Positions 1 to 64,000 of a stretch of DNA of 64,000 bases are shown here, one piece after another. This DNA is from Marinomonas vulgaris (GTDB lineage Bacteria; Pseudomonadota; Gammaproteobacteria; Pseudomonadales; Marinomonadaceae), in assembly GCF_018145875.1 (NCBI RefSeq), contig NZ_JAGSSV010000001.1, forward strand, positions 310,001-374,000, read 5' to 3'. Position 1 is the stretch's first letter, and every line of letters starts with the position of its first letter. The notes below the pieces were generated by a model that was not told the origin of the DNA, did not search any database, and saw only the letters and a list, made by a program, of their open reading frames with translations. The position numbers were made by a program, and so were the translations under genes.

Positions 1-704
<704 letters not shown>

Positions 705-757
705 TTAATAACAACAGTCTAGCGGCAAATCATTCAAAGAATAATATCTGTTTCAGC

Positions 758-789
758 AAAGGATTGTTGTCATACAGCAACAATCCTTT
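758..789. promoter_or_regulatory. 12-bp perfect inverted repeat between adhC and LysR gene
   Basis: Arms AAAGGATTGTTG and CAACAATCCTTT are perfectly complementary, with an 8-bp spacer. The element lies in the 213-bp divergent intergenic region. It could be a regulator operator or a transcript hairpin. The run of T after the right arm is only four long, so a terminator is less convincing. Confidence 0.6.
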
Positions 790-805
790 TAAAAAACGCC
801 TTGTT

Positions 806-820
806 TGTTATAATATAACA
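806..820 (+). promoter_or_regulatory. Palindrome overlapping a TATAAT -10 element
   Basis: TGTTAT...ATAACA arms flank a perfect TATAAT (809-814), about 60 bp before the LysR start at 879. It is a likely -10 box for the LysR gene, with a symmetric element in the position of an autoregulatory operator. No clear -35 hexamer was found, so this is a tentative call. Confidence 0.4.
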
Positions 821-878
821 ACACAAATTCACTCAACTCATCATCGATTCGTCGCACTGAAACGACAAAGGAGCCGCA

Positions 879-1769
879 ATGAAAAACTGGGAAGCCATGG
901 AAGCGTTTGTCGAAGTAATCCGTCAGGGCAGCTTTTCGGCGGCAGCCATAAAGCTGGGCGTGTCGGCGTCACACATCAGTCGTTTAATTACGCAATTAGA
1001 AGCCGAACTTGGCAGCACCCTGCTGTTTCGCACCACTCGACGAATCCGTTTGAGCGACGCGGGCGAGCTGTATTATCAGCATTGTCGCGGCTTACCTGAA
1101 GCGCTCAGTAGCGCCGAAGAAGTGATTTCCAGCTTAAACCAAGCACCGATTGGGCCCTTCAAAATGACCAGCGCCACCACCTTCGGCGAGCGCTATATTG
1201 CACCCTTAATGAACGACTTTTTATTGGCACATCCGAAAATTGAGCTGGATTTTCATCTTACTAACCGCGCCGTAGACCTCATTGAAGAAGGCTACGACCT
1301 CGCCATTCGCATGGGCGCCATGAAAGATTCCAGCCATTTATCCCGTCGCCTGTGTGATCGGGTCGAATATTTGTGCGCTTCGCGGGATTACATTGATCAG
1401 CACGGCATGCCCCACACATTGGCCGAATTGAACAAACATCGTTGCTTGATCGGCTCTAAAAATCACTGGTTGTTTCAGCAAGATGGGCAGCGTAAAGAAA
1501 TGAAGATTAACAGCCAGTGGCGCAGCAACTCTGGCCCCGCTTTATTAGACGCCGTTCGCAAAGGCATGGGCATCGCGCAACTGCCAGACTATTATGTGGC
1601 AGACGACATTGCCAGCGGCAAACTGGTCGCCCTTCTCACTCAATACCAATACCCCTACAGCGGCGTCTGGCTGGTGTATCCCAAAGTGCGTCAGCCCTCG
1701 CCCAAATTACAAAGCATTTGTGATTACCTAGTGGAAAACTTCAAACAGCCTTCCGCCTTTGCCAAATAA
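879..1769 (+). CDS. LysR-family transcriptional regulator
   Basis: 296-residue LysR-type regulator of normal length. Residues 1-60 form the winged helix-turn-helix (FVEVIRQGSFSAAAIKLGVSASHISRLITQLEAELG, written here across its two helices), followed by FRTTRRIRLSDAG. The periplasmic-binding-protein-like effector domain fills residues about 90-290. It starts at an ATG preceded by AAAGGAG. It is divergent from the formaldehyde-type alcohol dehydrogenase, the usual layout for a LysR protein controlling its neighbour. The effector is unknown. DNA binding at the inverted repeat at 758-789 is possible but not shown. Confidence 0.9.
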   Translation: MKNWEAMEAFVEVIRQGSFSAAAIKLGVSASHISRLITQLEAELGSTLLFRTTRRIRLSDAGELYYQHCRGLPEALSSAEEVISSLNQAPIGPFKMTSATTFGERYIAPLMNDFLLAHPKIELDFHLTNRAVDLIEEGYDLAIRMGAMKDSSHLSRRLCDRVEYLCASRDYIDQHGMPHTLAELNKHRCLIGSKNHWLFQQDGQRKEMKINSQWRSNSGPALLDAVRKGMGIAQLPDYYVADDIASGKLVALLTQYQYPYSGVWLVYPKVRQPSPKLQSICDYLVENFKQPSAFAK

Positions 1770-1817
1770 AGTCAGTGTGTTTAAATACTCGACTAATTTT
1801 TCTAGCGGGTATCGGGT

Positions 1818-2081
1818 ATGTTTTCCCAACAAGATTTAGTACAAGTGGCTCGCCAAACCATGCCGTTTGGTAAGTATCAGGGGCGAGTGTTGATCGACCT
1901 GCCAGAGGCGTATTTATTGTGGTTTGCCCATGAGGGTTGGCCGAATGGTAATTTGGGGCTATGGCTGCAATTAGCACTAGAAATTAAAATAAACGGCTTG
2001 GAAAAATTGGTCGATCCCTTACGAAAGCCAACTGATAAAACACCAGACGAACCCAAGGTTCGCATTCGTTTTGATGACTAA
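1818..2081 (+). CDS. DUF3820 family protein
   Basis: 87-residue protein. The core MPFGKYQGRVLIDLPEAYL followed by WFAHEGWPNGNLG is the hallmark of DUF3820, a small family found widely in proteobacteria and sometimes labelled a quorum-sensing-regulated virulence factor. No enzymatic function is established. There is no signal peptide or membrane segment. It follows the LysR gene by 48 bp on the same strand and may share its transcript. The ribosome site is weak (GGGT). The family call is from recognition of the sequence pattern. Confidence 0.8.
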   Translation: MFSQQDLVQVARQTMPFGKYQGRVLIDLPEAYLLWFAHEGWPNGNLGLWLQLALEIKINGLEKLVDPLRKPTDKTPDEPKVRIRFDD

Positions 2082-2096
2082 CCTAGCCGATGTGAC

Positions 2097-2555
2097 CTAA
2101 GAAGATTGATGAACATACAGCAAAATAGCGTCGTCTTGGCCTGAGTCGCGCTTTAAAACAAAACCCGCACGCTCTGCCACCTTCATCGACGCAAGGTTAT
2201 CCACTTTAACTTGCGCCACTAGCGGCTGCTGATCAAATTGCTTTACCAGCTCAGACAACATTTGATGGGCAATGCCTTTGCCTCGCGCCTCTGGTGCCAC
2301 CGTCCAAGACAGCTCCCATGCACCCTCGACTTTGTCGGCTCGACAGGTGCCTACCGCCACGCCGGCGACTTCTGCAATCCAAATACGCCGATCGTCAGAC
2401 CGAGCAAGGGACGCCTTTAGCCACGCTAAATGATCAACCAATCTAATCTCATCTTGATGGTGTGAGGCAGAACGCGTGGCTGAATCATTGCGCCAAGCCA
2501 ACAAACACTCAGCATCGGATATGGTCGCTAAGCGTAAACCTACTGACGTTTCCAT
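2097..2555 (-). CDS. GNAT family N-acetyltransferase
   Basis: 152-residue acetyltransferase of the RimJ/GNAT type. The acetyl-CoA binding loop is visible as ARGKGIAHQML near residues 92-103, preceded by the strand ELSWTVAPEA. A C-terminal beta segment (AERAGFVLKRDSG) follows. Such enzymes transfer acetyl groups to small molecules or protein N-termini, and the substrate cannot be read from sequence. It is a single gene, convergent with the DUF3820 gene and separated from fumC by about 70 bp. Some annotations may call it a PseH-like or sugar-amine acetyltransferase because of the DCLLAWRND-like start, but this is uncertain. Confidence 0.82.
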   Translation of the reverse strand: METSVGLRLATISDAECLLAWRNDSATRSASHHQDEIRLVDHLAWLKASLARSDDRRIWIAEVAGVAVGTCRADKVEGAWELSWTVAPEARGKGIAHQMLSELVKQFDQQPLVAQVKVDNLASMKVAERAGFVLKRDSGQDDAILLYVHQSS

Positions 2556-2626
2556 AATTATCTTTCTTCTTCATCGTGGAATAATCAAAAGACTATAGCA
2601 CACAGCAGGTCACGCTTTTACTCGAT

Positions 2627-4000
2627 TTAGCCTCCATGGGTCAGTTTGGCAGGGTCGAGCAGGGCCAGCAATTCGTCGCGGCTGAGGTCGGTTTCTTCCT
2701 CCGCAACATCGACGACTGGTCGACCTTCTTTGTAGGCTTTTTTGGCGATATCGGCGGCGTTGGCGTAGCCGATAATCGGGTTTAACGCGGTGACCAAGAT
2801 GGGATTACGATGCAAGGCTTCGTTGAGTTTGTCTTCGTTCACCGTCAGCGTGGTGATGGCGTTGTCGGCAAGCAGTTGCCCGCTGTTGGCCAACAAGCTG
2901 ATGCTGTTCAGAAGGTTTTTAGCTATCATTGGTAACATCACATTCAGCTCAAAATTGCCCGATTGACCACCGACGGTAATGGCCGCGTCGTTACCAATGA
3001 CTTGCGCCGCCACCATAGCGGTAGCTTCTGGAATCACGGGGTTCACCTTACCCGGCATGATGGACGAGCCTGGCTGCAAAGCTTGCAAGGAAATTTCCCC
3101 AAGACCGGCCAACGGGCCTGAATTCATCCAACGCAGGTCGTTGGCGATTTTCATGTAAGTTACCGCCACGGCTTTGAGCTGACCCGATAAGGCGACCGCG
3201 GTATCTTGTGAACCGATTAAAGCAAAAAAGTTATCGCCCTTACTAAAAGTCACCTTGGTCAAATCAGACAACTCTTTGGCGAATTGATCGGCAAATTCTG
3301 AGTGCGCATTGATGCCGGTTCCGACTGCCGTCCCGCCTTGAGCCAACTGAGTGGTTTTACTTTCTAGGTAAGTTAAATTGTCGATGTTGTTTTGCAGTTG
3401 CGCCGCCCAAGCATGGAAGGTTTGATCCAAACGCACTGGCATGGCGTCCATCAAATGGGTTCGGCCGGTTTTGGTGTAACCAGCCAAGGCGTTGCCCTTG
3501 GCAATAATCGAGTCTCTCAGATACTCCAGCGCCGGCAACAAACGACCGGTTAATTCCAAGGTGGCGCTTACGTGTATGGCGCTGGGGATAACATCGTTAC
3601 TGCTTTGACCATAGTTAACGTGATCATTCGGATTAATAGCTGTGCCGGCGTATCGACTGGCGAGCGTGGCAATGACTTCATTAGCATTCATGTTAGAACT
3701 GGTGCCCGACCCCGTTTGAAACACATCCACAGGGAAATGCGTCATCAAATCGTCCGCATCCAACAGTTCATCACAGGCGTGCTGTATCGCTTTGGAAAAC
3801 TCCGCTGACAAACAATTCAAAGACTCGTTCGCACGCGCCGCCGCCGCTTTGATGTAAATAAGCGAGCGTATAAAGGCTTCTGGCAGAGGTTCGTGACTGA
3901 TAGGAAAGTTATTAATAGCGCGCTGGGTTTGCGCGCCATATAGGGCGTTTTCTGGTACGTTCAATTCGCCCATACTGTCTTTTTCGATGCGCATTTTCAT
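2627..4000 (-). CDS. fumC: Class II fumarate hydratase
   Basis: Iron-independent fumarase, which interconverts fumarate and L-malate in the TCA cycle. It is a 457-residue protein, the normal length for FumC. Visible motifs are KDSMGELNVP at the N-terminus, TGSGTSSNMNANEV, the GRTHLMDAMPV segment with the active-site His, and the superfamily signature GSSIMPGKVNP. I chose the ATG at 4000 because it overlaps the upstream stop codon (TGATG), indicating translational coupling. An in-frame TTG at 4003 and an ATG at 3994 are alternatives. It is downstream of a fagA-like gene behind Fur boxes, so it is probably induced by iron limitation, as known for Pseudomonas aeruginosa fumC1. Confidence 0.95.
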   Translation of the reverse strand: MKMRIEKDSMGELNVPENALYGAQTQRAINNFPISHEPLPEAFIRSLIYIKAAAARANESLNCLSAEFSKAIQHACDELLDADDLMTHFPVDVFQTGSGTSSNMNANEVIATLASRYAGTAINPNDHVNYGQSSNDVIPSAIHVSATLELTGRLLPALEYLRDSIIAKGNALAGYTKTGRTHLMDAMPVRLDQTFHAWAAQLQNNIDNLTYLESKTTQLAQGGTAVGTGINAHSEFADQFAKELSDLTKVTFSKGDNFFALIGSQDTAVALSGQLKAVAVTYMKIANDLRWMNSGPLAGLGEISLQALQPGSSIMPGKVNPVIPEATAMVAAQVIGNDAAITVGGQSGNFELNVMLPMIAKNLLNSISLLANSGQLLADNAITTLTVNEDKLNEALHRNPILVTALNPIIGYANAADIAKKAYKEGRPVVDVAEEETDLSRDELLALLDPAKLTHGG

Positions 4001-4371
4001 CAATTAATACCGTCCTTATGTTCGAAAGAAGAAATAAAATAGTGGCTTAAAATTCGCAGATTGTGCTCCATTTTGAAATACTCTTTAGCGTCTTGGTAGG
4101 TCACAATCAATTGCTTTAGATGCTGCAAAGGCAGATACACCTTGTCTAAACAGGTCTGACGCCAATGGCTCGCCAGCGTGGTATCGCACACGGTATCCAG
4201 CAGCACATTGAACACCCGTTGATGCAGCAAGGTCGCATCAGTAATGCTCAAACGCTCGGCGTACTCTTCTGTTACGTTGAGGTAATGGTAGAGCACTTCT
4301 GGAGAATCCGCACATTGCCCACCTTGAATAACCTGTTCGAGCACTGAAAATGGCACTAAATAATGACTCAT
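4000..4371 (-). CDS. FagA-like Fur-associated protein
   Basis: 123-residue soluble protein with no motif of known function. Its position directly before fumC, with overlapping stop and start codons, and behind tandem Fur-box-like sites matches fagA in the Fur-regulated fagA–fumC–orfX–sodA operon of Pseudomonas. No manganese superoxide dismutase follows here. The sequence is mostly predicted helix, with LQHLKQLIVTYQDAKEYFK in the C-terminal half. The start has a GAGGGTGAAGCC ribosome site. The name is inferred mainly from context, since I cannot align it to the Pseudomonas protein. The biochemical role is unknown even in Pseudomonas. Confidence 0.6.
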   Translation of the reverse strand: MSHYLVPFSVLEQVIQGGQCADSPEVLYHYLNVTEEYAERLSITDATLLHQRVFNVLLDTVCDTTLASHWRQTCLDKVYLPLQHLKQLIVTYQDAKEYFKMEHNLRILSHYFISSFEHKDGIN

Positions 4372-4417
4372 GGCTTCACCCTCTTAGACTTGCGTCTGTT
4401 TGATCGAATAATATAAA

Positions 4418-4432
4418 TGATAACTATTATCA
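4418..4432 (-). promoter_or_regulatory. Fur box 1 upstream of fagA-like–fumC
   Basis: TGATAACTATTATCA matches the 7-1-7 Fur consensus (TGATAAT-N-ATTATCA) at 13 of 14 informative positions. It lies just downstream of the -10 hexamer, where a bound repressor would block transcription start. Confidence 0.85.
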
Positions 4433-4461
4433 ATAATGTCGATAGGGTAAAGGCATGTCAA
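4433..4461 (-). promoter_or_regulatory. Sigma-70 promoter of fagA-like–fumC
   Basis: On the reverse strand a perfect TTGACA (4461-4456) is followed after 17 bp by CATTAT (4438-4433). It is bracketed by Fur-like sites on both sides. Confidence 0.7.
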
Positions 4462-4466
4462 GTAGT

Positions 4467-4481
4467 TGATAACGATTCTTA
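4467..4481 (-). promoter_or_regulatory. Fur box 2 (weaker)
   Basis: TGATAACGATTCTTA matches the 7-1-7 Fur consensus at about 10 of 14 positions. It sits immediately upstream of the -35 hexamer. Together with box 1 it suggests cooperative Fur occupancy of the promoter. Confidence 0.5.
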
Positions 4482-4549
4482 TTAAAATCGCAATCTTGTG
4501 ATTCTTTCCTTGATGAATATCAATAATCTTCCTGCGTAGAGTTGCCAGC

Positions 4550-4589
4550 AAAAAAAAGCCCCTGCCGCGAAACAACGCAGCAGAGGCTT
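4550..4589 (-). terminator. Rho-independent terminator of slyD
   Basis: On the reverse strand AAGCCTCTGCTGCG pairs with CGCGGCAGGGGCTT around a six-base loop and is followed by a run of eight T. It lies 28 bp after the slyD stop codon. Confidence 0.85.
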
Positions 4590-4616
4590 AGCAATTAACT
4601 CACTTTATGGTTTTAT

Positions 4617-5096
4617 TTAGTGGTGATGACCACCAACCCCATGGGCGTGACCATGGGCAATTTCATCATTGGTCGCTTCGCGAGCGTCGGCAATGTTGAT
4701 ATTAAAGGTCAAGTCTTTGCCTGATAAAGGGTGGTTTAAATCCACCGTGCAATGCTTTAAGCCGACTTTGGTAACGGTGACCTGGCGCATGCCTTTATCG
4801 GTTTTCACCATGGCAACCATGCCGGCTTTCCAACGTTTTGCGCCTTGCAAGTGCTTGACCGGCATTTGCTGAGTTCGGTCTTCATGGCGCTCGCCGTAGG
4901 CATCGGCACACGCGACGGTCACTTCAAATTCGTCACCAACTTCTTTGCCTTCCATGGCTTTTTCAAGCCCAGGAATAACATTGCCATGACCATGTAAATA
5001 CGCCGCAGGGTCTTTGCCTGCCGACGTTTCTATTAACTCGTCGCCGTGGCGCAACGTGTAGTGAAATTGAACAACTTGATTGTCTGCAATCGGCAT
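4617..5096 (-). CDS. slyD: SlyD-type FKBP peptidyl-prolyl cis-trans isomerase
   Basis: 159-residue cytoplasmic FKBP-fold isomerase with an inserted chaperone flap, normal for the SlyD/FkpB group. The N-terminal FKBP half contains VVQFHYTLRHGDELIETS and the GHGNVIPGLEKAMEGKEVGD motif. The flap lies around residues 70-130, and the C-terminal FKBP strand reads NHPLSGKDLTFNI. The tail is short and histidine-rich (HGHAHGVGGHHH). In E. coli the comparable tail binds nickel and serves hydrogenase maturation, and metal binding here is inferred from the histidines. No hydrogenase genes are nearby. It is a single-gene unit with its own terminator. Confidence 0.92.
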   Translation of the reverse strand: MPIADNQVVQFHYTLRHGDELIETSAGKDPAAYLHGHGNVIPGLEKAMEGKEVGDEFEVTVACADAYGERHEDRTQQMPVKHLQGAKRWKAGMVAMVKTDKGMRQVTVTKVGLKHCTVDLNHPLSGKDLTFNINIADAREATNDEIAHGHAHGVGGHHH

Positions 5097-5181
5097 CGGG
5101 GTTCCTCGTAATTAATTCAGTCACTGAGCCTTATCGCCCAGTGAGTAGTCGCACTTTAGCGTTAACCAACGCATTTTACTG

Positions 5182-5769
5182 TTAAAACACCGCCAGTTCG
5201 ACTGCATCTTCATGGATAATAATGTCTTTCACCATGCCGGCGGCGGCTTTTTCAAATGCCGAGTGGTTCAACACATACACCGGGTGTTTATCGAAATACT
5301 CCACTAAAGCTTTTTCAAAATCATCGTGTAAGCCGCCCAAAGTAGAGCGCAGCATTTTATCGCTGAAGCTCGATCCTTCCACTTCTATTTTAGTGATCTT
5401 AGGCGCCACCAAATACAGGCGATCTTCTTCGATGCGCAAGCCAGACTCAAACGACGGACTGACGTTCGTTGTTAGCGTAAATGTCTGCCCGAACGCCGCC
5501 AAGGTGCCGGTTAAATCGCTCGTTAAATCCACTAACACCAAGCCGCCATCGCGCTCAGTAAAATCGATCACGGCGTCGGTAACCAGCAAATCTAAATCCA
5601 ACGCGTTGCCGTCTAACGTCAGCTCGATGTGACTTTTGGCTTGTTGCTCTAACTGTTTGGTCACTTCTTGGTTTACTTCTTCCTCACTGATGCGAAAGCT
5701 GTTACAGCCGGCCAGCAACAAAGACACACCTAACAAAGAACACATCATCACATTTCGTATCAAGCGCAT
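5182..5769 (-). CDS. DUF1439 family lipoprotein
   Basis: 195-residue predicted lipoprotein. A charged start and hydrophobic stretch end in a lipobox (LLLAGC), with Cys22 as the probable acylation site. The mature part shows a pattern of beta strands and helices (EEEVNQEVTKQLEQQ, then VDLTSDLTGTLAAFGQTFTLT) typical of DUF1439, the family of E. coli YceB, which adopts a lipid-binding-like fold. Its start overlaps the end of the MscS gene by 10 bp, so the two are co-transcribed. The family assignment is recognised from pattern, and molecular function is unknown. Confidence 0.75.
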   Translation of the reverse strand: MRLIRNVMMCSLLGVSLLLAGCNSFRISEEEVNQEVTKQLEQQAKSHIELTLDGNALDLDLLVTDAVIDFTERDGGLVLVDLTSDLTGTLAAFGQTFTLTTNVSPSFESGLRIEEDRLYLVAPKITKIEVEGSSFSDKMLRSTLGGLHDDFEKALVEYFDKHPVYVLNHSAFEKAAAGMVKDIIIHEDAVELAVF

Positions 5770-6641
5770 TCTATTTTCCTTTTAACGCCTTGTGCGGCGT
5801 CCCGTTGTTCGTACCAAAATGCCATAAAATCCGCCATGACTTTTTGCTCAATGTCTACCGCTTCCTCGGTTGGACAAAACAATGACACCGTAAAAACATT
5901 AAAACCTTCCACCGTTGTCGTTACTCGCACACGTGGCTCAGGCCCCGAAATGCGTATGTCCAAGCGTTTTTCGATGAGACTGTTATAGCGAATCGCCACC
6001 TCGTGAAAATGCTCTGAATATTCGCGAATTTTTTCTAAAATTTGCTCCTTAATCACAAACAAATTCACTTCGTCGGTTTGGCGCGCAATGGAAAAAGTGT
6101 GGGTGACATAACGACGCATGTAGTTTAAGTTTTGCACCGTATGCAGCAGCAAGACACTGTTCGGCACCACGGTTGTTCGACCGGTGTAAGCGTAGCTACC
6201 GCCTTTTAAATCTACTTCAAACAAGGTGGTCGATAGCCAGTCGCTGTCGGTCACTTCGCCTTCGTAATTGGCAATACGAATCCAATCACCCACTTGATAA
6301 GGCCGAGTACTAGCGCGATAAAACGCCCCCACGATACAGGCAATAAACTCTTTAGTGGCCAGCACCAAAGCCACCATAAAGGCGGCAATAGAGATAGCAA
6401 TATTCTGCAGCTCAGACGACCAAATCAGCACCAAACCAACCACTAATAACAAATTAAAAATGTTATCAACCGTGTTGATTCTTTGTCGTCTTTTATCATT
6501 TTCAATCTTTTGATTGATGCTAATGGCTCGCTTTGTATAGCGGCGAATCAAATAAGACAATAAAATCCATGCGAACGTGAGCACGAACTCTAAATGATCA
6601 TTCAAGATAGAAAAATCCAATTGGGACAAATCAACAGGCAT
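5760..6641 (-). CDS. MscS-family mechanosensitive ion channel protein
   Basis: About 293 residues. Transmembrane segments lie near residues 15-30, 60-80 and 85-110. The pore-lining helix region (ISIAAFMVALVLATKEFIACIVGAF) is split by charged residues and followed by the beta domain start RPYQVGDWIRIANYEGEV, a clear MscS signature. These channels release solutes on hypo-osmotic shock at the inner membrane. The frame is open to an ATG at 6683, but the ATG at 6641 has a good ribosome site (AGAGGAAG) and fits the family better. It is the first gene of a two-gene unit with the DUF1439 lipoprotein. It is divergent from yebG. Confidence 0.88.
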   Translation of the reverse strand: MPVDLSQLDFSILNDHLEFVLTFAWILLSYLIRRYTKRAISINQKIENDKRRQRINTVDNIFNLLLVVGLVLIWSSELQNIAISIAAFMVALVLATKEFIACIVGAFYRASTRPYQVGDWIRIANYEGEVTDSDWLSTTLFEVDLKGGSYAYTGRTTVVPNSVLLLHTVQNLNYMRRYVTHTFSIARQTDEVNLFVIKEQILEKIREYSEHFHEVAIRYNSLIEKRLDIRISGPEPRVRVTTTVEGFNVFTVSLFCPTEEAVDIEQKVMADFMAFWYEQRDAAQGVKRKIECA

Positions 6642-6728
6642 AGAAAGTGCTTCCTCTTTTAAGGCCGTCACTTTAACAATCATTACTCAGATCAACAAAT
6701 AAAAGCGTGGACAAAGCATAAAATAATA

Positions 6729-6744
6729 CTGTACATTTATACAG
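6729..6744 (+). promoter_or_regulatory. LexA (SOS) box upstream of yebG
   Basis: CTGTACATTTATACAG is a perfect CTGT-N8-ACAG LexA site, extended to a 20-bp near-palindrome by flanking TA. It ends 23 bp before the yebG start codon. Confidence 0.92.
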
Positions 6745-6767
6745 TATTATTTTTAGCGAGGTGGATC

Positions 6768-7214
6768 ATGCCTGTAATTATTAAATATGTTGTAGAACGT
6801 AATGGAATCGAAAAAATGACCTTTACTTCCAAAAGCGAAGCCGATGCCTACGACAAGCTGCTCGACACAGCAGACGCTCTGTATGAAATGTTAGACCAAA
6901 CCGACTTAGCTGGCGATCATAGTCAAAAAGAAGCCTTGTCTATGTATCTTGCCGAAAATAAAGACGCGTTGCTAGACGCATTGGGCAGCAAAAAGAAAAG
7001 CCCAACCAAGGCAAAAAAAAGTCCCTCGAAAACCCAAGACAACCAGCTTGATTTAACCGATTCAACACCGAAAAAACCGCTTGAAGACCTCATCATCGAA
7101 CCGGATGAAGACATGGTATACAACGAAGACGACACCGATACGGCTTTTGACGATGACACAAACGACTACTTAGAAAGCAGTCTAGAGAACGAACTAGAAA
7201 GTAACGCCGCTTAA
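6768..7214 (+). CDS. yebG: YebG-like DNA-damage-inducible protein
   Basis: 148 residues. The first 75 match YebG of E. coli closely in pattern: IKYVVERNGIEKMTFTSKSE, ADAYDKLLDTAD, then EALSMYLAENKDALLDAL. YebG is a small SOS-regulon protein of unclear biochemical role. The tail is longer than in E. coli: a lysine-rich stretch (KKKSPTKAKKSPSKT) followed by a strongly acidic segment rich in Asp and Glu, probably disordered. A perfect LexA box and a GCGAGGTGG ribosome site precede the ATG. It stands as a single transcription unit. Confidence 0.9.
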   Translation: MPVIIKYVVERNGIEKMTFTSKSEADAYDKLLDTADALYEMLDQTDLAGDHSQKEALSMYLAENKDALLDALGSKKKSPTKAKKSPSKTQDNQLDLTDSTPKKPLEDLIIEPDEDMVYNEDDTDTAFDDDTNDYLESSLENELESNAA

Positions 7215-7329
7215 ACCAACAAAACCCTGACATGGATGTCGATGTGGTCTGTTATTCCTGCCTAAATAAGTGCCTGTTCGTTTATAATCATGCCCTTCTT
7301 TTTGTCTTTTCTGATGGTTGGGTTATTTC

Positions 7330-9165
7330 ATGAAACCGGTCGCGTCCCCTAAAAACACTTTAGACAAAACCATGCTGGGGGTATTTCGCTACAGCCGTCG
7401 AGCCATTGAACTGGTTTGGCAGACCTCCCCTGCGTTAACGCTTGGTTTAGCATTGGCTACATTGGTCGTGGGAATTTTGCCTGCAGCCATGGCTTACATA
7501 GGGCAATTAATCGTCGATGCGGTGTTAGCGGCGATGGGAAGTTACAAGCAAGACCAGGTGCTGCATTATCAAACCGCGCTCAGCTACGTATTGCTAGAAG
7601 GCATTTTGGTGTTACTGATTGCCGCCGGACAACGAGCTTTAACCGCACAAAAAGCCATTTTACAAGGTTTACTCGGTCAAAAAGTCAATTTAATGATCTT
7701 GGAGAAAGCGCAAACGCTGACTTTGTCACACTTTGAGGATTCAGAGTTTTACGACAAACTGGTGCAGGCTCGTCGTGAAGCCTCCAGCCGGCCACTCGCC
7801 TTGGTCAATAAAACCTTTACCTTGCTGCAAAATGCCATTTCCCTATCGAGTTTCGCGGTCTTGTTGTGGCACTTTTCGCCATGGGCCTTGGTGCTGCTGA
7901 TTTGCGGCGCATTACCAGCGTTCATCGCGGAGGCCAAATTCTCTGGCGATGCCTTTTTGATGTTTCGCTGGCGTTCTCCTGAAGTGCGCCAGCAAAACTA
8001 CCTCGAGACTCTATTAGCACGCGAAGACAACATCAAAGAAGTGCGACTGTACCAACTAGGCGAGCGCTTCTTACAGCGTTATTCCGACATTTTTGTGAAG
8101 CTCTTCAAAGAAAGCAAACGCTTAATTTTACGCCGCGAAAGCTGGGGATTTGCCCTAGGCGTACTCAGCACCTTGGTGTTTTACGGCGCCTACGCCTGGA
8201 TTGTCAGCGACACCATAGTCGGTGCCATCACGCTTGGTCAAATGACCATGTATCTTTTGCTGTTTAGGCAAGGACAAAGGGCGGTGTCTGCCTCGCTTAC
8301 TGCCATCAGCGGTATGTACGAAGACAATTTATATCTCTCCAACCTGTACGACTACCTAGAACAAGAAACGCCCAGTACCACCGCGGGCTTAACTCATGGT
8401 CCTCACGCCCACGATGGCATTCGTTTTGAAAACGTGAGTTTTTTGTACCCAGGTACGAGCAAACCGGCGTTGTCGAACGTTAATTTACACATTCGCCCCG
8501 GCCACAGCCTCGCCATTGTGGGAGAAAACGGCTCAGGAAAAACCACCTTAATCAAACTGTTAACTCGCCTTTATCATCCCACCGAAGGGCGAATTTTGCT
8601 CGATGGTTTAGACTTATTAGAATGGGGCGAAGCCAGCTTATTAAAGCGTGTTGGGGTGATCTTTCAAGATTTTGTCCGCTACCAATTTACCGTGGGCGAA
8701 AACATTGGTGCCGGCGACAATGAGCGTTTTGACGACACAGAAGGCTGGCAAAAAGCCGCTAACTTAGGCAAGGCCACCGACTTTATTGATCAATTGGAAA
8801 AAGGCTATCAAACTCAACTGGGTCGCTGGTTTAAAGGCGGTCAGGAATTGTCTGGTGGACAATGGCAAAAAATCGCTTTGGCGCGTGCTTTTATGCGCGA
8901 AGACGCCGACATTTTAGTGCTAGACGAACCCACCGCCGCCATGGACGCACAAGCCGAAGCCAATATTTTTCAGCATTTTCAAGAGCACACCAAAGACAAG
9001 ATGGCGATTTTGATTTCGCACCGTTTTTCTACGGTGCGTTTAGCTCATGAAATCATTGTGATGGAACAGGGCCACATCAAAGAACGTGGCACCCACGAGG
9101 AACTACTCGCTCAACAGGGTCAATACGCACACTTATTTACCCTGCAAGCGGAAGGGTATCGTTAA
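7330..9165 (+). CDS. ABC transporter, fused permease and ATP-binding half-transporter
   Basis: 611-residue exporter-type half transporter that probably works as a homodimer in the inner membrane. Residues about 30-330 carry six hydrophobic segments. The nucleotide-binding domain follows, with Walker A GENGSGKTT near residue 398, the signature LSGGQ near 506, Walker B ILVLDEPTAAMD, and the switch histidine in LISHRFST. Related proteins export lipids, peptides or drugs, and the substrate cannot be told. The frame continues upstream to a TTG at 7318, but the ATG at 7330 is the better start. It has no adaptor or outer-membrane partner nearby and appears to be monocistronic. Confidence 0.9.
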   Translation: MKPVASPKNTLDKTMLGVFRYSRRAIELVWQTSPALTLGLALATLVVGILPAAMAYIGQLIVDAVLAAMGSYKQDQVLHYQTALSYVLLEGILVLLIAAGQRALTAQKAILQGLLGQKVNLMILEKAQTLTLSHFEDSEFYDKLVQARREASSRPLALVNKTFTLLQNAISLSSFAVLLWHFSPWALVLLICGALPAFIAEAKFSGDAFLMFRWRSPEVRQQNYLETLLAREDNIKEVRLYQLGERFLQRYSDIFVKLFKESKRLILRRESWGFALGVLSTLVFYGAYAWIVSDTIVGAITLGQMTMYLLLFRQGQRAVSASLTAISGMYEDNLYLSNLYDYLEQETPSTTAGLTHGPHAHDGIRFENVSFLYPGTSKPALSNVNLHIRPGHSLAIVGENGSGKTTLIKLLTRLYHPTEGRILLDGLDLLEWGEASLLKRVGVIFQDFVRYQFTVGENIGAGDNERFDDTEGWQKAANLGKATDFIDQLEKGYQTQLGRWFKGGQELSGGQWQKIALARAFMREDADILVLDEPTAAMDAQAEANIFQHFQEHTKDKMAILISHRFSTVRLAHEIIVMEQGHIKERGTHEELLAQQGQYAHLFTLQAEGYR

Positions 9166-9176
9166 GCGTCTTCGTT

Positions 9177-9485
9177 TTATTCGGCCTCAACATCATCTTG
9201 TTCATGAGCGGTGCGTTGAGCCGGTGTTGCCAAAATTTCTAGGTAAAAAGATGTCCATTCTTGGCTTTCTGCAAAGCTGATTTTCTCGTTAATTTGGCCG
9301 ACATAGATGCTTTCTGCGCTGTCTTCTGTTTGACCAAAGCGACAATCGAAGCCCCAATAATCAGCGTAGTCAGGCAAGGTTTTGTTGCGCTCTCTTTTCA
9401 AGTATTTTTTCACGTCGCTTTTTGCCGCTTCGATCAAACGTGGGTATTTAATGGTTGGGTGAGAGAGCTTAAATGTCTTTTTCAT
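9177..9485 (-). CDS. DUF6172 family protein
   Basis: 102-residue soluble protein starting MKKTFKLSHPTIKYPRLIEAAK and continuing with basic KKYLKRERNKTLPD and the aromatic block YWGFDCRFG. This layout matches a conserved small-protein family annotated DUF6172 in gammaproteobacteria. Function is unknown. It converges with the ABC transporter gene (12 bp between stops) and lies 72 bp before the zinc metallopeptidase stop on the same strand. The family name is from memory of the pattern and has not been checked. Confidence 0.65.
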   Translation of the reverse strand: MKKTFKLSHPTIKYPRLIEAAKSDVKKYLKRERNKTLPDYADYWGFDCRFGQTEDSAESIYVGQINEKISFAESQEWTSFYLEILATPAQRTAHEQDDVEAE

Positions 9486-9557
9486 TGGTATCCTAAAAAT
9501 GGGGTGTTTCGTGCGCGCATGATAACGGATCAGCCATAGGGTTGCTACCGGCGGATG

Positions 9558-10631
9558 TTACGCCACACGGTAGGGTTTTAGTAAACGGTGAATAAACGCC
9601 AATTTTTCCCGTACTGCCGGAACCAAAATAAAGGGGTACAAGTCGGGCTGACCCATGCCGCGATTTAAGTTGTTCACTGCAAAGGTGAGCGGCAGATATT
9701 GCGCTAAAATCTCGTCGAAGTTGTCATGGTGGAAGGGGTCAATGTTTACCATCACGGCCAAGTTTTCGCTGTTGGTTCCGGCCGGTTGCAAACTCATGCC
9801 CAAATCACTGGCCGTTTCTAGAGTATCGACAATATGCAAATAGTGCGCCCAAGTTTCGGCCCAATCTTCCCAGGCATGGGACGACGCGTACACACTGACA
9901 AATTCACTTTGCCAATCGGCATTGGGCTGCTTGTAATGGGCCTCTAAGGCTTCGCCATAATCTTCTTGATCATCGCCGAAAAGCGCACGAAAATCCGCTA
10001 ATGCTTGCTCATCGTCTAATATCAGCTGATCCCAGTAATAATGTCCGACTTCGTGACGAAAATGCCCGATCACGGTTCGATAGGATTCGTTCATGTCTTC
10101 ACGCATTTGCTCACGGTCGACGGTATTACCCTCAGATGCATTAATGGTCACCTGCCCCGCCGCGTGGCCCGTCATGGCGCTTACATCCTCTGGAACCTCA
10201 TTGTTTTCCGAGATGAAATCGAACGACAAGCCGTCCTCTGGTTCCAGTTTTTTGCTCACAATCGGCAAGCCAAGGCGCAACAGGGAATACACCAAGCGAT
10301 GTTTCGCGAACTCCAACTGCTGCCACGCTTGGCGCTCTTCCACCTTGCCCAAATTAGGAATGTGACGATTCAGATCGCATGCTACACAAAAAGTGCTGCC
10401 GCCTTCTTCAACCATCCAGTTACACACCTGGTGTTGGTGATTTTCGCAGTAATACCAACGCTTTGCCGGCTCGGTTTTATCCGCCAGAGCCACCCAAGCA
10501 TTGTCTACTGACGTTAATGCACTAATCACCAATTGATCGGGCAAAAAGCCCAACGCCGACGAACATTGCTCGCAGTGAGTGTTTTCAAATAGCACGGTTT
10601 GATCACATTGCTGACAACTGAAAATTTTCAT
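9558..10631 (-). CDS. Putative zinc-binding metallopeptidase
   Basis: 357 residues. The N-terminus is a zinc ribbon (CQQC at 7-10, CEQC near 19-22), with further Cys/His pairs around YYCENHQHQVCNW and FCVACDLNR. Around residue 195 the helix FRHEVGHYYWDQL contains HEVGH, the HExxH zinc-protease motif. Downstream acidic and His residues (SSHAWEDWAETWAHYLHI) can supply the third ligand. This arrangement matches the DUF2248/'putative zinc-binding peptidase' family (Peptidase_Mx). The substrate is unknown. It has no signal peptide, so it is predicted to be cytoplasmic. It is divergent from a LacI-family gene. Confidence 0.8.
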   Translation of the reverse strand: MKIFSCQQCDQTVLFENTHCEQCSSALGFLPDQLVISALTSVDNAWVALADKTEPAKRWYYCENHQHQVCNWMVEEGGSTFCVACDLNRHIPNLGKVEERQAWQQLEFAKHRLVYSLLRLGLPIVSKKLEPEDGLSFDFISENNEVPEDVSAMTGHAAGQVTINASEGNTVDREQMREDMNESYRTVIGHFRHEVGHYYWDQLILDDEQALADFRALFGDDQEDYGEALEAHYKQPNADWQSEFVSVYASSHAWEDWAETWAHYLHIVDTLETASDLGMSLQPAGTNSENLAVMVNIDPFHHDNFDEILAQYLPLTFAVNNLNRGMGQPDLYPFILVPAVREKLAFIHRLLKPYRVA

Positions 10632-10690
10632 AAGGCTCCTACTGTGTCAAACACAGCCTAATAGAAAGAAGAAAATTGCACCTTGTTAGG

Positions 10691-10714
10691 AGGATAGTTT
10701 ACAGTACCTATCCT
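10691..10714. promoter_or_regulatory. Inverted repeat upstream of LacI-family gene
   Basis: Arms AGGATAG and CTATCCT are perfect complements with a 10-bp centre. The repeat sits 29 bp before the regulator start, in the region shared with the divergent metallopeptidase gene. It is a candidate autoregulatory operator or divergent promoter element. It differs from the operator-like palindrome before the kinase gene. Confidence 0.4.
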
Positions 10715-10742
10715 TTTTAAACCCTATTATTGGGATGGCATT

Positions 10743-11756
10743 TTGACTCAAAAAAGCAAATCTTTCGCGACCATCTCAGACGTAGCAAAACACGCGCAAG
10801 TGGGTAAAACCAGCGTTTCACGATACCTCAATGGAGAACAAGACAAATTATCCGCCAGCCTGCAGGAAAAAATCGCCCTCGCCATTGAGCAGTTGGATTT
10901 TCGTCCTAATCACTCTGCTAGAATGCTCAAAGCGGGACAGTCGAAGGTCATTGGTTTACTGCTGGCCGACGTGACCAACCCGTATTCCATCGAGGTGTTA
11001 CAAGGAATCGAACAGGTCTGTCAGCGCGAAGGCTACATGCTGATGGTGTGCAATACCGACAACCAAGAAGCGTTGCAAGATCGCTATTTATCCCTGTTAG
11101 AAGGCCATCGTGTAGACGGCATCATTGTTAACACTGCGGGTATGGCACACAAACAAATTAGTAACTTACAACGTATTTCCTGTCCTTTGGTTTTAGTCGA
11201 TCGCATCGATACTTCATTGGGCTTTGATAGCGTTGGCCTCGACAACCGAAGCGCCGTTCAACAAGCTTGCACTCATTTACAACACCAAGCATACGACGCC
11301 ATATTGGTGATCACAGAATCCATCGCCATTGATCCGCGCCAAGCCCGCGTCGATGCCATTCGAGCCTTTTTCACTGCTAATAGCGCAATAACTTGCCAGA
11401 TTGCCGAAATAAATAACACAAGAGTCGCGACACTGGTCGATGTGATTGCAGACTTTATGCGCACTCACACGGGTCAAAAAATGGCGATCTTTACGACCAA
11501 CGGCGTGGTCATGATGAGTGCCGTAAAAGCACTCCAACAGCTTACTCTAGCCATTGGCTCAGACATTGGTCTGATTTCCATCGATGACCCAGAATGGGCA
11601 CAGCTGTTCGAAGGCGGCATCACCGTCATGCGTCAGCCCACACGAGAAATCGGCCAAACCGCCTGCACGAGATTGTTGTCTAGAATTCAAGGAGATCAAA
11701 CTTCAGCTCAACAACTCACCCTGAAAGCCGAGCTCATTGTGCGTCGTTCCACATAA
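10743..11756 (+). CDS. LacI-family transcriptional regulator, probably of 2-ketogluconate/KDG metabolism
   Basis: 337-residue LacI/GalR-type repressor of normal length. The N-terminal helix-turn-helix and hinge read TISDVAKHAQVGKTSVSRYLNG and LDFRPNHSARMLKAG. The sugar-binding domain begins at KVIGLLLADVTNPY. The start is a TTG, because the only nearby ATG (10735) is out of frame and closes quickly. It is followed by a PfkB-family kinase whose promoter region has a LacI-type palindrome, so a repressor of 2-keto-3-deoxygluconate or ketogluconate use (KdgR/PtxS-like) is the best guess. Ligand specificity is inferred from context only. Confidence 0.85.
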   Translation: MTQKSKSFATISDVAKHAQVGKTSVSRYLNGEQDKLSASLQEKIALAIEQLDFRPNHSARMLKAGQSKVIGLLLADVTNPYSIEVLQGIEQVCQREGYMLMVCNTDNQEALQDRYLSLLEGHRVDGIIVNTAGMAHKQISNLQRISCPLVLVDRIDTSLGFDSVGLDNRSAVQQACTHLQHQAYDAILVITESIAIDPRQARVDAIRAFFTANSAITCQIAEINNTRVATLVDVIADFMRTHTGQKMAIFTTNGVVMMSAVKALQQLTLAIGSDIGLISIDDPEWAQLFEGGITVMRQPTREIGQTACTRLLSRIQGDQTSAQQLTLKAELIVRRST

Positions 11757-11846
11757 ACCCATACCTCGATTATTCTCAAAACCCCCTTTCCAAAAACACA
11801 GCACCAAGTGTCAAACACAATAAAACACGCTGATTTAGTATTTTCT

Positions 11847-11860
11847 TGGAACCGATTCCA
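11847..11860. promoter_or_regulatory. LacI-type operator before the KDG kinase gene
   Basis: TGGAACCGATTCCA is a 14-bp near-perfect palindrome with the central CG typical of LacI/PtxS operators. It lies 66 bp before the kinase start and downstream of the LacI-family gene. Confidence 0.7.
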
Positions 11861-11925
11861 TGATACGTTTTCAAACAATGCAAACACCCTTAATAACAAT
11901 AAAGAGCACCTTGCGGAGCCGTATT

Positions 11926-12894
11926 ATGACCTCAACCCCTTCTTCTTTCGTGACCATTGGTGAAGCCATGGCCATGTTTGTCGCCAATACCACGGGCGAA
12001 TTATCTACCGTCGGCGATTATCATCGTTCATTGGCCGGCGCCGAGGTCAATGTGGCCATTGGCATGGCGCGTTTGGGGTTTGAGGCTCGCTACATCAGCA
12101 AAACAGGCAAAGACAGCTTTGGCGCCTTTGTTCGCCAAGCCATTCAACAGGAAAATATTCGTACCGATTGGGTGTCTGAAAGCGACCAAAACGCCACGGG
12201 GTTTATGCTGAAATCCAACGTCACCGACGGCAGTGATCCGAAAGTCGAATACTTTCGCCGCGACTCTGCTGCTTCGACTTTAAGCCCCAGCGACATTGAT
12301 TCCACGCTTTTTGACAAGAATACACACTTACACATTACCGGCGTCGCCGCCGCGGTGTCAGACTCAATGCGAGACACCCTTCAACAGGCGATTTTGCTCG
12401 CCAAACAACAAGGCAGTCGCATCATCTTTGATACCAATTTGCGCCCTACCATGTGGCCAGATAAAGCCACCATGGTGGCGAAAACCAATGAATTTGCCTT
12501 TGCCAGCGACCTCGTTTTGCCTGGCGTAGAAGAAGGCAAAATCCTTACCGGCAGCGACCAGCCGGAAGCCATTGCCGACTTTTATTTGCAGCATGGCGTA
12601 AACGCGGTGATCGTCAAATTAGGTAGCGAAGGGGCGTATTACAAAACACGCGAAGGTGAATCTGGCACTGTTGCTGGCTTTGCCGTGGAAAAAGTCGTGG
12701 ATACGGTGGGTGCGGGCGACAGCTTTGCCGCTGGAGTGATTTCCGCTTTGTTAGATGGGTTAAGCATCGCCGAGGCAGCGCGACGCGGTAACTTGCTGGG
12801 CTCACTTACCGTTCAAGTACGCGGAGACAGCGAAGCCCTACCCACTCGAGAACAGCTTATCGAATTAGAAAACGCTGCGGCGTATCAGAAATAG
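11926..12894 (+). CDS. kdgK: PfkB-family sugar kinase, likely 2-keto-3-deoxygluconate kinase
   Basis: 322-residue ribokinase-fold kinase. The N-terminal FVTIGEAMAMFV and the GAEVNVAIGMARLG motif, with the C-terminal catalytic block DTVGAGDSFAAGVISALL containing the base Asp, define the PfkB family. The GEAM start and overall length match 2-keto-3-deoxygluconate kinases, which phosphorylate KDG to KDPG for Entner-Doudoroff cleavage. I start at the ATG at 11926, which follows TTGCGGAG. The frame opens earlier (11860), but that stretch contains the operator. No KDPG aldolase gene is adjacent. Fructokinase is the main alternative. Confidence 0.8.
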   Translation: MTSTPSSFVTIGEAMAMFVANTTGELSTVGDYHRSLAGAEVNVAIGMARLGFEARYISKTGKDSFGAFVRQAIQQENIRTDWVSESDQNATGFMLKSNVTDGSDPKVEYFRRDSAASTLSPSDIDSTLFDKNTHLHITGVAAAVSDSMRDTLQQAILLAKQQGSRIIFDTNLRPTMWPDKATMVAKTNEFAFASDLVLPGVEEGKILTGSDQPEAIADFYLQHGVNAVIVKLGSEGAYYKTREGESGTVAGFAVEKVVDTVGAGDSFAAGVISALLDGLSIAEAARRGNLLGSLTVQVRGDSEALPTREQLIELENAAAYQK

Positions 12895-13799
12895 GCTTTC
12901 TTATGCTGATACGCTTGCTTGATGTGTTCAATCAGCAATCTCAACTTTTCAGGTAAATATTTGGTGTAAGGGTAAATCGCGTAAACGCCCAACTGGCGGG
13001 GTTGGTAGTCGGTCAAAATGGCTTTAAGTGTGCCTTTTTGCAGGTCTTCGTAAACGCAGCATCGGGGCACATAAACAATACCGAAGCCAGCCAACGCGGC
13101 TTTACGCAAGGCTTGAGCGTTGTTGGTGGCAAAACTACCACCGATGCGCACGCTTTCTTCTATGGTTTTGTCACTCTTGCTTTGCTTGGTAAAGCGCCAA
13201 TCAAACGAGCCTTGTGCTTGATAGGTATACGCCAAGCAATTGTGGTGTTTTAACCCGTCTAGTGTGCTTACGTCACCGTGTTTTTCTAAGTACGCGGGCG
13301 AGCAACACACCACCCAATTCGATTGAATCAAGGGCTTGGCAATCAGGCTCGAATCTTCCAGCTTGCCGGTACGAATGGCCAAATCCAGCCCTTCGCCGAC
13401 CAAGTCAACGAAGTCGTTTTCTAAACGCATATCTACGGTGATATTGGGGTATTGCTGACAAAAATCCGCCACGGCTTCGGCCAATAGCAATTCGCCAGAA
13501 ATGGTTGGCACCGACATTTTTATGGTGCCTGTGACCCCTTGGCTAAACGCCGACACCGACGCAATGGCATCGCTCACTTGGCCTTCTATGTTTTTGGCAT
13601 GAACGTAGAGGTTTTCGCCCGCTTCGGTCAAACTCAGCCGTCTAGTAGTGCGGTGAATCAGCTGCACACCAAGATCTTGCTCTAAACGACTGATGCGTTT
13701 GCTTAGCGCAGGCGTCGACAAACCCGCGCCCAATGCGGCCTTGTTGAACGAGCCTGAGTCGGCCACCGCAACAAACAAGGTTAAATCGGCAGAATTCAA
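12885..13799 (-). CDS. LysR-family transcriptional regulator
   Basis: 304-residue LysR protein of the CrgA-like subgroup. The helix-turn-helix lies in residues 1-60 (LFVAVADSGSFNKAALGAG, LSTPALSKRISRLEQDLG), followed by HRTTRRLSLTEAG and an effector domain. The C-terminus overlaps the end of the kinase gene by 10 bp on the opposite strand. It is divergent from the L-lactate dehydrogenase gene, with 115 bp between starts, so it probably regulates lactate use. The evidence is positional. Confidence 0.88.
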   Translation of the reverse strand: MNSADLTLFVAVADSGSFNKAALGAGLSTPALSKRISRLEQDLGVQLIHRTTRRLSLTEAGENLYVHAKNIEGQVSDAIASVSAFSQGVTGTIKMSVPTISGELLLAEAVADFCQQYPNITVDMRLENDFVDLVGEGLDLAIRTGKLEDSSLIAKPLIQSNWVVCCSPAYLEKHGDVSTLDGLKHHNCLAYTYQAQGSFDWRFTKQSKSDKTIEESVRIGGSFATNNAQALRKAALAGFGIVYVPRCCVYEDLQKGTLKAILTDYQPRQLGVYAIYPYTKYLPEKLRLLIEHIKQAYQHKKAYF

Positions 13800-13914
13800 T
13801 GAGGTTATCCTTGCGATATTAAGACGTTTTAAGAAAGAGTTTATTAGTTTATGTCGTATTTATTGTAAATAGAACAGGCGTTATAGTTACCCGATACGAT
13901 ATAAGGAGCAACCC

Positions 13915-15063
13915 ATGCGACTCAAAGACTGCCACAATTTCCAAGATTTTCGCACTCTCGCGAAAAAACGCCTGCCCAGCCCGATTTTTAACTACATCGA
14001 CGGCGGCGCCGACGACGAAACCACTTACCGTCGCAACACCGCTGCGTTTGAAACCTGCGATCTGGTTCCCAGCGTGTTGACTGGCGTAAAAGATGTGGAT
14101 TTGTCAGTCACCGTGATGGGGCAAAAACTCGCTCTGCCTATTTATTGCTCTCCTACGGCGTTGCAGCGCTTGTTCCATCACGATGGCGAGCGCGCGGTAG
14201 CCGGTGCGGCAGAGAAATACGGCACCATGTTTGGGGTATCATCCCTTGGCACTGTGAGCATGGAAGAAATCGCCAAGCAAACCACCACGCCACAGGTCTA
14301 TCAGTTTTACTTCCACAAAGACCGCGCCTTGAACCGCGCCATGATGCAGCGAGCGAAAGATTCTGGCATTCAGGTGATGATGCTCACCGTCGATTCCATC
14401 ACCGGCGGCAACCGTGAACGGGATTTACGCACCGGATTCTCCATTCCTTTCAAGCTTAACCTGAGCGGCATGCTGCAATTTGTATTGAAGCCTATGTGGG
14501 GCATTAATTACGTCACCCATGAGAAATTTCGTCTACCACAGCTCGAAGAACACGTGGACATGGGCTCTGGCGCCACTTCAATTGGCGACTATTTTACCAA
14601 CATGCTCGACCCATCGATGAACTGGGACGACGTGGCCGAAATGGTAAAGTTCTGGGACGGCCAGTTTTGCTTAAAAGGCATTATGAGCCGCGAAGACGCC
14701 CGAAAAGCAGTGGAAATTGGCTGTACTGGGGTGATTATTTCCAATCATGGCGGACGCCAACTTGACGGCTCACGCAGCTCTTTTGACCAGTTAGCAGAAA
14801 TCGTCGACGAAGTGGGCGATGAAATCGACGTGATCTTCGACAGCGGCGTACAGCGCGGTACACATGTGCTCAAAGCCTTATCCCTCGGCGCAAAAGCCGT
14901 CGGCATTGGTCGTATGTACCTCTACCCCTTGGCCGCCGCAGGACAACCTGGCGTGGAACGCGCACTGGGATTAATGAAAGCCGAACTCGAGCGCGACATG
15001 AAACTCATGGGCAAAACCTCCATCGATCAGCTCACCAAAGACAACCTAAGATTTCGGTCTTAG
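13915..15063 (+). CDS. lldD: FMN-dependent L-lactate dehydrogenase (alpha-hydroxy-acid dehydrogenase)
   Basis: 382-residue flavoprotein of normal LldD length. It oxidises L-lactate to pyruvate and passes electrons to the quinone pool at the inner membrane. Visible are FNYIDGGADDE at the N-terminus, the FMN-site PTALQRLFHHDGE segment, and the catalytic histidine block SNHGGRQLDGS. The phosphate-binding end reads DSGVQRGTHVLKALSLGAKAVGIGR. The ribosome site is ATAAGGAGC. No lactate permease or lldR/lldE genes are adjacent, so another 2-hydroxy acid (mandelate or glycolate type) remains possible. Confidence 0.9.
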   Translation: MRLKDCHNFQDFRTLAKKRLPSPIFNYIDGGADDETTYRRNTAAFETCDLVPSVLTGVKDVDLSVTVMGQKLALPIYCSPTALQRLFHHDGERAVAGAAEKYGTMFGVSSLGTVSMEEIAKQTTTPQVYQFYFHKDRALNRAMMQRAKDSGIQVMMLTVDSITGGNRERDLRTGFSIPFKLNLSGMLQFVLKPMWGINYVTHEKFRLPQLEEHVDMGSGATSIGDYFTNMLDPSMNWDDVAEMVKFWDGQFCLKGIMSREDARKAVEIGCTGVIISNHGGRQLDGSRSSFDQLAEIVDEVGDEIDVIFDSGVQRGTHVLKALSLGAKAVGIGRMYLYPLAAAGQPGVERALGLMKAELERDMKLMGKTSIDQLTKDNLRFRS

Positions 15064-15066
15064 GTT
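15043..15066 (+). terminator. Weak hairpin at lldD stop codon
   Basis: AACCTAAGA and TCTTAGGTT form a perfect 9-bp stem with a six-base loop spanning the end of lldD. The T-tract is poor, so it may stabilise the 3' end rather than terminate. Confidence 0.4.
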
Positions 15067-15105
15067 CAGGTTGTTTGAGTTAAACGAATTTCAGATTTTA
15101 AACTG

Positions 15106-15567
15106 TTACCTTGGTGCTAACCTTGGATCGATAGAAAACGCGACCCGTTGCGCGAGTCCTATGATCTCTTGGCATTGAGGGTGTTTGGGGTTGAGTAATG
15201 CGCAAAAGTCGCCCGAGATGACGCTGGGTACTAATAAAATAAGGCTTTCCGCATTCTCAAGCCATTCCGCGCCCATATCCGCTAACGCCTGTGGCGCGGG
15301 ATAATCTCTCCAATTTTCAGGCAAATCACTTTCTTGAAACGCCATAATCAACTCTTCTGGCACTTCAATGGACAGCATTGCGAACTGGTCTAGCGCACTT
15401 GCATCGGTTAAGTGAGCGATTGTTTCGAGTAAACAAACCGATTTTGATTCCCCTAAATACACACAATCCATGCCCTTTGGGTTCCAGCGACCACCGAAGG
15501 TTCTTGCGCCATAACCATCGAATGCCGTGTCGGCAAATTCCATTTTGCACAAACGATAGAGCTTCAT
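15106..15567 (-). CDS. RES-domain toxin of a type II toxin-antitoxin system
   Basis: 153-residue RES protein. Family features visible: YRLCKMEF at the start with the conserved Arg, GARTFGGRWNPKG near residues 21-33, the YLGES segment and conserved Glu in CLLETIAHL, and the C-terminal NPKHP motif. RES toxins degrade NAD+ by an ADP-ribosyltransferase-like fold and arrest growth. Its start overlaps the antitoxin stop (TAATG), so the two are translationally coupled. Length and catalytic residues appear intact. Confidence 0.9.
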   Translation of the reverse strand: MKLYRLCKMEFADTAFDGYGARTFGGRWNPKGMDCVYLGESKSVCLLETIAHLTDASALDQFAMLSIEVPEELIMAFQESDLPENWRDYPAPQALADMGAEWLENAESLILLVPSVISGDFCALLNPKHPQCQEIIGLAQRVAFSIDPRLAPR

Positions 15568-16013
15568 TAAATGACAACCCCATGCTTAATTCGACCGATT
15601 AGATCGATCACGGCTTCTTGCCCTAGCGGATATTTGGCGTAATTGGCAGGGCTTATGCCACCAAGAGCAATAGCAGGGGTATTTAGCCAATTTTCTGCTT
15701 TTTGTATGTCTTGATCGAACAAGTTTAATGCCGCGTCAATGATGCGAGCTGCGTTATAGACTTTAATCGCGGAAGCGCCTGTCCATTTCGTACGTGCTCT
15801 TGTATGTCGACTCAAGGTGCCACGGTCAATGCCTGCCGTTTTCATCACGGTGGCTTGTTTTATCTGGGCTTGTTTGACAATGCGCCCAATAACGGCGAAG
15901 TCGAATCCTTCTGCTAATTGCCGCGATGCACTCACTGGATCGTTAGACAGCGCTAAGGCCGGAAGCAGACCGATTTTTTCTTTTTTGCTGGGTTTAAACG
16001 CTCGAATGGTCAT
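15567..16013 (-). CDS. Xre/MbcA/ParS-type antitoxin (DUF2384) partner of RES toxin
   Basis: 148 residues. The N-terminal half holds a Xre-like helix-turn-helix (VMKTAGIDRGTLSRHTRAR), and the C-terminal DUF2384 toxin-binding domain includes AENWLNTPAIALGGISPANYA. Such proteins neutralise the RES toxin by blocking its active site and repress their own promoter. It has a strong GGAGGTGCT ribosome site and lies first in the operon. An inverted repeat in the promoter (16028-16057) is the likely autoregulatory operator. Confidence 0.88.
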   Translation of the reverse strand: MTIRAFKPSKKEKIGLLPALALSNDPVSASRQLAEGFDFAVIGRIVKQAQIKQATVMKTAGIDRGTLSRHTRARTKWTGASAIKVYNAARIIDAALNLFDQDIQKAENWLNTPAIALGGISPANYAKYPLGQEAVIDLIGRIKHGVVI

Positions 16014-16027
16014 AGCACCTCCAAAAT

Positions 16028-16057
16028 ACGCTGCAACAGCAACATTTATTGTAGCGT
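16028..16057. promoter_or_regulatory. Inverted repeat in the RES/Xre promoter
   Basis: Arms ACGCTGCAA and TTGTAGCGT pair at eight of nine positions across a 12-bp spacer, 14 bp upstream of the antitoxin start. This is the expected place for antitoxin autorepression. Confidence 0.55.
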
Positions 16058-16117
16058 GTGAAACATGTTGTCAGTATAACCATTTACGCATCTTCTTTCA
16101 GTGTATTTGTCAGCTCG

Positions 16118-17095
16118 TTAAGTCTCTACTTTCGAATACAGGTATTTCTGACAGCGAGTTTCATCCATACGTTTGACAACGAAGGCTAGAACAGCGATCA
16201 CCACGATCGAAAACACAATGCGCCCCCAAAAGACGGTGGTGAAGTTGGCGCCGATTAATAATACCAACAAGGTGTCTTCTATCATGCTGTGCATTAAATT
16301 GAGCAGCATCATGGCGATGAAGATGTCCCGTGGTGTGATGTGCCCGCGTTTGGCTTCGTTGATCAATAAACCACCACCAAAAGACACGCCTAGGGTAATG
16401 CCTACTATGGTTAGGTTGGTCGCTTCACGGCTGATGCCCAATACAGATAAAATAGGACGCAGCATAATGCCCATGAGTTTTTCGATGCCGAGCAGCTTCA
16501 GTAGGCGCAGAAACGTCATCAACACAGCAATCACCACGAAGATCATCACCAAACTTTTCACCTGCTCAATTGCCCAATCCAGATAGCTGGCATCGACCGT
16601 AGATTCAGGTCGCCATACCACTTCTGCAGGCGTATTTAACACATCAAAATAGTGATAATACTGGTGCAACAGCCAGCCCATGAGTAAACCGCCGCCAAGG
16701 CGAATCGTCAGTGTCGCGACAATGCCCACGCCGGCTTTTTTTGCCACTGCAGCTTCGACAGGCAGAGAATGCGCCAGCAACAGCAGAATGCTCAACACCG
16801 AGACTTGAGCGACGGTCAATTCGGTGTCTAGACTCATGAACACCACCAGCCCAGCGTACATATTGGTCACCAGAGTGGTCGCCCACACCAAACCAATTTC
16901 ACTGGGCAAACCGACGATCGACATCACGGGCCCGAGCCATAGACTCAACAGCTCAATGCCACCCAACTCCTCTACCACCTTAATCACGATGATCATCGGC
17001 ACCATGATTTTATACAGCGTCCAGGTGACATCGAAAATCTCTCTAAACAAGCCTTGAAACAATCGCCCTGCCCAACGCTTTATGTGTGTTTGCAT
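16118..17095 (-). CDS. Nucleoside-recognition (gate) domain membrane protein
   Basis: 325-residue polytopic inner-membrane protein with about eight to nine hydrophobic segments. Two gate-like repeats can be seen, one around IVGLPSEIGLVWATTLVTN with downstream HSLPVEAAVAKKAG, the other around ILSVLGISREATNLTIVG with LMHSMIEDTLLVLLIGAN. This pattern matches the nucleoside-recognition/SpmA-B type family of unknown transport function. The ribosome site GGGAGTGG precedes the ATG. It is monocistronic, and the substrate is unknown. Confidence 0.8.
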   Translation of the reverse strand: MQTHIKRWAGRLFQGLFREIFDVTWTLYKIMVPMIIVIKVVEELGGIELLSLWLGPVMSIVGLPSEIGLVWATTLVTNMYAGLVVFMSLDTELTVAQVSVLSILLLLAHSLPVEAAVAKKAGVGIVATLTIRLGGGLLMGWLLHQYYHYFDVLNTPAEVVWRPESTVDASYLDWAIEQVKSLVMIFVVIAVLMTFLRLLKLLGIEKLMGIMLRPILSVLGISREATNLTIVGITLGVSFGGGLLINEAKRGHITPRDIFIAMMLLNLMHSMIEDTLLVLLIGANFTTVFWGRIVFSIVVIAVLAFVVKRMDETRCQKYLYSKVET

Positions 17096-17212
17096 TTTTC
17101 CACTCCCAACAAGAATGGCGCAAACTGTAAACGCTTATTAAAAAAATGTCGCGAGCTTTGGGTATTTAATCGTTGTCGGGAGAGGCATTAAGGTCACGTC
17201 GTCGTACAAAGT

Positions 17213-17878
17213 CTATAACGCGTTAAGAGCGCCGCCTTTTTCGACGGCTTTTTGATAGCTGGTCATGGCATCAACCTGTTTGAGAAAACGGCTGATGTTG
17301 GGAAAGCGATGTCGTTCTGCCCCCATCAAAGAGGCTTGCAATGGAAAGCTCATTTGAATATCGGCGGCGGTGAACTGCTCACCCGAAAACCAGGTATGCT
17401 GACCAAGAGTTTTCTCGATAAAAGCCATCTGAGGCTGCAAACGCGGTTGGATAAATTTTTCCTGAATTTTACAACACATGACCTTGGCAATCGGTTTAAC
17501 AAAAAACGGCATAGGACTTTCGGGGACTTTCGACAACACCAGCTTCATCACCAACAAAGGCATCATGGAGCCTTCGGCAAAGTGCAACCAGTAACGATAA
17601 TCTAACAAAGCTTGGCCGCTGGTCGGTTTTAAGCGCTGTTCTGTATCGTAACGGTCGACAAGATATTCAATGATTGCCCCAGATTCGGCGATGGTCAGCT
17701 CACCATCGGTGATCACCGGAGATTTCCCCAAAGGATGAACCTTCAGCAACGCAGCAGGCGCTTCAGATGTGTTTGGATCGCGCTTGTACTCCACAATCTT
17801 GTACTCAAGCTCAAGCACTTCTAGCAACCAAACAATACGCTGGGAACGGGAATTCTCTAAATGGTGAACGGTAATCAT
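17213..17878 (-). CDS. Glutathione S-transferase family protein
   Basis: 221 residues. The N-terminal thioredoxin-like domain starts MITVHHLENSRSQRIVWLLEVL, where the Ser of NSRSQR is the expected glutathione-activating residue, and includes the KSPVITDGELTIAESGAIIEYL block with the cis-Pro and the Glu-Ser glutathione contact. The C-terminal helical domain contains FTAADIQMSFPLQ, the conserved N-capping motif. It probably conjugates or reduces electrophiles in the cytoplasm. It has a strong AAAGGAGG ribosome site and is a single gene. Confidence 0.9.
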   Translation of the reverse strand: MITVHHLENSRSQRIVWLLEVLELEYKIVEYKRDPNTSEAPAALLKVHPLGKSPVITDGELTIAESGAIIEYLVDRYDTEQRLKPTSGQALLDYRYWLHFAEGSMMPLLVMKLVLSKVPESPMPFFVKPIAKVMCCKIQEKFIQPRLQPQMAFIEKTLGQHTWFSGEQFTAADIQMSFPLQASLMGAERHRFPNISRFLKQVDAMTSYQKAVEKGGALNAL

Positions 17879-17991
17879 ACAACCTCCTTTCTGGCCTATC
17901 GGGACAACAAACGCACAATGCGTGATATCCCTGATACGACGAAAGCCTATAAAGAGATGAAGTTAAATCATCGGCCACCACCCGCTAGCAT

Positions 17992-18654
17992 CTAAATCGG
18001 CATTAACCACAGGGCAGCCAACCACACCAACCCAATGAATAAAGAAAAAATCACGCCCCAACGAGGTGTGGCGACTAATACAGCCGCTTTCTGGTAAGGC
18101 TTTTTCCCGTTAACCATGGCATGAGCCAATCGCTCTTTTAGCCGAACTTCATGATAAAACACCGCGGCAATATGCAGCGCCACCAGCCCAATCAAAATAT
18201 CGGGCAACTGGCGATGAATCGATACCAGTTCGCCGACCAAGTCTTCTGACACCATGCCATTAAAGGGACCAAACCAAAAGATATCGTCGCTGCTGAACAA
18301 CCCTGTTGTCCACTGTATCGTCAAGGCACCGAGCAACACCAATACCATCCAGCCGCCCAAGGGGTTATGGCCTAAATGCGCCCGAGGCTTGTCTTTTAAC
18401 ACAGAAACAAGATAATCCGCGACTGCTTTAGGCCCCTTAATAAACTGCTGAAATCGCGCGTAGTAAGAGCCATAAAACCCATATAAAACACGAGCAATCA
18501 CCACAGCAGACAAGCCGTAACCCATGTAAAAATGGTACTCGATGTATTGCCCGTCGGATTTACCACTGACAATCAAGCCGGTAAACAAGAGCGCCATTAG
18601 CCAATGACTTACGCGCACCGGCCAATCCCAAACTAATGTCGATTTAGATTTCAT
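17992..18654 (-). CDS. Cytochrome b/b6-type membrane protein (cytochrome b561 family)
   Basis: About 220 residues with four main transmembrane segments and an extra C-terminal one. Candidate haem ligands are the histidines in RVSHWLMALLF (first helix), EYHFYMGYG (second), and SIHRQLPDILIGLVALHIAAVFYHE (third and fourth). These proteins shuttle electrons in the inner membrane, often as partners of a periplasmic cytochrome c, but no such partner is adjacent. The ATG at 18654 follows GGAGGGCG. The frame extends to a TTG at 18669 that overlaps this ribosome site and is rejected. Confidence 0.85.
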   Translation of the reverse strand: MKSKSTLVWDWPVRVSHWLMALLFTGLIVSGKSDGQYIEYHFYMGYGLSAVVIARVLYGFYGSYYARFQQFIKGPKAVADYLVSVLKDKPRAHLGHNPLGGWMVLVLLGALTIQWTTGLFSSDDIFWFGPFNGMVSEDLVGELVSIHRQLPDILIGLVALHIAAVFYHEVRLKERLAHAMVNGKKPYQKAAVLVATPRWGVIFSLFIGLVWLAALWLMPI

Positions 18655-18771
18655 GTCATCGCCCTCCAAGGCATTGGCTTACACGTCGTTTTGTGGGACA
18701 GTCTTTTTCTAACGAATTTCGACACTACACTGTCTTGTCATGTATTTTCACCTTATCAAAGGAGCCCCACC

Positions 18772-18969
18772 GTGGCGACCTCTTCAAAACTGCACCCCTT
18801 AGTTGATAGCTTAGTGCGCATTATTCTGACCATTATTTTTTTCTATAGTTTCAAAGCGCTTTTTAACGTGCAAAACGACCTTTTACTGGCCGGTATTTCT
18901 GTACTGTGCGCCTTTGTACTGTTTCGCAGCCTCGTCTTTGCCTTTCGAAAATTCAACGCACAAAACTAA
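18772..18969 (+). CDS. Small two-helix membrane protein of unknown function
   Basis: 65-residue protein read from a GTG at 18772, which is preceded by a strong AAAGGAG ribosome site. The frame is open from 18691, but no ribosome site supports an earlier start. Two hydrophobic stretches (LVRIILTIIFFYSF and LLLAGISVLCAFVLFRSLVFAF) predict two inner-membrane helices with a basic tail. I do not recognise a family. It sits between the divergent cytochrome b gene and pepQ, 52 bp before pepQ on the same strand. Confidence 0.6.
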   Translation: MATSSKLHPLVDSLVRIILTIIFFYSFKALFNVQNDLLLAGISVLCAFVLFRSLVFAFRKFNAQN

Positions 18970-19021
18970 ACACACCCATAGATAAAAAGCCTATAAGCCA
19001 CAAGCACAAGGAACCTTTTTG

Positions 19022-20341
19022 ATGAACCCAACATCAACGAATGCCACTTACCAAAACCACCTTGCCGTACTCACACATCGTTATGAAGACGCCATGACGC
19101 ACTTTGGCCTAGACGCCATTGTGTTGGCATCTGGGGAAAAGACCTATTATTTCCAAGACGACCACACTCACCCTTTTCACGCCTATTCCGGCGCTCAACA
19201 ATGGTTGCCCTTTTCCCTTGGTGCCGACACCTTTATTGTGCTGCGCAGTGGCCAAAAGCCCACGCTAGTTTGGCCAATAAGAGACGATTTTTGGCACGCA
19301 CCCAACCCTGTGACAAACGGCGATTGGCAGTCAGATTGGCAACTGGTCAGCGCTCGTAAAAACGATTTTTGGTTCCAAGATCTGCCCGCACGCACCGCTT
19401 GGCTTGGGCCTACCTTGACACAGGGCGATCGCTTGCCTGCCACCGTGCCATGCGAGGGTTTAAAAGCCTATGTGGATTTCGACAAAGCCGTAAAAACCGA
19501 ATTTGAACAACAAGCCATGCGCCGCGCCAGCCTGCGAGGTGCAAAAGGGCATCTGGCCGCCAAAGAGGCTTTTTTAGCCGGTGGCAGCGAACTGGAAATT
19601 CACCTTGCTTTCTTAAACGCCAGCCAGCAAACAGCGGCACAAGAACCCTACCCAGGCATCGTTGGCCTCAACGAACACGCGGCGGTGTTGCATTATGAGC
19701 ACAAATCTATCGGCAAATCTCTCACATCACGCACGTTACTCATCGACGCCGGCGCCAGCGAACACGGCTACGCCAGCGACATCACTCGCACCTTTGTGCG
19801 CCAAGACGACGAGTTCAGCGCATTACTCAATGACCTCGACGCGATGGAGCAATCCTTGTGCCGACACGCCACATCGGGCGTCGCTTTTCGGGATTTGCAT
19901 CAAGAGACCCTCGTCGGCATTGCTACCTTACTGCACAACCATAAAATCTGCGCTCTCAGCGTAGAAGAACAACTGGCGAAACGCATCCCGCAGGTGTTTT
20001 TCCCTCATGGATTAGGGCATTTATTGGGCTTACAGATACACGATGTAGGTGGCCATCAAATCGACAAAGCCGGCACTTTAAGCCCTCCAACGGAGGAAGC
20101 CCCCTTCTTGCGACTCACCCGCACCTTAGAAGAAAACATGGTCATCACCATCGAACCCGGCCTTTACTTCATTCCTATGTTGATCGACAAAATGCAAGCC
20201 AACATCGCAAAACATGGCTGCGACATGGCGAAAATCCAGCAATTTATGCCCTACGGCGGCATACGCATTGAAGACAACGTGATAGTGAAAAACCAGCAAC
20301 CCGACAACCTCACCAGGGCGGCGTTTGACGAGATTCGCTGA
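19022..20341 (+). CDS. pepQ: Xaa-Pro dipeptidase (prolidase)
   Basis: 439-residue M24B metallopeptidase that releases proline from X-Pro dipeptides in the cytoplasm. The N-terminal creatinase-like domain has YYFQDDHTHPFHAYSGA, typical of gammaproteobacterial PepQ. The pita-bread catalytic domain supplies the dimanganese ligands: Asp in LLIDAGASEHGY, Asp in ASDITRTF, His in FFPHGLGHLLGL, Glu in ITIEPGLYF and Glu in GGIRIEDNV. The ATG at 19022 follows AAGGAAC, and an in-frame TTG directly before it is not needed. All ligands are intact. Confidence 0.93.
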   Translation: MNPTSTNATYQNHLAVLTHRYEDAMTHFGLDAIVLASGEKTYYFQDDHTHPFHAYSGAQQWLPFSLGADTFIVLRSGQKPTLVWPIRDDFWHAPNPVTNGDWQSDWQLVSARKNDFWFQDLPARTAWLGPTLTQGDRLPATVPCEGLKAYVDFDKAVKTEFEQQAMRRASLRGAKGHLAAKEAFLAGGSELEIHLAFLNASQQTAAQEPYPGIVGLNEHAAVLHYEHKSIGKSLTSRTLLIDAGASEHGYASDITRTFVRQDDEFSALLNDLDAMEQSLCRHATSGVAFRDLHQETLVGIATLLHNHKICALSVEEQLAKRIPQVFFPHGLGHLLGLQIHDVGGHQIDKAGTLSPPTEEAPFLRLTRTLEENMVITIEPGLYFIPMLIDKMQANIAKHGCDMAKIQQFMPYGGIRIEDNVIVKNQQPDNLTRAAFDEIR

Positions 20342-20348
20342 CAAAAAC

Positions 20349-20364
20349 GCCCTCGCAAGAGGGC
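20349..20364 (+). terminator. Possible pepQ terminator hairpin
   Basis: GCCCTC-gcaa-GAGGGC stem-loop 7 bp after the pepQ stop, followed by a T-rich but interrupted tract. Confidence 0.5.
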
Positions 20365-20391
20365 ACTGTTCGTTTTAGTTTATTCTAGACA

Positions 20392-20417
20392 CAAAAAAGC
20401 CGCGGTTAAGCGGCTTA
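20392..20417 (-). terminator. Terminator of the zeta-like toxin operon
   Basis: On the reverse strand AAGCCGC pairs with GCGGCTT around a six-base loop and is followed by a run of T. It lies about 17 bp after the stop of the 53-residue gene. Confidence 0.8.
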
Positions 20418-20433
20418 TTTTCAAGATCGTTAT

Positions 20434-20595
20434 TTACTGCGGCATATTCTTGGCTTTCTCAAGCATCTGTTGCTGCTCTTCAATCGCTTTCTTGGCGATT
20501 CGATCGAAAAACTTACGCTTTTCTGCCGATTTTGCGTAGCGAAAAAAGTCGGAAAAAGGCGTTGATTTTAGTTTTGCTTTTTTTGATATTAGCAT
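20434..20595 (-). CDS. 53-residue basic protein downstream of zeta-like toxin
   Basis: Small reading frame MLISKKAKLKSTPFSDFFRY..., ending EKAKNMPQ. It has an AAGGAACG ribosome site 5 bp before the ATG and starts 15 bp after the zeta-like stop codon, with a terminator just behind it. It is rich in Lys and has a predicted amphipathic helix (FFDRIAKKAIEEQQQMLEKAK). No family is recognised with certainty. The tight coupling suggests a functional partner of the zeta-like kinase, possibly an antitoxin or accessory factor, although classical epsilon antitoxins precede zeta. That role is inference. Confidence 0.7.
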   Translation of the reverse strand: MLISKKAKLKSTPFSDFFRYAKSAEKRKFFDRIAKKAIEEQQQMLEKAKNMPQ

Positions 20596-20609
20596 TGCTC
20601 GTTCCTTCA

Positions 20610-21353
20610 CTACCGTAGGCCTACAATAGCCTCTAATTGCTCACGATTGTACTTTTTGCGCAAAATCACGTCAATATCAGCCACGTTAAACTTTGGCTTT
20701 TCATTTTTGTCTTTTTTATAAATATTTTTTTCCATAAATATGATGTTAATTTCATCATTAAACAGATGCTTTAACTTACTTACCACGTGTTGAGAGCCCA
20801 TAAACTGCTCAACAAACACTTCTGGTGGCACTCTTCTACCTTCTACTTTTTCTCTTGCTTTGACTAATTCCCATGCCTGCTCCGGCTCTTGATAAACAAA
20901 AATAATTTGAATGTATCTACCCTTTGCCAGCGAGCGTTCAATATTTTTTTGTGCCTTTTCAAAGCTTGCTAATGTTGAATCCAGTACAAAACTGATTGAG
21001 CGGCTCAAAGCACGATCATGTATAGCTTCAACCAGTATTGTTGCTGGCTTTTGAAAGAGCGGTGAGTTGTGCCCATCATAGCCCGCAAACTCTTTTCTAA
21101 GCTCATCATTTTCAATATGAACTAGATTTACCCCATATTCATCTTCAAAGTCCCGAATGATGAGCCGAGCGACTTCTGTTTTACCCGCTCCGGGTGAACC
21201 CGCCATAAAAACAGATACAGGCTTTTCCTCGGGAGATAAAGGGTCGACCACTTTCTTTGCGAACGCCTTTTTTATACTTTTTGCGTATATAACCGCTGTA
21301 TTTTTGATGTCGCTTTCAGTGACTTTGGGCATCTTTTGCAATCTTAGATTCAT
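20610..21353 (-). CDS. Zeta-toxin-family kinase / P-loop ATPase
   Basis: 247 residues. Walker A is GSPGAGKT at residues 52-59, followed by the zeta-type ENDELRKEFAGYDGHN segment, where substrate-contacting acidic residues lie in zeta toxins. Later come VLDSTLASFEKAQKNIERSLAKGR and the VEGRRVPPEVF motif typical of zeta kinases. Zeta proteins phosphorylate UDP-N-acetylglucosamine and block peptidoglycan synthesis. The start overlaps the stop of a decayed upstream frame (TAATG), and a 53-residue gene follows. The DNA is visibly more AT-rich than its flanks, consistent with acquisition. Toxicity is not proven, because some relatives are housekeeping kinases. Confidence 0.82.
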   Translation of the reverse strand: MNLRLQKMPKVTESDIKNTAVIYAKSIKKAFAKKVVDPLSPEEKPVSVFMAGSPGAGKTEVARLIIRDFEDEYGVNLVHIENDELRKEFAGYDGHNSPLFQKPATILVEAIHDRALSRSISFVLDSTLASFEKAQKNIERSLAKGRYIQIIFVYQEPEQAWELVKAREKVEGRRVPPEVFVEQFMGSQHVVSKLKHLFNDEINIIFMEKNIYKKDKNEKPKFNVADIDVILRKKYNREQLEAIVGLR

Positions 21354-21571
21354 TAAGAAACCAGTTGGTATGTTTCCGGTTGATTGTTAGTATCTGTTCG
21401 CTCACCTGCTATTGTGTAGAAAGAAGTGACCGTATCGTCCGGTCCATAATAGACGACCATTCCTTTCTTTAAGAGCCATTCGCAGTTATCCAGTAATGTA
21501 TCAGAAGCACTTAATTTCTGCACGATGACGAACTTGCCAAAGCTGGCGTAAGTCGCGACCTCATTGATATT
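21353..21571 (-). pseudogene. Truncated reading frame upstream of zeta-like gene
   Basis: A 72-codon open frame runs from just after a TGA (21572-21574) to a TAA that overlaps the zeta-like start codon. It encodes NINEVATYASFGK... and ends NNQPETYQLVS. It has no ATG or TTG near its beginning. The only standard internal starts are a GTG at codon 17 and an ATG at codon 38. Codon-like composition and translational coupling to the next gene suggest the 3' part of a real gene that lost its 5' end. I do not recognise the family. It could also be an intact short gene with an unusual start. Confidence 0.45.
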
Positions 21572-21630
21572 TCAGTCGTATTGAAAACAGCATCCTAGAT
21601 CCAATTATAAATAGATCGGTCAGATTCGTA

Positions 21631-21756
21631 TTAAAGAAAATTATCGCTTGACCTGTTACCGTCGCCAAATTTAACGTTCATAGCAATACGGCCCCCTGTC
21701 TCTTGTCTTGTTACATCATTTAGTAGCAACTCCAATTCCCACGAAATCTCGTCATG
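21631..21756 (-). pseudogene. Second remnant frame in the zeta locus
   Basis: A 41-codon frame, HDEISWELELLLNDVTRQ... ending RSSDNFL, lies between two stops with no convincing start (a TTG at codon 8 and an ATG at codon 26 are available). With the frame at 21353-21571 it may be the 5' part of the same broken gene, separated by frameshift and stop codons. The region between arsR and the zeta-like gene contains nothing else I can identify. Confidence 0.3.
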
Positions 21757-21798
21757 TTAAACTGATAGCGTTAGTTTATCGTTGACTTGCCTGCTAAC

Positions 21799-21820
21799 AT
21801 ATATGATTATTCACATATAT
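21799..21820. promoter_or_regulatory. Candidate ArsR operator
   Basis: ATATATG and CATATAT form a perfect 7-bp inverted repeat with an 8-bp centre, just downstream of a TTGACT hexamer (21782-21787) and 19 bp before the arsR start. This is the usual position and AT-rich style of ArsR/SmtB operators. Confidence 0.6.
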
Positions 21821-21838
21821 TATTTTTCGGATGTATTT

Positions 21839-22174
21839 ATGAATCCCTGTAAATTTTACAAGTGCCTCGCGGATGACACTCGGTTGCATTCGCTGATGTT
21901 GATTTCCCGTGTAGAAGAAGCCTGTGTGTGCGAGTTGATGGCGGCGATGGAGCTGGATCAACCTAAGATGTCTCGCCACCTCGCGGAGTTACGCAAGTGC
22001 GGTATTTTGCAAGATGAGCGCCGCGGTAAGTGGGTCTATTATCGCTTGCACCCAGATCTACCTAGCTGGGCGGTTAAGGTCATCCAAGACACGGCCGAGC
22101 ATAATCCTGATTATTACCAAGCGGCGCTAAAGCGTATTTTACCGAATCCAACAGCAGACAATATCTGCTGCTAA
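21839..22174 (+). CDS. arsR: ArsR-family arsenic-responsive repressor
   Basis: About 111 residues, a winged-helix repressor. The arsenite-binding motif VCEL is preceded by Cys (EACVCELMAAM, near residue 30). The recognition helix region is ELDQPKMSRHLAELRKCGIL, with the wing DERRGKWVYYRL and a C-terminal Cys pair. It represses the ars operon and releases it when As(III) or Sb(III) binds. The ATG at 21839 gives the family's normal N-terminus (MNPCKFYKCLADDTR), and the frame is open further upstream across the operator. It is the first gene of arsR–arsH–acr3. Confidence 0.93.
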   Translation: MNPCKFYKCLADDTRLHSLMLISRVEEACVCELMAAMELDQPKMSRHLAELRKCGILQDERRGKWVYYRLHPDLPSWAVKVIQDTAEHNPDYYQAALKRILPNPTADNICC

Positions 22175-22212
22175 GTCTGACTGTTTAAAGCCTACTTTTA
22201 AGGAATCATGTC

Positions 22213-22947
22213 ATGAGCAACGCTCACACTGAGTCACCGACAACAGATCTACCCAATATTGATCAAGCGTCGTTCAGAACGCCTTCTAACGACGGTTTTT
22301 CTACCTCCCCCAGCACGCACAAACCACGCATCTTGCTGTTGTACGGGTCATTACGTGAGCGCTCTTATAGCCGTTTGGTGATTGAAGAATCAGCACGCTT
22401 ACTGGCCTCTTGGGGCGCAGAGGTGAAGATCTTCAACCCAACCGATCTACCTCAACCCGATACTGACGACGGTAGTCATCCTAAAGTCGCAGAATTACGC
22501 GAGTTAATGATGTGGTCAGAAGGCCAAGTTTGGTGCTCACCAGAACGTCACGGAGCCATGACCAGCATTTTAAAAAGCCAAATCGATTGGGTGCCGTTAA
22601 GCATCGGCAGTGTGCGCCCGACACAAGGCAAAACTCTAGCGGTGATGCAGGTCAGCGGCGGTTCTCAGTCATTTAATGCGGTCAATCAGATGCGTATTTT
22701 AGGCCGCTGGATGCGCATGGTGACCATTCCAAATCAATCTTCTGTGGCCAAAGCCTTCTTGGAATTTGAAGAAGACGGTCGCATGAAACCTTCGTCTTAC
22801 TACAACCGCATTGTCGACGTGCTCGAAGAGTTGATGAAATTCACCTTGCTGACCCGAGACAACAAAGACTACCTAGTGGATCGTTATTCCGAGCGCGTGG
22901 AAAGTGCAGAGCAATTGAGCCAACGGGTTAATCAGCGTTCTATTTAG
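22213..22947 (+). CDS. arsH: ArsH NADPH-dependent FMN reductase
   Basis: 244-residue flavodoxin-fold protein. The FMN phosphate loop is [15 protein letters not shown] near residues 41-55, and [24 protein letters not shown] is the ArsH signature block (split here across the active-site loop). ArsH oxidises trivalent organoarsenicals, or reduces quinones and metals, and protects against arsenic. It has a normal N-terminal extension and a C-terminal tail. It is 38 bp after arsR and 44 bp before the arsenite pump. Confidence 0.93.
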
Positions 22948-22991
22948 AACAAACAACAGATCACACACCAACCAAGTACAAGGGAAATATC

Positions 22992-24008
22992 ATGGGGTTA
23001 TTTGAGCGTTATCTCACCGTCTGGGTGGGCTTGGCGATTATCGGGGGCGTTATCGCTGGCAGCGTCGCGCCAGATATTTTTGCCACTGTCGCAGGCTTGG
23101 AATACGCCCACGTAAACTTTGTTATCGCCGTGCTGATCTGGCTAATGATCTACCCCATGATGGTGCAAATCGACTTTTCTTCGATTAAAGATGTGGGCAA
23201 AAACCCGAAGGGATTGGCGCTGACCTTGGTGATCAACTGGTTGATCAAACCCTTCACTATGGCGTTGCTCGGTTGGTTGTTCTTTAAGGTGATTTTTGCC
23301 TCTTGGGTCGATCCACAAAGCGCCCAAGAATACATCGCTGGGATGATTCTACTCGGCGTGGCACCTTGTACCGCCATGGTGTTTGTGTGGAGTCAGATGA
23401 CGAAAGGCGACGCCAATTACACTCTGGTGCAGGTTTCCATCAACGACGTGATTATGATTTTCGCCTTTGCGCCCATCGCTGGCTTATTGCTGGGCGCGAC
23501 CGACATTCATGTGCCGTGGAATACCTTGCTGATTTCGGTGGTCTTGTATGTATTGGTGCCATTAATTGCTGGTGCGCTGACCCGCAAAGCGCTGGATCGT
23601 CGCGACGATCACTCTAAGCTCGATGGCTTTTTAAGCACCATGAAGCCTTGGTCAATCGCTGGTTTATTGGCCACCGTGGTGTTGCTGTTTGGTTTTCAAG
23701 CACAAACCATTTTGTCCAAACCACAAGCCATTGTACTGATTGCAATTCCTTTACTGATTCAAACGTACGGCATTTTTGCCATCGCGTATTTCTTAGCGAA
23801 AAAGTTCAAACTGCCTCACAACGAAGCGGCACCGGCGAGCATGATCGCCACGTCAAATTTCTTTGAATTGGCCGTCGCCGTCGCCATCTCTTTGTTTGGT
23901 TTGCACTCTGGCGCCGCTTTGGCCACCGTGGTCGGGGTACTCGTCGAAGTCCCTGTGATGCTGAGTTTGGTGTGGTTCGCCAACCGCACACGCCATTGGT
24001 TTGCCTAA
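22992..24008 (+). CDS. acr3: ACR3-family arsenite efflux permease
   Basis: 338 residues, ten predicted transmembrane helices. The catalytic Cys is in [14 protein letters not shown] (helix 4), and the conserved Glu lies in [14 protein letters not shown] near the C-terminus. It exports As(III) from the cytoplasm by proton exchange. It is sometimes labelled ArsB, but the sequence is of the ACR3/BASS superfamily. It is the last gene of the operon. No arsC arsenate reductase is present, so arsenate reduction must be encoded elsewhere or be absent. Its last 4 bp overlap the convergent aroQ. Confidence 0.93.
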
Positions 24009-24457
24009 GCGCCGAGTTTGTGCACCAAACCTTGTAGCGCCAAGACATAACCTTGTACGCCCATGCCAACCACAATTCCCGCCGCCACGGGTGAAATATA
24101 AGAATGGTGACGAAAGGCTTCGCGAGCGTGCACATTACTGATGTGCACCTCGATCACGGGCACTTGGGCGCCGATGATCGCATCGTGTAAGGCAATCGAT
24201 GTGTGCGTATAAGCGCCAGGGTTAAATACCACGCCCAAAACCTCGCCGGACTTAATCCGACGCCCTGCCTCGTGAATCCAATCCACCAGCGCACCTTCGT
24301 GATTTGACTGATAACACTCGACGTCATGACCAAGAGTCGCCGCGGTCGCCTGACACATGGCTTCCACATCGGCCAAGGTTTCATGGCCGTACGTCGCTGG
24401 CTCCCGTGTGCCCAATAAATTCAAGTTCGGACCATTTAACACCATGATAATCGACAC
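24005..24457 (-). CDS. aroQ: Type II 3-dehydroquinate dehydratase
   Basis: 150-residue dodecameric enzyme of the shikimate pathway that converts 3-dehydroquinate to 3-dehydroshikimate. Motifs: [14 protein letters not shown] with the catalytic Tyr soon after (ATYG), [32 protein letters not shown] and [18 protein letters not shown] (approximately). Start is GTG with AAGGAG eight bases upstream. In many relatives aroQ precedes accB-accC; here it stands beside pyruvate carboxylase genes instead, separated by a terminator. Confidence 0.95.
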
Positions 24458-24507
24458 TGTGATTGCTCCTTAATAATTCGCCAGATAAGGCGTTAAATTG
24501 TACGCCA

Positions 24508-24547
24508 TAAAAAATCTCCCTTCACCTTGCAGCAAAGAGAGATTTCA
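24508..24547 (-). terminator. Terminator of the pyruvate carboxylase operon
   Basis: On the reverse strand AAATCTCTCTT pairs with AAGGGAGATTT (one G-T pair) and is followed by a short T-run, about 45 bp past the pycB stop. Confidence 0.7.
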
Positions 24548-24591
24548 TCATAAGAGTAACCCGTTTGAGTTTTATTGCGCTTAACCGGGTG

Positions 24592-26397
24592 CTAAACGAT
24601 GTCTATCAGGGTTTCACCGGGTGTGACTCGGTCGCCTTTGGTCACAAAAACCCCTTTGACCGTACCAGCGACGTTGGCATGCACTTCGGTTTCCATTTTC
24701 ATCGCTTCGGTGACCAATACGGCTTGACCCGCTTTCACGGTGTCGCCTTCTTTGACCAATACCTCGATGATGTTGCCCGGCATGGCGGCGCTCACATGAC
24801 CCGGCTCGGTGGCGCGAGATCGACCGCTGCCGCCTTCGGCCACGTATTCGTTCAAAGACTCAAACACCACTTCTTCTGGCATGCCATCCAGCGACAAATA
24901 CAGCTTGCGCTTGCCAACACCAAAATCGCCCATACCGGTGATTTCCACGTTGTAAATTTCACCGTGCACATCAATACTGAATTCCGTTGCCAAACCCGCA
25001 CTCGTAGTGTGACCAGCCGCTTCGATAGGCAATAGAACCTCTGGCGTTAAGGTGCCGTCGGCTCGTTGCTGCAAAAATTCACGACCTAATTCAGGAAACA
25101 TGGCAAAGGTCAGCACGTCTTCTTCTGACTGCGCCAGCGCGCCGATTTCGTCACGAAGACGATACAATTCAGGCGCAATGGCGTCCGCCGGACGCCCTTC
25201 GTTGACCAATTCGTTGCCTACCGCTTTTTTCTGTAAGATGGTGTTTACCTCGGCAGGAGGCTGACCGTATCCGCCCAACAAGTAGCGCTTCACTTCGTTG
25301 GTAATGGTTTTATAACGCTGTCCCGCCAGCACGTTGTACACCGCTTGTGTGCCGACAATTTGCGACGTAGGTGTGACCAAGGGCGGAAAACCAAGATCTT
25401 CACGCACCCGTGGAATTTCGGCAAATACCTCACGAATTTTGTCCAAAGCGTTTTGCTCTTTCAACTGATTCGCCAAGTTCGACATCATACCGCCCGGCAC
25501 CTGATTGATCTGCACCGACACGTCTTCGCGAGTAAATTCACTTTCAAACTGGTGGTATTTTTTGCGCACCTCGTGAAAGTAGTCGGCGATTTCAGACAAC
25601 AAGGTTAAATCTAACCCGGTGTCGTAATCGGTATCTTTTAATGCCGCCACTTGGGATTCAGTCGCTGGGTGACTGGTGCCGCTGGCAAAGGAAGAAATCG
25701 CAGTATCAATACGATCCGCTCCCGCTTCGATGGCTTTTAACTGGCACAAGGGCGCCAATCCAGAGGTCGAATGGCTGTGAATCACCAAGGGCAAATCCAC
25801 CGCGTCTTTGATGGCTTTCACCAAGTCGTAGGTGGCATAAGGTGTGAGCAATCCCGCCATGTCTTTAATCGCAATGGAGTCTGCGCCCATGGCTTGCATG
25901 GCCTTGGCTTGCTCCACGAACAAGGCTGGCGTGTGTACTGGGCTGGTGGTGTAACAAATGGTGCCTTGGGCGTGTTTGCCGGCTTTTTTCACCGCCTTCA
26001 TCGCGGTTTCAATGTTGCGTAAATCGTTAAGGGCATCAAACACTCGGAACACATCGATGCCATTGTCGGCGGCTTTTTGCACAAAGGCTTCTACAACATC
26101 GTCGGCATAATGGCGGTAACCGAGTAGATTTTGTCCGCGTAGCAGCATTTGCAAACGGGTGTTAGGCAAGGCAGCGCGCAACTGGCGCAAACGCTCCCAT
26201 GGGTCTTCTTTTAAAAAACGTACGCAGGCATCGAAGGTTGCGCCACCCCACACTTCCAATGACCAAAAGCCCACTTGATCGAGCTTTTCACAAATCGGCA
26301 ACATGTCTTCTGTGCGCATGCGTGTGGCGATCAGCGATTGATGAGCATCGCGCAAGGTCACGTCGGTGATCTCTACTTTTTGTTTAACCTGGTTCAT
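24592..26397 (-). CDS. pycB: Pyruvate carboxylase subunit B (carboxyltransferase and biotin carrier)
   Basis: 601 residues. The carboxyltransferase TIM barrel starts EITDVTLRDAHQSLIATR and carries the metal-site residues in LVIHSHSTSG. The biotin carrier domain occupies the last 75 residues, with the biotinyl lysine in EAMKMETEV. It moves the carboxyl group from biotin to pyruvate to make oxaloacetate, an anaplerotic reaction. The protein resembles the alpha subunit of oxaloacetate decarboxylase, but no oadB/oadG genes are present and a biotin carboxylase gene is directly upstream. That favours the two-subunit pyruvate carboxylase known from Pseudomonas. Confidence 0.9.
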   Translation of the reverse strand: MNQVKQKVEITDVTLRDAHQSLIATRMRTEDMLPICEKLDQVGFWSLEVWGGATFDACVRFLKEDPWERLRQLRAALPNTRLQMLLRGQNLLGYRHYADDVVEAFVQKAADNGIDVFRVFDALNDLRNIETAMKAVKKAGKHAQGTICYTTSPVHTPALFVEQAKAMQAMGADSIAIKDMAGLLTPYATYDLVKAIKDAVDLPLVIHSHSTSGLAPLCQLKAIEAGADRIDTAISSFASGTSHPATESQVAALKDTDYDTGLDLTLLSEIADYFHEVRKKYHQFESEFTREDVSVQINQVPGGMMSNLANQLKEQNALDKIREVFAEIPRVREDLGFPPLVTPTSQIVGTQAVYNVLAGQRYKTITNEVKRYLLGGYGQPPAEVNTILQKKAVGNELVNEGRPADAIAPELYRLRDEIGALAQSEEDVLTFAMFPELGREFLQQRADGTLTPEVLLPIEAAGHTTSAGLATEFSIDVHGEIYNVEITGMGDFGVGKRKLYLSLDGMPEEVVFESLNEYVAEGGSGRSRATEPGHVSAAMPGNIIEVLVKEGDTVKAGQAVLVTEAMKMETEVHANVAGTVKGVFVTKGDRVTPGETLIDIV

Positions 26398-26415
26398 CTG
26401 TCTTCCTCCTGCGGA

Positions 26416-27831
26416 TTATCGTCCAACGTGGGCAGCAATCGCCGCCGCCAATACCAAGGCAATGTCACTTGGGTTGCGTTTAATGGAATAATTGAGCAAT
26501 TCTGGGTGTGCGGGCACAAAACTGGTATTAAATTCGCCCTTAATAAAGTCGGGATGTTTGAGAATTTCTTGATAATAGGTCGACGTGGTTTTAATGCCAT
26601 GCAAACGCATATCATCTATAGCGCGGCGGCCGCGGGCGACCATTTCGTCCCACGTTAGCGCCCATACCACCAGCTTCAAACACATGGAATCAAAGTACGG
26701 CGGAATCTCGTAGCCGGTGTAAATAGCGGTATCGACTCGCACACCTGGTCCACCCGGCGCGTAATAATGGGTAATGCGACCAAAGCTGGGCAAGAAGTCG
26801 TTTTTCGGGTCTTCGGCGTTGATGCGAAATTGCATAGCGTAGCCACGGTATTGAATGTCTTCTTGACGAAAACTTAACGGCAGCCCAGCGGCAATACGCA
26901 ATTGCTCGCGCACTATGTCGACACCGGTAATTTGCTCGGTGATGGTGTGCTCTACCTGCACTCGGGTATTCATTTCCATGAAGTAGACTTCGTTGCCAGA
27001 CAACAAAAACTCCACGGTGCCGGCATTTTGGTAGCCTACGGCCTGCGCGGCACGTACGGCCAAATCGCAAATATACTGTCGCTGTTCGGGGGTTAATTGC
27101 GGACTAGGGGCGATTTCGATCAGCTTTTGATTGCGTCGTTGAATCGAGCAATCTCGTTCATAAAGGTGAATGGCGTTGCCTTGGGAATCCGCCAAAATTT
27201 GCACTTCGATGTGACAAGGGTCGACGATGCATTTTTCCAAAAAGACTTCCGCTGAGCCAAACGCCTTGGTCGCTTCTGAAATCACTCGCGGATATTGCGC
27301 GGTCAATTCTTCTGGGCTGTCGCAACGACGAATACCGCGACCGCCGCCACCCGAGGTGGCCTTGATCATCACCGGATAGCCGGTTTTGCCTGCCAACGCC
27401 AACGCTTCTTCTAAGTTCGCCAAATTCCCTTCTGAACCTGGGGTAATAGGAATGCCTGCGGCGCGCATGCTGTCACGGGCTTGGGTTTTGTCGCCCATTT
27501 TATGAATAACTGAAGAATGAGGGCCGATAAACGCCACGCCTTTTTGCTCGCATAATTCCGCAAAATAGGCGTTCTCTGATAAAAATCCATAACCTGGATG
27601 AATTGCGTCACAGCCAGTTTCGATGGCCAAATTCACCAATCGCAGCGGATCTAAATACCCTGCCAATGGGTCTTCGCCCAACGAGTAGGCTTCGTCGGCG
27701 CGCTTAACATGCAGCGCATAACGATCCGGCTCAGTGAATATCGCGACAGAGCGAATTCCAGCCTCTGAGCAAGCGCGAATGATGCGAACCGCGATTTCCC
27801 CTCGGTTGGCAATCAACACTTTTTTTAACAT
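26416..27831 (-). CDS. pycA: Pyruvate carboxylase subunit A (biotin carboxylase)
   Basis: 471-residue biotin carboxylase that carboxylates biotin with ATP and bicarbonate. Motifs: LIANRGEIAVRI at the N-terminus, the ATP-grasp glycine loop SGGGGRGIRRC, EKCIVDPCHIEVQI, and the catalytic block EMNTRVQVEHTITEQITG. I chose the ATG at 27831 because GGGAG lies in front and MLKKVLIANRG is the family's normal start. The frame opens 18 codons earlier. It is 18 bp from pycB. A divergent LysR gene and a shared inverted repeat suggest LysR control. AccC is the alternative name, but the pairing with pycB argues against it. Confidence 0.92.
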   Translation of the reverse strand: MLKKVLIANRGEIAVRIIRACSEAGIRSVAIFTEPDRYALHVKRADEAYSLGEDPLAGYLDPLRLVNLAIETGCDAIHPGYGFLSENAYFAELCEQKGVAFIGPHSSVIHKMGDKTQARDSMRAAGIPITPGSEGNLANLEEALALAGKTGYPVMIKATSGGGGRGIRRCDSPEELTAQYPRVISEATKAFGSAEVFLEKCIVDPCHIEVQILADSQGNAIHLYERDCSIQRRNQKLIEIAPSPQLTPEQRQYICDLAVRAAQAVGYQNAGTVEFLLSGNEVYFMEMNTRVQVEHTITEQITGVDIVREQLRIAAGLPLSFRQEDIQYRGYAMQFRINAEDPKNDFLPSFGRITHYYAPGGPGVRVDTAIYTGYEIPPYFDSMCLKLVVWALTWDEMVARGRRAIDDMRLHGIKTTSTYYQEILKHPDFIKGEFNTSFVPAHPELLNYSIKRNPSDIALVLAAAIAAHVGR

Positions 27832-27919
27832 GAGACTCTCCCTTTGTTGTTGACGCTTTTTTTGAACTACTAGCAGACTACTCAAAGATCAACCAAAGGA
27901 AAAATTGATATTACAACAT

Positions 27920-27949
27920 TTATCTATAAGCTATCCGTGATAGATAAAC
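27920..27949. promoter_or_regulatory. LysR-type inverted repeat between pycA and its regulator
   Basis: TTTATCTAT and ATAGATAAA are perfect 9-bp complements with a 12-bp centre, in the 134-bp divergent region just before the LysR start. It is a probable binding site for the LysR protein. Confidence 0.65.
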
Positions 27950-27965
27950 CGCCAGGAAGCAAACC

Positions 27966-28916
27966 ATGCCACAGAGTGTACAAAATTTGGTCAGCCGCTT
28001 AACGTTTCGGCAATTGCAGGTATTTAAGAGCGTGTATGAATTAAGCAGCTACAGCCGTGCCGGCGACATGCTCGGCTTAAGCCAGCCTGCGGTGAGCAAT
28101 CAAATTCGCCAACTTGAACACGCGCTAGAGCAACCTTTGTTTGAATACGTGGGACGACAGCTGTACAGCACGCCCACCGCAAAACGCTTAGCCCAGTGTA
28201 TTGTGGCCATGTTCGACGAAATTCAACGCTTTCAAGAAGATTTATCGACAGAAACAGGGCTCATAGCTGGAGAATTAACCTTGGTGGCAGTCAGTACCGC
28301 ACAGTATATCGTGCCGTATTTGTTGCGCGCCTACACCAACTTACATCCAAATGTGACGGTGAATGTAAAAGTGATGAATCGCGCTGCCGCCATTGCAAGG
28401 CTCAGTGAACAGCACGACGAATTGGTTATTATGGGCATGGTGCCGAACGACAAACCCATGTTTAGTCTGCCATTTTTGGACAATGAACTGATCCCCGTCG
28501 CCCCTCAACATCACCCTGTACTAACGGCACCGAATGTGTCACTTCAGACCTTTTTAGAGCACGGCATACTGCTCAGAGAAGCCGGTTCTGGTAATCGCTT
28601 GGCGCTCGAATTGCATTGCCAAAAACAACGAGTACGACTGCAAGCAAGCATGGAAATTGGCTCCAACGACGCGATTAAACACGCGGTGATTGCGGGCTTA
28701 GGCGTGGCGGTATTGCCCAAATTGGGTATTTTATCGGAACTGGCGTTAGGCACTTTAGCGCAGGTTCCCGTCAACGACTTTCCTCTGCGCCGATCTTGGT
28801 GCTTGATACATCCACAAGGTCGCCACCCCACCCCCGCCATGCGCTCTTTTATCGATTACATACAACAAAACATCGGGCAGTTTGAACACATGTTTGCGCG
28901 AATGACCCAGCACTAG
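27966..28916 (+). CDS. LysR-family regulator of pyruvate carboxylase (PycR-like)
   Basis: 316-residue LysR-type protein. The DNA-binding domain reads LTFRQLQVFKSVYELSSYSRAG and LGLSQPAVSNQIRQLEHAL, which places it in the CbbR/CysB-like branch. The effector domain follows to residue about 300. It is divergent from pycA-pycB, as is a LysR gene next to pyruvate carboxylase in Pseudomonas. Regulation of pycAB is inferred from this layout and the operator-like repeat. A bidirectional terminator follows. Confidence 0.88.
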   Translation: MPQSVQNLVSRLTFRQLQVFKSVYELSSYSRAGDMLGLSQPAVSNQIRQLEHALEQPLFEYVGRQLYSTPTAKRLAQCIVAMFDEIQRFQEDLSTETGLIAGELTLVAVSTAQYIVPYLLRAYTNLHPNVTVNVKVMNRAAAIARLSEQHDELVIMGMVPNDKPMFSLPFLDNELIPVAPQHHPVLTAPNVSLQTFLEHGILLREAGSGNRLALELHCQKQRVRLQASMEIGSNDAIKHAVIAGLGVAVLPKLGILSELALGTLAQVPVNDFPLRRSWCLIHPQGRHPTPAMRSFIDYIQQNIGQFEHMFARMTQH

Positions 28917-28923
28917 CAGGCAT

Positions 28924-28952
28924 AAAAAAACGACGCTCAAGGCGTCGTTTTC
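28924..28952. terminator. Bidirectional terminator between LysR gene and peroxiredoxin
   Basis: AACGACGC and GCGTCGTT form a perfect 8-bp stem flanked by A-run and T-run on the proper sides, so it can serve both convergent genes. Confidence 0.85.
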
Positions 28953-28992
28953 AAGGCTTTATTGTGTTCATTTTCTTGTGTTCGATAGAGAC

Positions 28993-29472
28993 TTACAGCT
29001 GGCTTAGTACGTATTCTGCTGAGCTAATTTTGTATTCGCCTGGCTCGTCGAGCCAAAGCTGCTGCACTATGCCATTGGACACCAACATCGCGTAGCGACG
29101 GCTACGAATGCCCATTTTCGCCGCTGAAATATCTAGCTCCAATCCCATTGAACAGGTGAATTCGGCCAGACCGTCGGCCGCCATGATTAAATGTTCTGCA
29201 TTATTTGCGATGCCCCAGGCATTCATCACAAAAATATCGTTTACTGATAAACAGACAATATCATCCAAGCCTTTTTCTTTAAGAGCATCGTAATGCACAA
29301 CAAACCCAGGTAAGTGACTTGCACTGCAGGTCGGTGTGAACGCCCCTGGCACGGCAAACATCAAAATGCTTTTGCCTGAGAAAAATTCGGTGACATCTAC
29401 AGTCTCAGGACCTTCTTCTCCCATTACTTGAAACGTACCATGAGGCAACATATCACCAACATGAATCGACAT
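28993..29472 (-). CDS. Peroxiredoxin of the Prx5/redoxin type
   Basis: 159 residues. The peroxidatic cysteine lies in the signature PGAFTPTCSASHLPGF near residue 50. The conserved Arg is in GIRSRRYAMLVSNG. It reduces hydrogen peroxide and organic peroxides in the cytoplasm using thiol donors. There is no fused glutaredoxin domain, unlike the Haemophilus hybrid, so it probably relies on separate thioredoxin or glutaredoxin. A second Cys is in EFTCSMGLEL. It is divergent from a MocR-type regulator. Confidence 0.92.
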   Translation of the reverse strand: MSIHVGDMLPHGTFQVMGEEGPETVDVTEFFSGKSILMFAVPGAFTPTCSASHLPGFVVHYDALKEKGLDDIVCLSVNDIFVMNAWGIANNAEHLIMAADGLAEFTCSMGLELDISAAKMGIRSRRYAMLVSNGIVQQLWLDEPGEYKISSAEYVLSQL

Positions 29473-29709
29473 ACACTGTATCTCCAGAGAATTAAGTTAC
29501 GTCAATATTACCGCATCCTCTAATAAAAAAACCATCAAACAATGGTAAATTGACTGAGCAGTTGTTTCTGATGGGAGGCCAATTTTGATAAATCATTGCT
29601 GTCTTTTTCACTTTGATCTGAACGCCCCCAGCCCCTCGGCTTAGATTTCTTTCAATAAGCCAATCTGGTAGATTAAGCGTCTCATTATTATCGAATCGAC
29701 CTGTACTGT

Positions 29710-31125
29710 ATGGATTGCCCCCTTTACGAGAAAATTGCCAATCAAATTGAACAACAAGTTCAAGACGGTGTATTTTTACCAGGCGCGAAGATTCCTTCTG
29801 TACGAAAATCCAGTAAGCAAATGGAAGTCAGTGTGGCCACTGTGTTGCAAGCCTATAGTGTGTTAGAAGACCGTGGGGTGATTAAGGCTCGTCCGCAGAA
29901 AGGGTATTTCGTTCAAGAAAATCAGATGAAAACCTCGATTGCCAGCAGCATTGAGCCAACAAAGAACGACGAATCTGTTCATACCTTATTGCAGCGTTTA
30001 TTGCATTCTTCTCAAGACGAAGGCTTGGTGTCGTTCAGCTCAGCTGTGCCCAAAAGCCAATATTTACCCATTCGTCAGCTGCAACGCTCTGTTGGCCGTT
30101 TGATGCGTCTTGAACCGGAAGTGTGCGTGTCGTACGAATTCACTCCGGGCTCCCTTGCTTTACGTCGCCAAATTGCCATTCGCATGCTCGACAGCGGTTG
30201 TCAGCTTCAGCCCGATGAGATCACCATCACCCTTGGCTGCCAAAATGCGCTTATGCTGTCTTTGCAAGCGGTAACACAACCGGGCGATACCATCGCCATC
30301 GAAAGCCCGGCTTATTATGGAGTGTTACAAGCCGTTGAAGCGCTGCAGCTCAAAGCCATTGAAATCCCTTGCTCTACCAGCGAAGGGCTGGATTTAGAGG
30401 TGTTAGATAAGGCGGCAAGCCAATGGGACATCAAAGCTTGTGTTGTCACGCCAAACAATCAAAACCCAACAGGCAGTTCATTAAAGCCAGCACAAAGGTT
30501 ACGTCTTATCCGTCAGTCGGTTGAGCATCATTTCACTCTCATTGAAGACGATGTGTACGGGGAATTAAGCTACCAAGACAAGCGCGAACGCGCATTAAAA
30601 GCCGACGACCAAGACAACACGGTGATTTACTGCAGCTCCTTTTCGAAAAGCATCGCGCCGGGGTTTCGTATCGGTTGGTTGGTGGGTGGTCGCTTTCAAG
30701 GGCAAATTGAGCACAATGCTTACGCTCAGTCTTTGGCCATTCCGACGCTTACCCAAACCGCTATTGCCAACTTTTTAGAAAATGGCGCCTACGACAGGCA
30801 CTTGCGCAAAACCCGTCAGGCCTATCAAGACAATCTACGACGTTGCCAACAGGTGATTCAAGCGCACTTTCCTGTCGGGACTGAAGTGTCTGATCCTAAA
30901 GGAGGGTTTCTATTGTGGGTCACCTTACCTCCTAAGGTAAACGCCATGAAGCTGCACGCACAAGCGCTGGAAGCCGGCATTGGCCTATTACCCGGATTAG
31001 TGTTCAGTTTTACCGCCCAGTTCCACCATCATTTTCGTTTAAACTATGCGCTCAACTGGGACAATAAAATCGACTCTGCGCTGAGAGAACTTGGGAAATT
31101 AAGCCAGTCGCAAATACACCACTGA
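29710..31125 (+). CDS. MocR-type GntR regulator with aminotransferase domain
   Basis: 471 residues in two parts. Residues 1-75 are a GntR winged helix (YEKIANQIEQQVQDGVFLPG, KIPSVRKSSKQMEVSVATV). Residues about 110-465 form a fold-type I aminotransferase with the PLP lysine in YCSSFSKSIAPGFRIGW and the Asn/Asp contacts in VVTPNNQNPTG and LIEDDVYGEL. MocR proteins use PLP or an aldimine as effector and often control divergent genes. The divergent neighbour here is a peroxiredoxin. PdxR or GabR-like specificity cannot be set from sequence. No strong ribosome site is visible. Confidence 0.9.
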   Translation: MDCPLYEKIANQIEQQVQDGVFLPGAKIPSVRKSSKQMEVSVATVLQAYSVLEDRGVIKARPQKGYFVQENQMKTSIASSIEPTKNDESVHTLLQRLLHSSQDEGLVSFSSAVPKSQYLPIRQLQRSVGRLMRLEPEVCVSYEFTPGSLALRRQIAIRMLDSGCQLQPDEITITLGCQNALMLSLQAVTQPGDTIAIESPAYYGVLQAVEALQLKAIEIPCSTSEGLDLEVLDKAASQWDIKACVVTPNNQNPTGSSLKPAQRLRLIRQSVEHHFTLIEDDVYGELSYQDKRERALKADDQDNTVIYCSSFSKSIAPGFRIGWLVGGRFQGQIEHNAYAQSLAIPTLTQTAIANFLENGAYDRHLRKTRQAYQDNLRRCQQVIQAHFPVGTEVSDPKGGFLLWVTLPPKVNAMKLHAQALEAGIGLLPGLVFSFTAQFHHHFRLNYALNWDNKIDSALRELGKLSQSQIHH

Positions 31126-31346
31126 GCATCATACCTCCCATAGAAAAACAGACACATTAGCTAGGTCAGAAACGGGTCAGGCTCATGTTTCCCCCATATA
31201 AGTGAAAGTTATGAATTTTAGATCTCACATTTTAAAATTAATCTGTACAGAAAGAGCAAAAAGCGTACAATTCGCATTCTTTTTTTAAACACTCTGCCTA
31301 GTTGGCCGATAACGTAAATATCATTTTTAATAGTTGGCTTGTTGCG

Positions 31347-31757
31347 ATGGAATTTGTTGCACATCCGAGAGACCTTCCATTAGACATTACGCTAATTGAA
31401 GATCAGCCTTTCCCGCCCATCAGCGCCGAAAGAGCTGGGTTTGTCGGTATTACTTATGTCACCCTGCGTCCTTTTGATAATGGGCGCTCGGTCAGAATCA
31501 CATTAGAAGAAATAGACCCTAATTTCTGTGTTTCTGGTCGTGTTGTGTCGTGCAATAAAGAGGTTGATGGATACCATCTAGCGATTGAATTCCCCACAAA
31601 AGAAGAATGCTACTGCGTACGCATGATAGAGCAACTCTCTCAGATCGAACATTATCGACGCCAAGCCAAAATTGACGGCCGCCGACTTAACTACAACGAA
31701 GCCGCCGCAGAATGGATTCAAAAATTCGCCGCCAGTTTTCCTGCGTTTTCGCTTTAA
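31347..31757 (+). CDS. Small protein, possibly a degenerate PilZ-like domain
   Basis: 136 residues from the ATG at 31347. The frame is also open from a TTG at 31302, and neither has a good ribosome site. The middle (FVGITYVTLRPFDNGRSVRITLEE, then CVSGRVVSCNKEVDGYHLAIEF) reads as alternating beta strands in the order seen in PilZ domains. The canonical c-di-GMP motifs RxxxR and D/NxSxxG are not obvious. A C-terminal helix follows (AAEWIQKFAASF). It lies 31 bp before a DUF501 gene on the same strand. Function is unknown, and the PilZ suggestion is tentative. Confidence 0.6.
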   Translation: MEFVAHPRDLPLDITLIEDQPFPPISAERAGFVGITYVTLRPFDNGRSVRITLEEIDPNFCVSGRVVSCNKEVDGYHLAIEFPTKEECYCVRMIEQLSQIEHYRRQAKIDGRRLNYNEAAAEWIQKFAASFPAFSL

Positions 31758-31787
31758 TAGCCCATTCAACAAAACGATTCAAATACT

Positions 31788-32303
31788 ATGACAACTCCTC
31801 TTTCTCAGCACGATATCGATATTATTACTGGCCAACTTGGCCGTGCACCGAGCGGCATCAACGCCATTGCCCATTATTCGCCCAATGGCACGCCGCAAGT
31901 ATTGGAAATGGAAACCTGGGTGTTCAACCAACCATTCCCAACTCTGTATTGGCTGTCTAGTAAGGCCATCGACAAAGCCTTGGCCAAAATAGAAAGCCAC
32001 GGTGTTGTAAAAGAGTTAGAGCAACGTATTTTAGACGACGAAGCCCTGCGTGAAGCTCATTACGCCTCTCATCGCGATTACATTGCTCGCCGCTGGGAAG
32101 TCATGAGTGATGAACATAAGGCGATCATCGAAGAGAAAGGCTTTAAGCCGCTGTTTGATACCTTGGGTATTGGCGGCATTGCCAATTGGGATAAAGTACG
32201 TTGTTTGCACATGCAATACGCCCACCACTTAGCAGGCGATAATGTGATTGGTCGTATCCTTGATGAGGAATACGGCATCAAGGCCATTGCTGACGCCGAA
32301 TAA
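31788..32303 (+). CDS. DUF501 domain-containing protein
   Basis: 171-residue cytoplasmic protein. Family features: DIDIITGQLGRAPSGINAIAHYSPNG at the start (broken by a loop), the PFPTLYWLSSKAIDKALAKIE block, and the C-terminal GIGGIANWDKVRCLHMQYAHHLAG. DUF501 proteins are widespread, and some relatives lie next to ppx/gppA exopolyphosphatase genes in other bacteria. No biochemical function is established. It is probably co-transcribed with the preceding small gene and converges on glpK. Confidence 0.85.
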   Translation: MTTPLSQHDIDIITGQLGRAPSGINAIAHYSPNGTPQVLEMETWVFNQPFPTLYWLSSKAIDKALAKIESHGVVKELEQRILDDEALREAHYASHRDYIARRWEVMSDEHKAIIEEKGFKPLFDTLGIGGIANWDKVRCLHMQYAHHLAGDNVIGRILDEEYGIKAIADAE

Positions 32304-32322
32304 TCCCTTTATCTAAACTGCT

Positions 32323-33807
32323 CTAGTTTCGGGTACGAACGCGATCAACGGCTTTTTGCCAACCTTGGTAAAGCTTGTCGCCTGTGCCCTTTTCCATCGT
32401 AGGTTCAAAGCGTTTGTCCGCTTGCCAAAGGTCATGGATGGCGTCGAGTGAAGGATAAATTCCAGTACGCAGACCTGCTAAAAACGCCGCACCCAAGGCG
32501 GTGGTTTCAGTGACACAGGGACGCTCTACGGTGATTTCCAATAAGTCACTTAAGAATTGCACCATAACGTCGTTCATCACCATGCCGCCATCTACCCGCA
32601 ACGAACTAAAGGTCGCGCCGTCTTGTGCCATGGCGCCCACCAAGTCTCGTGTTTGATAACACACCGAACGCAAGCCCGCGCTGACGATGTCCGACACACT
32701 GGTGTCTCGCGTTAAACCTATCATGGCGCCGCGCGCATCAGGATCCCAATAAGGCGCACCCAAGCCGGTAAACGCGGGCACTAGATACACAGAGTCGTCG
32801 TTGAGCGCCTGTTTGGCCAGACTTTGGGTTTCTTTGGCATCAGCAAACAACTTCAGTCCATCGCGCAACCATTGAATCGCAGCGCCCGCGACAAAAATAC
32901 TGCCCTCTAAAGCGTAAGTCACCTTGCCGTCCAAACGATAACCTACCGTGGTCAACAACTTATGCTCTGAGCGAATTGGCGTATCGCCGGTGTTAAGAAT
33001 CATGAAGCACCCTGTGCCATAGGTACTTTTCACCATGCCAGGGGTAAAACATGCCTGACCAATCAATGCCGCTTGCTGGTCACCCGCCATACCGTTCACC
33101 GGAATCGCCGCACCTAACCAAGCCGTGTCGATGAGACCAAAATCGGCGCTGCAATCCATCACTTCGGGGAACACAACATCGCCGATGCCCAATAAATCGA
33201 TCAGTTCTTTGTCCCATTCTTGCGTATGGATATTAAACGCCATGGTACGCGCCGCATTAGTGGCGTCGGTTTTATGTGACTGACCGTTGGTCAGTCGCCA
33301 CAGCAAGAAGCTGTCGACCGTGCCAAAGGCTAATTTTCCGGCTTGTGCTTTTTCTCGCGCGCCGTCGACATTGTCCAGCACCCAACGTACCTTGGTGGCC
33401 GAAAAGTAAGGGTCAATCAGTAAACCGGTTTTTTGTTGAACGCGCTCATCCAGACCTTGATCGGTTAATTGCTGGCAAAATGCACTGGTGCGTCTGTCTT
33501 GCCATACAATAGCGTTGTACATCGGCTTGCCAGTTTCTGTGTCCCACAAAATGGTGGTTTCACGCTGATTGGTAACACCGATGCTTGCTATCGCTTGCGC
33601 CGCGATGCCTGTATCCTTAAGCACAGAACGACAAACCGACAAAGTGGACTCCCAAATGTCTTCCGGGTCGTGTTCGACCCAACCGTCGTTAGGGAAAATC
33701 TGTGGAAACTCTTGCTGAGCTTGGCCAACTCGCGCTCCTTTTTCATCAAATAAAATAGCGCGAGAACTGGTGGTTCCTTGGTCGATAGCAAGAATATAAT
33801 GGGTCAT
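32323..33807 (-). CDS. glpK: Glycerol kinase
   Basis: 494-residue FGGY-family kinase that phosphorylates glycerol to sn-glycerol 3-phosphate. Motifs: [17 protein letters not shown] at the N-terminus, the [11 protein letters not shown] segment, VWQDRRTS, the [15 protein letters not shown] nucleotide-site block and [20 protein letters not shown]. Length is normal. It is divergent from glpR with a GlpR-like site between them. No glycerol facilitator gene (glpF) is adjacent, so uptake must be encoded elsewhere or occur by diffusion. Confidence 0.96.
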
Positions 33808-33886
33808 GGTGGATTCTCTTTGACATCACGGCCACTCGAATAACAAGCGACTCAATTAATTGTTGTTTTGTTTTTTGAACATAGAT

Positions 33887-33900
33887 ATTCAAATACGAAT
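33887..33900. promoter_or_regulatory. GlpR-like operator between glpK and glpR
   Basis: GAACATAGATATTC is a near-palindrome that differs at two of 14 positions from the site before glpD (34836-34849). It is placed to control both divergent genes. Confidence 0.6.
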
Positions 33901-33967
33901 ATTTCTATTAAAAACCAATGAACACTTGTTTAGCAAGCAGTAACCTTTTTTAGGAGAAAAAAACACC

Positions 33968-34738
33968 ATGGGCCAACTCTCTCGCCAAGATAATATTGTC
34001 GCCATAGTAAAAGACAAAGGCTATGTGACTATCGACGAGCTGGCGAGCCAATTTGCCGTAACGCCCCAAACCATTCGACGTGATATCAACGAGTTAGCAA
34101 AATCAGGGCAAATTCGCCGACACCATGGCGGGGCCAGCTGTGATTCCAGCACCACAAATGTGGCCTACGCCACCCGGCAGATACTGCAATTATCCGCCAA
34201 AGAACAAATTGCTAAACGCATCGCGGCGGAAATCCCTAACAATGCTTCCTTGTTTATTAATATTGGTACCACCACGGAAACCGTGGCGCGGGCATTGCTC
34301 AACCATCAAGGCTTACAGGTCATCACCAACAACCTCAATGTGGCCACCATTTTAAGCGCAAAAGAAGACTTTACCGTGATTATCGCTGGCGGTACGGTGC
34401 GCTCACGAGATGGCGGTGTGATGGGGGAAGCCACCATGGATTTTATCAATCAGTTCCGTGTGGATTTTGGCATCATCGGCATTAGTGCCATCGACCCGAA
34501 TGACGGCTCTTTGTTGGATTACGACTACCAAGAAGTGCGCGTCGCTCAAAGCATTATTAATAATTCACGCTGTGTCTTTTTGGCCGCCGACAATGCCAAA
34601 TTTGGCCGCAATGCCGTGGTTCGACTGGGCAACCTTATGCAAGTGGATCGCTTGTTTACCGACGCCCAGCCGCCTAAAGTCATCACGACCCTGATGAAAG
34701 AACACAAGGTGCGCCTAGAACTCTGCACGCCGACATAA
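33968..34738 (+). CDS. glpR: DeoR-family glycerol-3-phosphate regulon repressor
   Basis: 256 residues. The DeoR helix-turn-helix is at residues 5-55 ([26 protein letters not shown], read across its turn), followed by RRHHGGA. The sugar-phosphate sensor domain contains [14 protein letters not shown] and [19 protein letters not shown]. GlpR represses glycerol genes until sn-glycerol 3-phosphate binds. The ribosome site is AGGAG. Its position between glpK and glpD supports the role. Confidence 0.93.
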
Positions 34739-34760
34739 AACCAGCCTAACGTCTGGTTTT
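34737..34760 (+). terminator. glpR terminator
   Basis: AAAACCAG and CTGGTTTT form an 8-bp stem beginning at the glpR stop codon, followed by TCTTCTCTTTT. Confidence 0.7.
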
Positions 34761-34835
34761 TCTTCTCTTTTGCTTATTTTTTCACCATAACGTCACAAAT
34801 CCATGTTGTCATACCCTCTTTAGACGTTTACTATC

Positions 34836-34875
34836 GAACATAAATGTTCACTTTCGAACACGAGCAAGGCATTAA
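34836..34875. promoter_or_regulatory. GlpR-like operator cluster before glpD
   Basis: GAACATAAATGTTC (34836-34849) is a perfect 6-bp-arm palindrome. A further TTCGAACA half-site follows at 34853-34860. This resembles the tandem TTCG-rich GlpR operators of E. coli. Confidence 0.65.
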
Positions 34876-34923
34876 CTCGTTCGTGTTTCATCATTCGTTT
34901 GTTTTGACAGTGTGAGGCGCACC

Positions 34924-36414
34924 ATGAATCACCCCCATTTTGACCTATTTGTTGTTGGCGGCGGCATCAATGGAACAGGAATTGCCGCAGACGCCGCCGG
35001 TCGTGGCTTACATGTTGGTTTGTGTGAAATGGGCGACCTTGCTCACGCTACTTCGTCGTCGAGCAGTAAATTGATACACGGTGGACTTCGCTACCTTGAG
35101 CATTACGAGTTTCGTCTCGTCAAAGAAGCGTTAAACGAACGTGAAGTGCTTTTAAAAGTCGCCCCTCATCTGGTGACACCAATGCGCTTTCAAATGCCTC
35201 ACCGAGCGCATTTACGTCCCGCGTGGCTAATTCGAATTGGTTTGTTTTTGTACGACACACTAGGCAAGCGAGAGACGTTACAAGGCTCGAAAGGCGTTAA
35301 ATACGGCGCTGACAGCCCACTAAAAAACGATATAAAACAAGGTTTTGAATACTCTGATTGCTGGGTAGACGATGCGCGCTTGGTGGTGATCAACGCTATG
35401 AGCGCTCAACAAAATGGCGCGGCTATATTTGCTCGCACACGTTGCGTGTCGGCAAAACGACAAGACAATCAGTGGCTAATCGTACTTGAAGATCAGCTCA
35501 CCAAAGAAACAAAAAACATCACCGCTAACGCCCTTGTTAATGCCGCTGGCCCTTGGGTATCGTCTTTCATCGAAACCAAGCTAGAACAAAAAGCCCCTTA
35601 CGGCATTCGTATGATCAAAGGCAGCCACGTCGTGGTGCCCAAGCTGTACGAGCACAGCAATGCTTTTATCATGCAAAACACCGATAAACGTATTGTTTTT
35701 GCTATTCCTTACCGTGACGATTACACCTTACTCGGCACCACAGACGTAGAATATAAGGGTGACCCCAAGGCCGTTAAGATCAATGACGATGAAACCCAGT
35801 ACATTTTAAAAGTCGCCAACGACCATTTCAAAAAGACCTTGTCGCCAGCCGATATTGTGTGGAGTTACTCCGGCGTTCGCCCTTTGCTAGAAGACGAATC
35901 GTCCGACCCTTCTGCGGTGACTCGAGATTATACCCTGCACCTAGAGGACCAACACAGCAGGGCACCACTACTGAGCATTTTTGGCGGCAAAATCACCACT
36001 TATCGTAAACTGGCGCTGTCTGCCATGAATAAACTCACGCCGTACTTTGATCAACTTGGTGAACCCTGGACTCATAGTAAACCCTTACCTGGTGGGGATT
36101 TAGGTATGTCTCTGGAGGCATTTGGCTTGAAATTACAAAGGGATTACCCCTTTATCGGTGCGCCCTTGGCACGTCGTTTCGCCAACAGTTACGGCACCTT
36201 GACGCATCTTATGCTCGACAAAGTAAAAGATGAAAAAGGTCTGGGACAAGATTTTGGACATCAGCTTTACCAAGCAGAAGTGGATTATTTGATCAAACAC
36301 GAATGGGCACACAGCGCCGAAGACATTCTATGGAGACGCACCAAGCTGGGGTTAGAATTTACTCCCGAGCAGGTTGCCGCATTAAACAATTATGTGACGA
36401 GTCAATTCGAATAG
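34924..36414 (+). CDS. glpD: Aerobic glycerol-3-phosphate dehydrogenase
   Basis: 496-residue flavoenzyme on the inner membrane face that oxidises sn-glycerol 3-phosphate to dihydroxyacetone phosphate with ubiquinone as acceptor. The FAD dinucleotide motif is LFVVGGGINGTGIAADAAGRG, split by the turn at residue about 12. Family blocks TSSSSSKLIHGGLRYLE and GKITTYRKLA are present. I start at the ATG at 34924, 8 bp after TGAGGCG. The frame begins at a GTG at 34912. A strong terminator follows. Confidence 0.95.
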   Translation: MNHPHFDLFVVGGGINGTGIAADAAGRGLHVGLCEMGDLAHATSSSSSKLIHGGLRYLEHYEFRLVKEALNEREVLLKVAPHLVTPMRFQMPHRAHLRPAWLIRIGLFLYDTLGKRETLQGSKGVKYGADSPLKNDIKQGFEYSDCWVDDARLVVINAMSAQQNGAAIFARTRCVSAKRQDNQWLIVLEDQLTKETKNITANALVNAAGPWVSSFIETKLEQKAPYGIRMIKGSHVVVPKLYEHSNAFIMQNTDKRIVFAIPYRDDYTLLGTTDVEYKGDPKAVKINDDETQYILKVANDHFKKTLSPADIVWSYSGVRPLLEDESSDPSAVTRDYTLHLEDQHSRAPLLSIFGGKITTYRKLALSAMNKLTPYFDQLGEPWTHSKPLPGGDLGMSLEAFGLKLQRDYPFIGAPLARRFANSYGTLTHLMLDKVKDEKGLGQDFGHQLYQAEVDYLIKHEWAHSAEDILWRRTKLGLEFTPEQVAALNNYVTSQFE

Positions 36415-36459
36415 AAGCGACTTAATCCTGCTTAACCACACTTAATTGGTAAGTTAATC

Positions 36460-36494
36460 GCCCGTCTAGGCAATTGTTTAGACGGGCTTTTTTT
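36460..36494 (+). terminator. glpD terminator
   Basis: GCCCGTCTA pairs with TAGACGGGC around a 10-base loop, followed by eight T. Confidence 0.9.
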
Positions 36495-36566
36495 GCTTTA
36501 CTGAGGCTTCCATTTTTGGCAACCGCCGTTCGCCTCTTTTACTCTCTTGTCAGGACATAACGCACA

Positions 36567-37337
36567 ATGGATTTGGTCTTTTTCGATATCTCGCTTTGGG
36601 TTTTCCTCATGTTATTTGCGGCGGCGTTTCTGGCGGGGGTGATTGACGCCATTGCGGGCGGCGGTGGCTTAATCACGGTGCCGGTACTGCTGGCAGCGGG
36701 GTTGTCTCCCGCCGAGGCACTCGCCACCAACAAACTTCAAGGCTGTGCTGGCACCTTGTCGGCTTCCTATCACTTTGTGAGGAAGGGCCAGGTCGATTTG
36801 GCAAGCATGTGGTTTCCTATTGTGATGACGGCTATGGGCGCCATGTTCGGCACTTTTTTAGTGTCTTATTTAGACAGCAGCCTCTTGCTTAAAGCTGTGC
36901 CTATTATCTTAATCGCGGTGGCAATTTTCTTTTTCTTTCTACCCAAAGTGCAACCCTATATTGCTCGGCGAGTGTCACTTACCCATGGGCAATTTGCCGT
37001 GATCATCGGCACCTCGATTGGCTTTTACGATGGTTTAATTGGCCCAGGCACAGGGGCGTTCTTTTCTACCGCGTATTTGTGTTTTATGGGCTTAACCGTG
37101 GTCTCTGCGACGGCGCACACCAAGGTGCTCAACGCCACCAGCAATGTGGCCTCTTTGGCGGTGTTTCTCTTTAGCGGGCATATTATCTGGGCGTTAGGCA
37201 TTGCCATGGGCATCGGTCAGTGGGCTGGCGCGCAAATTGGCTCGCGTTTAGTCATCACTAAAGGTGCAGCACTAATTCGACCTATGGTGATTGTGATGTG
37301 CTTGGCCATTTCAGTGAAACTGCTGTTGGACAACTAG
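36567..37337 (+). CDS. TSUP-family (TauE/SafE) membrane permease
   Basis: 256 residues with about eight transmembrane segments. The family repeat is visible as AFLAGVIDAIAGGGGLITVPVL near the N-terminus (read with its glycine run) and GFYDGLIGPGTGAFFSTAY in the second half. The position-specific ALATNKLQG and HTKVLNATSN pair is typical of the YfcA subgroup. Members export or import sulfonates, sulfite or other small anions. No sulfonate enzymes are nearby, so the substrate is unknown. It overlaps the convergent LysR gene by 4 bp. Confidence 0.9.
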   Translation: MDLVFFDISLWVFLMLFAAAFLAGVIDAIAGGGGLITVPVLLAAGLSPAEALATNKLQGCAGTLSASYHFVRKGQVDLASMWFPIVMTAMGAMFGTFLVSYLDSSLLLKAVPIILIAVAIFFFFLPKVQPYIARRVSLTHGQFAVIIGTSIGFYDGLIGPGTGAFFSTAYLCFMGLTVVSATAHTKVLNATSNVASLAVFLFSGHIIWALGIAMGIGQWAGAQIGSRLVITKGAALIRPMVIVMCLAISVKLLLDN

Positions 37338-38275
37338 GACATCAGTTGCTCGGGAGTCGTCAGCGCGTCTTCGGCGGAAAATTGATAACATTCTGATACC
37401 AGCCAGCGCAGCAACTGTTGCACAGACTCTCGCTGTCGTTGCATTTCAGGGCACACAAACAGATATACATGGCCTTCATCGAGGGTTTCTTCAAAAGGTC
37501 GCATGAGTCGCCCTTGCTGAATATCGTCCATCACCAAAGGCGTTCGACCGAGCGCCACGCCCTGACCCGCTACCGCCGCCTGCACCGCCAAATCACCTCG
37601 ATTAAAACTGATACCACGGGATAGCTTGACGCCTTTGGCGTTGGCCAGCAATAGCCATTTTTCCCATTCCGCATAGGGGCTGGAAAAGCGCCATTCAGAA
37701 TCGTCGTTTAATAGTGGCACCTGCGCCAATTGACTCGCTTCCTGCAAAGCACGCGATTCTGCGAATGCAGGACTGCACACAGGAAACACCTTGTCTTTCA
37801 TTAAGGGCACCACGTAGCCTTTTGAGCTATGAACATGGCTATGTACAATAGCCACATCAATCCTATCTCGCTGAAAGTTCACCTCTCGATCATTGGCTTG
37901 AATACGCAATTGCAAATCAGGATACGCTTCTTGCAAGCTACCAAGGCGAGGAATTAGCCACTTAGTCGCAAACGATGGCATGACAGACACAGTAAGAATA
38001 TTTGAGGTCTCTTCTTCTTGCAGCTCCAATATAAGATCACTGATTTCGGTAAAACTGTGATTAAGCTGCACCGCCAAACGTGCGCCAGCTACCGTTAGCT
38101 CTAGGCGTCGGTGGTAACGAACAAATAAGGTTAACCCTAAACGCTCTTCAAGCTGCCGAATTTGTTGGCTGATCGCCCCTTGGGTTAAATGCATTTCTTG
38201 CGCCGCCTTGGTAAAGCTTAAGTGCCGTGCGGCAATCGCGAAAGTATTTAATCCTGCTAGTGGAATAGACTTCAT
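37334..38275 (-). CDS. LysR-family regulator, GcvA-like
   Basis: 313-residue LysR protein of the GcvA subgroup, recognised by LNTFAIAARHLSFTKAAQEMH and LTQGAISQQIRQLEERLG in the DNA-binding domain. The effector domain follows. GcvA itself controls glycine cleavage, but many relatives regulate other neighbours. Here it converges with the TSUP permease gene and shares no promoter with it. The target is not evident. Upstream lies the candidate small RNA region. Confidence 0.87.
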   Translation of the reverse strand: MKSIPLAGLNTFAIAARHLSFTKAAQEMHLTQGAISQQIRQLEERLGLTLFVRYHRRLELTVAGARLAVQLNHSFTEISDLILELQEEETSNILTVSVMPSFATKWLIPRLGSLQEAYPDLQLRIQANDREVNFQRDRIDVAIVHSHVHSSKGYVVPLMKDKVFPVCSPAFAESRALQEASQLAQVPLLNDDSEWRFSSPYAEWEKWLLLANAKGVKLSRGISFNRGDLAVQAAVAGQGVALGRTPLVMDDIQQGRLMRPFEETLDEGHVYLFVCPEMQRQRESVQQLLRWLVSECYQFSAEDALTTPEQLMS

Positions 38276-38371
38276 ATCCCTTTTACCTTACCCCGGTGTA
38301 ATCATTCGATAGTCTGTAAAAAACCGTATTTTGCATTAGTTAGGCTAATTCAACAAATCAATTTAAATCGT

Positions 38372-38399
38372 TTGTCTGTCTTGGTTAAAAAGCTAGAAT
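38372..38399 (+). promoter_or_regulatory. Putative promoter of the 38.4-kb small RNA
   Basis: TTGTCT (38372-38377) and TAGAAT (38394-38399) are separated by 16 bp, matching sigma-70 hexamers at four and five of six positions. It would start transcription close to 38406. Confidence 0.5.
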
Positions 38400-38405
38400 A
38401 TGGCC

Positions 38406-38580
38406 ATCTCTTAGGTTCAACAGCGACCTAGTTTTTATTGATACAGCCCTAACTGTATTGCTTCTAAAATATGCCCCCACAGTCATATTTTAGATGAGTC
38501 ACAACATCCCCCACAGGTTATTGTGACTCGCAACTGCTAGTTACTTTTGTTTAAGCCGGACCTTTGTCCGGCTTTTTTTT
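38406..38580 (+). ncRNA. Candidate structured small RNA with twin C-rich loops
   Basis: No gene reads rightward here, yet a promoter-like sequence, four hairpins and a strong terminator follow one another. Hairpins: TAGGT/ACCTA (38412-38430), ATACAG/CTGTAT (38441-38458), CTAAAATATG/CATATTTTAG (38464-38493, 10 perfect pairs), and GAGTCACAA/TTGTGACTC (38496-38529, 9 perfect pairs). The third and fourth both expose CCCCCACAG in their loops. The terminator AGCCGGAC/GTCCGGCT ends in eight T (38554-38580). Length would be about 175 nt. C-rich loops of bacterial small RNAs often pair with G-rich ribosome sites. I do not recognise a known family. The neighbouring genes on both sides read leftward. 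Confidence 0.65.
38554..38580 (+). terminator. Orphan strong terminator (3' end of candidate small RNA)
   Basis: AGCCGGAC-cttt-GTCCGGCT followed by an eight-T run. It has the rightward polarity, although no protein gene lies upstream on that strand. Confidence 0.9.
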
Positions 38581-38636
38581 GCCTCAAGCAATGCCTTTCA
38601 CAACCTTTTTTACGACAACCATGATAATTAAAGATC

Positions 38637-38664
38637 AAAAAAAACGGCGACCCAAAGGCCGCCG
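38637..38664 (-). terminator. Terminator of the gap gene
   Basis: On the reverse strand ACGGCGGCC pairs with GGTCGCCGT across a short loop and is followed by a T-run, 40 bp after the stop codon. Confidence 0.85.
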
Positions 38665-38704
38665 TAAAGTAACACACGTAAAATGTGTCCGGTCATTCCA
38701 TCAC

Positions 38705-40078
38705 TTAAGCGGCTGCAGATTCCAGCAACTCAGCGTTAACTAACTTTGCTTGAGCAAGTTTTTCCATTAAGCGAACAACCTGACAGCTGTAACCGTATTC
38801 GTTGTCGTACCAAACGTACAAGATAGCCTGATTACCGCGTACTTTAGTGGACAAGGAATCAACAATACCGGCTTGTGAAGAGCCGATAAAATCAGAGCTC
38901 ACTGCGTCAGCACCATCACTGTAACCAATTTGCCCCGTCAATTCAGCGCTGTCAGAAGCGGCTTTTAATAATGCGTTGATATCATCAACAGACGTGGCTG
39001 ATTTCAGGTTTAAGCTCAATACAGCAATGGACACGTTGATCACTGGCACTCGAATCGCACTGCCACTTAGCTTACCTTCCAAAGAAGGAATGGCTTTTGA
39101 TACGGCTTTCGCAGCGCCTGTTTCTGTCATTACCATGTTCATGCCAGCGGCACGACCACGACGATCACCTTTGTGGATGTTATCAATTAGGTTCTGGTCG
39201 TTAGTGTAAGCGTGAACCGTTTCAACGTGGCCCGACTCAATGCCGTATTTTTCTTCAAGTACAGATAAAATCGGTGTAATAGCATTAGTAGTACAAGACG
39301 CTGCAGAAACAATTTTGTCTTCGTTAGTGATATCGCCGTCGTTCACACCAAAAACCACGTTTTTCATTTCTTTGCCTGGTGCTGTAAGCACAACACGTTC
39401 GATGCCTGGACGATTCAAATGTACGCTCAAGCCATCGTGATCACGCCAGCGGCCGGTGTTGTCTACCAACAAGGCGTTGTTAATACCATGCGCTTGGTAA
39501 TCTACTTCCGCAGGGTCGGATGCGTAAATCACCTTTACCGGTGAGCCGTTAATGATCAAGGCTTGGTTCTCTTCGTCGACTTTTACTAAGCCGTCGTAAG
39601 CACCATGAACAGAATCGTATTTGAGCAAACTAGCACGTTTTGTTAAATCATTATCGCAGGCTTTACGCACCACAATGGCTGCTAATTTCATACCAGGAGT
39701 TGTGTGACCTAACATGCACATGCGACGAGCCAATAAACGACCGATACGACCAAAACCGTACAATACGACAGGCGTTTCTGAACCGTCAGTTGTTTGCGCA
39801 GCCAACACAGAATCCATGTCGGCTTCAGCAATAAGAGATTCAAGTTCCACGGCTGTGTGCGACACATCACCTGCTAGAAGTTGTTCTAACAGTTGATAAA
39901 CTTGAACGAGGTCTAATTCAGGGTGTTTATCGAATGCAGCCATCAAACCTGTGACAGAGTCTGCCATCAAGGTGTTGCCCGCTAATTCAACTTTAATGGC
40001 TTTTTCACGGCCCAATTTACCTAAAAGAGGAATCATGGATTCTGCTTGTGAAAGTGCTTGTAACCAAGTGCTTGTCAT
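38705..40078 (-). CDS. Glyceraldehyde-3-phosphate dehydrogenase, long form
   Basis: 457 residues, about 120 longer than standard GapA. The first 100 residues are a helical extension (WLQALSQAESMIPLLGKLG...) without the nucleotide fold. The Rossmann motif then begins at VVLYGFGRIGRLL (G108-G113). The catalytic Cys262 lies in SAASCTTNA, and the substrate-binding TETGAAKAV and YDNEYGYSCQVV blocks are intact. It oxidises glyceraldehyde 3-phosphate with NAD(P). Similar extended enzymes occur in Vibrio and Pseudomonas, where they are often gluconeogenic or of unclear direction. It is monocistronic. Confidence 0.9.
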   Translation of the reverse strand: MTSTWLQALSQAESMIPLLGKLGREKAIKVELAGNTLMADSVTGLMAAFDKHPELDLVQVYQLLEQLLAGDVSHTAVELESLIAEADMDSVLAAQTTDGSETPVVLYGFGRIGRLLARRMCMLGHTTPGMKLAAIVVRKACDNDLTKRASLLKYDSVHGAYDGLVKVDEENQALIINGSPVKVIYASDPAEVDYQAHGINNALLVDNTGRWRDHDGLSVHLNRPGIERVVLTAPGKEMKNVVFGVNDGDITNEDKIVSAASCTTNAITPILSVLEEKYGIESGHVETVHAYTNDQNLIDNIHKGDRRGRAAGMNMVMTETGAAKAVSKAIPSLEGKLSGSAIRVPVINVSIAVLSLNLKSATSVDDINALLKAASDSAELTGQIGYSDGADAVSSDFIGSSQAGIVDSLSTKVRGNQAILYVWYDNEYGYSCQVVRLMEKLAQAKLVNAELLESAAA

Positions 40079-40340
40079 TTTCTGCCCCCGAAAAAAGACT
40101 TTGTTGTATCAATGTGGGCTCAGTTTATCGACACAAAGGAACAAAAACAAATTGTAAGAAGACTACGAAAAACCTTTAAAAACGGGTGTTTAGCGTATTT
40201 TTTTATAGAAATAACGAGATAAACAAGAGAGGTTAGAAACTTTACTACATAAGTTGGCGATTATGACGCAAAGAATGAATTTTCGTGCCATTATGTTGTA
40301 ATTTGCCAACAAGAAGTGGCAATAACTTTCATAAATTATT

Positions 40341-40670
40341 TTATAAATGCCGTTTTCTTTCAGCTAAAACACCTAATAAGCAGAAACACAACGCAATCAC
40401 CAGAGGCCTATACACCAGATCTAATTGCGTTATACCCCAATACACTAAAGGCTGACTCCACAGAGTAAGTAACCCATAACCAAAAGTACACATTAGAATA
40501 AACGCGGTTACACGAGCAATAAACACCCAGGAAGATACCAACCTCTTAAGATAAGCATTCACCTTATCCCCATAAACGACCAAACAAGTAGCCACAAACG
40601 CGAGAGCAATGTCTTGCAGGTACGGCTGGATAAAGTAGGCTAGGCGTAAATTTAAATCTAAAATAAGCAT
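40341..40670 (-). CDS. DUF3392 family membrane protein
   Basis: 109 residues with three to four hydrophobic helices. The central VYGDKVNAYLKRLV followed by FGYGLLTLW and the C-terminal CLLGVLAERKRHL match DUF3392, a family of short inner-membrane proteins in gammaproteobacteria with no known function. The start codon lacks a recognisable ribosome site; the bases upstream read CCTCC instead of AGGAGG. The 262 bp between it and gap hold a leftward promoter region and no further gene. Confidence 0.8.
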   Translation of the reverse strand: MLILDLNLRLAYFIQPYLQDIALAFVATCLVVYGDKVNAYLKRLVSSWVFIARVTAFILMCTFGYGLLTLWSQPLVYWGITQLDLVYRPLVIALCFCLLGVLAERKRHL

Positions 40671-40766
40671 AGGAGGTCGTATTAGGTCGTTTGGTTATGG
40701 CAATGTGTTTTAAACTTAACACAGATCTTTGTCTGCCTTTTCTCTGCAGCAGTGTTTCTGTTAAGG

Positions 40767-41312
40767 TTATTTCCTATGGGATAAAGCCTCAACATCAATT
40801 CGCCCAGAAGGCTGACGGTTTTTGGGACTCTCATTAATATACACCACAGACACATTGTAAGCTGTATTGTGCAAATGGATAGAGCTGCCATCTTCAAACG
40901 ACCACACAGGTCGCCCAATACCTGAGTTCATAAAGCCTTCATCTGGCAAACCGTACTTTCGCTGTAATAAGTTGCCTAGGTATTGGCGTTTTTCTTTGCT
41001 TTCTACTACACCAAACATCAATGCCTGCCAAACATAACCCGAACGGTTATAGTAAACCTTGGCATCGGTTAACCCTAACATACCACTACGGCCTAAGCTG
41101 TAATTTGCCACCCCATCTTTGTAAGAGGGGTAACTATGGATATCCATGGTCGCCAATCTTTTTTCTAATGTCTGTAGACTTAAATCATTAAACGGCAAAC
41201 CAAACAGTTCTGCCCTAGTCACAATCTGCGGCTTTCTTGAGCCTTCAGCCTTTACCAATGCGGTGTTTGTTGCCAAAAATAACAACACACAGGTAAGCAA
41301 TATTTTTTTCAT
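40767..41312 (-). CDS. Exported protein of unknown function
   Basis: 181 residues. An N-terminal signal peptide (KKILLTCVLLFLATNTALVKA) with a likely cleavage after Ala indicates export to the periplasm or beyond. The mature protein has repeated Tyr-Gly patterns (YSLGRSGMLGLTDAKVYYN, KYGLPDEGF) and a beta-rich C-terminal half (WSFEDGSSIHLHN, YNVSVVYIN). I do not recognise a family. Two tandem ATG codons are available (41315 and 41312), and the second is better spaced from AAGGGA. It is divergent from the uridine kinase gene. Confidence 0.7.
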   Translation of the reverse strand: MKKILLTCVLLFLATNTALVKAEGSRKPQIVTRAELFGLPFNDLSLQTLEKRLATMDIHSYPSYKDGVANYSLGRSGMLGLTDAKVYYNRSGYVWQALMFGVVESKEKRQYLGNLLQRKYGLPDEGFMNSGIGRPVWSFEDGSSIHLHNTAYNVSVVYINESPKNRQPSGRIDVEALSHRK

Positions 41313-41439
41313 CATTCCCTTCTTACAAATAACTCATTGTCCTGTTTGCCAAGCCAAACCAGCCAAAGGTGATATATAATATCGCAAAATGACTTTTTAT
41401 AATGAAAGTTACTTAAAATTTTTTGTTACGAGGTAATTC

Positions 41440-42051
41440 ATGGCTCTTGTTATTGGTATCACAGGCGTTTCTGGCAGTGGAAAAAGCCGTCTTTGTTCGT
41501 TATTAGCCGAAGGACAAGACGATAAAATCACCATCCTTTGCCAAGACAGCTTCTACAATGGCTGCGGCAGCATAGACCCAGATGTGTATAACTTTGATGA
41601 CCTGAGTTCATTGGACTTAGAAAGCCTGACTCTGGCCATTCATAACTGCAAGAATCGCCAGCAACCCAATGAAATTCCTGTCTACGATCATTCACAACAC
41701 AAGCGTGTGGGCTATCGTAACCTTGAAGCCACTCACGTGGTTTTGGTCGAAGGCCACATGATGTTTCAAGATGCGGGTATTCGCGATGCTGTCGACTATC
41801 TGCTTTATGTGGACACCGATATGGACATTGCAGTGGTGCGACGATTGAAACGCGACATTGCAGAACGTGGCCGCGATGTAAACGAAGTGACCAGCCGCTA
41901 TATGCGTCATGTGCGCCAAGCCGCCCTGAAAACCATTGATATTCGCAGCAAAGCGGACTTTATTATTCCTAACAACAAAAGCTTCACCAATGCCGCCAAT
42001 TTACTGCGTAATCACATTGATTATTTACTCAAAGAAAAAGGCGCTAAATAA
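41440..42051 (+). CDS. udk: Uridine kinase-like P-loop kinase
   Basis: 203 residues. Walker A is GVSGSGKS at residues 9-16, followed by CQDSFYN with the conserved Asp, the YNFDDLSSLDLESL segment, PVYDHSQHKR with the substrate-contacting Tyr and Asp, and VVLVEGHMMF as Walker B. The lid region RRLKRDIAERGRD is intact. These are the hallmarks of uridine/cytidine kinase, which salvages uridine to UMP. It is close in length to E. coli Udk. The hairpin terminator begins inside its last codons. Confidence 0.85.
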   Translation: MALVIGITGVSGSGKSRLCSLLAEGQDDKITILCQDSFYNGCGSIDPDVYNFDDLSSLDLESLTLAIHNCKNRQQPNEIPVYDHSQHKRVGYRNLEATHVVLVEGHMMFQDAGIRDAVDYLLYVDTDMDIAVVRRLKRDIAERGRDVNEVTSRYMRHVRQAALKTIDIRSKADFIIPNNKSFTNAANLLRNHIDYLLKEKGAK

Positions 42052-42059
42052 GCGCCTTT
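42037..42059 (+). terminator. udk terminator overlapping the stop codon
   Basis: AAAGGCGCT and AGCGCCTTT form a perfect 9-bp stem with the TAA stop in the loop region. A T-rich tract follows. Confidence 0.75.
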
Positions 42060-42091
42060 CTGTGTTTTGACTACCGTAACATTAACCCGCG

Positions 42092-43222
42092 TTACTTCTT
42101 GATGTCATCGAAAAAGCGCTTTACGCCATCAAACCAGCTTTTCTGCTTGGGTGAATGGTCTGTGCCTTCTCCCATGCTTTCTGCCAGTTCCGTAAACAAG
42201 GCTTTTTGACGAGACGTCAAATTCACTGGTGTTTCTACGACCGCTTTGCAAATCAAATCACCGACTGGGCCACCACGAACCGGTTTAACGCCTTTGTTGC
42301 GCAAGCGGAACAGTTTGCCAGACTGGCATTCCGGTGTGACCTTCAAACGCACACGACCATCAAGAGTCGGCACATCGATTTCGCCACCTAGAGCCGCCGT
42401 GGTAAAGCTAATCGGCACTTCGCAGTACAGGTTCGCACCATCACGCTCAAAAATAGCATGAGGTTTCACCGATACTTGAACAAACAAGTCGCCCGCTGGA
42501 CCCCCTTGTGTTCCGGCTTCGCCTTCACCAGACAAACGAATACGATCGCCCGTATCCACACCCGCAGGGATTTTAACGCTTAACGTTTTGTACTCTTGAA
42601 CACGACCTTGGCCATGACAATCGTTACATGGATCACTGATCACCTGACCTGAGCCATGACATTCTGGACAGGTTTGCTGAACAGAGAAGAAGCCTTGCGA
42701 CATACGCACCTGACCCGCACCACCACAGGTGCCACAGGTTTTAGGCGTAGAGCCTTTTTTTGCCCCTGAGCCATCACAGGTTTTACAGTTAACCAGGGTA
42801 GGAATGCGAATTTTCTCATCGCAGCCCCATACGGCTTGCTCAAGATCCAACTCTAATGTGTAACGTAAATCCGAACCGCGACGTGTGCGACTTTGACCAC
42901 CGCCGCCTCCGCCACCGAAGATATCACCAAACACATCACCAAAAATGTCACTAAAACCACCAGCGCCTGCGCCGCCGCCATAACCGCCACCTTGGCCATT
43001 CACACCTTCGTGACCAAAGCGGTCATACGCGGCACGTTTGTCCTCGGAAGATAAAATTTCATAAGCTTCGGCCAGCTCTTTAAACTTCTCTAAGGCTTCT
43101 GGATTATCTGGGTTCTTATCTGGGTGGTACTTATTCGCTAAAGAACGATAAGCTTTTTTAATGTCTTTCTTATCAGCGTCTTTGGCGACCCCAAGAACGT
43201 CGTAATAGTCTCTTTTGCTCAT
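42092..43222 (-). CDS. dnaJ: Chaperone protein DnaJ
   Basis: 376-residue type I Hsp40. The J domain (residues 1-70) has [10 protein letters not shown] with the essential HPD. A Gly-rich linker follows ([19 protein letters not shown]). Four CxxCxGxG zinc repeats lie near residues 148-205 ([34 protein letters not shown]), then the substrate-binding C-terminal domains. It stimulates DnaK ATPase. I start at [11 protein letters not shown] with GGGAA upstream, although the frame is open 23 codons earlier. It is the third gene of grpE–dnaK–dnaJ. Confidence 0.96.
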
Positions 43223-43289
43223 CGTAAGCATTCCCGAATTGATAAAATCTGAATAATAAAGTTTTTTATTAAGAAGGTTTGTAAACAGC

Positions 43290-43314
43290 AAAGCACGGTG
43301 CTAAACCGTGCTTT
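43290..43314 (-). other. Intercistronic hairpin between dnaK and dnaJ
   Basis: AAAGCACGG and CCGTGCTTT form a perfect 9-bp stem with a 7-base loop in the dnaK–dnaJ gap. It can act as a partial terminator or as a processing/stability element that lowers dnaJ relative to dnaK. Confidence 0.6.
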
Positions 43315-43359
43315 CTGTAAACAGCCCCAATGAAGGGACTACGAAATAAGGTTTAACGC

Positions 43360-45282
43360 TTATTTTTTGTCGTCTTTCACTTCTTCGAATTCAGCGTCTA
43401 CGGCGTCATCTTGCTTTTGACCCGCTTCTTCAGCACCCGCCCCAGCAGCTTGTTCAGCGGCATCAGCATCGGCATACATTTTCTGAGCCAAAGAGCCAGA
43501 CGCTTGAGTCAAGGCGTTGGTTTTCTCTTCGATTTTCTCTTTATCATTAGAAGTTAGTGCTTCTTCTAATTCAGTAATCGCCGTTTCGATTGCTGTTTTC
43601 TCTTCTTCGGTCGCCTTGTCGCCCGCATCGACTAGTGTTTTACGAGTCGCGTGGATCATGCCGTCAGCCGTGTTGCGAACTTGAACAAGCTCTTCGAACT
43701 TGCGATCTTCTTCGGCGTTGGCTTCAGCGTCTTGAACCATTTTTTCGACTTCTTCATCACTTAGACCAGAAGACGACTTGATTACGATAGACTGCTCTTT
43801 ACCAGTGGCTTTATCTTTCGCAGACACGCTCAAGATACCGTTGGCATCGATGTCGAAGCTTACTTCGATTTGTGGCACACCACGTGGCGCTGGTGGAATG
43901 TCAGCCAAATCAAAACGACCTAGCGATTTGTTCTGTGCCGCTTGTTTACGCTCACCCTGCAAGGCGTGAATGGTTACCGCATTTTGATTGTCTTCTGCTG
44001 TTGAGAAAGTTTGCGATTTCTTAGTTGGAATCGTGGTGTTTTTCTCAATCAAGGCTGTCATGACGCCGCCCATTGTCTCAATACCAAGAGACAGAGGTGT
44101 TACGTCAAGAAGCAATACGTCTTTTACGTCACCGGCTAATACTGCACCTTGGATAGACGCGCCGATCGCAACCGCTTCATCTGGGTTCACGTCTTTACGT
44201 GGCTCTTTACCAAAAAACTCTGTCACTTTCGCTTGCACAAGTGGCATACGAGTCTGACCACCTACCAAAATAACTTCGTCGATGTCAGAAGCAGAAAGTT
44301 CTGCGTCTTTCAGTGCTTGACGGCAAGGCTCAAGAGATTTCAGCACTAGCTCTTCAACCAAAGACTCCAACTTAGAGCGTGTCAATTTCACGTTCAAGTG
44401 TTTAGGGCCAGTTGCATCTGCTGTGATGTAAGGCAAGTTAACTTCTGTTTGTGAAGAAGAGGACAACTCTACCTTGGCTTTCTCACCGGCTTCTTTCAAA
44501 CGCTGCAACGCAAGAGGATCATTGTGTAGATCAATACCAGACGATTTTTTGAATTCAGCTGCTAGGTATTCGATAACGCGCATGTCGAAATCTTCACCAC
44601 CTAGGAAGGTATCACCGTTGGTAGACAATACTTCGAATTGCTTCTCACCATCAACATCAGCGATTTCAATGATAGAGATATCGAACGTACCACCACCAAG
44701 GTCATATACAGCGATAGTAGAATCGCCAGAGCTCTTATCAAGACCGTATGCAAGAGCAGCGGCTGTTGGCTCGTTGATAATACGTTTAACTTCTAGACCG
44801 GCAATTTTACCCGCATCTTTGGTTGCTTGACGCTGAGAGTCGTTGAAGTAGGCAGGCACAGTGATTACCGCTTCTGTTACCTTCTCGCCTAGGTAGTCTT
44901 CTGCTGTTTTCTTCATTTTTTTAAGAACTTCAGCCGAGATTTGTGGTGGCGCTTTCTTATCGCCTTTTACTTCAACCCAAGCATCGCCATTGTCAGCACC
45001 GATGATTTTGTAAGGCACCATGGAGATGTCTTTTTGAACCACATCGTCTTTAAACTTACGACCGATCAAACGCTTAACCGCAAACAAAGTATTTGCAGGG
45101 TTAGTAACCGCTTGACGTTTCGCAGATTGACCGACCAATACTTCACCATCGTCTGCAAAAGCAACGATAGAAGGCGTGGTGCGATCGCCCTCTGCGTTCT
45201 CAATAACGCGCGCTTTTTCGCCATCCAAAACAGCAACACAAGAGTTTGTTGTACCTAAGTCAATACCAATGATTCTACCCAT
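43360..45282 (-). CDS. dnaK: Chaperone protein DnaK (Hsp70)
   Basis: 640-residue Hsp70 of standard length. The N-terminal ATPase starts [20 protein letters not shown] (turn included) and contains [36 protein letters not shown] and [11 protein letters not shown]. The linker [15 protein letters not shown] leads to the substrate-binding domain and a C-terminal lid ending in acidic EEVKDDKK. It folds and protects proteins with GrpE and DnaJ. GGAG precedes the chosen ATG, and five extra upstream codons are open but not needed. Confidence 0.98.
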
Positions 45283-45382
45283 GGTTTGTATCTCCAATAA
45301 ATTCGTTTGTTCAATGATAATTCTGTATTTGGGTACGCTTAAAAGTATTTCAAGCGTCCAGTGTCAAAAAAATGACAGTATT

Positions 45383-45961
45383 TTAAGCGGCGCTTGAAAC
45401 CACAACCATAGCAGGGCGGAGTAAGCGACCATTTAGTGTGTAGCCTTTTTGAACCACGTCCATCACTGTATTAGGTTCCAACTCTGGGTTAGGTACCATG
45501 GTGATGGCTTGATGCAGTTCAGGGTTGAAAGGTTCGCCATGAGGATCAACGGCTTTTACCTCAAAACGAGCCAAGGTCTCCATCAAGTCTTTTAGTGTTA
45601 ACTCGACCCCTTCACGAACCGAGTCTGCTTCGCCTGTTTCTGGCGCTGATGCCAAAGCACGTTCAAGGTTGTCTGCTACGTTCACGATGGATTTTGCAAA
45701 CTTCTCCAAGCCAAACTTATGCGCTTTCTCAACATCTTGTTCAGCACGGCGACGAACATTCTGGGCGTCAGCATGAGCGCGAAGTGCGGCTTCTTTATAT
45801 TGCGCCACCTCTTCTAATGCTTTCGCCAATTCGTCGTTCTCGGTAAATTCTTCCAAGGTACCTTCCGCCGGCTCTAAAAGCTCTTCTACGGCATCATTTT
45901 GCGCTTCGTTTTGCACATCTTGCTCCGTGTCTATATTAGGATTTTTTTGCTGCTCACTCAT
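45383..45961 (-). CDS. grpE: Nucleotide exchange factor GrpE
   Basis: 192 residues. An acidic disordered start (about 45 residues) is followed by a long coiled-coil helix ([25 protein letters not shown] in two parts). The C-terminal beta domain contains [21 protein letters not shown] and [22 protein letters not shown], the GrpE signature. It releases ADP from DnaK. It is the first gene of the heat-shock operon behind the sigma-32 promoter at 46007-46034. Confidence 0.96.
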
Positions 45962-46006
45962 TTTTCAACTCCAAATTACAGAAACAATTCTTTGCTTGTG
46001 CTGGGT

Positions 46007-46034
46007 ATATGGGGACAGCTTTTTTCCTTTCAAC
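46007..46034 (-). promoter_or_regulatory. Sigma-32 heat-shock promoter of grpE–dnaK–dnaJ
   Basis: Reverse strand: GTTGAAA (46034-46028) and CCCCATAT (46014-46007), 13 bp apart. They match the RpoH consensus CTTGAAA and CCCCATNT at six of seven positions and at all specified positions, respectively. The ribosome site TTGGAG lies just before grpE. Confidence 0.9.
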
Positions 46035-46512
46035 ACTCATATAGCACTAATGTCGCATTAATTTTGTGGAATAAAAAAAGAACGAAGGTTTAGCCGACAG
46101 CCCCCTTCATAGCAGGCATTCTTAAAGCGTTTTAAGGGATAAAAAAACAGACGAATCTGTACCATGCTCCAATATGGTGCTGTTAAAATGGACTTCAACA
46201 GTGAATTTTATTATTCTTTACGAAAAATAGAGTGAATTAAACTATTCTATTTATTAGATGTGCAGCAAATCACTGGCAGTCTCTAAATAAAAAAGGGACG
46301 TAGTGAACTTTGTAAGCGGTTGATTATTAACAAGTGACGCAGAAAAGGTCGTCTGCATTGTTAGAAATAACGGCGTAAGGCGCCAAGTCATATTCACTTT
46401 AGAAAAACGTAAAAAACGTGGCGCTAGAGTCTTTTTTACAAGCCCCAAAATGGGGATATAAAAAAACCAACCGCCCCAAAAAAGAACCAAAAATATTATT
46501 TTTATACGTTTA
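46035..46512. other. Long intergenic region without a supported gene
   Basis: AT-rich DNA between the heat-shock operon and the TRAP operon. It contains a glnA-type NtrC-like palindrome (46165-46181), a CCCC/GGGG mini-hairpin near 46443-46456 and several A-runs. A 78-codon leftward frame (46254-46490) has no ribosome site and a skewed composition; I do not call it. No RNA gene was recognised. Confidence 0.5.
46165..46181. promoter_or_regulatory. NtrC-like palindrome
   Basis: TGCTCCAATATGGTGCT matches the NtrC dyad TGCACCA-N3-TGGTGCA at 12 of 14 symmetric positions. It lies about 470 bp before the TRAP transporter start. No clear sigma-54 promoter follows, so a role is uncertain. Confidence 0.35.
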
Positions 46513-46542
46513 TTGACACATTTGTATTACTGGTGATATCAA
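46513..46542 (+). promoter_or_regulatory. Sigma-70-like promoter of the TAXI-TRAP operon
   Basis: Perfect TTGACA (46513-46518) and TATCAA (46537-46542), 18 bp apart. This leaves an untranslated leader of about 105 nt before the start codon at 46654. Confidence 0.5.
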
Positions 46543-46653
46543 TGACTTCATTCAAATGGTTACGAAGCATTGGCACAGTTAATCAAGTGTCGATGTATGC
46601 CATAGAATTCTTTTCCTAAAGAATCCTCTAAATGCAAACTAGGAGTTACTGAA

Positions 46654-47631
46654 ATGCTTAAATCAAGTGCTTTTGCTACTGCTGTACTATCAGCGTCAAT
46701 TGGTCTTGCTGTTTCCATGCCTGCACAAGCGGCAGAGCAGCAGTTCATTACCATTGGTACAGGTGGTGTAACAGGCGTTTATTATCCTACTGGTGGCGCT
46801 ATTTGCCGTTTAGTTAACAAAGGTCGTAAAGATCACGGTGTACGTTGTTCTGTTGAATCTACAGGCGGTTCTGTTTACAACACACGTACTATTCGTGGTG
46901 GTGAATTAGACTTTGGCGTAGTCCAATCAGACATTCAAACCGCAGCGATGCAAGCAAAACGCGCCTTTGCTAATGACGAGCCTTATGAAGGGTTACGTTC
47001 TGTTTTCTCTATTCACTCTGAGCCAATGCACGTTATGGTACGCGGCGATGCCAACATTAACTCGGTTGCCGACATGAAAGGCAAGCGCGTTAACATTGGT
47101 AACCCAGGTTCTGGTCAACGCGTTCTGGCTGATGTATTGATGGACGCTGCTGGTATTACAACAGCAGACCTATCCTTAGCTGCCGAGCTGAAATCGTCTG
47201 AACAAGCCGCTGCATTGTGTGACGGTAAAATCGAAGCCGCTATTTGGGCAGCCGGTTTGCCAAACGGCTCAACGATGGAAGCCACATCCACTTGTGATGT
47301 AAAAATTCTTGATTTGACGACCTCTGGTACTGACAAAGTATTGGCCGCTAACCCAGCTTACGCTGCAGCGACTATCCCAGCTGGTTTGTACCCAAATAAC
47401 GAAATCGAAGTCGCTTCTTGGGGCCCAAAAGCCACCTTCGTTGCCGATGCCAAGACGTCTGATGAAGTAGTTTATGTATTAGTAAAATCTGTCTTCGATA
47501 ACTTCTCTGATTTCAAAAAGCTGCACCCAGCGTTCGGCACCTTGACAGAAGAAGGCATGATCAAAGACGGCCTAAGCGCACCGCTTCATCCAGGTGCGAT
47601 CAAGTACTACAAAGAGCGTGGCTGGTTGTAA
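46654..47631 (+). CDS. TAXI-family TRAP transporter substrate-binding protein
   Basis: 325 residues. A signal peptide ends near AVSMPAQA, after which the mature protein starts AEQQFITIGTGGVTGVYYPTGG, the family's typical N-terminus (TGGVTGVYYPTGG). SVESTGGSVYNTRTIRGGELDFGVVQSD and KGKRVNIGNPGSGQRV are further TAXI blocks. It captures a substrate in the periplasm for the fused permease that follows. TAXI substrates are poorly known, and glutamate is one reported class. AGGAG precedes the ATG. A strong hairpin separates it from the permease gene. Confidence 0.93.
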   Translation: MLKSSAFATAVLSASIGLAVSMPAQAAEQQFITIGTGGVTGVYYPTGGAICRLVNKGRKDHGVRCSVESTGGSVYNTRTIRGGELDFGVVQSDIQTAAMQAKRAFANDEPYEGLRSVFSIHSEPMHVMVRGDANINSVADMKGKRVNIGNPGSGQRVLADVLMDAAGITTADLSLAAELKSSEQAAALCDGKIEAAIWAAGLPNGSTMEATSTCDVKILDLTTSGTDKVLAANPAYAAATIPAGLYPNNEIEVASWGPKATFVADAKTSDEVVYVLVKSVFDNFSDFKKLHPAFGTLTEEGMIKDGLSAPLHPGAIKYYKERGWL

Positions 47632-47659
47632 TTTAACCCTCACCCCATGTTCATTTAAT

Positions 47660-47692
47660 AAATGCCTGTTAGCGTTTTGTTAACAGGCATTT
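47660..47692 (+). terminator. Intercistronic hairpin after the TAXI binding protein
   Basis: AAATGCCTGTTA and TAACAGGCATTT form a perfect 12-bp stem with a 9-base loop, followed by GTTTTTAT. It probably works as a leaky terminator that keeps binding protein levels above permease levels. Confidence 0.75.
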
Positions 47693-47719
47693 GTTTTTAT
47701 TTACCCCCGAGGAAAGTTC

Positions 47720-50314
47720 ATGTCTGACAAAACACTAGACACCAATGACCTAGACAACATTGTTGGAGATTCCGACGTTGGCGGTCGTAAACCTAATGAT
47801 GCTTTTGGTAAATCTGTCCTATGGTACCTGCCACTCATTTGGGCTATTTATCAGTTATGGATCGCCTCCCCTTTACCCTACATGCTCGGTATTGGCGTGT
47901 TAAACGATACACAAACGCGTGCTATCCACCTTGGTTTCGCCGTTATTTTGGCGTTTCTTGCGTTTCCCGCATTCAAATCCAGCCCTCGACATCGTATTCG
48001 TACCATCACTTGGGTTATTGCCGTCGTTGGTGCCATTGCCGCCTCTTATTTATGGTGGGACTACCGTGGTGTCGCTGACCGGACTGGCGCGCCCAACATG
48101 ACCGACTTGGTCATTGCCGGTATCGGTATTGTGTTATTACTTGAAGCTGCACGCCGCTCATTGGGCTTCCCTTTGATGGGCGTGGCTCTGTTCTTCCTCG
48201 CCTATGTTTTCTTTGGCTCTTGGAGTGGTTTACCAGAAATCGTCCAGTGGAAAGGCGCATCATTTGAAAAAGCCATGAGCCATATGTGGCTCACCAGTGA
48301 AGGCGTATTTGGTGTCGCCCTTGGTGTGTCATCTGGTTTTGTCTTCTTATTCGTTTTGTTCGGCTCTTTACTGAACCAAGCCGGCGCAGGTAACTACTTT
48401 TTGCAACTGGCATTTGCGGCACTCGGTCATTTACGTGGTGGCCCTGCTAAAGCAGCCGTTATCGCCTCAGCCGCAACCGGTTTGGTGTCTGGCTCTTCCA
48501 TTGCCAATGTGGTTACCACAGGTACCTTCACCATTCCTTTGATGAAAAAAGTCGGCTTCCCTGCAACTAAAGCCGGTGCCATCGAAGTATCCTCGTCAAT
48601 TAATGGGGTATTAACACCACCTGTTATGGGTGCGGTGGCCTTCTTGATGACAGAATACGTGGGCATTTCTTACGTCGAAGTGGTCAAAACCGCCATTGTT
48701 CCTGCGGCTATTTCTTACATCGCCTTGGTGTACATTGTTCACCTTGAGGCCTTGAAGATGGGCATGAAGTCCACCTCAACCACACACCCAGTGAAGATCA
48801 TCTTGGCATCTATTTTGGTCATCGCCTTATCCATTATCTTCTTTGGTGGTGCACTCTACTTGTCTGGTCTAGCGGTCGAGGCGTTGAGTAGTGTCGCTGG
48901 TGGGGCCTCCATTTGGATCATAGTGGCATTAATGTTGGTTGGTTACGTGGCCGCGGTTAAATACGCTGCAAAAGGCCCAGATTTAGACATGAGCCTAGAC
49001 GCCATTGAAAACCTCCCCCCTACCAAAGAGATCTTCAAAACCGGCATTCACTATTTAATGCCAATCATGCTGTTGATGTACTTATTGATGATTGAACGCA
49101 AATCACCTGGTTTGTCTGCGTTCTGGTCAACCATTTTCATGCTGTTTATTTTATTGACGCAGAATCCGCTCAAAGCCTACTTCCGGGGCCAAGGTGAAAT
49201 TGGTCGTCATGTAAAAGAAGGTTTATCGGACATTGCTGAAGGGATGATTTCTGGCGCTCGTAATATGATCGGTCTTGCGGCGGCCATGGGTGTGGCGGGC
49301 ATTATTGTCGGTGCGGTTACTTTGACGGGCATCGGCCAAGTCATGGCGGAATTCGTTGAATTCTTGTCTGGTGGCAATTTATTGGCCATGCTGTTTTTTG
49401 TGGCACTGATTTCTATTGTCTTAGGCATGGGATTACCCACCACGGCAAACTACATCGTGGTGTCATCTTTAATGGCCGGTGTAGTCGTGGAATTGGGCGC
49501 GCAAAACGGCTTGATCGTTCCTTTGATTGCGGTACATATGTTTGTCTTCTACTTCGGTATCATGGCGGACGTTACACCTCCGGTGGGGCTGGCGAGTTTT
49601 GCTGCCGCGGCGATCTCCAAAGGCGACCCATTAAAAACTGGCTTCCAAGCGTTTTTCTATTCAATTCGAACTGCCTTGCTGCCCTTCTTATTCATCTTCA
49701 ACACCGATTTACTGTTGATTGATGTAGGGCCTGTACAAGCCGTCTTCGTGTTTATTTTTGCCTTAATTGCGATGTTGTTGTTTGCCGCAGGCACGATGAA
49801 CTTCTTCGTAATCAAGTCGAAAATTTGGGAAAGCGCGGCGCTATTATTAGCTGCTTTTGTCTTATTCCAGCCAGGTTATTTCTTGAATCAATTTGCGCCA
49901 GAGTTTGAAACACGCCCAGGCAACACGGTTCTGCAAATGGCAGAAGACGCCAAGAGCGACAGCACCTTACGTGTACGTTTAGTCGGTGAAGACCTGTATG
50001 GGGACATAGTCGATGCCCGCTACTTACTGCCAATGGGGCCAAAAGGCGACAGCGGCGAAGCGCGCTTGTTTGACTCAGCTGGCCTAGAACTGCGCAACGA
50101 AGACGGTCAATTTTTTGTGGATAACCTAAACTTTGGCGGTGCAGCAGAGCAATTGGGTATCGATTTCGATTGGGAGGTGGTTGAATTGGAAGTCGAAACC
50201 GACCGTCCACCTAAAGAATTGTTCTATATTCCGGCATTACTCTTAGTGTTAGGTGTGATTTGGTTGCAAGTGAACCGTCGTCGCAAACTCGAAAAAGCCG
50301 CTACAGGAGCCTAA
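47720..50314 (+). CDS. TRAP transporter fused permease (4TM and 12TM)
   Basis: 864-residue fused small and large TRAP membrane subunit, the usual form for TAXI systems. Many hydrophobic segments are present. The large-subunit motifs are AVIASAATGLVSGSSIANVVTTG (in two halves), GVLTPPVMGAVAFLM and MGLPTTANYIVVSSLMAG. A C-terminal extension of about 150 residues (from AEDAKSDSTLRVRLVGED) carries a soluble beta-rich domain before a final membrane helix. Uptake is driven by a sodium or proton gradient. The stop overlaps the ribosome site of the universal stress gene. Confidence 0.93.
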   Translation: MSDKTLDTNDLDNIVGDSDVGGRKPNDAFGKSVLWYLPLIWAIYQLWIASPLPYMLGIGVLNDTQTRAIHLGFAVILAFLAFPAFKSSPRHRIRTITWVIAVVGAIAASYLWWDYRGVADRTGAPNMTDLVIAGIGIVLLLEAARRSLGFPLMGVALFFLAYVFFGSWSGLPEIVQWKGASFEKAMSHMWLTSEGVFGVALGVSSGFVFLFVLFGSLLNQAGAGNYFLQLAFAALGHLRGGPAKAAVIASAATGLVSGSSIANVVTTGTFTIPLMKKVGFPATKAGAIEVSSSINGVLTPPVMGAVAFLMTEYVGISYVEVVKTAIVPAAISYIALVYIVHLEALKMGMKSTSTTHPVKIILASILVIALSIIFFGGALYLSGLAVEALSSVAGGASIWIIVALMLVGYVAAVKYAAKGPDLDMSLDAIENLPPTKEIFKTGIHYLMPIMLLMYLLMIERKSPGLSAFWSTIFMLFILLTQNPLKAYFRGQGEIGRHVKEGLSDIAEGMISGARNMIGLAAAMGVAGIIVGAVTLTGIGQVMAEFVEFLSGGNLLAMLFFVALISIVLGMGLPTTANYIVVSSLMAGVVVELGAQNGLIVPLIAVHMFVFYFGIMADVTPPVGLASFAAAAISKGDPLKTGFQAFFYSIRTALLPFLFIFNTDLLLIDVGPVQAVFVFIFALIAMLLFAAGTMNFFVIKSKIWESAALLLAAFVLFQPGYFLNQFAPEFETRPGNTVLQMAEDAKSDSTLRVRLVGEDLYGDIVDARYLLPMGPKGDSGEARLFDSAGLELRNEDGQFFVDNLNFGGAAEQLGIDFDWEVVELEVETDRPPKELFYIPALLLVLGVIWLQVNRRRKLEKAATGA

Positions 50315-50316
50315 TC

Positions 50317-50748
50317 ATGACCAAGCATGTTTTGTGTTGTATCGATCTTACTCACGCTAAAGACTCGATAAAGGTGTTATTAGAAGCGGACAGACAAGCC
50401 CGTATCGACGACGCCAAACTCACTGTGATGACAGTCATTCCCGACTATGGTTCGTCTTGGGTGGGGTCTTTCTTTAAAGAAGGCACACTTAAAGAGGCGG
50501 CAAACGCCGCCAGTGAGGCGCTCAAGACTCTGATTAAAACCACCTTGCCAGACCGTAAAGGCACTAAAACCGTGGTGGAAATTGGCGTTGTGTACGAGCA
50601 GGTATTGCATCAAATTGACCAACTCAAGGTGGATTTGATCGTGTTGGGTGCACACAAACCCAGCGTACTCGATCATCTTATGGGGCCGAATGCCGCGCAC
50701 ATAGTACGCACGTCACCTGTCTCGGCGTTAATCGTTCGTCCTGGCTGA
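50317..50748 (+). CDS. Universal stress protein associated with TRAP transporter
   Basis: 143 residues. The Usp fold is visible as CCIDLTHAKDSIKVLLEAD and LTVMTVIPDYG, with the ATP-binding motif in VDLIVLGAHKPSVLDHLMGPNAAHIVRTSPVSALIVR (G-2x-G-9x-G(S/T) type, with GAH at its start). Its ATG lies 2 bp after the permease stop with an AGGAGC site, so it is coupled to it. In Halomonas, TeaD of the ectoine TRAP system is a comparable protein that lowers transport. The same role here is inferred. Confidence 0.92.
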   Translation: MTKHVLCCIDLTHAKDSIKVLLEADRQARIDDAKLTVMTVIPDYGSSWVGSFFKEGTLKEAANAASEALKTLIKTTLPDRKGTKTVVEIGVVYEQVLHQIDQLKVDLIVLGAHKPSVLDHLMGPNAAHIVRTSPVSALIVRPG

Positions 50749-50785
50749 TGCCATAGAGCGGTTTTGCAATGCGCTTAGGGTCATC

Positions 50786-50818
50786 AAAAAAGCAGAGGTT
50801 CATCGCCTCTGCTTTTTT
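50786..50818. terminator. Bidirectional terminator after the TRAP operon
   Basis: AGCAGAGG and CCTCTGCT form a perfect 8-bp stem with A-run and T-run on the two sides, serving the TRAP operon and the convergent RpiR gene. Confidence 0.9.
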
Positions 50819-50862
50819 ATGTTTGTCTTTTTACCCGTCTATCTAAAGCGTGTCAAAACCGA

Positions 50863-51810
50863 TCAGCTTTCCTGGTAATACCCCCCCAAACGACGCATAT
50901 CTTTTTCAAAGCGATTGATATTCAACAGCATCTCACGCCCACCTAACGTCACGCACTCCGACACCAGTGCTTCTACCAAAGCAATGCTGGTCAAAATGGT
51001 AGGAAAAAAGTGCGGCGTCTCGGTTTCTAAAATAAACACATCGTCTGCGCCCGCCGCCAGCGGTGAGCGCAAATCGTCGGTGATGGAAATCAGCTGCGCG
51101 CCCTGCTCCTTGGCGATTGCCAGAGCATTAACCATCTCCATGGAATAGGGCTCCGATCCAAAGGCCACCACCACATCGCCTGACTGAATTTTTGTCAGCT
51201 CCGTTAATAAACAGCCTTCGTTGCCACGAATCAAACTCATGTTAGGTAAGGCAATACGCCCAATATAAGCAAAATGGTGCGCACAGGCGAACGCATCACG
51301 AAACCCAAGCACATAAACATGCTTGGCGTGCAAAATACGCTGAGCGGCGTTCTGCAATTTAATCAGTGTTTCTGCGTTAAACAGATGCTCCAAATTATGA
51401 AACGTAGACTCGGCAAACTCTTGAAACACCTTACTACTAGAGCGCACATCACACGACTCCTGAAGGCGCTCAGCGCGGTTACCATAGTTGATCGGCGCCT
51501 TAGTTTGTACAGCCTGTTTAAACACGTCTTTAAAGGCATTGTAGCGCTCAAACCCCAAGGTTTTGGCCAATCGGGTCATGGTCGAAGGCGTAACCCCCGC
51601 CGCATCGCTGCTTTTTCGAATAGGCAACAAGGCTATGTCGATGGCGTTGTCTAATACATAGTCGGCGGCTTTTTTGAGCTGTGGTGTCAACGAGGAATAC
51701 ACATCCGCGATGGCTTTTAAAATGCTGTCCAAATCATGATACTTACCTGAGGGCAAAGAAGTTGAAGGCAGAGAAACCAGAGGTTGCGAAGGTGAAGGTT
51801 GTGAAGACAT
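50863..51810 (-). CDS. RpiR-family regulator with SIS domain (1)
   Basis: 315 residues. After a Ser/Pro-rich start, residues about 30-105 form the RpiR helix-turn-helix (IADVYSSLTPQLKKAADYVLDN, DAAGVTPSTMTRLAKTLGF). The C-terminal SIS sugar-isomerase domain includes VYVLGFRDAFACAHHFAY and VVAFGSEPYSMEMVNALAIAKEQGA. It senses a phosphorylated or small organic effector. The ATG at 51810 has GGAGGGG upstream, and a TTG at 51831 is within that site. It is the second of two tandem RpiR genes and faces the TRAP operon. Confidence 0.88.
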   Translation of the reverse strand: MSSQPSPSQPLVSLPSTSLPSGKYHDLDSILKAIADVYSSLTPQLKKAADYVLDNAIDIALLPIRKSSDAAGVTPSTMTRLAKTLGFERYNAFKDVFKQAVQTKAPINYGNRAERLQESCDVRSSSKVFQEFAESTFHNLEHLFNAETLIKLQNAAQRILHAKHVYVLGFRDAFACAHHFAYIGRIALPNMSLIRGNEGCLLTELTKIQSGDVVVAFGSEPYSMEMVNALAIAKEQGAQLISITDDLRSPLAAGADDVFILETETPHFFPTILTSIALVEALVSECVTLGGREMLLNINRFEKDMRRLGGYYQES

Positions 51811-51921
51811 TGGTAAAAAAGCCCCTCCCAAACGGGCACAGCGTAGACGAGTAATGCACGCCTACGCATTCGTTCATTCTAATAGAGGACCAACATCTCA
51901 CAAACGTGACGAAAATAAAAA

Positions 51922-52809
51922 CTAATGTTTTTTTTGTGCCACCCAATAGGCGTTTGTGTCCTTGCGAAGCTCTTCGTAAGATTTGATCCCTTTTTGTGCA
52001 CTCTCGCCACCTTGCGCTACCAGCATGGCCAATAGATTCTCGATAAGCGCCATCATGCCTGTGTAACAACCGAAGTGGTGAGTGGATAAAACGGACGCAA
52101 TCAGGGTTTCATCGGCACTGAATTCAGGCGATACGATTTCGCTATCAGAGATCAAAATCAACTTGATGCCTTTGCGTTTAGCGAATTGGCAAGCCTCGAC
52201 GGTTTCTCGTGAATACGGCGTCATAGTAATGGCTATCATCACATCACCCTCATCTGCCATGTGCAAGTCATCGATAGCGCTGCCCATGTGACGTGGAATC
52301 AATTGCAATGAAGGAAGTGCCATACGCCCCACGTAATGCAGGTAAAACGCCATGGCATAACTGGCGCGAACCGCCGTCAAATAGACGTTGTTGGCACCTA
52401 ACAGCAAATTCACTACCCGCTGCATTCGAGCCGCATCAAGGTGCTCTAAAGAGCGTTGTACTATGGCTATACTATTTAACGCGGCTTCAGCTTGCACACT
52501 GCCGTTCTCACCTCGCTCTCGTAAGCCTTCAATCCAAGCAGGCTGATCGACACTGGCCGCCGCCGACACAAGCGACTTACGAAAGGGCTCACGTAATTCA
52601 TCGTAACTATTAATCCCCATTTTTTCAGCCAGCCGAATCAAGGTAAAAGTACTAACGCCGGCTTTTCGTGCGGTTTCTCGAATAGGGTCTAAGCCAAAAT
52701 CCGATGGATGATCTATGATGTATTTAGCGATGGTTCTTAAACCGCGGGACAAGTCGGGCATGGCTTCTTTTAGGTGCGTGATCAATCTATTTTTGAGCGT
52801 TGGGTCCAT
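51922..52809 (-). CDS. RpiR-family regulator with SIS domain (2)
   Basis: 295 residues, a paralogue-like relative of the downstream RpiR gene. The helix-turn-helix reads LSRGLRTIAKYIIDHPSDFGL, ETARKAGVSTFTLIRLAEKMG. The SIS domain includes VYLTAVRASYAMAFYLHYVGRMALP (two halves) and VMIAITMTPYSRETVEACQFAKRKG. AGAGGATG precedes the ATG at 52809. It is divergent from the demethylase cluster with 139 bp between starts and a palindrome in that gap, so it is the best candidate regulator of that cluster. Confidence 0.88.
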   Translation of the reverse strand: MDPTLKNRLITHLKEAMPDLSRGLRTIAKYIIDHPSDFGLDPIRETARKAGVSTFTLIRLAEKMGINSYDELREPFRKSLVSAAASVDQPAWIEGLRERGENGSVQAEAALNSIAIVQRSLEHLDAARMQRVVNLLLGANNVYLTAVRASYAMAFYLHYVGRMALPSLQLIPRHMGSAIDDLHMADEGDVMIAITMTPYSRETVEACQFAKRKGIKLILISDSEIVSPEFSADETLIASVLSTHHFGCYTGMMALIENLLAMLVAQGGESAQKGIKSYEELRKDTNAYWVAQKKH

Positions 52810-52842
52810 AACATCCTCTTTAATGATAAAAACAAAACAGAT

Positions 52843-52858
52843 AATAACATACGTTATT
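52843..52858. promoter_or_regulatory. Palindrome between RpiR gene and demethylase cluster
   Basis: AATAACATACGTTATT has perfect 6-bp arms with a 4-bp centre. It is a candidate operator for the RpiR protein encoded on the left. Confidence 0.45.
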
Positions 52859-52948
52859 TTTACCAATTATTGACTAAAAATGTGATTAGTGCAAAATTAT
52901 TATTCTGTAGTTTTGACATCACTGTTCGATCGCTTAGGAAATCACATC

Positions 52949-55342
52949 ATGGCCGACTCTCTTCCCTCCCACGCTTCCGTCGTTGTTATTGGCGGCGGCA
53001 TCATGGGCTGCTCCACTCTTTATCACCTTGCAAAAATGGGCGTTACGGATGCCGTTCTGGTGGAGCGCAACGCGCTGACCTCAGGAACCACTTGGCACTC
53101 GGCGGCTCAGGTACGTGCTTTACGTCATTCGCGCAACCTAACGCAGATGATTCAGTACTCGGTGGACTTGTATTCGCAGTTGGAAAAAGAAACCGGACAA
53201 TCCGTCGGCTGGATTCAAAAAGGCTCACTTTCTATTGCGACTAACCCAGGTCGATTAGCACACATTCAACGCCAAGAAGCCCTAGCACACGCTTACGGCA
53301 TCGATGCCACGTCTATTTCTGCGGCCGAAGCCAAAGAACGCTGGCCAATGATGAACCACGAAGACGTATTGGGTGCGGTATGGTCACCAGACGATGGCCG
53401 TGTGTCCCCTTCTGATGTATGTGCGGCCTTGGTTAAAGGCGCAAAATCACTCGGTGCGAAGATTTTCGAACAAACCGGTGTGACAGGCATTTTGACAGAA
53501 AACGGTAAAGTAGTCGGTGTAGAAACCAACAAGGGCACCATCATGTGTGATGCGATTGCCTTGTGTGCCGGACTTTGGTCTCGCGAAGTCGGCGCCATGG
53601 CCGGTGCCGAAGTGCCTGCGCTTGCGTGTGAGCATTTTTACCTTCTTACCAAACCTATCGAAGGCATTAACGGCAATATGCCAACCTTGTCTGACCACGA
53701 CAACCACCTTTACATGCGTGACGATTCCGGCGGCTTGCTAGTGGGTTGTTTCGAACCAATGGGCAAACCGATCGCACCGGGCGTACTAAACGAAACCTTC
53801 GAATTTGGTCTATTGCCAGAAGACTGGGATCATTTCGAGCCAATGATGATGAACGCACTGCACCGCTTGCCATCATTAGAAACCGCCGAAGTAAAAATGC
53901 TTTTGAACGGCCCAGAAAGCTTTACGCCAGACGGTACCTTCATGCTGGGTGAAACCGCGGAAACCAAAGGCTTATTCTTAGGCTGTGGTATGAATTCCGT
54001 TGGTATGGCGTCTGGTGGTGGTGCGGGGATGAACTTAGCCCACCTAATCGTTGAAGGCCGAACGGCTTACGACTTGAGCGAAGCCGATGCAAAACGCTTT
54101 GCGCCTATTTTCAACAGTGTTGAGCATCTTATGGCGCGTGCCCCAGAAATTCTTGGTACGCATTACGACATCGCTTACCCAGGCAAACAACTGAAAACCG
54201 CGCGTAATCTTCGCAGCTTGCCGTTAGACAAAGAATACCGCGCAGCAAACGCTCACATGGGACAATTCTATGGTTGGGAACGCCCACTGTACTTTGGCAA
54301 AACCAGCGAGCCTGAATTGAAATTCGAACGCCCAGATTGGTTCGAAAACGTACAACAAGAAGTCATGGCAGCACACCAAGATGCGGCTATTTTTGATGCC
54401 TCTCCATTCGGTAAAATCGAAGTAGAAGGCCCAGATGCCGAAGCCTTCATGCGCCATGTTTGCGCTGGTCAAATGGGTCGCGCTCCAGGTTCGGTTATCT
54501 ACAGTGCCTTGTTGAACGATCGCGGTACCTTTGAATCTGACGTCACAGCACAGCGCCTAACCGATACTCACTACCGTCTGTTTGTCGGCACCAACGCCAT
54601 CAAACGCGACATTACCTGGCTGAAACGCAACGCAACAGGCTTTAACGTTAGCCTTAGCGACAGCACTGAGAAGTTTGCCATTCTTGGCTTAATGGGGCCA
54701 AACGCGGCGAAATACGCCACACAGTGTGGCGCTCAAGGCTTAGACGAGATCGCTTACTTCAAACACGCCGAAGCCACCTTGGCAGGCAAATCGGTTCGCG
54801 CTGCTCGCATGTCTTATGTGGGTGAAGCAGGTTGGGAAATCACCTGTGACGCGGCCGATGTGAACGACATATTTGCGGCGCTAACCGCCGCCGGTGCCAA
54901 GCCTGCGGGCATGTTCGCGCAATCGTCCATGCGTATTGAGAAAGGTTTCTGTGCCATGGGCCACGAACTTGATGGGGACGTCACACCGATCGGAGCTGGT
55001 CTTGACTTTGCTACCCGTAAATCAGGCGGTTTTATCGGCGCAGAAGCATTAGAAAAAGCCCGTGCTGACGGTGCCACCTGCCACGTAATTTCTCTAACAC
55101 TGGACGACGTTGACGCCGTGCCATTGGGTCACGAGCCAATCTACTTCGGCGGTAAAATTATCGGTCAAACCTCGTCTTGTGCCTTTGGTTACCGTGTTGG
55201 CAAACCAATCGCCCTAGGTCACAGCGATGTGACATTGGAAGATGGTGCACGCGTGCAAATCGACATCGCCCGTACCATGTATGACGCTACCGTCACTATT
55301 GGGCCGTTGTTCGACCCAACTGGCGCACGAATGAAGGTATAA
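52949..55342 (+). CDS. Dimethylglycine/sarcosine dehydrogenase-like flavoprotein with GcvT domain
   Basis: 797 residues in two parts. The N-terminal FAD oxidase domain has VVVIGGGIMGCSTLYHLAKMG (in two helices) and SGTTWHSAAQVR, where the His is the position of covalent FAD in dimethylglycine dehydrogenase. The C-terminal half (from about residue 430) is a GcvT/aminomethyltransferase domain that binds tetrahydrofolate, ending in the MRIEKGFCAMGHELDGDVTP block. Relatives oxidise N-methyl groups and pass them to folate, giving electrons to ETF. TTAGGAAATCAC precedes the ATG at 52949. The exact N-methyl substrate is unknown. It is the first gene of the cluster. Confidence 0.88.
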   Translation: MADSLPSHASVVVIGGGIMGCSTLYHLAKMGVTDAVLVERNALTSGTTWHSAAQVRALRHSRNLTQMIQYSVDLYSQLEKETGQSVGWIQKGSLSIATNPGRLAHIQRQEALAHAYGIDATSISAAEAKERWPMMNHEDVLGAVWSPDDGRVSPSDVCAALVKGAKSLGAKIFEQTGVTGILTENGKVVGVETNKGTIMCDAIALCAGLWSREVGAMAGAEVPALACEHFYLLTKPIEGINGNMPTLSDHDNHLYMRDDSGGLLVGCFEPMGKPIAPGVLNETFEFGLLPEDWDHFEPMMMNALHRLPSLETAEVKMLLNGPESFTPDGTFMLGETAETKGLFLGCGMNSVGMASGGGAGMNLAHLIVEGRTAYDLSEADAKRFAPIFNSVEHLMARAPEILGTHYDIAYPGKQLKTARNLRSLPLDKEYRAANAHMGQFYGWERPLYFGKTSEPELKFERPDWFENVQQEVMAAHQDAAIFDASPFGKIEVEGPDAEAFMRHVCAGQMGRAPGSVIYSALLNDRGTFESDVTAQRLTDTHYRLFVGTNAIKRDITWLKRNATGFNVSLSDSTEKFAILGLMGPNAAKYATQCGAQGLDEIAYFKHAEATLAGKSVRAARMSYVGEAGWEITCDAADVNDIFAALTAAGAKPAGMFAQSSMRIEKGFCAMGHELDGDVTPIGAGLDFATRKSGGFIGAEALEKARADGATCHVISLTLDDVDAVPLGHEPIYFGGKIIGQTSSCAFGYRVGKPIALGHSDVTLEDGARVQIDIARTMYDATVTIGPLFDPTGARMKV

Positions 55343-55346
55343 CATC

Positions 55347-56108
55347 ATGACCCGCCCTTTTATTATGGTTGCCCCTAACGGGGCTCGTCGAGGCAAAGAA
55401 GCAAACGCTTCTTTGCCAATCACTATCCCAGAAATGGTCACCACCGCCGTGAGCTGCCATCAAGCCGGCGCCGATGCTTTGCATTTGCACGTTCGCGATG
55501 ACAACGGCGGCCATTCGTTGGACGTGGGTCTCTATCGTGAAGCCACCAGCGAATTGCTTCGAGTTGTGCCCACTTTGGAGGTGCAGATCACCACAGAAGC
55601 GGCGGGCATTTTTGATGTGCCAGCACAATATCACTGTTTACGTGAACTCAAACCCAAATGGGCGTCTGTGTCGATTCGTGAAATGGCACGCGACATGAGC
55701 TTAGCCCCTAAGGTTTATGACCTTTGCGCGGACAATAACACCAAGATTCAACACATTTTGTACAACACGGACGACATTGCTCTGCTACTAGATTGGCAGA
55801 AACAAGGCATTGTGAAAGCCGATCAAGACAGCGTTTTGTTCGTGTTGGGTCGTTACACTCAAGGTCAGGTTTCGTCACCAGACGATTTGACCCCGTTTCG
55901 CCAAGCCCTACCCGACATTAAGCACTGGATGGTTTGCGCATTTGGCCCTGACGAACACAACTGCTTGGCTCAGGCTGCGCGGCAAGGCGGCGCGGTTCGC
56001 GTCGGTTTTGAAAACAGTCTGATGTCGCCAGATGGTACGCCACATGCCGACAATGCCGCGTCTATCACGGCGTTAATCCACACCATTGAACAGCTGAAAC
56101 CAGCTTAA
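55347..56108 (+). CDS. Beta-keto acid cleavage enzyme (BKACE, DUF849)
   Basis: 253 residues. The start FIMVAPNGARRGK and the metal site block ALHLHVRDDNGGHS (HxH) followed by VQITTEAAG are typical of BKACE, and the C-terminal GGAVRVGFENSL closes the barrel. BKACEs condense a beta-keto acid with acetyl-CoA to give acetoacetate and a new CoA thioester, as in lysine fermentation (Kce) and carnitine degradation. It is somewhat shorter than the roughly 270-310 residues of most members. Its start is 4 bp after the flavoprotein stop. The beta-keto acid may be produced by the neighbouring aminotransferase. Confidence 0.82.
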   Translation: MTRPFIMVAPNGARRGKEANASLPITIPEMVTTAVSCHQAGADALHLHVRDDNGGHSLDVGLYREATSELLRVVPTLEVQITTEAAGIFDVPAQYHCLRELKPKWASVSIREMARDMSLAPKVYDLCADNNTKIQHILYNTDDIALLLDWQKQGIVKADQDSVLFVLGRYTQGQVSSPDDLTPFRQALPDIKHWMVCAFGPDEHNCLAQAARQGGAVRVGFENSLMSPDGTPHADNAASITALIHTIEQLKPA

Positions 56109-56127
56109 TCATTTAGAGGTATTTCGC

Positions 56128-57459
56128 ATGAGTCACGTTTTTCCACGCCATTGCCACGCGACGTTGCCAACTGCGGTTGCAGGCGACGGCTGTTACCTCA
56201 TAGACAAAGACGGCAAACGCTATTTTGATGGGTCTGGCGGCGCGGCGGTGTCTTGTCTTGGTCATTCCAACCAAAACGTCATCAACGCCATTAAAGAGCA
56301 AGCGGGCAAACTCGCCTTTGCTCACACCGGCTTTTTTACTTCTGAACCCGCAGAAGAGTTGGCGGAGTTGCTAATTGCCAACGCCCCTGGCGATTTAGAC
56401 CGCGTGTATTTCGTGTCTGGCGGATCAGAAGCGGTAGAATCGGCGATTAAACTGGCGCGTCAATATTTTGTCGAAAAAGGCGAAACACAACGTCGTCATC
56501 TAATCGCACGTCGTCAAAGCTACCATGGCAACACCTTGGGAGCTTTGTCAGCTGGCGGTAACGCATTACGCCGTGAGAAATTTGCGCCTATTTTGGTGGA
56601 AATGAGCCACGTAGCACCCTGCTACGAATACACGGAACGCGACACAGCAGAAAGCTTAGAAGATTACGGCCAGCGTGTTGCCAATGATCTGGAAGCTGAA
56701 ATTCTTCGCCTTGGCGCGGATACGGTCATGGCGTTTATCGCTGAGCCTGTCGTGGGTGCCACACTGGGCGCAGTCACCAGCGTGCCAGGCTATTTCAAGC
56801 GTGTACGTGAGATTTGTGACGAACACGGCATCTTGCTGATTCTAGACGAAGTGATGTGTGGCATGGGCCGCACCGGCTATTTATTTGCTCACGAAGCCGA
56901 TGGCATCAAAGCCGACATCGTTTGTATTGCTAAAGGCTTGGGCGCGGGTTATCAGCCGATTGGTGCCATGCTGTGTACCGATCATATTTACAACACCATC
57001 AAAGACGGTTCTGGTTTCTTCCAGCACGGTCACACCTATTTAGGTCACCCCATCGCAACCGCTGCTAGCCTTGCGGTAGTGAAAGAGATTTTGAATAACG
57101 ACTTGGTGAATCAAGTTAAACAACGTGGTGCTTTCCTAGAAAGCGCACTGCAAGCCAAATTTGCGGATCACCCACACATTGGTGACATTCGTGGTCGTGG
57201 CTTATTCCGCGGTATCGAAATCGTTGAAGATCGCGACACTAAAACGCCTTTTAATCCAAGCCTTGGCTTGGCGGCGAAGCTGAAAAAAGCGGCGCTTGCA
57301 GAAGGCTTAATTTGTTACCCAGGCAGTGGCACGCGCGACGGCAAACACGGCGACCACATTTTATTGGCGCCGCCGTTTATTGCCAGCGAAGCACAGTTGT
57401 CCGAATTGGTGAACATGTTGGCCCGTGCCATTGATAAAACATTGCCGTCAAAAGACTGA
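56128..57459 (+). CDS. Class III PLP-dependent aminotransferase
   Basis: 443 residues of the omega-amino acid aminotransferase group. Visible: DGKRYFDGSGGAAVSCLGH at the N-terminus, the YFVSGGSEAVESAIKLARQY phosphate-binding block, SYHGNTLGALSAGG, the cofactor Asp in LLILDEVMCGMGRTG, and the PLP lysine in CIAKGLGAGYQPIGAM. It moves an amino group from an omega or beta amino acid to a keto acid acceptor. It lies 19 bp after the BKACE gene. If the substrate is a beta-amino acid, the product would be a beta-keto acid suitable for the BKACE. That link is inference. Confidence 0.9.
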   Translation: MSHVFPRHCHATLPTAVAGDGCYLIDKDGKRYFDGSGGAAVSCLGHSNQNVINAIKEQAGKLAFAHTGFFTSEPAEELAELLIANAPGDLDRVYFVSGGSEAVESAIKLARQYFVEKGETQRRHLIARRQSYHGNTLGALSAGGNALRREKFAPILVEMSHVAPCYEYTERDTAESLEDYGQRVANDLEAEILRLGADTVMAFIAEPVVGATLGAVTSVPGYFKRVREICDEHGILLILDEVMCGMGRTGYLFAHEADGIKADIVCIAKGLGAGYQPIGAMLCTDHIYNTIKDGSGFFQHGHTYLGHPIATAASLAVVKEILNNDLVNQVKQRGAFLESALQAKFADHPHIGDIRGRGLFRGIEIVEDRDTKTPFNPSLGLAAKLKKAALAEGLICYPGSGTRDGKHGDHILLAPPFIASEAQLSELVNMLARAIDKTLPSKD

Positions 57460-57527
57460 TAGCGACTCTATTTCACATACGATTTTAAATACGATTTCAC
57501 ATACGATATTTGAACAAAGAGGTTTTC

Positions 57528-58295
57528 ATGAAAATTTTAGTCCCAGTTAAACGGGTAATCGATTACAACGTAAAAGCACGCGTTAAATCCGACGGCAGCG
57601 GTGTGGACTTGGCGAACGTCAAAATGTCCATCAACCCATTCGACGAAATCGCTGTAGAAGAAGCCATTCGCCTAAAAGAAAAAGGCCAGGCGTCTGAAAT
57701 CGTTGTGGTTTCTATTGGCGTAAAACAAGCTCAAGACGTATTGCGTACCGCGTTGGCCATGGGCGCTGATCGCGCTATTTTGGTGATTGCAGCCGACGAT
57801 GTTCATCAAGATATTGAACCTCTTGCCGTGGCAAAAATCTTGAAAAAAGTCATCGAAGACGAAGCGCCAGGCTTGGTCATCGCTGGCAAACAAGCCATCG
57901 ATAACGACATGAACGCCACCGGCCAAATGCTGTCTGCGCTGCTTGGTTGGAGCCAAGCCACTTTTGCTTCAACACTCGACATCGACAACGACAACGACAT
58001 CGCTCGTGTCACTCGTGAAATTGATGGCGGCCTTCAAACCATCGACGTTAAATTGCCTTCTATTGTGACGGTCGATTTGCGCATGAACGAGCCTCGTTTT
58101 GCTTCTTTACCTAACATCATGAAAGCAAAACGCAAACCGATGGAAGAAAAGACCGCAGCGGACTTAGGCGTGGATGTTACGCCACGTTTGAGCATCATCA
58201 CTACGGCTGAGCCACCAGCGCGCGAAGCCGGCATCATTGTAAACTCCGTGAGTGAGTTAGTTGAAAAATTGAAAAACGAAGCGGAGGTTATCTAA
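57528..58295 (+). CDS. etfB: Electron transfer flavoprotein beta subunit
   Basis: 255 residues. It starts [19 protein letters not shown] and carries [22 protein letters not shown] and the signature [31 protein letters not shown] (split by the loop). It forms the AMP-binding half of the ETF heterodimer that takes electrons from dehydrogenases. The ATG at 57528 follows AAAGAGG, and a TTG at 57510 is the open-frame edge. Its stop overlaps the etfA start (TAATG). Confidence 0.95.
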
Positions 58296-59221
58296 TGTCT
58301 ATTTTACTATTAGCAGAAGTCACTGAATCTGGTTTGGCTGTCGATGCCACCGCACGCGCTGTCACCGCGGCTCGCCAACTGGATGAAGTGACCCTATTGT
58401 GCGCTGGTGGATCTATTGTAGACGCCGCTGCGCAAGCCGCTAAAATCGATGGCGTATCTAAAGTAATAATAGCTGAAGATGCGGCCCTGGCTCATCGTAT
58501 GGCAGAACCGACTACCGCCTTGATTTTATCTTTGGCCGAAGGTTACACACACATTGTGGCACCTGCGACCAGCGATGCAAAAAACATCTTGCCTCGTGTT
58601 GCCGCCTTGCTAGACGTCATGGTGATCAGCGATGTGATTCAAATCGACAGCGCCGACACGTTCCAGCGCCCTATTTACGCAGGCAACGCGATTCAAACCG
58701 TTAAATCTACTGATGCGGTTAAAGTACTTACCATTCGTACCTCTGTATTTGAACCGGCTGACATGAACAACGCCGCCGCTATCGAGACAGTTGATGTGCC
58801 AGCTCTACCGAACATGTCGACTTGGATTGAAGACAAGGTAGAAGCGTCGAAAGGCCCTGAGTTATCGTCTGCGAAGGTTGTGGTATCCGCCGGTCGTGCG
58901 ATTGGTTCAACCGAAAACTTTGGCATTATCAGTGCCTTGGCAAACAAACTGGACGCCGCTGTGGGTGCTTCTCGTGCCGCGGTTGACGCCGGCTACGCGC
59001 CGAACGATTGGCAAGTAGGTCAAACCGGTAAAGTGGTTGCGCCTAACTTGTACCTTGCTTGCGGTATTTCGGGTGCCATTCAGCATTTGGCCGGCATGAA
59101 GGGTTCTAAAGTCATCGTAGCGATTAACACCGACCCTGATGCGCCTATTTTCCAAGTCGCCGATTACGGTTTGGTCGGTGATTTGTTCGACGTGGTTCCT
59201 CAATTAACGGAGCAGTTGTAA
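58295..59221 (+). CDS. etfA: Electron transfer flavoprotein alpha subunit
   Basis: 308 residues. The C-terminal FAD-binding domain has VVSAGRAIGSTENFGII, AAVGASRAAVDAGYAPNDWQVGQTGKVVAPNLYLACGISGAIQHLAGMKGS (blocks joined here by short loops; key residues are the Arg of GASRAA and the Gly-rich QVGQTGKVV) and FQVADYGLVGDLFDVVPQL. It pairs with EtfB to carry electrons from the flavoprotein at the head of the cluster to ETF:ubiquinone oxidoreductase. It overlaps etfB and purU by 1 bp each. Confidence 0.95.
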   Translation: MSILLLAEVTESGLAVDATARAVTAARQLDEVTLLCAGGSIVDAAAQAAKIDGVSKVIIAEDAALAHRMAEPTTALILSLAEGYTHIVAPATSDAKNILPRVAALLDVMVISDVIQIDSADTFQRPIYAGNAIQTVKSTDAVKVLTIRTSVFEPADMNNAAAIETVDVPALPNMSTWIEDKVEASKGPELSSAKVVVSAGRAIGSTENFGIISALANKLDAAVGASRAAVDAGYAPNDWQVGQTGKVVAPNLYLACGISGAIQHLAGMKGSKVIVAINTDPDAPIFQVADYGLVGDLFDVVPQLTEQL

Positions 59222-60105
59222 TGCCTAGATATTGCCTGACCGTTACCTGCCCTTCCCGTCGTGGCATTGTGGCAGCCATTTCTGGCTTTCTCGCAGAAAA
59301 AGGCTGCACCATCACCGACAGTGCGCAGTTTGATGACGTCAACACAGATCGCTTTTTTACACGCGTTAGCCTAGTCAGTGAAATGGGCGTTAGCAAAGAA
59401 GAAATTTTGCGCGATTTTGCTCAAATCGGCGAAGATTTCCATATGGAATGGGATCTTCGTGGCGAAGACGAAAAAATGAAAGTCTTAATTATGGTGTCAC
59501 GCTATGGCCACTGTCTGACAGATTTATTGTATCGCAGCCAAATTGGTACCTTGCCAATCGAAGTGGTTGGCGTTGTATCAAACCATTTAGATTATCAAAA
59601 ATTGGTGGTGAACAATGACATTCCGTTTTATCACATCAATGTCACCAAAGAGAACAAAGTCGAAGCCGAAGCAAAGCTCCTTGAGTTGGTTGAAGACAGC
59701 GGTGCCGAGCTGATTGTGTTGGCTCGTTACATGCAGATTCTTTCAGACGCTTTGTGTCAAAAAATGTCTGGTCGCATCATCAACATTCATCACTCTTTTC
59801 TACCTTCTTTTAAGGGCGCAAACCCTTATAAACAAGCGTTTGACAAAGGTGTGAAGTTAATTGGCGCAACGTCTCACTACGTCACCGCCGATCTTGACGA
59901 AGGCCCAATCATTGAACAAGAAACGACTCGTGTGACTCACGCTCAATCCATTCAGGATTACGTTAGTTTTGGTCGTGAAGTGGAATCGTCGGTATTGGCT
60001 CGCGCGGTGCACGCTCATGTTCGTCGTCGCGTTTTCCAAAATGGTGCCAAAACCGTGGTCTTCCCAGCGTCTCCTGGCAGTTACTCTGCAGAGCGCATGG
60101 GTTAG
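59221..60105 (+). CDS. purU: Formyltetrahydrofolate deformylase
   Basis: 294 residues. The N-terminal ACT domain is LTVTCPSRRGIVAAISGFLAEKG, split by its helix. The C-terminal formyl-hydrolase domain contains FHMEWDLRG, VLIMVSRYGHCLTDLLYR, the catalytic IINIHHSFLPSFKGANPY with its histidines and Asn, and GATSHYVTADLDEGPIIEQ. It splits 10-formyl-tetrahydrofolate into formate and tetrahydrofolate. In this operon it would recycle folate that has accepted methyl-derived carbon from the flavoprotein. Start overlaps the etfA stop. Confidence 0.94.
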   Translation: MPRYCLTVTCPSRRGIVAAISGFLAEKGCTITDSAQFDDVNTDRFFTRVSLVSEMGVSKEEILRDFAQIGEDFHMEWDLRGEDEKMKVLIMVSRYGHCLTDLLYRSQIGTLPIEVVGVVSNHLDYQKLVVNNDIPFYHINVTKENKVEAEAKLLELVEDSGAELIVLARYMQILSDALCQKMSGRIINIHHSFLPSFKGANPYKQAFDKGVKLIGATSHYVTADLDEGPIIEQETTRVTHAQSIQDYVSFGREVESSVLARAVHAHVRRRVFQNGAKTVVFPASPGSYSAERMG

Positions 60106-60151
60106 TAGCACACTAAACACACAATATATTGTAATACAGGAAAAGATTATC

Positions 60152-61807
60152 GTGATTGAACGAGAAAGTATGAGCTACGACGTTGTGATTGTCGGCGGCG
60201 GCCCTTCTGGGCTGTCTGCTGCCATTCGCCTCAAACAACTGGACCCAGATACCTCGGTTATCTTGTTGGAAAAAGGCTCCGAAATTGGCGCACATATTCT
60301 CTCGGGCGCGGTGCTTGATCCTTCCGGTTTGGACGCCCTATTGCCAACATGGCGAGACATGGACGCTCCAATCAAAACTGAAGTAAAAGAAGACAACTTC
60401 TTGATGCTGACCGAAACCGGCAAAACTAAATTGCCAAATATGGCAATGCCAGCGCTCATGAACAACCACGGTAATTACATTGTGTCCATGGGCAATGTGT
60501 GTCGTTGGTTGGCCGAACAAGCCGAAGAGTTGGGCGTTGAAATCTTCCCGGGTATGGCCTGCTCAGAGCTGGTTTACGAAAAAGATGACGCCGGTATCGA
60601 TCGTGTAGTCGGCGTGGTCGCTGGCGAATTTGGCTTAAACAGCGATGGCACACCTGGGCCATCCTATGAGCCTGGTATGGAATTACGCGGTAAATACGTC
60701 TTTCTCAGCGAAGGCGTGCGTGGCTCTTTATCGAAAGAAATCATCCAAAAATACGCGCTTTCAGAAGGCCATGAGCCACAGAAGTTCGGTCTTGGTTTGA
60801 AAGAAATTTGGGAAGTAGACCCAGCAAATCATCAAGAAGGTACCATCACCCACACCATGGGCTGGCCACTTGGTAACAACGCTGGTGGCGGTTCCTTTAT
60901 TTATCACGCAGAAAACAATCAGGTGTTTATCGGTTTTGTGGTGCATCTGAATTATGCCAATCCTCATTTATCGCCTTACGAAGAGTTTCAGCGATTTAAA
61001 CACCACCCTGAAGTAGCTAAGTTGCTGACAGGTGGCAAACGCGTGGCTTATGGTGCTCGTGCGATTTCGGAAGGTGGTTATCAATCCATTCCAAAAGTCG
61101 TGTTCCCTGGCGGCGCTTTGTTGGGCTGCTCTGCAGGCTTGGTTAACGTGCCACGCATCAAGGGCAATCACAACGCCATGTTGTCGGGTAAAGCCGCGGC
61201 AGAAGCCGCATTCGAAGCGATTAAAGCCGGACGCGAAGGCGATGAATTGGCCGCTTATGAAACCGAGTTACGCTCTGGCCCAGTCGGGAAAGACCTAAAA
61301 ATGGTGCGTAACGTCAAGCCTTTGTGGTCGAAATATGGCTTATGGCGCGGTCTACCACTAGGCGGAATCGACATGTGGTGGGCAACACTGCTTGGCAAGC
61401 CCTTGTTCGGCACCATTCGACATATCAAAACTGACGCAGAATCGCTTGAACCAGCGGATCAATTTGAACCTATCCAGTACCCTAAACCCGATGGCGTGCT
61501 GAGCTTTGACCGACTGACCAACGTGGCATTTTCGGCCACTAATCACGAAGAAAGTCAGCCGTGTCACCTAAGGCTCAAAGATACCGCCGTGCCTATTAGG
61601 GTAAATTTAGCGACCTACGCAGAACCTGCCCAGCGCTATTGCCCTGCCGGTGTGTATGAAATTGTCGAACAAAACAATGAGCCCAAGTTGCAGATTAATT
61701 TCCAAAACTGTGTGCATTGTAAAACCTGCGATATCAAAGACCCAACGCAAAACATTGACTGGAAAACACCACAAGGTGGCGATGGCCCAAATTACCCAAA
61801 TATGTAA
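60152..61807 (+). CDS. Electron transfer flavoprotein-ubiquinone oxidoreductase
   Basis: 551 residues, normal length. The FAD motif is DVVIVGGGPSGLSAAIRL, the quinone-site and membrane-association region lies around residues 100-300, and the C-terminal 4Fe-4S ferredoxin-like domain has RYCPAGVYE, NFQNCVHCKTCDIKDPTQNI. It passes electrons from ETF to ubiquinone at the inner membrane. The start is a GTG giving (V/M)IERESMSYDVV, the family's usual beginning, with AGGAAAAG upstream. The frame is open much further into purU, which is not used. A strong terminator ends the operon. Confidence 0.94.
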   Translation: MIERESMSYDVVIVGGGPSGLSAAIRLKQLDPDTSVILLEKGSEIGAHILSGAVLDPSGLDALLPTWRDMDAPIKTEVKEDNFLMLTETGKTKLPNMAMPALMNNHGNYIVSMGNVCRWLAEQAEELGVEIFPGMACSELVYEKDDAGIDRVVGVVAGEFGLNSDGTPGPSYEPGMELRGKYVFLSEGVRGSLSKEIIQKYALSEGHEPQKFGLGLKEIWEVDPANHQEGTITHTMGWPLGNNAGGGSFIYHAENNQVFIGFVVHLNYANPHLSPYEEFQRFKHHPEVAKLLTGGKRVAYGARAISEGGYQSIPKVVFPGGALLGCSAGLVNVPRIKGNHNAMLSGKAAAEAAFEAIKAGREGDELAAYETELRSGPVGKDLKMVRNVKPLWSKYGLWRGLPLGGIDMWWATLLGKPLFGTIRHIKTDAESLEPADQFEPIQYPKPDGVLSFDRLTNVAFSATNHEESQPCHLRLKDTAVPIRVNLATYAEPAQRYCPAGVYEIVEQNNEPKLQINFQNCVHCKTCDIKDPTQNIDWKTPQGGDGPNYPNM

Positions 61808-61826
61808 AAAGTAACGTATCACTTTG

Positions 61827-61867
61827 AGCCAATACTTCTTTTTAAAGGGAAGTATTGGCTTTTTTTT
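61827..61867 (+). terminator. Strong terminator of the demethylase–ETF operon
   Basis: AGCCAATACTTC and GAAGTATTGGCT form a perfect 12-bp stem with a 10-base loop, followed by eight T. Confidence 0.93.
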
Positions 61868-61947
61868 GCTCTGTTCTTTGGCTAGTCTTGTGTTTTTTTC
61901 AGCTAAAATTAATTGCTTAGCAAGGCTTGAATACAAGGGTCATTGTA

Positions 61948-61963
61948 CTGTATAAATAAACAG
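61948..61963 (+). promoter_or_regulatory. LexA (SOS) box of recN
   Basis: CTGTATAAATAAACAG is a perfect CTGT-N8-ACAG site 46 bp before the recN start. A half-like second box, CTGTATATATAACCAT, follows at 61967-61982. E. coli recN also has more than one LexA site. Confidence 0.9.
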
Positions 61964-62008
61964 TTACTGTATATATAACCATGTTGATATTTTCTCTTTG
62001 GAGCTTTT

Positions 62009-63679
62009 ATGCTGACCAGCATCGCGATTACCAATTTTGCCATTGTTGAATCCCTTGAACTGGAGTTCAAAAAAGGAATGACTGTAATTTCCGGTGAAAC
62101 AGGGGCAGGCAAATCCATTATGGTGGATGCTTTGTCATTGTGTTTGGGCGACAGAACCGACGCAGCGGTTGTCAGACACGGTCAGAAAAAAGCCGACATC
62201 AGCGCCAGCTTCGACATTCAAAACGACCCAAACGTGCATAAGTGGCTGGTTGAGCGCGATTTAGAGCAAGATCAACACTGTATTTTACGTCGCGTTATCA
62301 GCAAAGAAGGTCGCTCAAAAGCCTACATTAATGGTCGCCCTTGTACGCTCAGCGACTTAAAAGACGTGGGCAGCCAGCTGGTCGATATTCATGGTCAGCA
62401 CGAACACCAGTCTCTCCTAAAGAAAAACGCCCAACGTCAACAGCTCGATGCTTATGGCCAATTATCCGACCTCACTAAACAAGTGAGTGCGCAGTTCCAC
62501 CATTGGCGTCAACTAAAAGAAGCCCTTAACGCGCAGCAAAACCGCTCTTCAGAACAAGACGCCAAAATCCAGCTGTTAACCTATCAAGCACAAGAACTAC
62601 AGCAGCTTGATTTGAAAGAAGGCGAAATCGAAGCCCTCGAAAACGAGCAGGCTTTTTTGTCTAATATTGCCGATTCCCAATACAAGGCCTACCAAGCCAG
62701 TGGTATTTTGATCGACAGTGACGAGGGCAATGTTTGCTCCCAGTTGCACCAAGCCATCAACAGCGCCAGCCAAATTCGCCCTGCGACTAAGGCGCTGGAA
62801 GACGCTCTAGAAATGATGAACGCCGCGCTTATTCAAGCGCAAGAAGCCGCAGACAGCTTACATCACTACCAAGACACCCTTGAACAAGATCCAGAGCGCC
62901 TTACGGACGTAGAACAACGCTTATCCGATATTTACGATACGGCGCGCAAGCATCGCACCTTACCAGAAGGCCTTATTCCCCTTAGAGAAAGCGTTGAAAC
63001 CGAGTTAGAAGCGCTGCATGGCAGCGAAGAGAACATCGATATTCTGAAGGAAAAAGAAGAACAGGCTTACGAACAACTCACCGCCTTGGCGACCACGTTA
63101 ACGGAAAAACGCATTCTGGCAAAGGACGACCTTGCACAGAAAGTGGAGGAACAGATTCACGGCTTAGGCATGCCCCATGCGCGTTTCTTTATTCAATGCC
63201 AACCTTTGAATCAAGTCACCGCTCACGGCTTTGAAGATGTGGAATACATGATTGCCTCTAACCCAGGCCAACCGGCTCAACCGCTGCGTAAAGTCGCTTC
63301 TGGTGGTGAATTATCGCGGATCAGTTTGGGCATTCAGGTCGTCACAGCGCACACTTCTATTATTCCCACCTTGGTGTTTGATGAAGTGGATGTGGGCATC
63401 AGCGGGGGTACCGCTGAAGTCGTTGGTCGCATGTTGCGCTCTGTTGGACAGCGTGGCCAGGTGTTCTGTGTAACGCATCTAGCCCAAGTCGCGGCGCAAG
63501 GTAATCAGCATCTCAGGGTCAGTAAACAGGTAACGGACGATGCGACGTCGTCTCAAGTTCAACAACTGCAAGAACAAGACCGTACACAAGAAATTGCTCG
63601 TTTGCTGGGTGGCTTAGAACTGACTGAACAAACACTGGCCCATGCTCGAGAAATGCTGGGTAACGTACATCTCCAGTAA
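62009..63679 (+). CDS. recN: DNA repair protein RecN
   Basis: 556-residue SMC-like ATPase for double-strand break repair. Walker A is GETGAGKS at residues 29-36, preceded by LTSIAITNFAIVE. A central coiled coil spans roughly 150-370. The ABC signature region KVASGGELSRISLGIQVV and Walker B TLVFDEVDVGISGGTAEVVG follow, with the VTHLAQVAAQG switch. It is SOS-controlled here by a perfect LexA box. It is convergent with fur, an arrangement common in gammaproteobacteria. Confidence 0.97.
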   Translation: MLTSIAITNFAIVESLELEFKKGMTVISGETGAGKSIMVDALSLCLGDRTDAAVVRHGQKKADISASFDIQNDPNVHKWLVERDLEQDQHCILRRVISKEGRSKAYINGRPCTLSDLKDVGSQLVDIHGQHEHQSLLKKNAQRQQLDAYGQLSDLTKQVSAQFHHWRQLKEALNAQQNRSSEQDAKIQLLTYQAQELQQLDLKEGEIEALENEQAFLSNIADSQYKAYQASGILIDSDEGNVCSQLHQAINSASQIRPATKALEDALEMMNAALIQAQEAADSLHHYQDTLEQDPERLTDVEQRLSDIYDTARKHRTLPEGLIPLRESVETELEALHGSEENIDILKEKEEQAYEQLTALATTLTEKRILAKDDLAQKVEEQIHGLGMPHARFFIQCQPLNQVTAHGFEDVEYMIASNPGQPAQPLRKVASGGELSRISLGIQVVTAHTSIIPTLVFDEVDVGISGGTAEVVGRMLRSVGQRGQVFCVTHLAQVAAQGNQHLRVSKQVTDDATSSQVQQLQEQDRTQEIARLLGGLELTEQTLAHAREMLGNVHLQ

Positions 63680-63720
63680 CAACCACATTGGCAGCGGTTA
63701 GCAACACAGAAAATCAAAAC

Positions 63721-63760
63721 AAAAAAAGCGTAAACAGATGATTCTGATTACGCTTTTTTA
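63721..63760. terminator. Bidirectional terminator between recN and fur
   Basis: GCGTAA and TTACGC form the outer stem with partly paired inner bases. An A-run lies on the left and a T-run on the right, so both convergent genes can end here. Confidence 0.85.
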
Positions 63761-63781
63761 ATTTTATCTTATTGAGCTGAA

Positions 63782-64000
63782 TTATTGCTTTGGACGCACG
63801 TAAAGAATCAAACTGTGATCTTCGATCTCATAGCCATGTTCTGCTGCAATTTCGTGTTGGCGTTTCTCAATAATCGGATCTACAAATTCAATCACCTTGC
63901 CAGATTCCAAGCAAATCATGTGATCGTGATGATCGCCTTTCGCCAACTCAAACACAGCGGTACCGGCTTCAAAGTGATGACGCTGCACCAAACCCGCTGT
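63782..64000 (-). CDS. fur: Ferric uptake regulator Fur (C-terminal part)
   Basis: Only the last 72 residues are in the window, and the N-terminal DNA-binding part lies beyond the right edge. The visible segment has the metal-site blocks RHHFEAGTAVFELAKGDHHDHMICLESGKVIEF, broken by short loops (key residues: the His pair of RHHF, Glu of FELA, HHDHMIC), and YEIEDHSLILYVR, all typical of Fur. The second C-terminal Cys pair seen in some Fur proteins is absent. Fur with Fe2+ would repress the fagA-like–fumC promoter in this window. Confidence 0.93.
   Translation of the reverse strand, partial: TAGLVQRHHFEAGTAVFELAKGDHHDHMICLESGKVIEFVDPIIEKRQHEIAAEHGYEIEDHSLILYVRPKQ

Follow-up and report, generated by a model that had tools for sequence, protein, structure and literature searches.

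The window analyzed here, a stretch of 64,000 nucleotides from Marinomonas vulgaris, contains a rightward unit that sits between two leftward genes, one encoding a LysR-type regulator and the other designated gap (Table 1). As noted in the initial annotation, both flanking genes read leftward, and the promoter-like start, the four hairpins and the strong rightward terminator that were described between them are all present. We conclude that this unit is a free-standing small-RNA gene, the transcription of which is predicted from the sequence to start at about position 38406-38407. The promoter-like and terminator-like elements would on their own say little, as a scan gave two promoter-like sites where 1.0 was expected, which is near the chance level, and two terminator-like sites where 0.5 was expected, which is little above it. 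The -10 element is kept as TANAAT, however, in 39 of the 40 loci at which the RNA was found in the genus (see below), and the T-run is conserved in 39 of them as well. The plus strand folds at -58.9 kcal/mol (z = -5.14), and none of 200 shuffled sequences folds as well. The reverse strand also has a good fold (z = -5.70), so that the strand is not set by folding alone and is assigned by the promoter together with the T-run that follows the terminator stem. No open reading frame of at least 20 amino acids lies wholly within the RNA on the plus strand, and the longest one on this strand across 40 relatives ranges from 4 to 40 amino acids, hence the RNA is unlikely to code for a protein. Among the open-access papers listed (titles and abstract openings) we found no account of this RNA or of small RNAs in Marinomonas, and nothing that joins GcvB with Marinomonas, or GcvB with Oceanospirillales and small RNAs.

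Table 1. Genes, control elements and RNA features at the small-RNA locus, in window coordinates.
Feature	Position	Strand	Remarks
GcvA-type LysR regulator gene, divergent from the RNA; predicted controller	37334..38275	-	NCBIfam PRK11139
GcvA-type operator ATTAGTTAGGCTAAT, predicted	38335..38349	.	centre 57.5 nt upstream of the -10 end, about -64.5 from the predicted start
Promoter: -35 TTGTCT (38372-38377), spacer 16, -10 TAGAAT (38394-38399)	38372..38399	+	9 of 12 consensus positions
Small-RNA gene, ~173 nt	38407..38579	+	model R1 match of 193 bits in own genome
Hairpin 1 (UAGGU/ACCUA)	38411..38431	+	missing from the RNAalifold consensus
Hairpin 2 (AUACAG/CUGUAU, loop CCCUAA)	38441..38458	+	double changes at 6 of 8 pairs, 14 sequences
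Hairpin 3, 11-bp stem, CCCCCACAG at 38474-38482, predicted seed 1	38463..38494	+	covariation
Hairpin 4, 9-bp stem, CCCCCACAG at 38508-38516, predicted seed 2	38496..38529	+	second loop motif
Conserved single-stranded tail GCUAGUUACUU, predicted seed 3	38536..38546	+	C[UA]AGUU[AG] in 39 of 40 loci
Intrinsic terminator, stem 38553-38574, then T-run	38553..38580	+	9 pairs, with 100% of the cells pairing across the 14-sequence alignment
Leftward terminator of gap	38644..38665	-	
gap	38705..40078	-	

The folded structure is supported by comparison of relatives. In an alignment of 14 sequences, double-sided changes occur at 26 of 39 pairs and 93.9% of the cells pair, values that none of 500 shuffles reaches. 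Hairpin 1 is the weaker element, as it is missing from the RNAalifold consensus. A pseudoknot between the loop of hairpin 2 and the tail was considered and dropped by eye; several species alter the loop and not the tail. The stems of hairpins 3 and 4 look unrelated in sequence, and of the lengths first given for them, 10 and 9 bp, the second is correct while the stem of hairpin 3 has 11 bp. The loop sequence that they were said to share, CCCCCACAG, is found exactly at both loops, but what the genus as a whole conserves is a core of CCCACAG preceded by a pyrimidine, not CCCCCACAG itself. Compensatory stem changes with conserved loops had been named as the pattern that would support a functional RNA, and this pattern is seen at hairpin 3. 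When 43 bases around the first CCCACA were taken from each of the 40 loci and aligned by sequence only (39 distinct rows), double changes were present at 10 of 10 pairs tested and 84.6% of 390 cells paired, with CCCACAG following a pyrimidine in all 40 loci. Covariation was 0.519, compared to 0.227 for shuffled alignments (0 of 500 reach the observed value) and at most 0.167 when the pairing was slid, while by the weaker measure 31 of 500 shuffles also give 10 pairs with double changes.

The second copy of the loop motif is less constant than the first. It is CCCACAG exactly in 28 of the 40 loci, CCCACA in 32, and is absent from eight (L016, L087 and L115-L120), where the place of hairpin 4 folds with a different loop. 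The two-loop pattern in the initial annotation is thus universal for the first loop and not for the second. The two motifs are spaced by 34 nt in 19 of the 32 loci having both. In single-sequence folds of a short segment containing hairpin 3, CCCAC is unpaired in 29 of 40, and part of the motif is paired in the other 11. The 9-mer CCCCCACAG is hardly enriched in the own genome (10 sites versus 6 for the reversed word), and the case for the loop consequently rests on the comparison of relatives. The loops had been proposed to be the functional part of the RNA, which agrees with their conservation, but this overlooked the single-stranded tail, an element that occurs in more loci than the second loop does, as CUAGUUAC in 34 of the 40 and as the full GCUAGUUACUU in 28.

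In a first DNA search the own genome and 13 of 24 relatives of the same genus were matched strongly (E ≤ 1.1e-7), with no such match among 13 genomes of other families. A covariance model, R1, built from 14 sequences, recovers the RNA in 40 of the 48 Marinomonas genomes searched (E ≤ 1.3e-7). The remaining eight genomes of the genus comprise three that have weak matches only (E 0.006 to 0.017) and five that have none. The same model was used to search 194 genomes of the order, in which strong matches occur in seven members of the genus, while 16 further genomes (one in the genus) gave 17 weak matches of at most 34.7 bits. These 17 loci were rejected as homologues, as CCCACAG is absent in the stretch read and they appear by eye to be terminators after unrelated genes. 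In its modelled form the RNA is thus restricted to Marinomonas at the sensitivity of these searches, those covering more than 40 genomes having been run with stricter filters.

The regulator encoded next to the RNA is of the GcvA type, and the LysR protein passes the NCBIfam model PRK11139, 'transcriptional regulator GcvA', with 298.1 bits (cut-off 288). A protein search with GcvA returned 25 loci, 19 of which are at 81-92% identity and all in Marinomonas, the other six having at most 32% identity. At all 40 strong loci of the RNA a gcvA relative (65-100% identity over the part present) lies divergent from it and upstream, while gap was matched downstream in 36 of them and is about 2 kb away in the records taken as the remaining four (L046, L079, L080, L081). 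The RNA is therefore not the orphan that it was initially called. None of the eight genomes of the genus without a strong RNA match has a GcvA match at 1e-60, and G171, the genus genome without the RNA in the order sample, has none at 1e-55. As a positive control, all seven RNA-bearing genus genomes of the order sample match GcvA at 1e-168 or better; these are near relatives (80-100% identity), and we infer that an orthologue at 65% identity would also pass 1e-60. The GcvA-type regulator and the RNA thus appear to travel together.

Upstream of the RNA, the sequence ATTAR-n5-YTAAT (ATTA-N7-TAAT) is present in 39 of the 40 loci, in 16 of them in the strict form ATTAG-n5-CTAAT, and the distance from the centre of this box to the end of the -10 element is 57.5 nt in all 38 loci in which both elements were found. 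The strict word is not enriched in the own genome (6 sites versus 5 for a control word), so that its position and spacing carry the case for an operator. In Escherichia coli, gcvB is divergent from its activator gene gcvA (excerpt of PMC1557403), and the GcvA repeats between them have the sequence ATTAG-n5-CTAAT, the centre of IR1 being located at -65 relative to the start of gcvB (excerpt of PMC5002191). The comparison made here is with IR1; the other operator of gcvB, IR2, is at -43. The Marinomonas control region has the gcvB layout, therefore, both in the consensus of the box and in its location at about -65, a position that assumes a start about 7 nt past the -10. Between the predicted GcvA box and the -10 element, the sequence ATCGTTTG (window 38360-38374) is invariant in 15 aligned sequences; it overlaps the likely -35, and the leftward gcvA promoter may also use it.

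GcvB is the model case of a single small RNA that rules nutrient uptake. It represses genes for the import of amino acids and peptides in an Hfq-dependent manner, and the counterpart of this that is seen here is complementarity to TRAP genes. The Marinomonas RNA is like GcvB (RF00022; enterics, Vibrio and Pasteurellaceae) in that its gene is divergent from gcvA, in the ATTAG-n5-CTAAT-type operator at about -65 (excerpt of PMC5002191; here relative to a predicted start), in having several hairpins and an intrinsic terminator, and in the repression of uptake genes at their ribosome-binding sites, which here is predicted. It differs in having no covariance-model match to RF00022, in its C-rich loops as compared to the G/U-rich main seed R1 of GcvB (excerpt of PMC9409037), its conserved elements being CCCACAG and the tail, and in its predicted targets, which are TRAP transporters rather than the ABC transporters regulated by GcvB. 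None of the 194 genomes of the order has a match to RF00022 over the cut-off, with the E. coli control positive, and sub-threshold matches (at most 27.8 bits) occur in three of them, none in the genus. Likewise, a search of 20 relatives at E ≤ 1 did not bring up GcvB, which is also absent from the weak Rfam matches (E ≤ 10) of the window region. The remark in the initial annotation that no known small RNA family was recognized is in accord with Rfam 15, which has no match in the window at the gathering score. Among the 19 matches listed for the loci of the 20 relatives none reaches its gathering score, and most of the weak relaxed-score matches of the region include one of the two terminators.

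Two other groups of small RNAs are similar in design. The alpha-r14/NfeR1 or 'cuckoo' RNAs of Alphaproteobacteria carry the anti-Shine-Dalgarno loop word CCUCCUCCC on three hairpins, and they share with the Marinomonas RNA an identical C-rich loop motif on hairpins with differing stems and candidate targets that are mostly transporter mRNAs (excerpt of PMC10746234). They belong to a different bacterial class, however, and to an NtrBC circuit according to the title of the same paper, and where they have CCUCCUCCC the Marinomonas RNA has CCCACA(G), carried by one hairpin or by two, together with a predicted seed in the tail. LhrC of Listeria monocytogenes, which we liken to the Marinomonas RNA by its description and not by sequence, targets Shine-Dalgarno regions with alternative seeds, which are either CU-rich loops or a single-stranded stretch (excerpt of PMC5880928), but has a Gram-positive host, is controlled by LisR and is multicopy. 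The design of the Marinomonas RNA would thus resemble that of alpha-r14 and LhrC and the layout of its regulation that of GcvB, and we file it as none of these.

Ranking of the fetched stretches for complementarity to the loop brought out dctQ, a small TRAP-transporter permease gene (Pfam DctQ and DctM) that is located some 10-18 kb from the gene for the TRAP binding protein. In all six orthologues found (G009, G119, G011, G018, G013 and the own genome), the ribosome-binding site of dctQ reads A-CUGUGGG-UAYUUUMAUG, in which CUGUGGG is the complement of the CCCACAG loops, and three of them (G009, G013 and G018) have another CUGUGGG 35-40 nt upstream. In the 60 nt before 535 gene starts, which comprise those of the window and of the stretches of seven genomes, CUGUGGG occurs nine times, all at dctQ, while the counts at these starts for seven control 7-mers, of which five are made of the same letters and two are reverse complements, range from 0 to 4. 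The duplexes predicted between the loop and dctQ have energies of -13.3 to -15.4 kcal/mol. These sites would fit the earlier suggestion that the loops pair with G-rich mRNA, and where two of them exist the twin loops, with a spacing of about 34 nt in the majority of species, might hold on to both simultaneously. On the other hand, CUGUGGG may be kept at dctQ simply as a ribosome-binding site, and the 6/6 at dctQ, like the 5/5 at dctP described below, do not represent independent events, as the species are few and the sites are inherited.

A candidate target of the tail is the TRAP binding-protein gene (dctP). A CTGTGGGG site 80 nt upstream of this gene in the own genome (L147) led to its leader, and although that site is private to the own genome when compared to relatives, the same leader contains, just before the Shine-Dalgarno sequence, AAGUAACUGGC, which has 11 nt of complementarity to the RNA tail (one G.U). 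The tail site thus came to light in a gene that had been chosen out of 39 loop-complement sites, and the starting point was a selected one. The corresponding regions of relatives were fetched by synteny and the binding-protein copy was recognized by its N-terminus. AAGUAACUGGC is present in all five genomes that have this copy (own, G011, G009, G018 and G013), the leaders otherwise differing, and is absent from eight paralogue starts examined. One of these eight is in G119, a genome that carries the RNA; it stands beside the same neighbour but is of the paralogue type and has no site, so that by position alone the count is 5/6. In G007, which also has the RNA, the neighbour is present and neither target was found in the 80 kb examined. 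The five tail sites are five of the six best among 446 gene starts, and a score of 10.25 is reached by shuffled tails in 127 of 26,760 tests of genes and, for the leader of the own genome, in 13 of 2,000. The own tail is predicted to pair with all five dctP leaders at -15.3 to -17.7 kcal/mol.

The interval between dctQ and the binding-protein gene contains, in the own genome, putA and a gene of the AraC type. The binding protein itself passes the NCBIfam model TRAP_S1 (81.6 bits, cut-off 50) and not TIGR00787 dctP, and its best solved relatives include one named a ketoacid-binding protein together with 2hzk, which we take to be TakP although its record reads SmoM. The TRAP binding-protein gene is present in two to four tandem copies in L222, L224, L233 and L242, with the tail complement on one copy only.

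Searches of the own genome for other targets gave none. Sites for CTGTGGGG are not enriched (39 versus 41 for the reversed word), and the 30 of these 39 that were read yielded no target apart from the TRAP lead. Near-complements of the tail are rarer than those of the control (18 versus 60) and likewise revealed no target. None was seen among nine SBP_bac_3 genes or among SBP_bac_5 genes (20 matches, 19 read), which are the classes closest to the known targets of GcvB. Ranking of the window genes was also without success, and gap was kept as a weak rival. The Shine-Dalgarno region of gap, GGGGGCA, is unusual, and in some species it matches hairpin 3 at UGCCCCC.

The RNA is, in our view, probably a GcvA-controlled regulator of uptake that acts in trans by base pairing in the manner of GcvB without being recognizably related to it. 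In the mechanism that we propose, the GcvA-type regulator would bind the ATTAR-n5-YTAAT box at about -65 and switch the RNA on, probably in response to an amino-acid cue. The RNA would then present one or two identical CCCACAG loops and the single-stranded tail GCUAGUUACUU, with a loop pairing to CUGUGGG at the ribosome-binding site of the TRAP dctQ mRNA and the tail pairing to AAGUAACUGGC, which immediately precedes the Shine-Dalgarno sequence in the mRNA for the TRAP binding protein (TakP-like, of the alpha-keto-acid type). Both pairings would block translation, and a single import cluster, which also holds putA, would thereby be turned down. This scheme is built on observations of the RNA gene, of its structure and conservation, of its link to the regulator, which is seen in position, in spacing and in co-occurrence, and of the complementarity that is conserved at the two mRNAs; GcvA binding and activation, production of the RNA, pairing and repression would connect them.

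Several other explanations of the locus were considered. It is hardly credible that there is no separate transcript, the region being the untranslated or terminator region of a neighbour or a set of chance hairpins. The RNA gene is predicted from the sequence, its reverse strand folds well and promoter-like sites are near the chance level, but both neighbours are on the opposite strand, gap has a leftward terminator of its own, and chance hairpins or a neighbour's end would not account for the conserved -10 and T-run (each in 39 of 40 loci) or for conservation in 40 of 48 genomes combined with the covariation of hairpin 3. The twin loops might instead bind an RNA-binding protein, the RNA acting as a titrating sponge. 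Repeated identical hairpin loops with GGA are the anatomy by which CsrB, RsmY and RsmZ titrate CsrA, and two identical loops on unrelated stems recall it. We regard this as unlikely, since the loop motif has no GGA, its copy number is one or two (one only in 8 of 40 genomes), and a sponge would leave unexplained both the conserved tail and the exact complement of the loop at an mRNA, that of dctQ, in six of six orthologues found. The C-rich loops might also act mainly on the mRNA of gap, the GGGGGCA Shine-Dalgarno sequence of which (window 40083-40089, minus strand) in the own genome pairs over 7 nt with hairpin 3, at UGCCCCC, and is found in 15 of 16 other loci in which the gap start is covered. 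This pairing uses the variable flank of the loop, which is often UGU or ACU, and not the invariant CACAG, however, L105 has GGGAGCA, and gap ranks second and not first among the window genes for this loop, all of which make such a role very unlikely.

The origin of the RNA can be read in two ways. One reading is that the GcvA switch and its operator were kept while the RNA was exchanged for an unrelated one of opposite chemistry, with TRAP instead of ABC transporters as targets, C-rich loops masking G-rich ribosome-binding sites where GcvB directs a G/U-rich strand against C/A-rich ones. We put this forward tentatively, as quite possible but short of probable. The RNA may otherwise have descended from gcvB itself and drifted past recognition, in which case the locus was never taken over by an unrelated RNA, and the neighbour, the orientation, the operator consensus and the operator distance are all as at gcvB. 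Such descent is conceivable but on the whole doubtful, given that RF00022 finds nothing over its cut-off in the order while detecting the E. coli control, that GcvB is matched neither in the 20 relatives nor in the window region even at the relaxed thresholds, and that the seed chemistry differs, with C-rich loops here and a G/U-rich R1 in GcvB (excerpt of PMC9409037).

If exchange of the RNA proves to be true, then regulator, operator and locus have been kept with an RNA that looks unrelated, and what evolution holds is the circuit and not the RNA. This would provide a rule for finding such RNAs, which is to search for the box of the regulator at a fixed distance rather than for the RNA sequence. 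The conserved complements at dctQ and at the TRAP binding-protein gene make the idea directly testable.

Outside the genus, seven genomes have GcvA-like regulators at 35-42% identity. In five of the seven (L215-L219, 39-42% identity) the gene is divergent from an apparent L-serine dehydratase gene, and in the other two the divergent partner is an apparent methyltransferase gene in one case and a deaminase-like gene in the other, these partner names being presumed by us from the translated starts. No small RNA was seen beside these seven genes in a reading by eye. In L220, where the partner is a trimethylamine-type methyltransferase-like gene, a ATTAGTTATTCTAAT box is present just upstream of the GcvA-like gene, and this looks like the same operator word with a protein-coding partner instead of an RNA.
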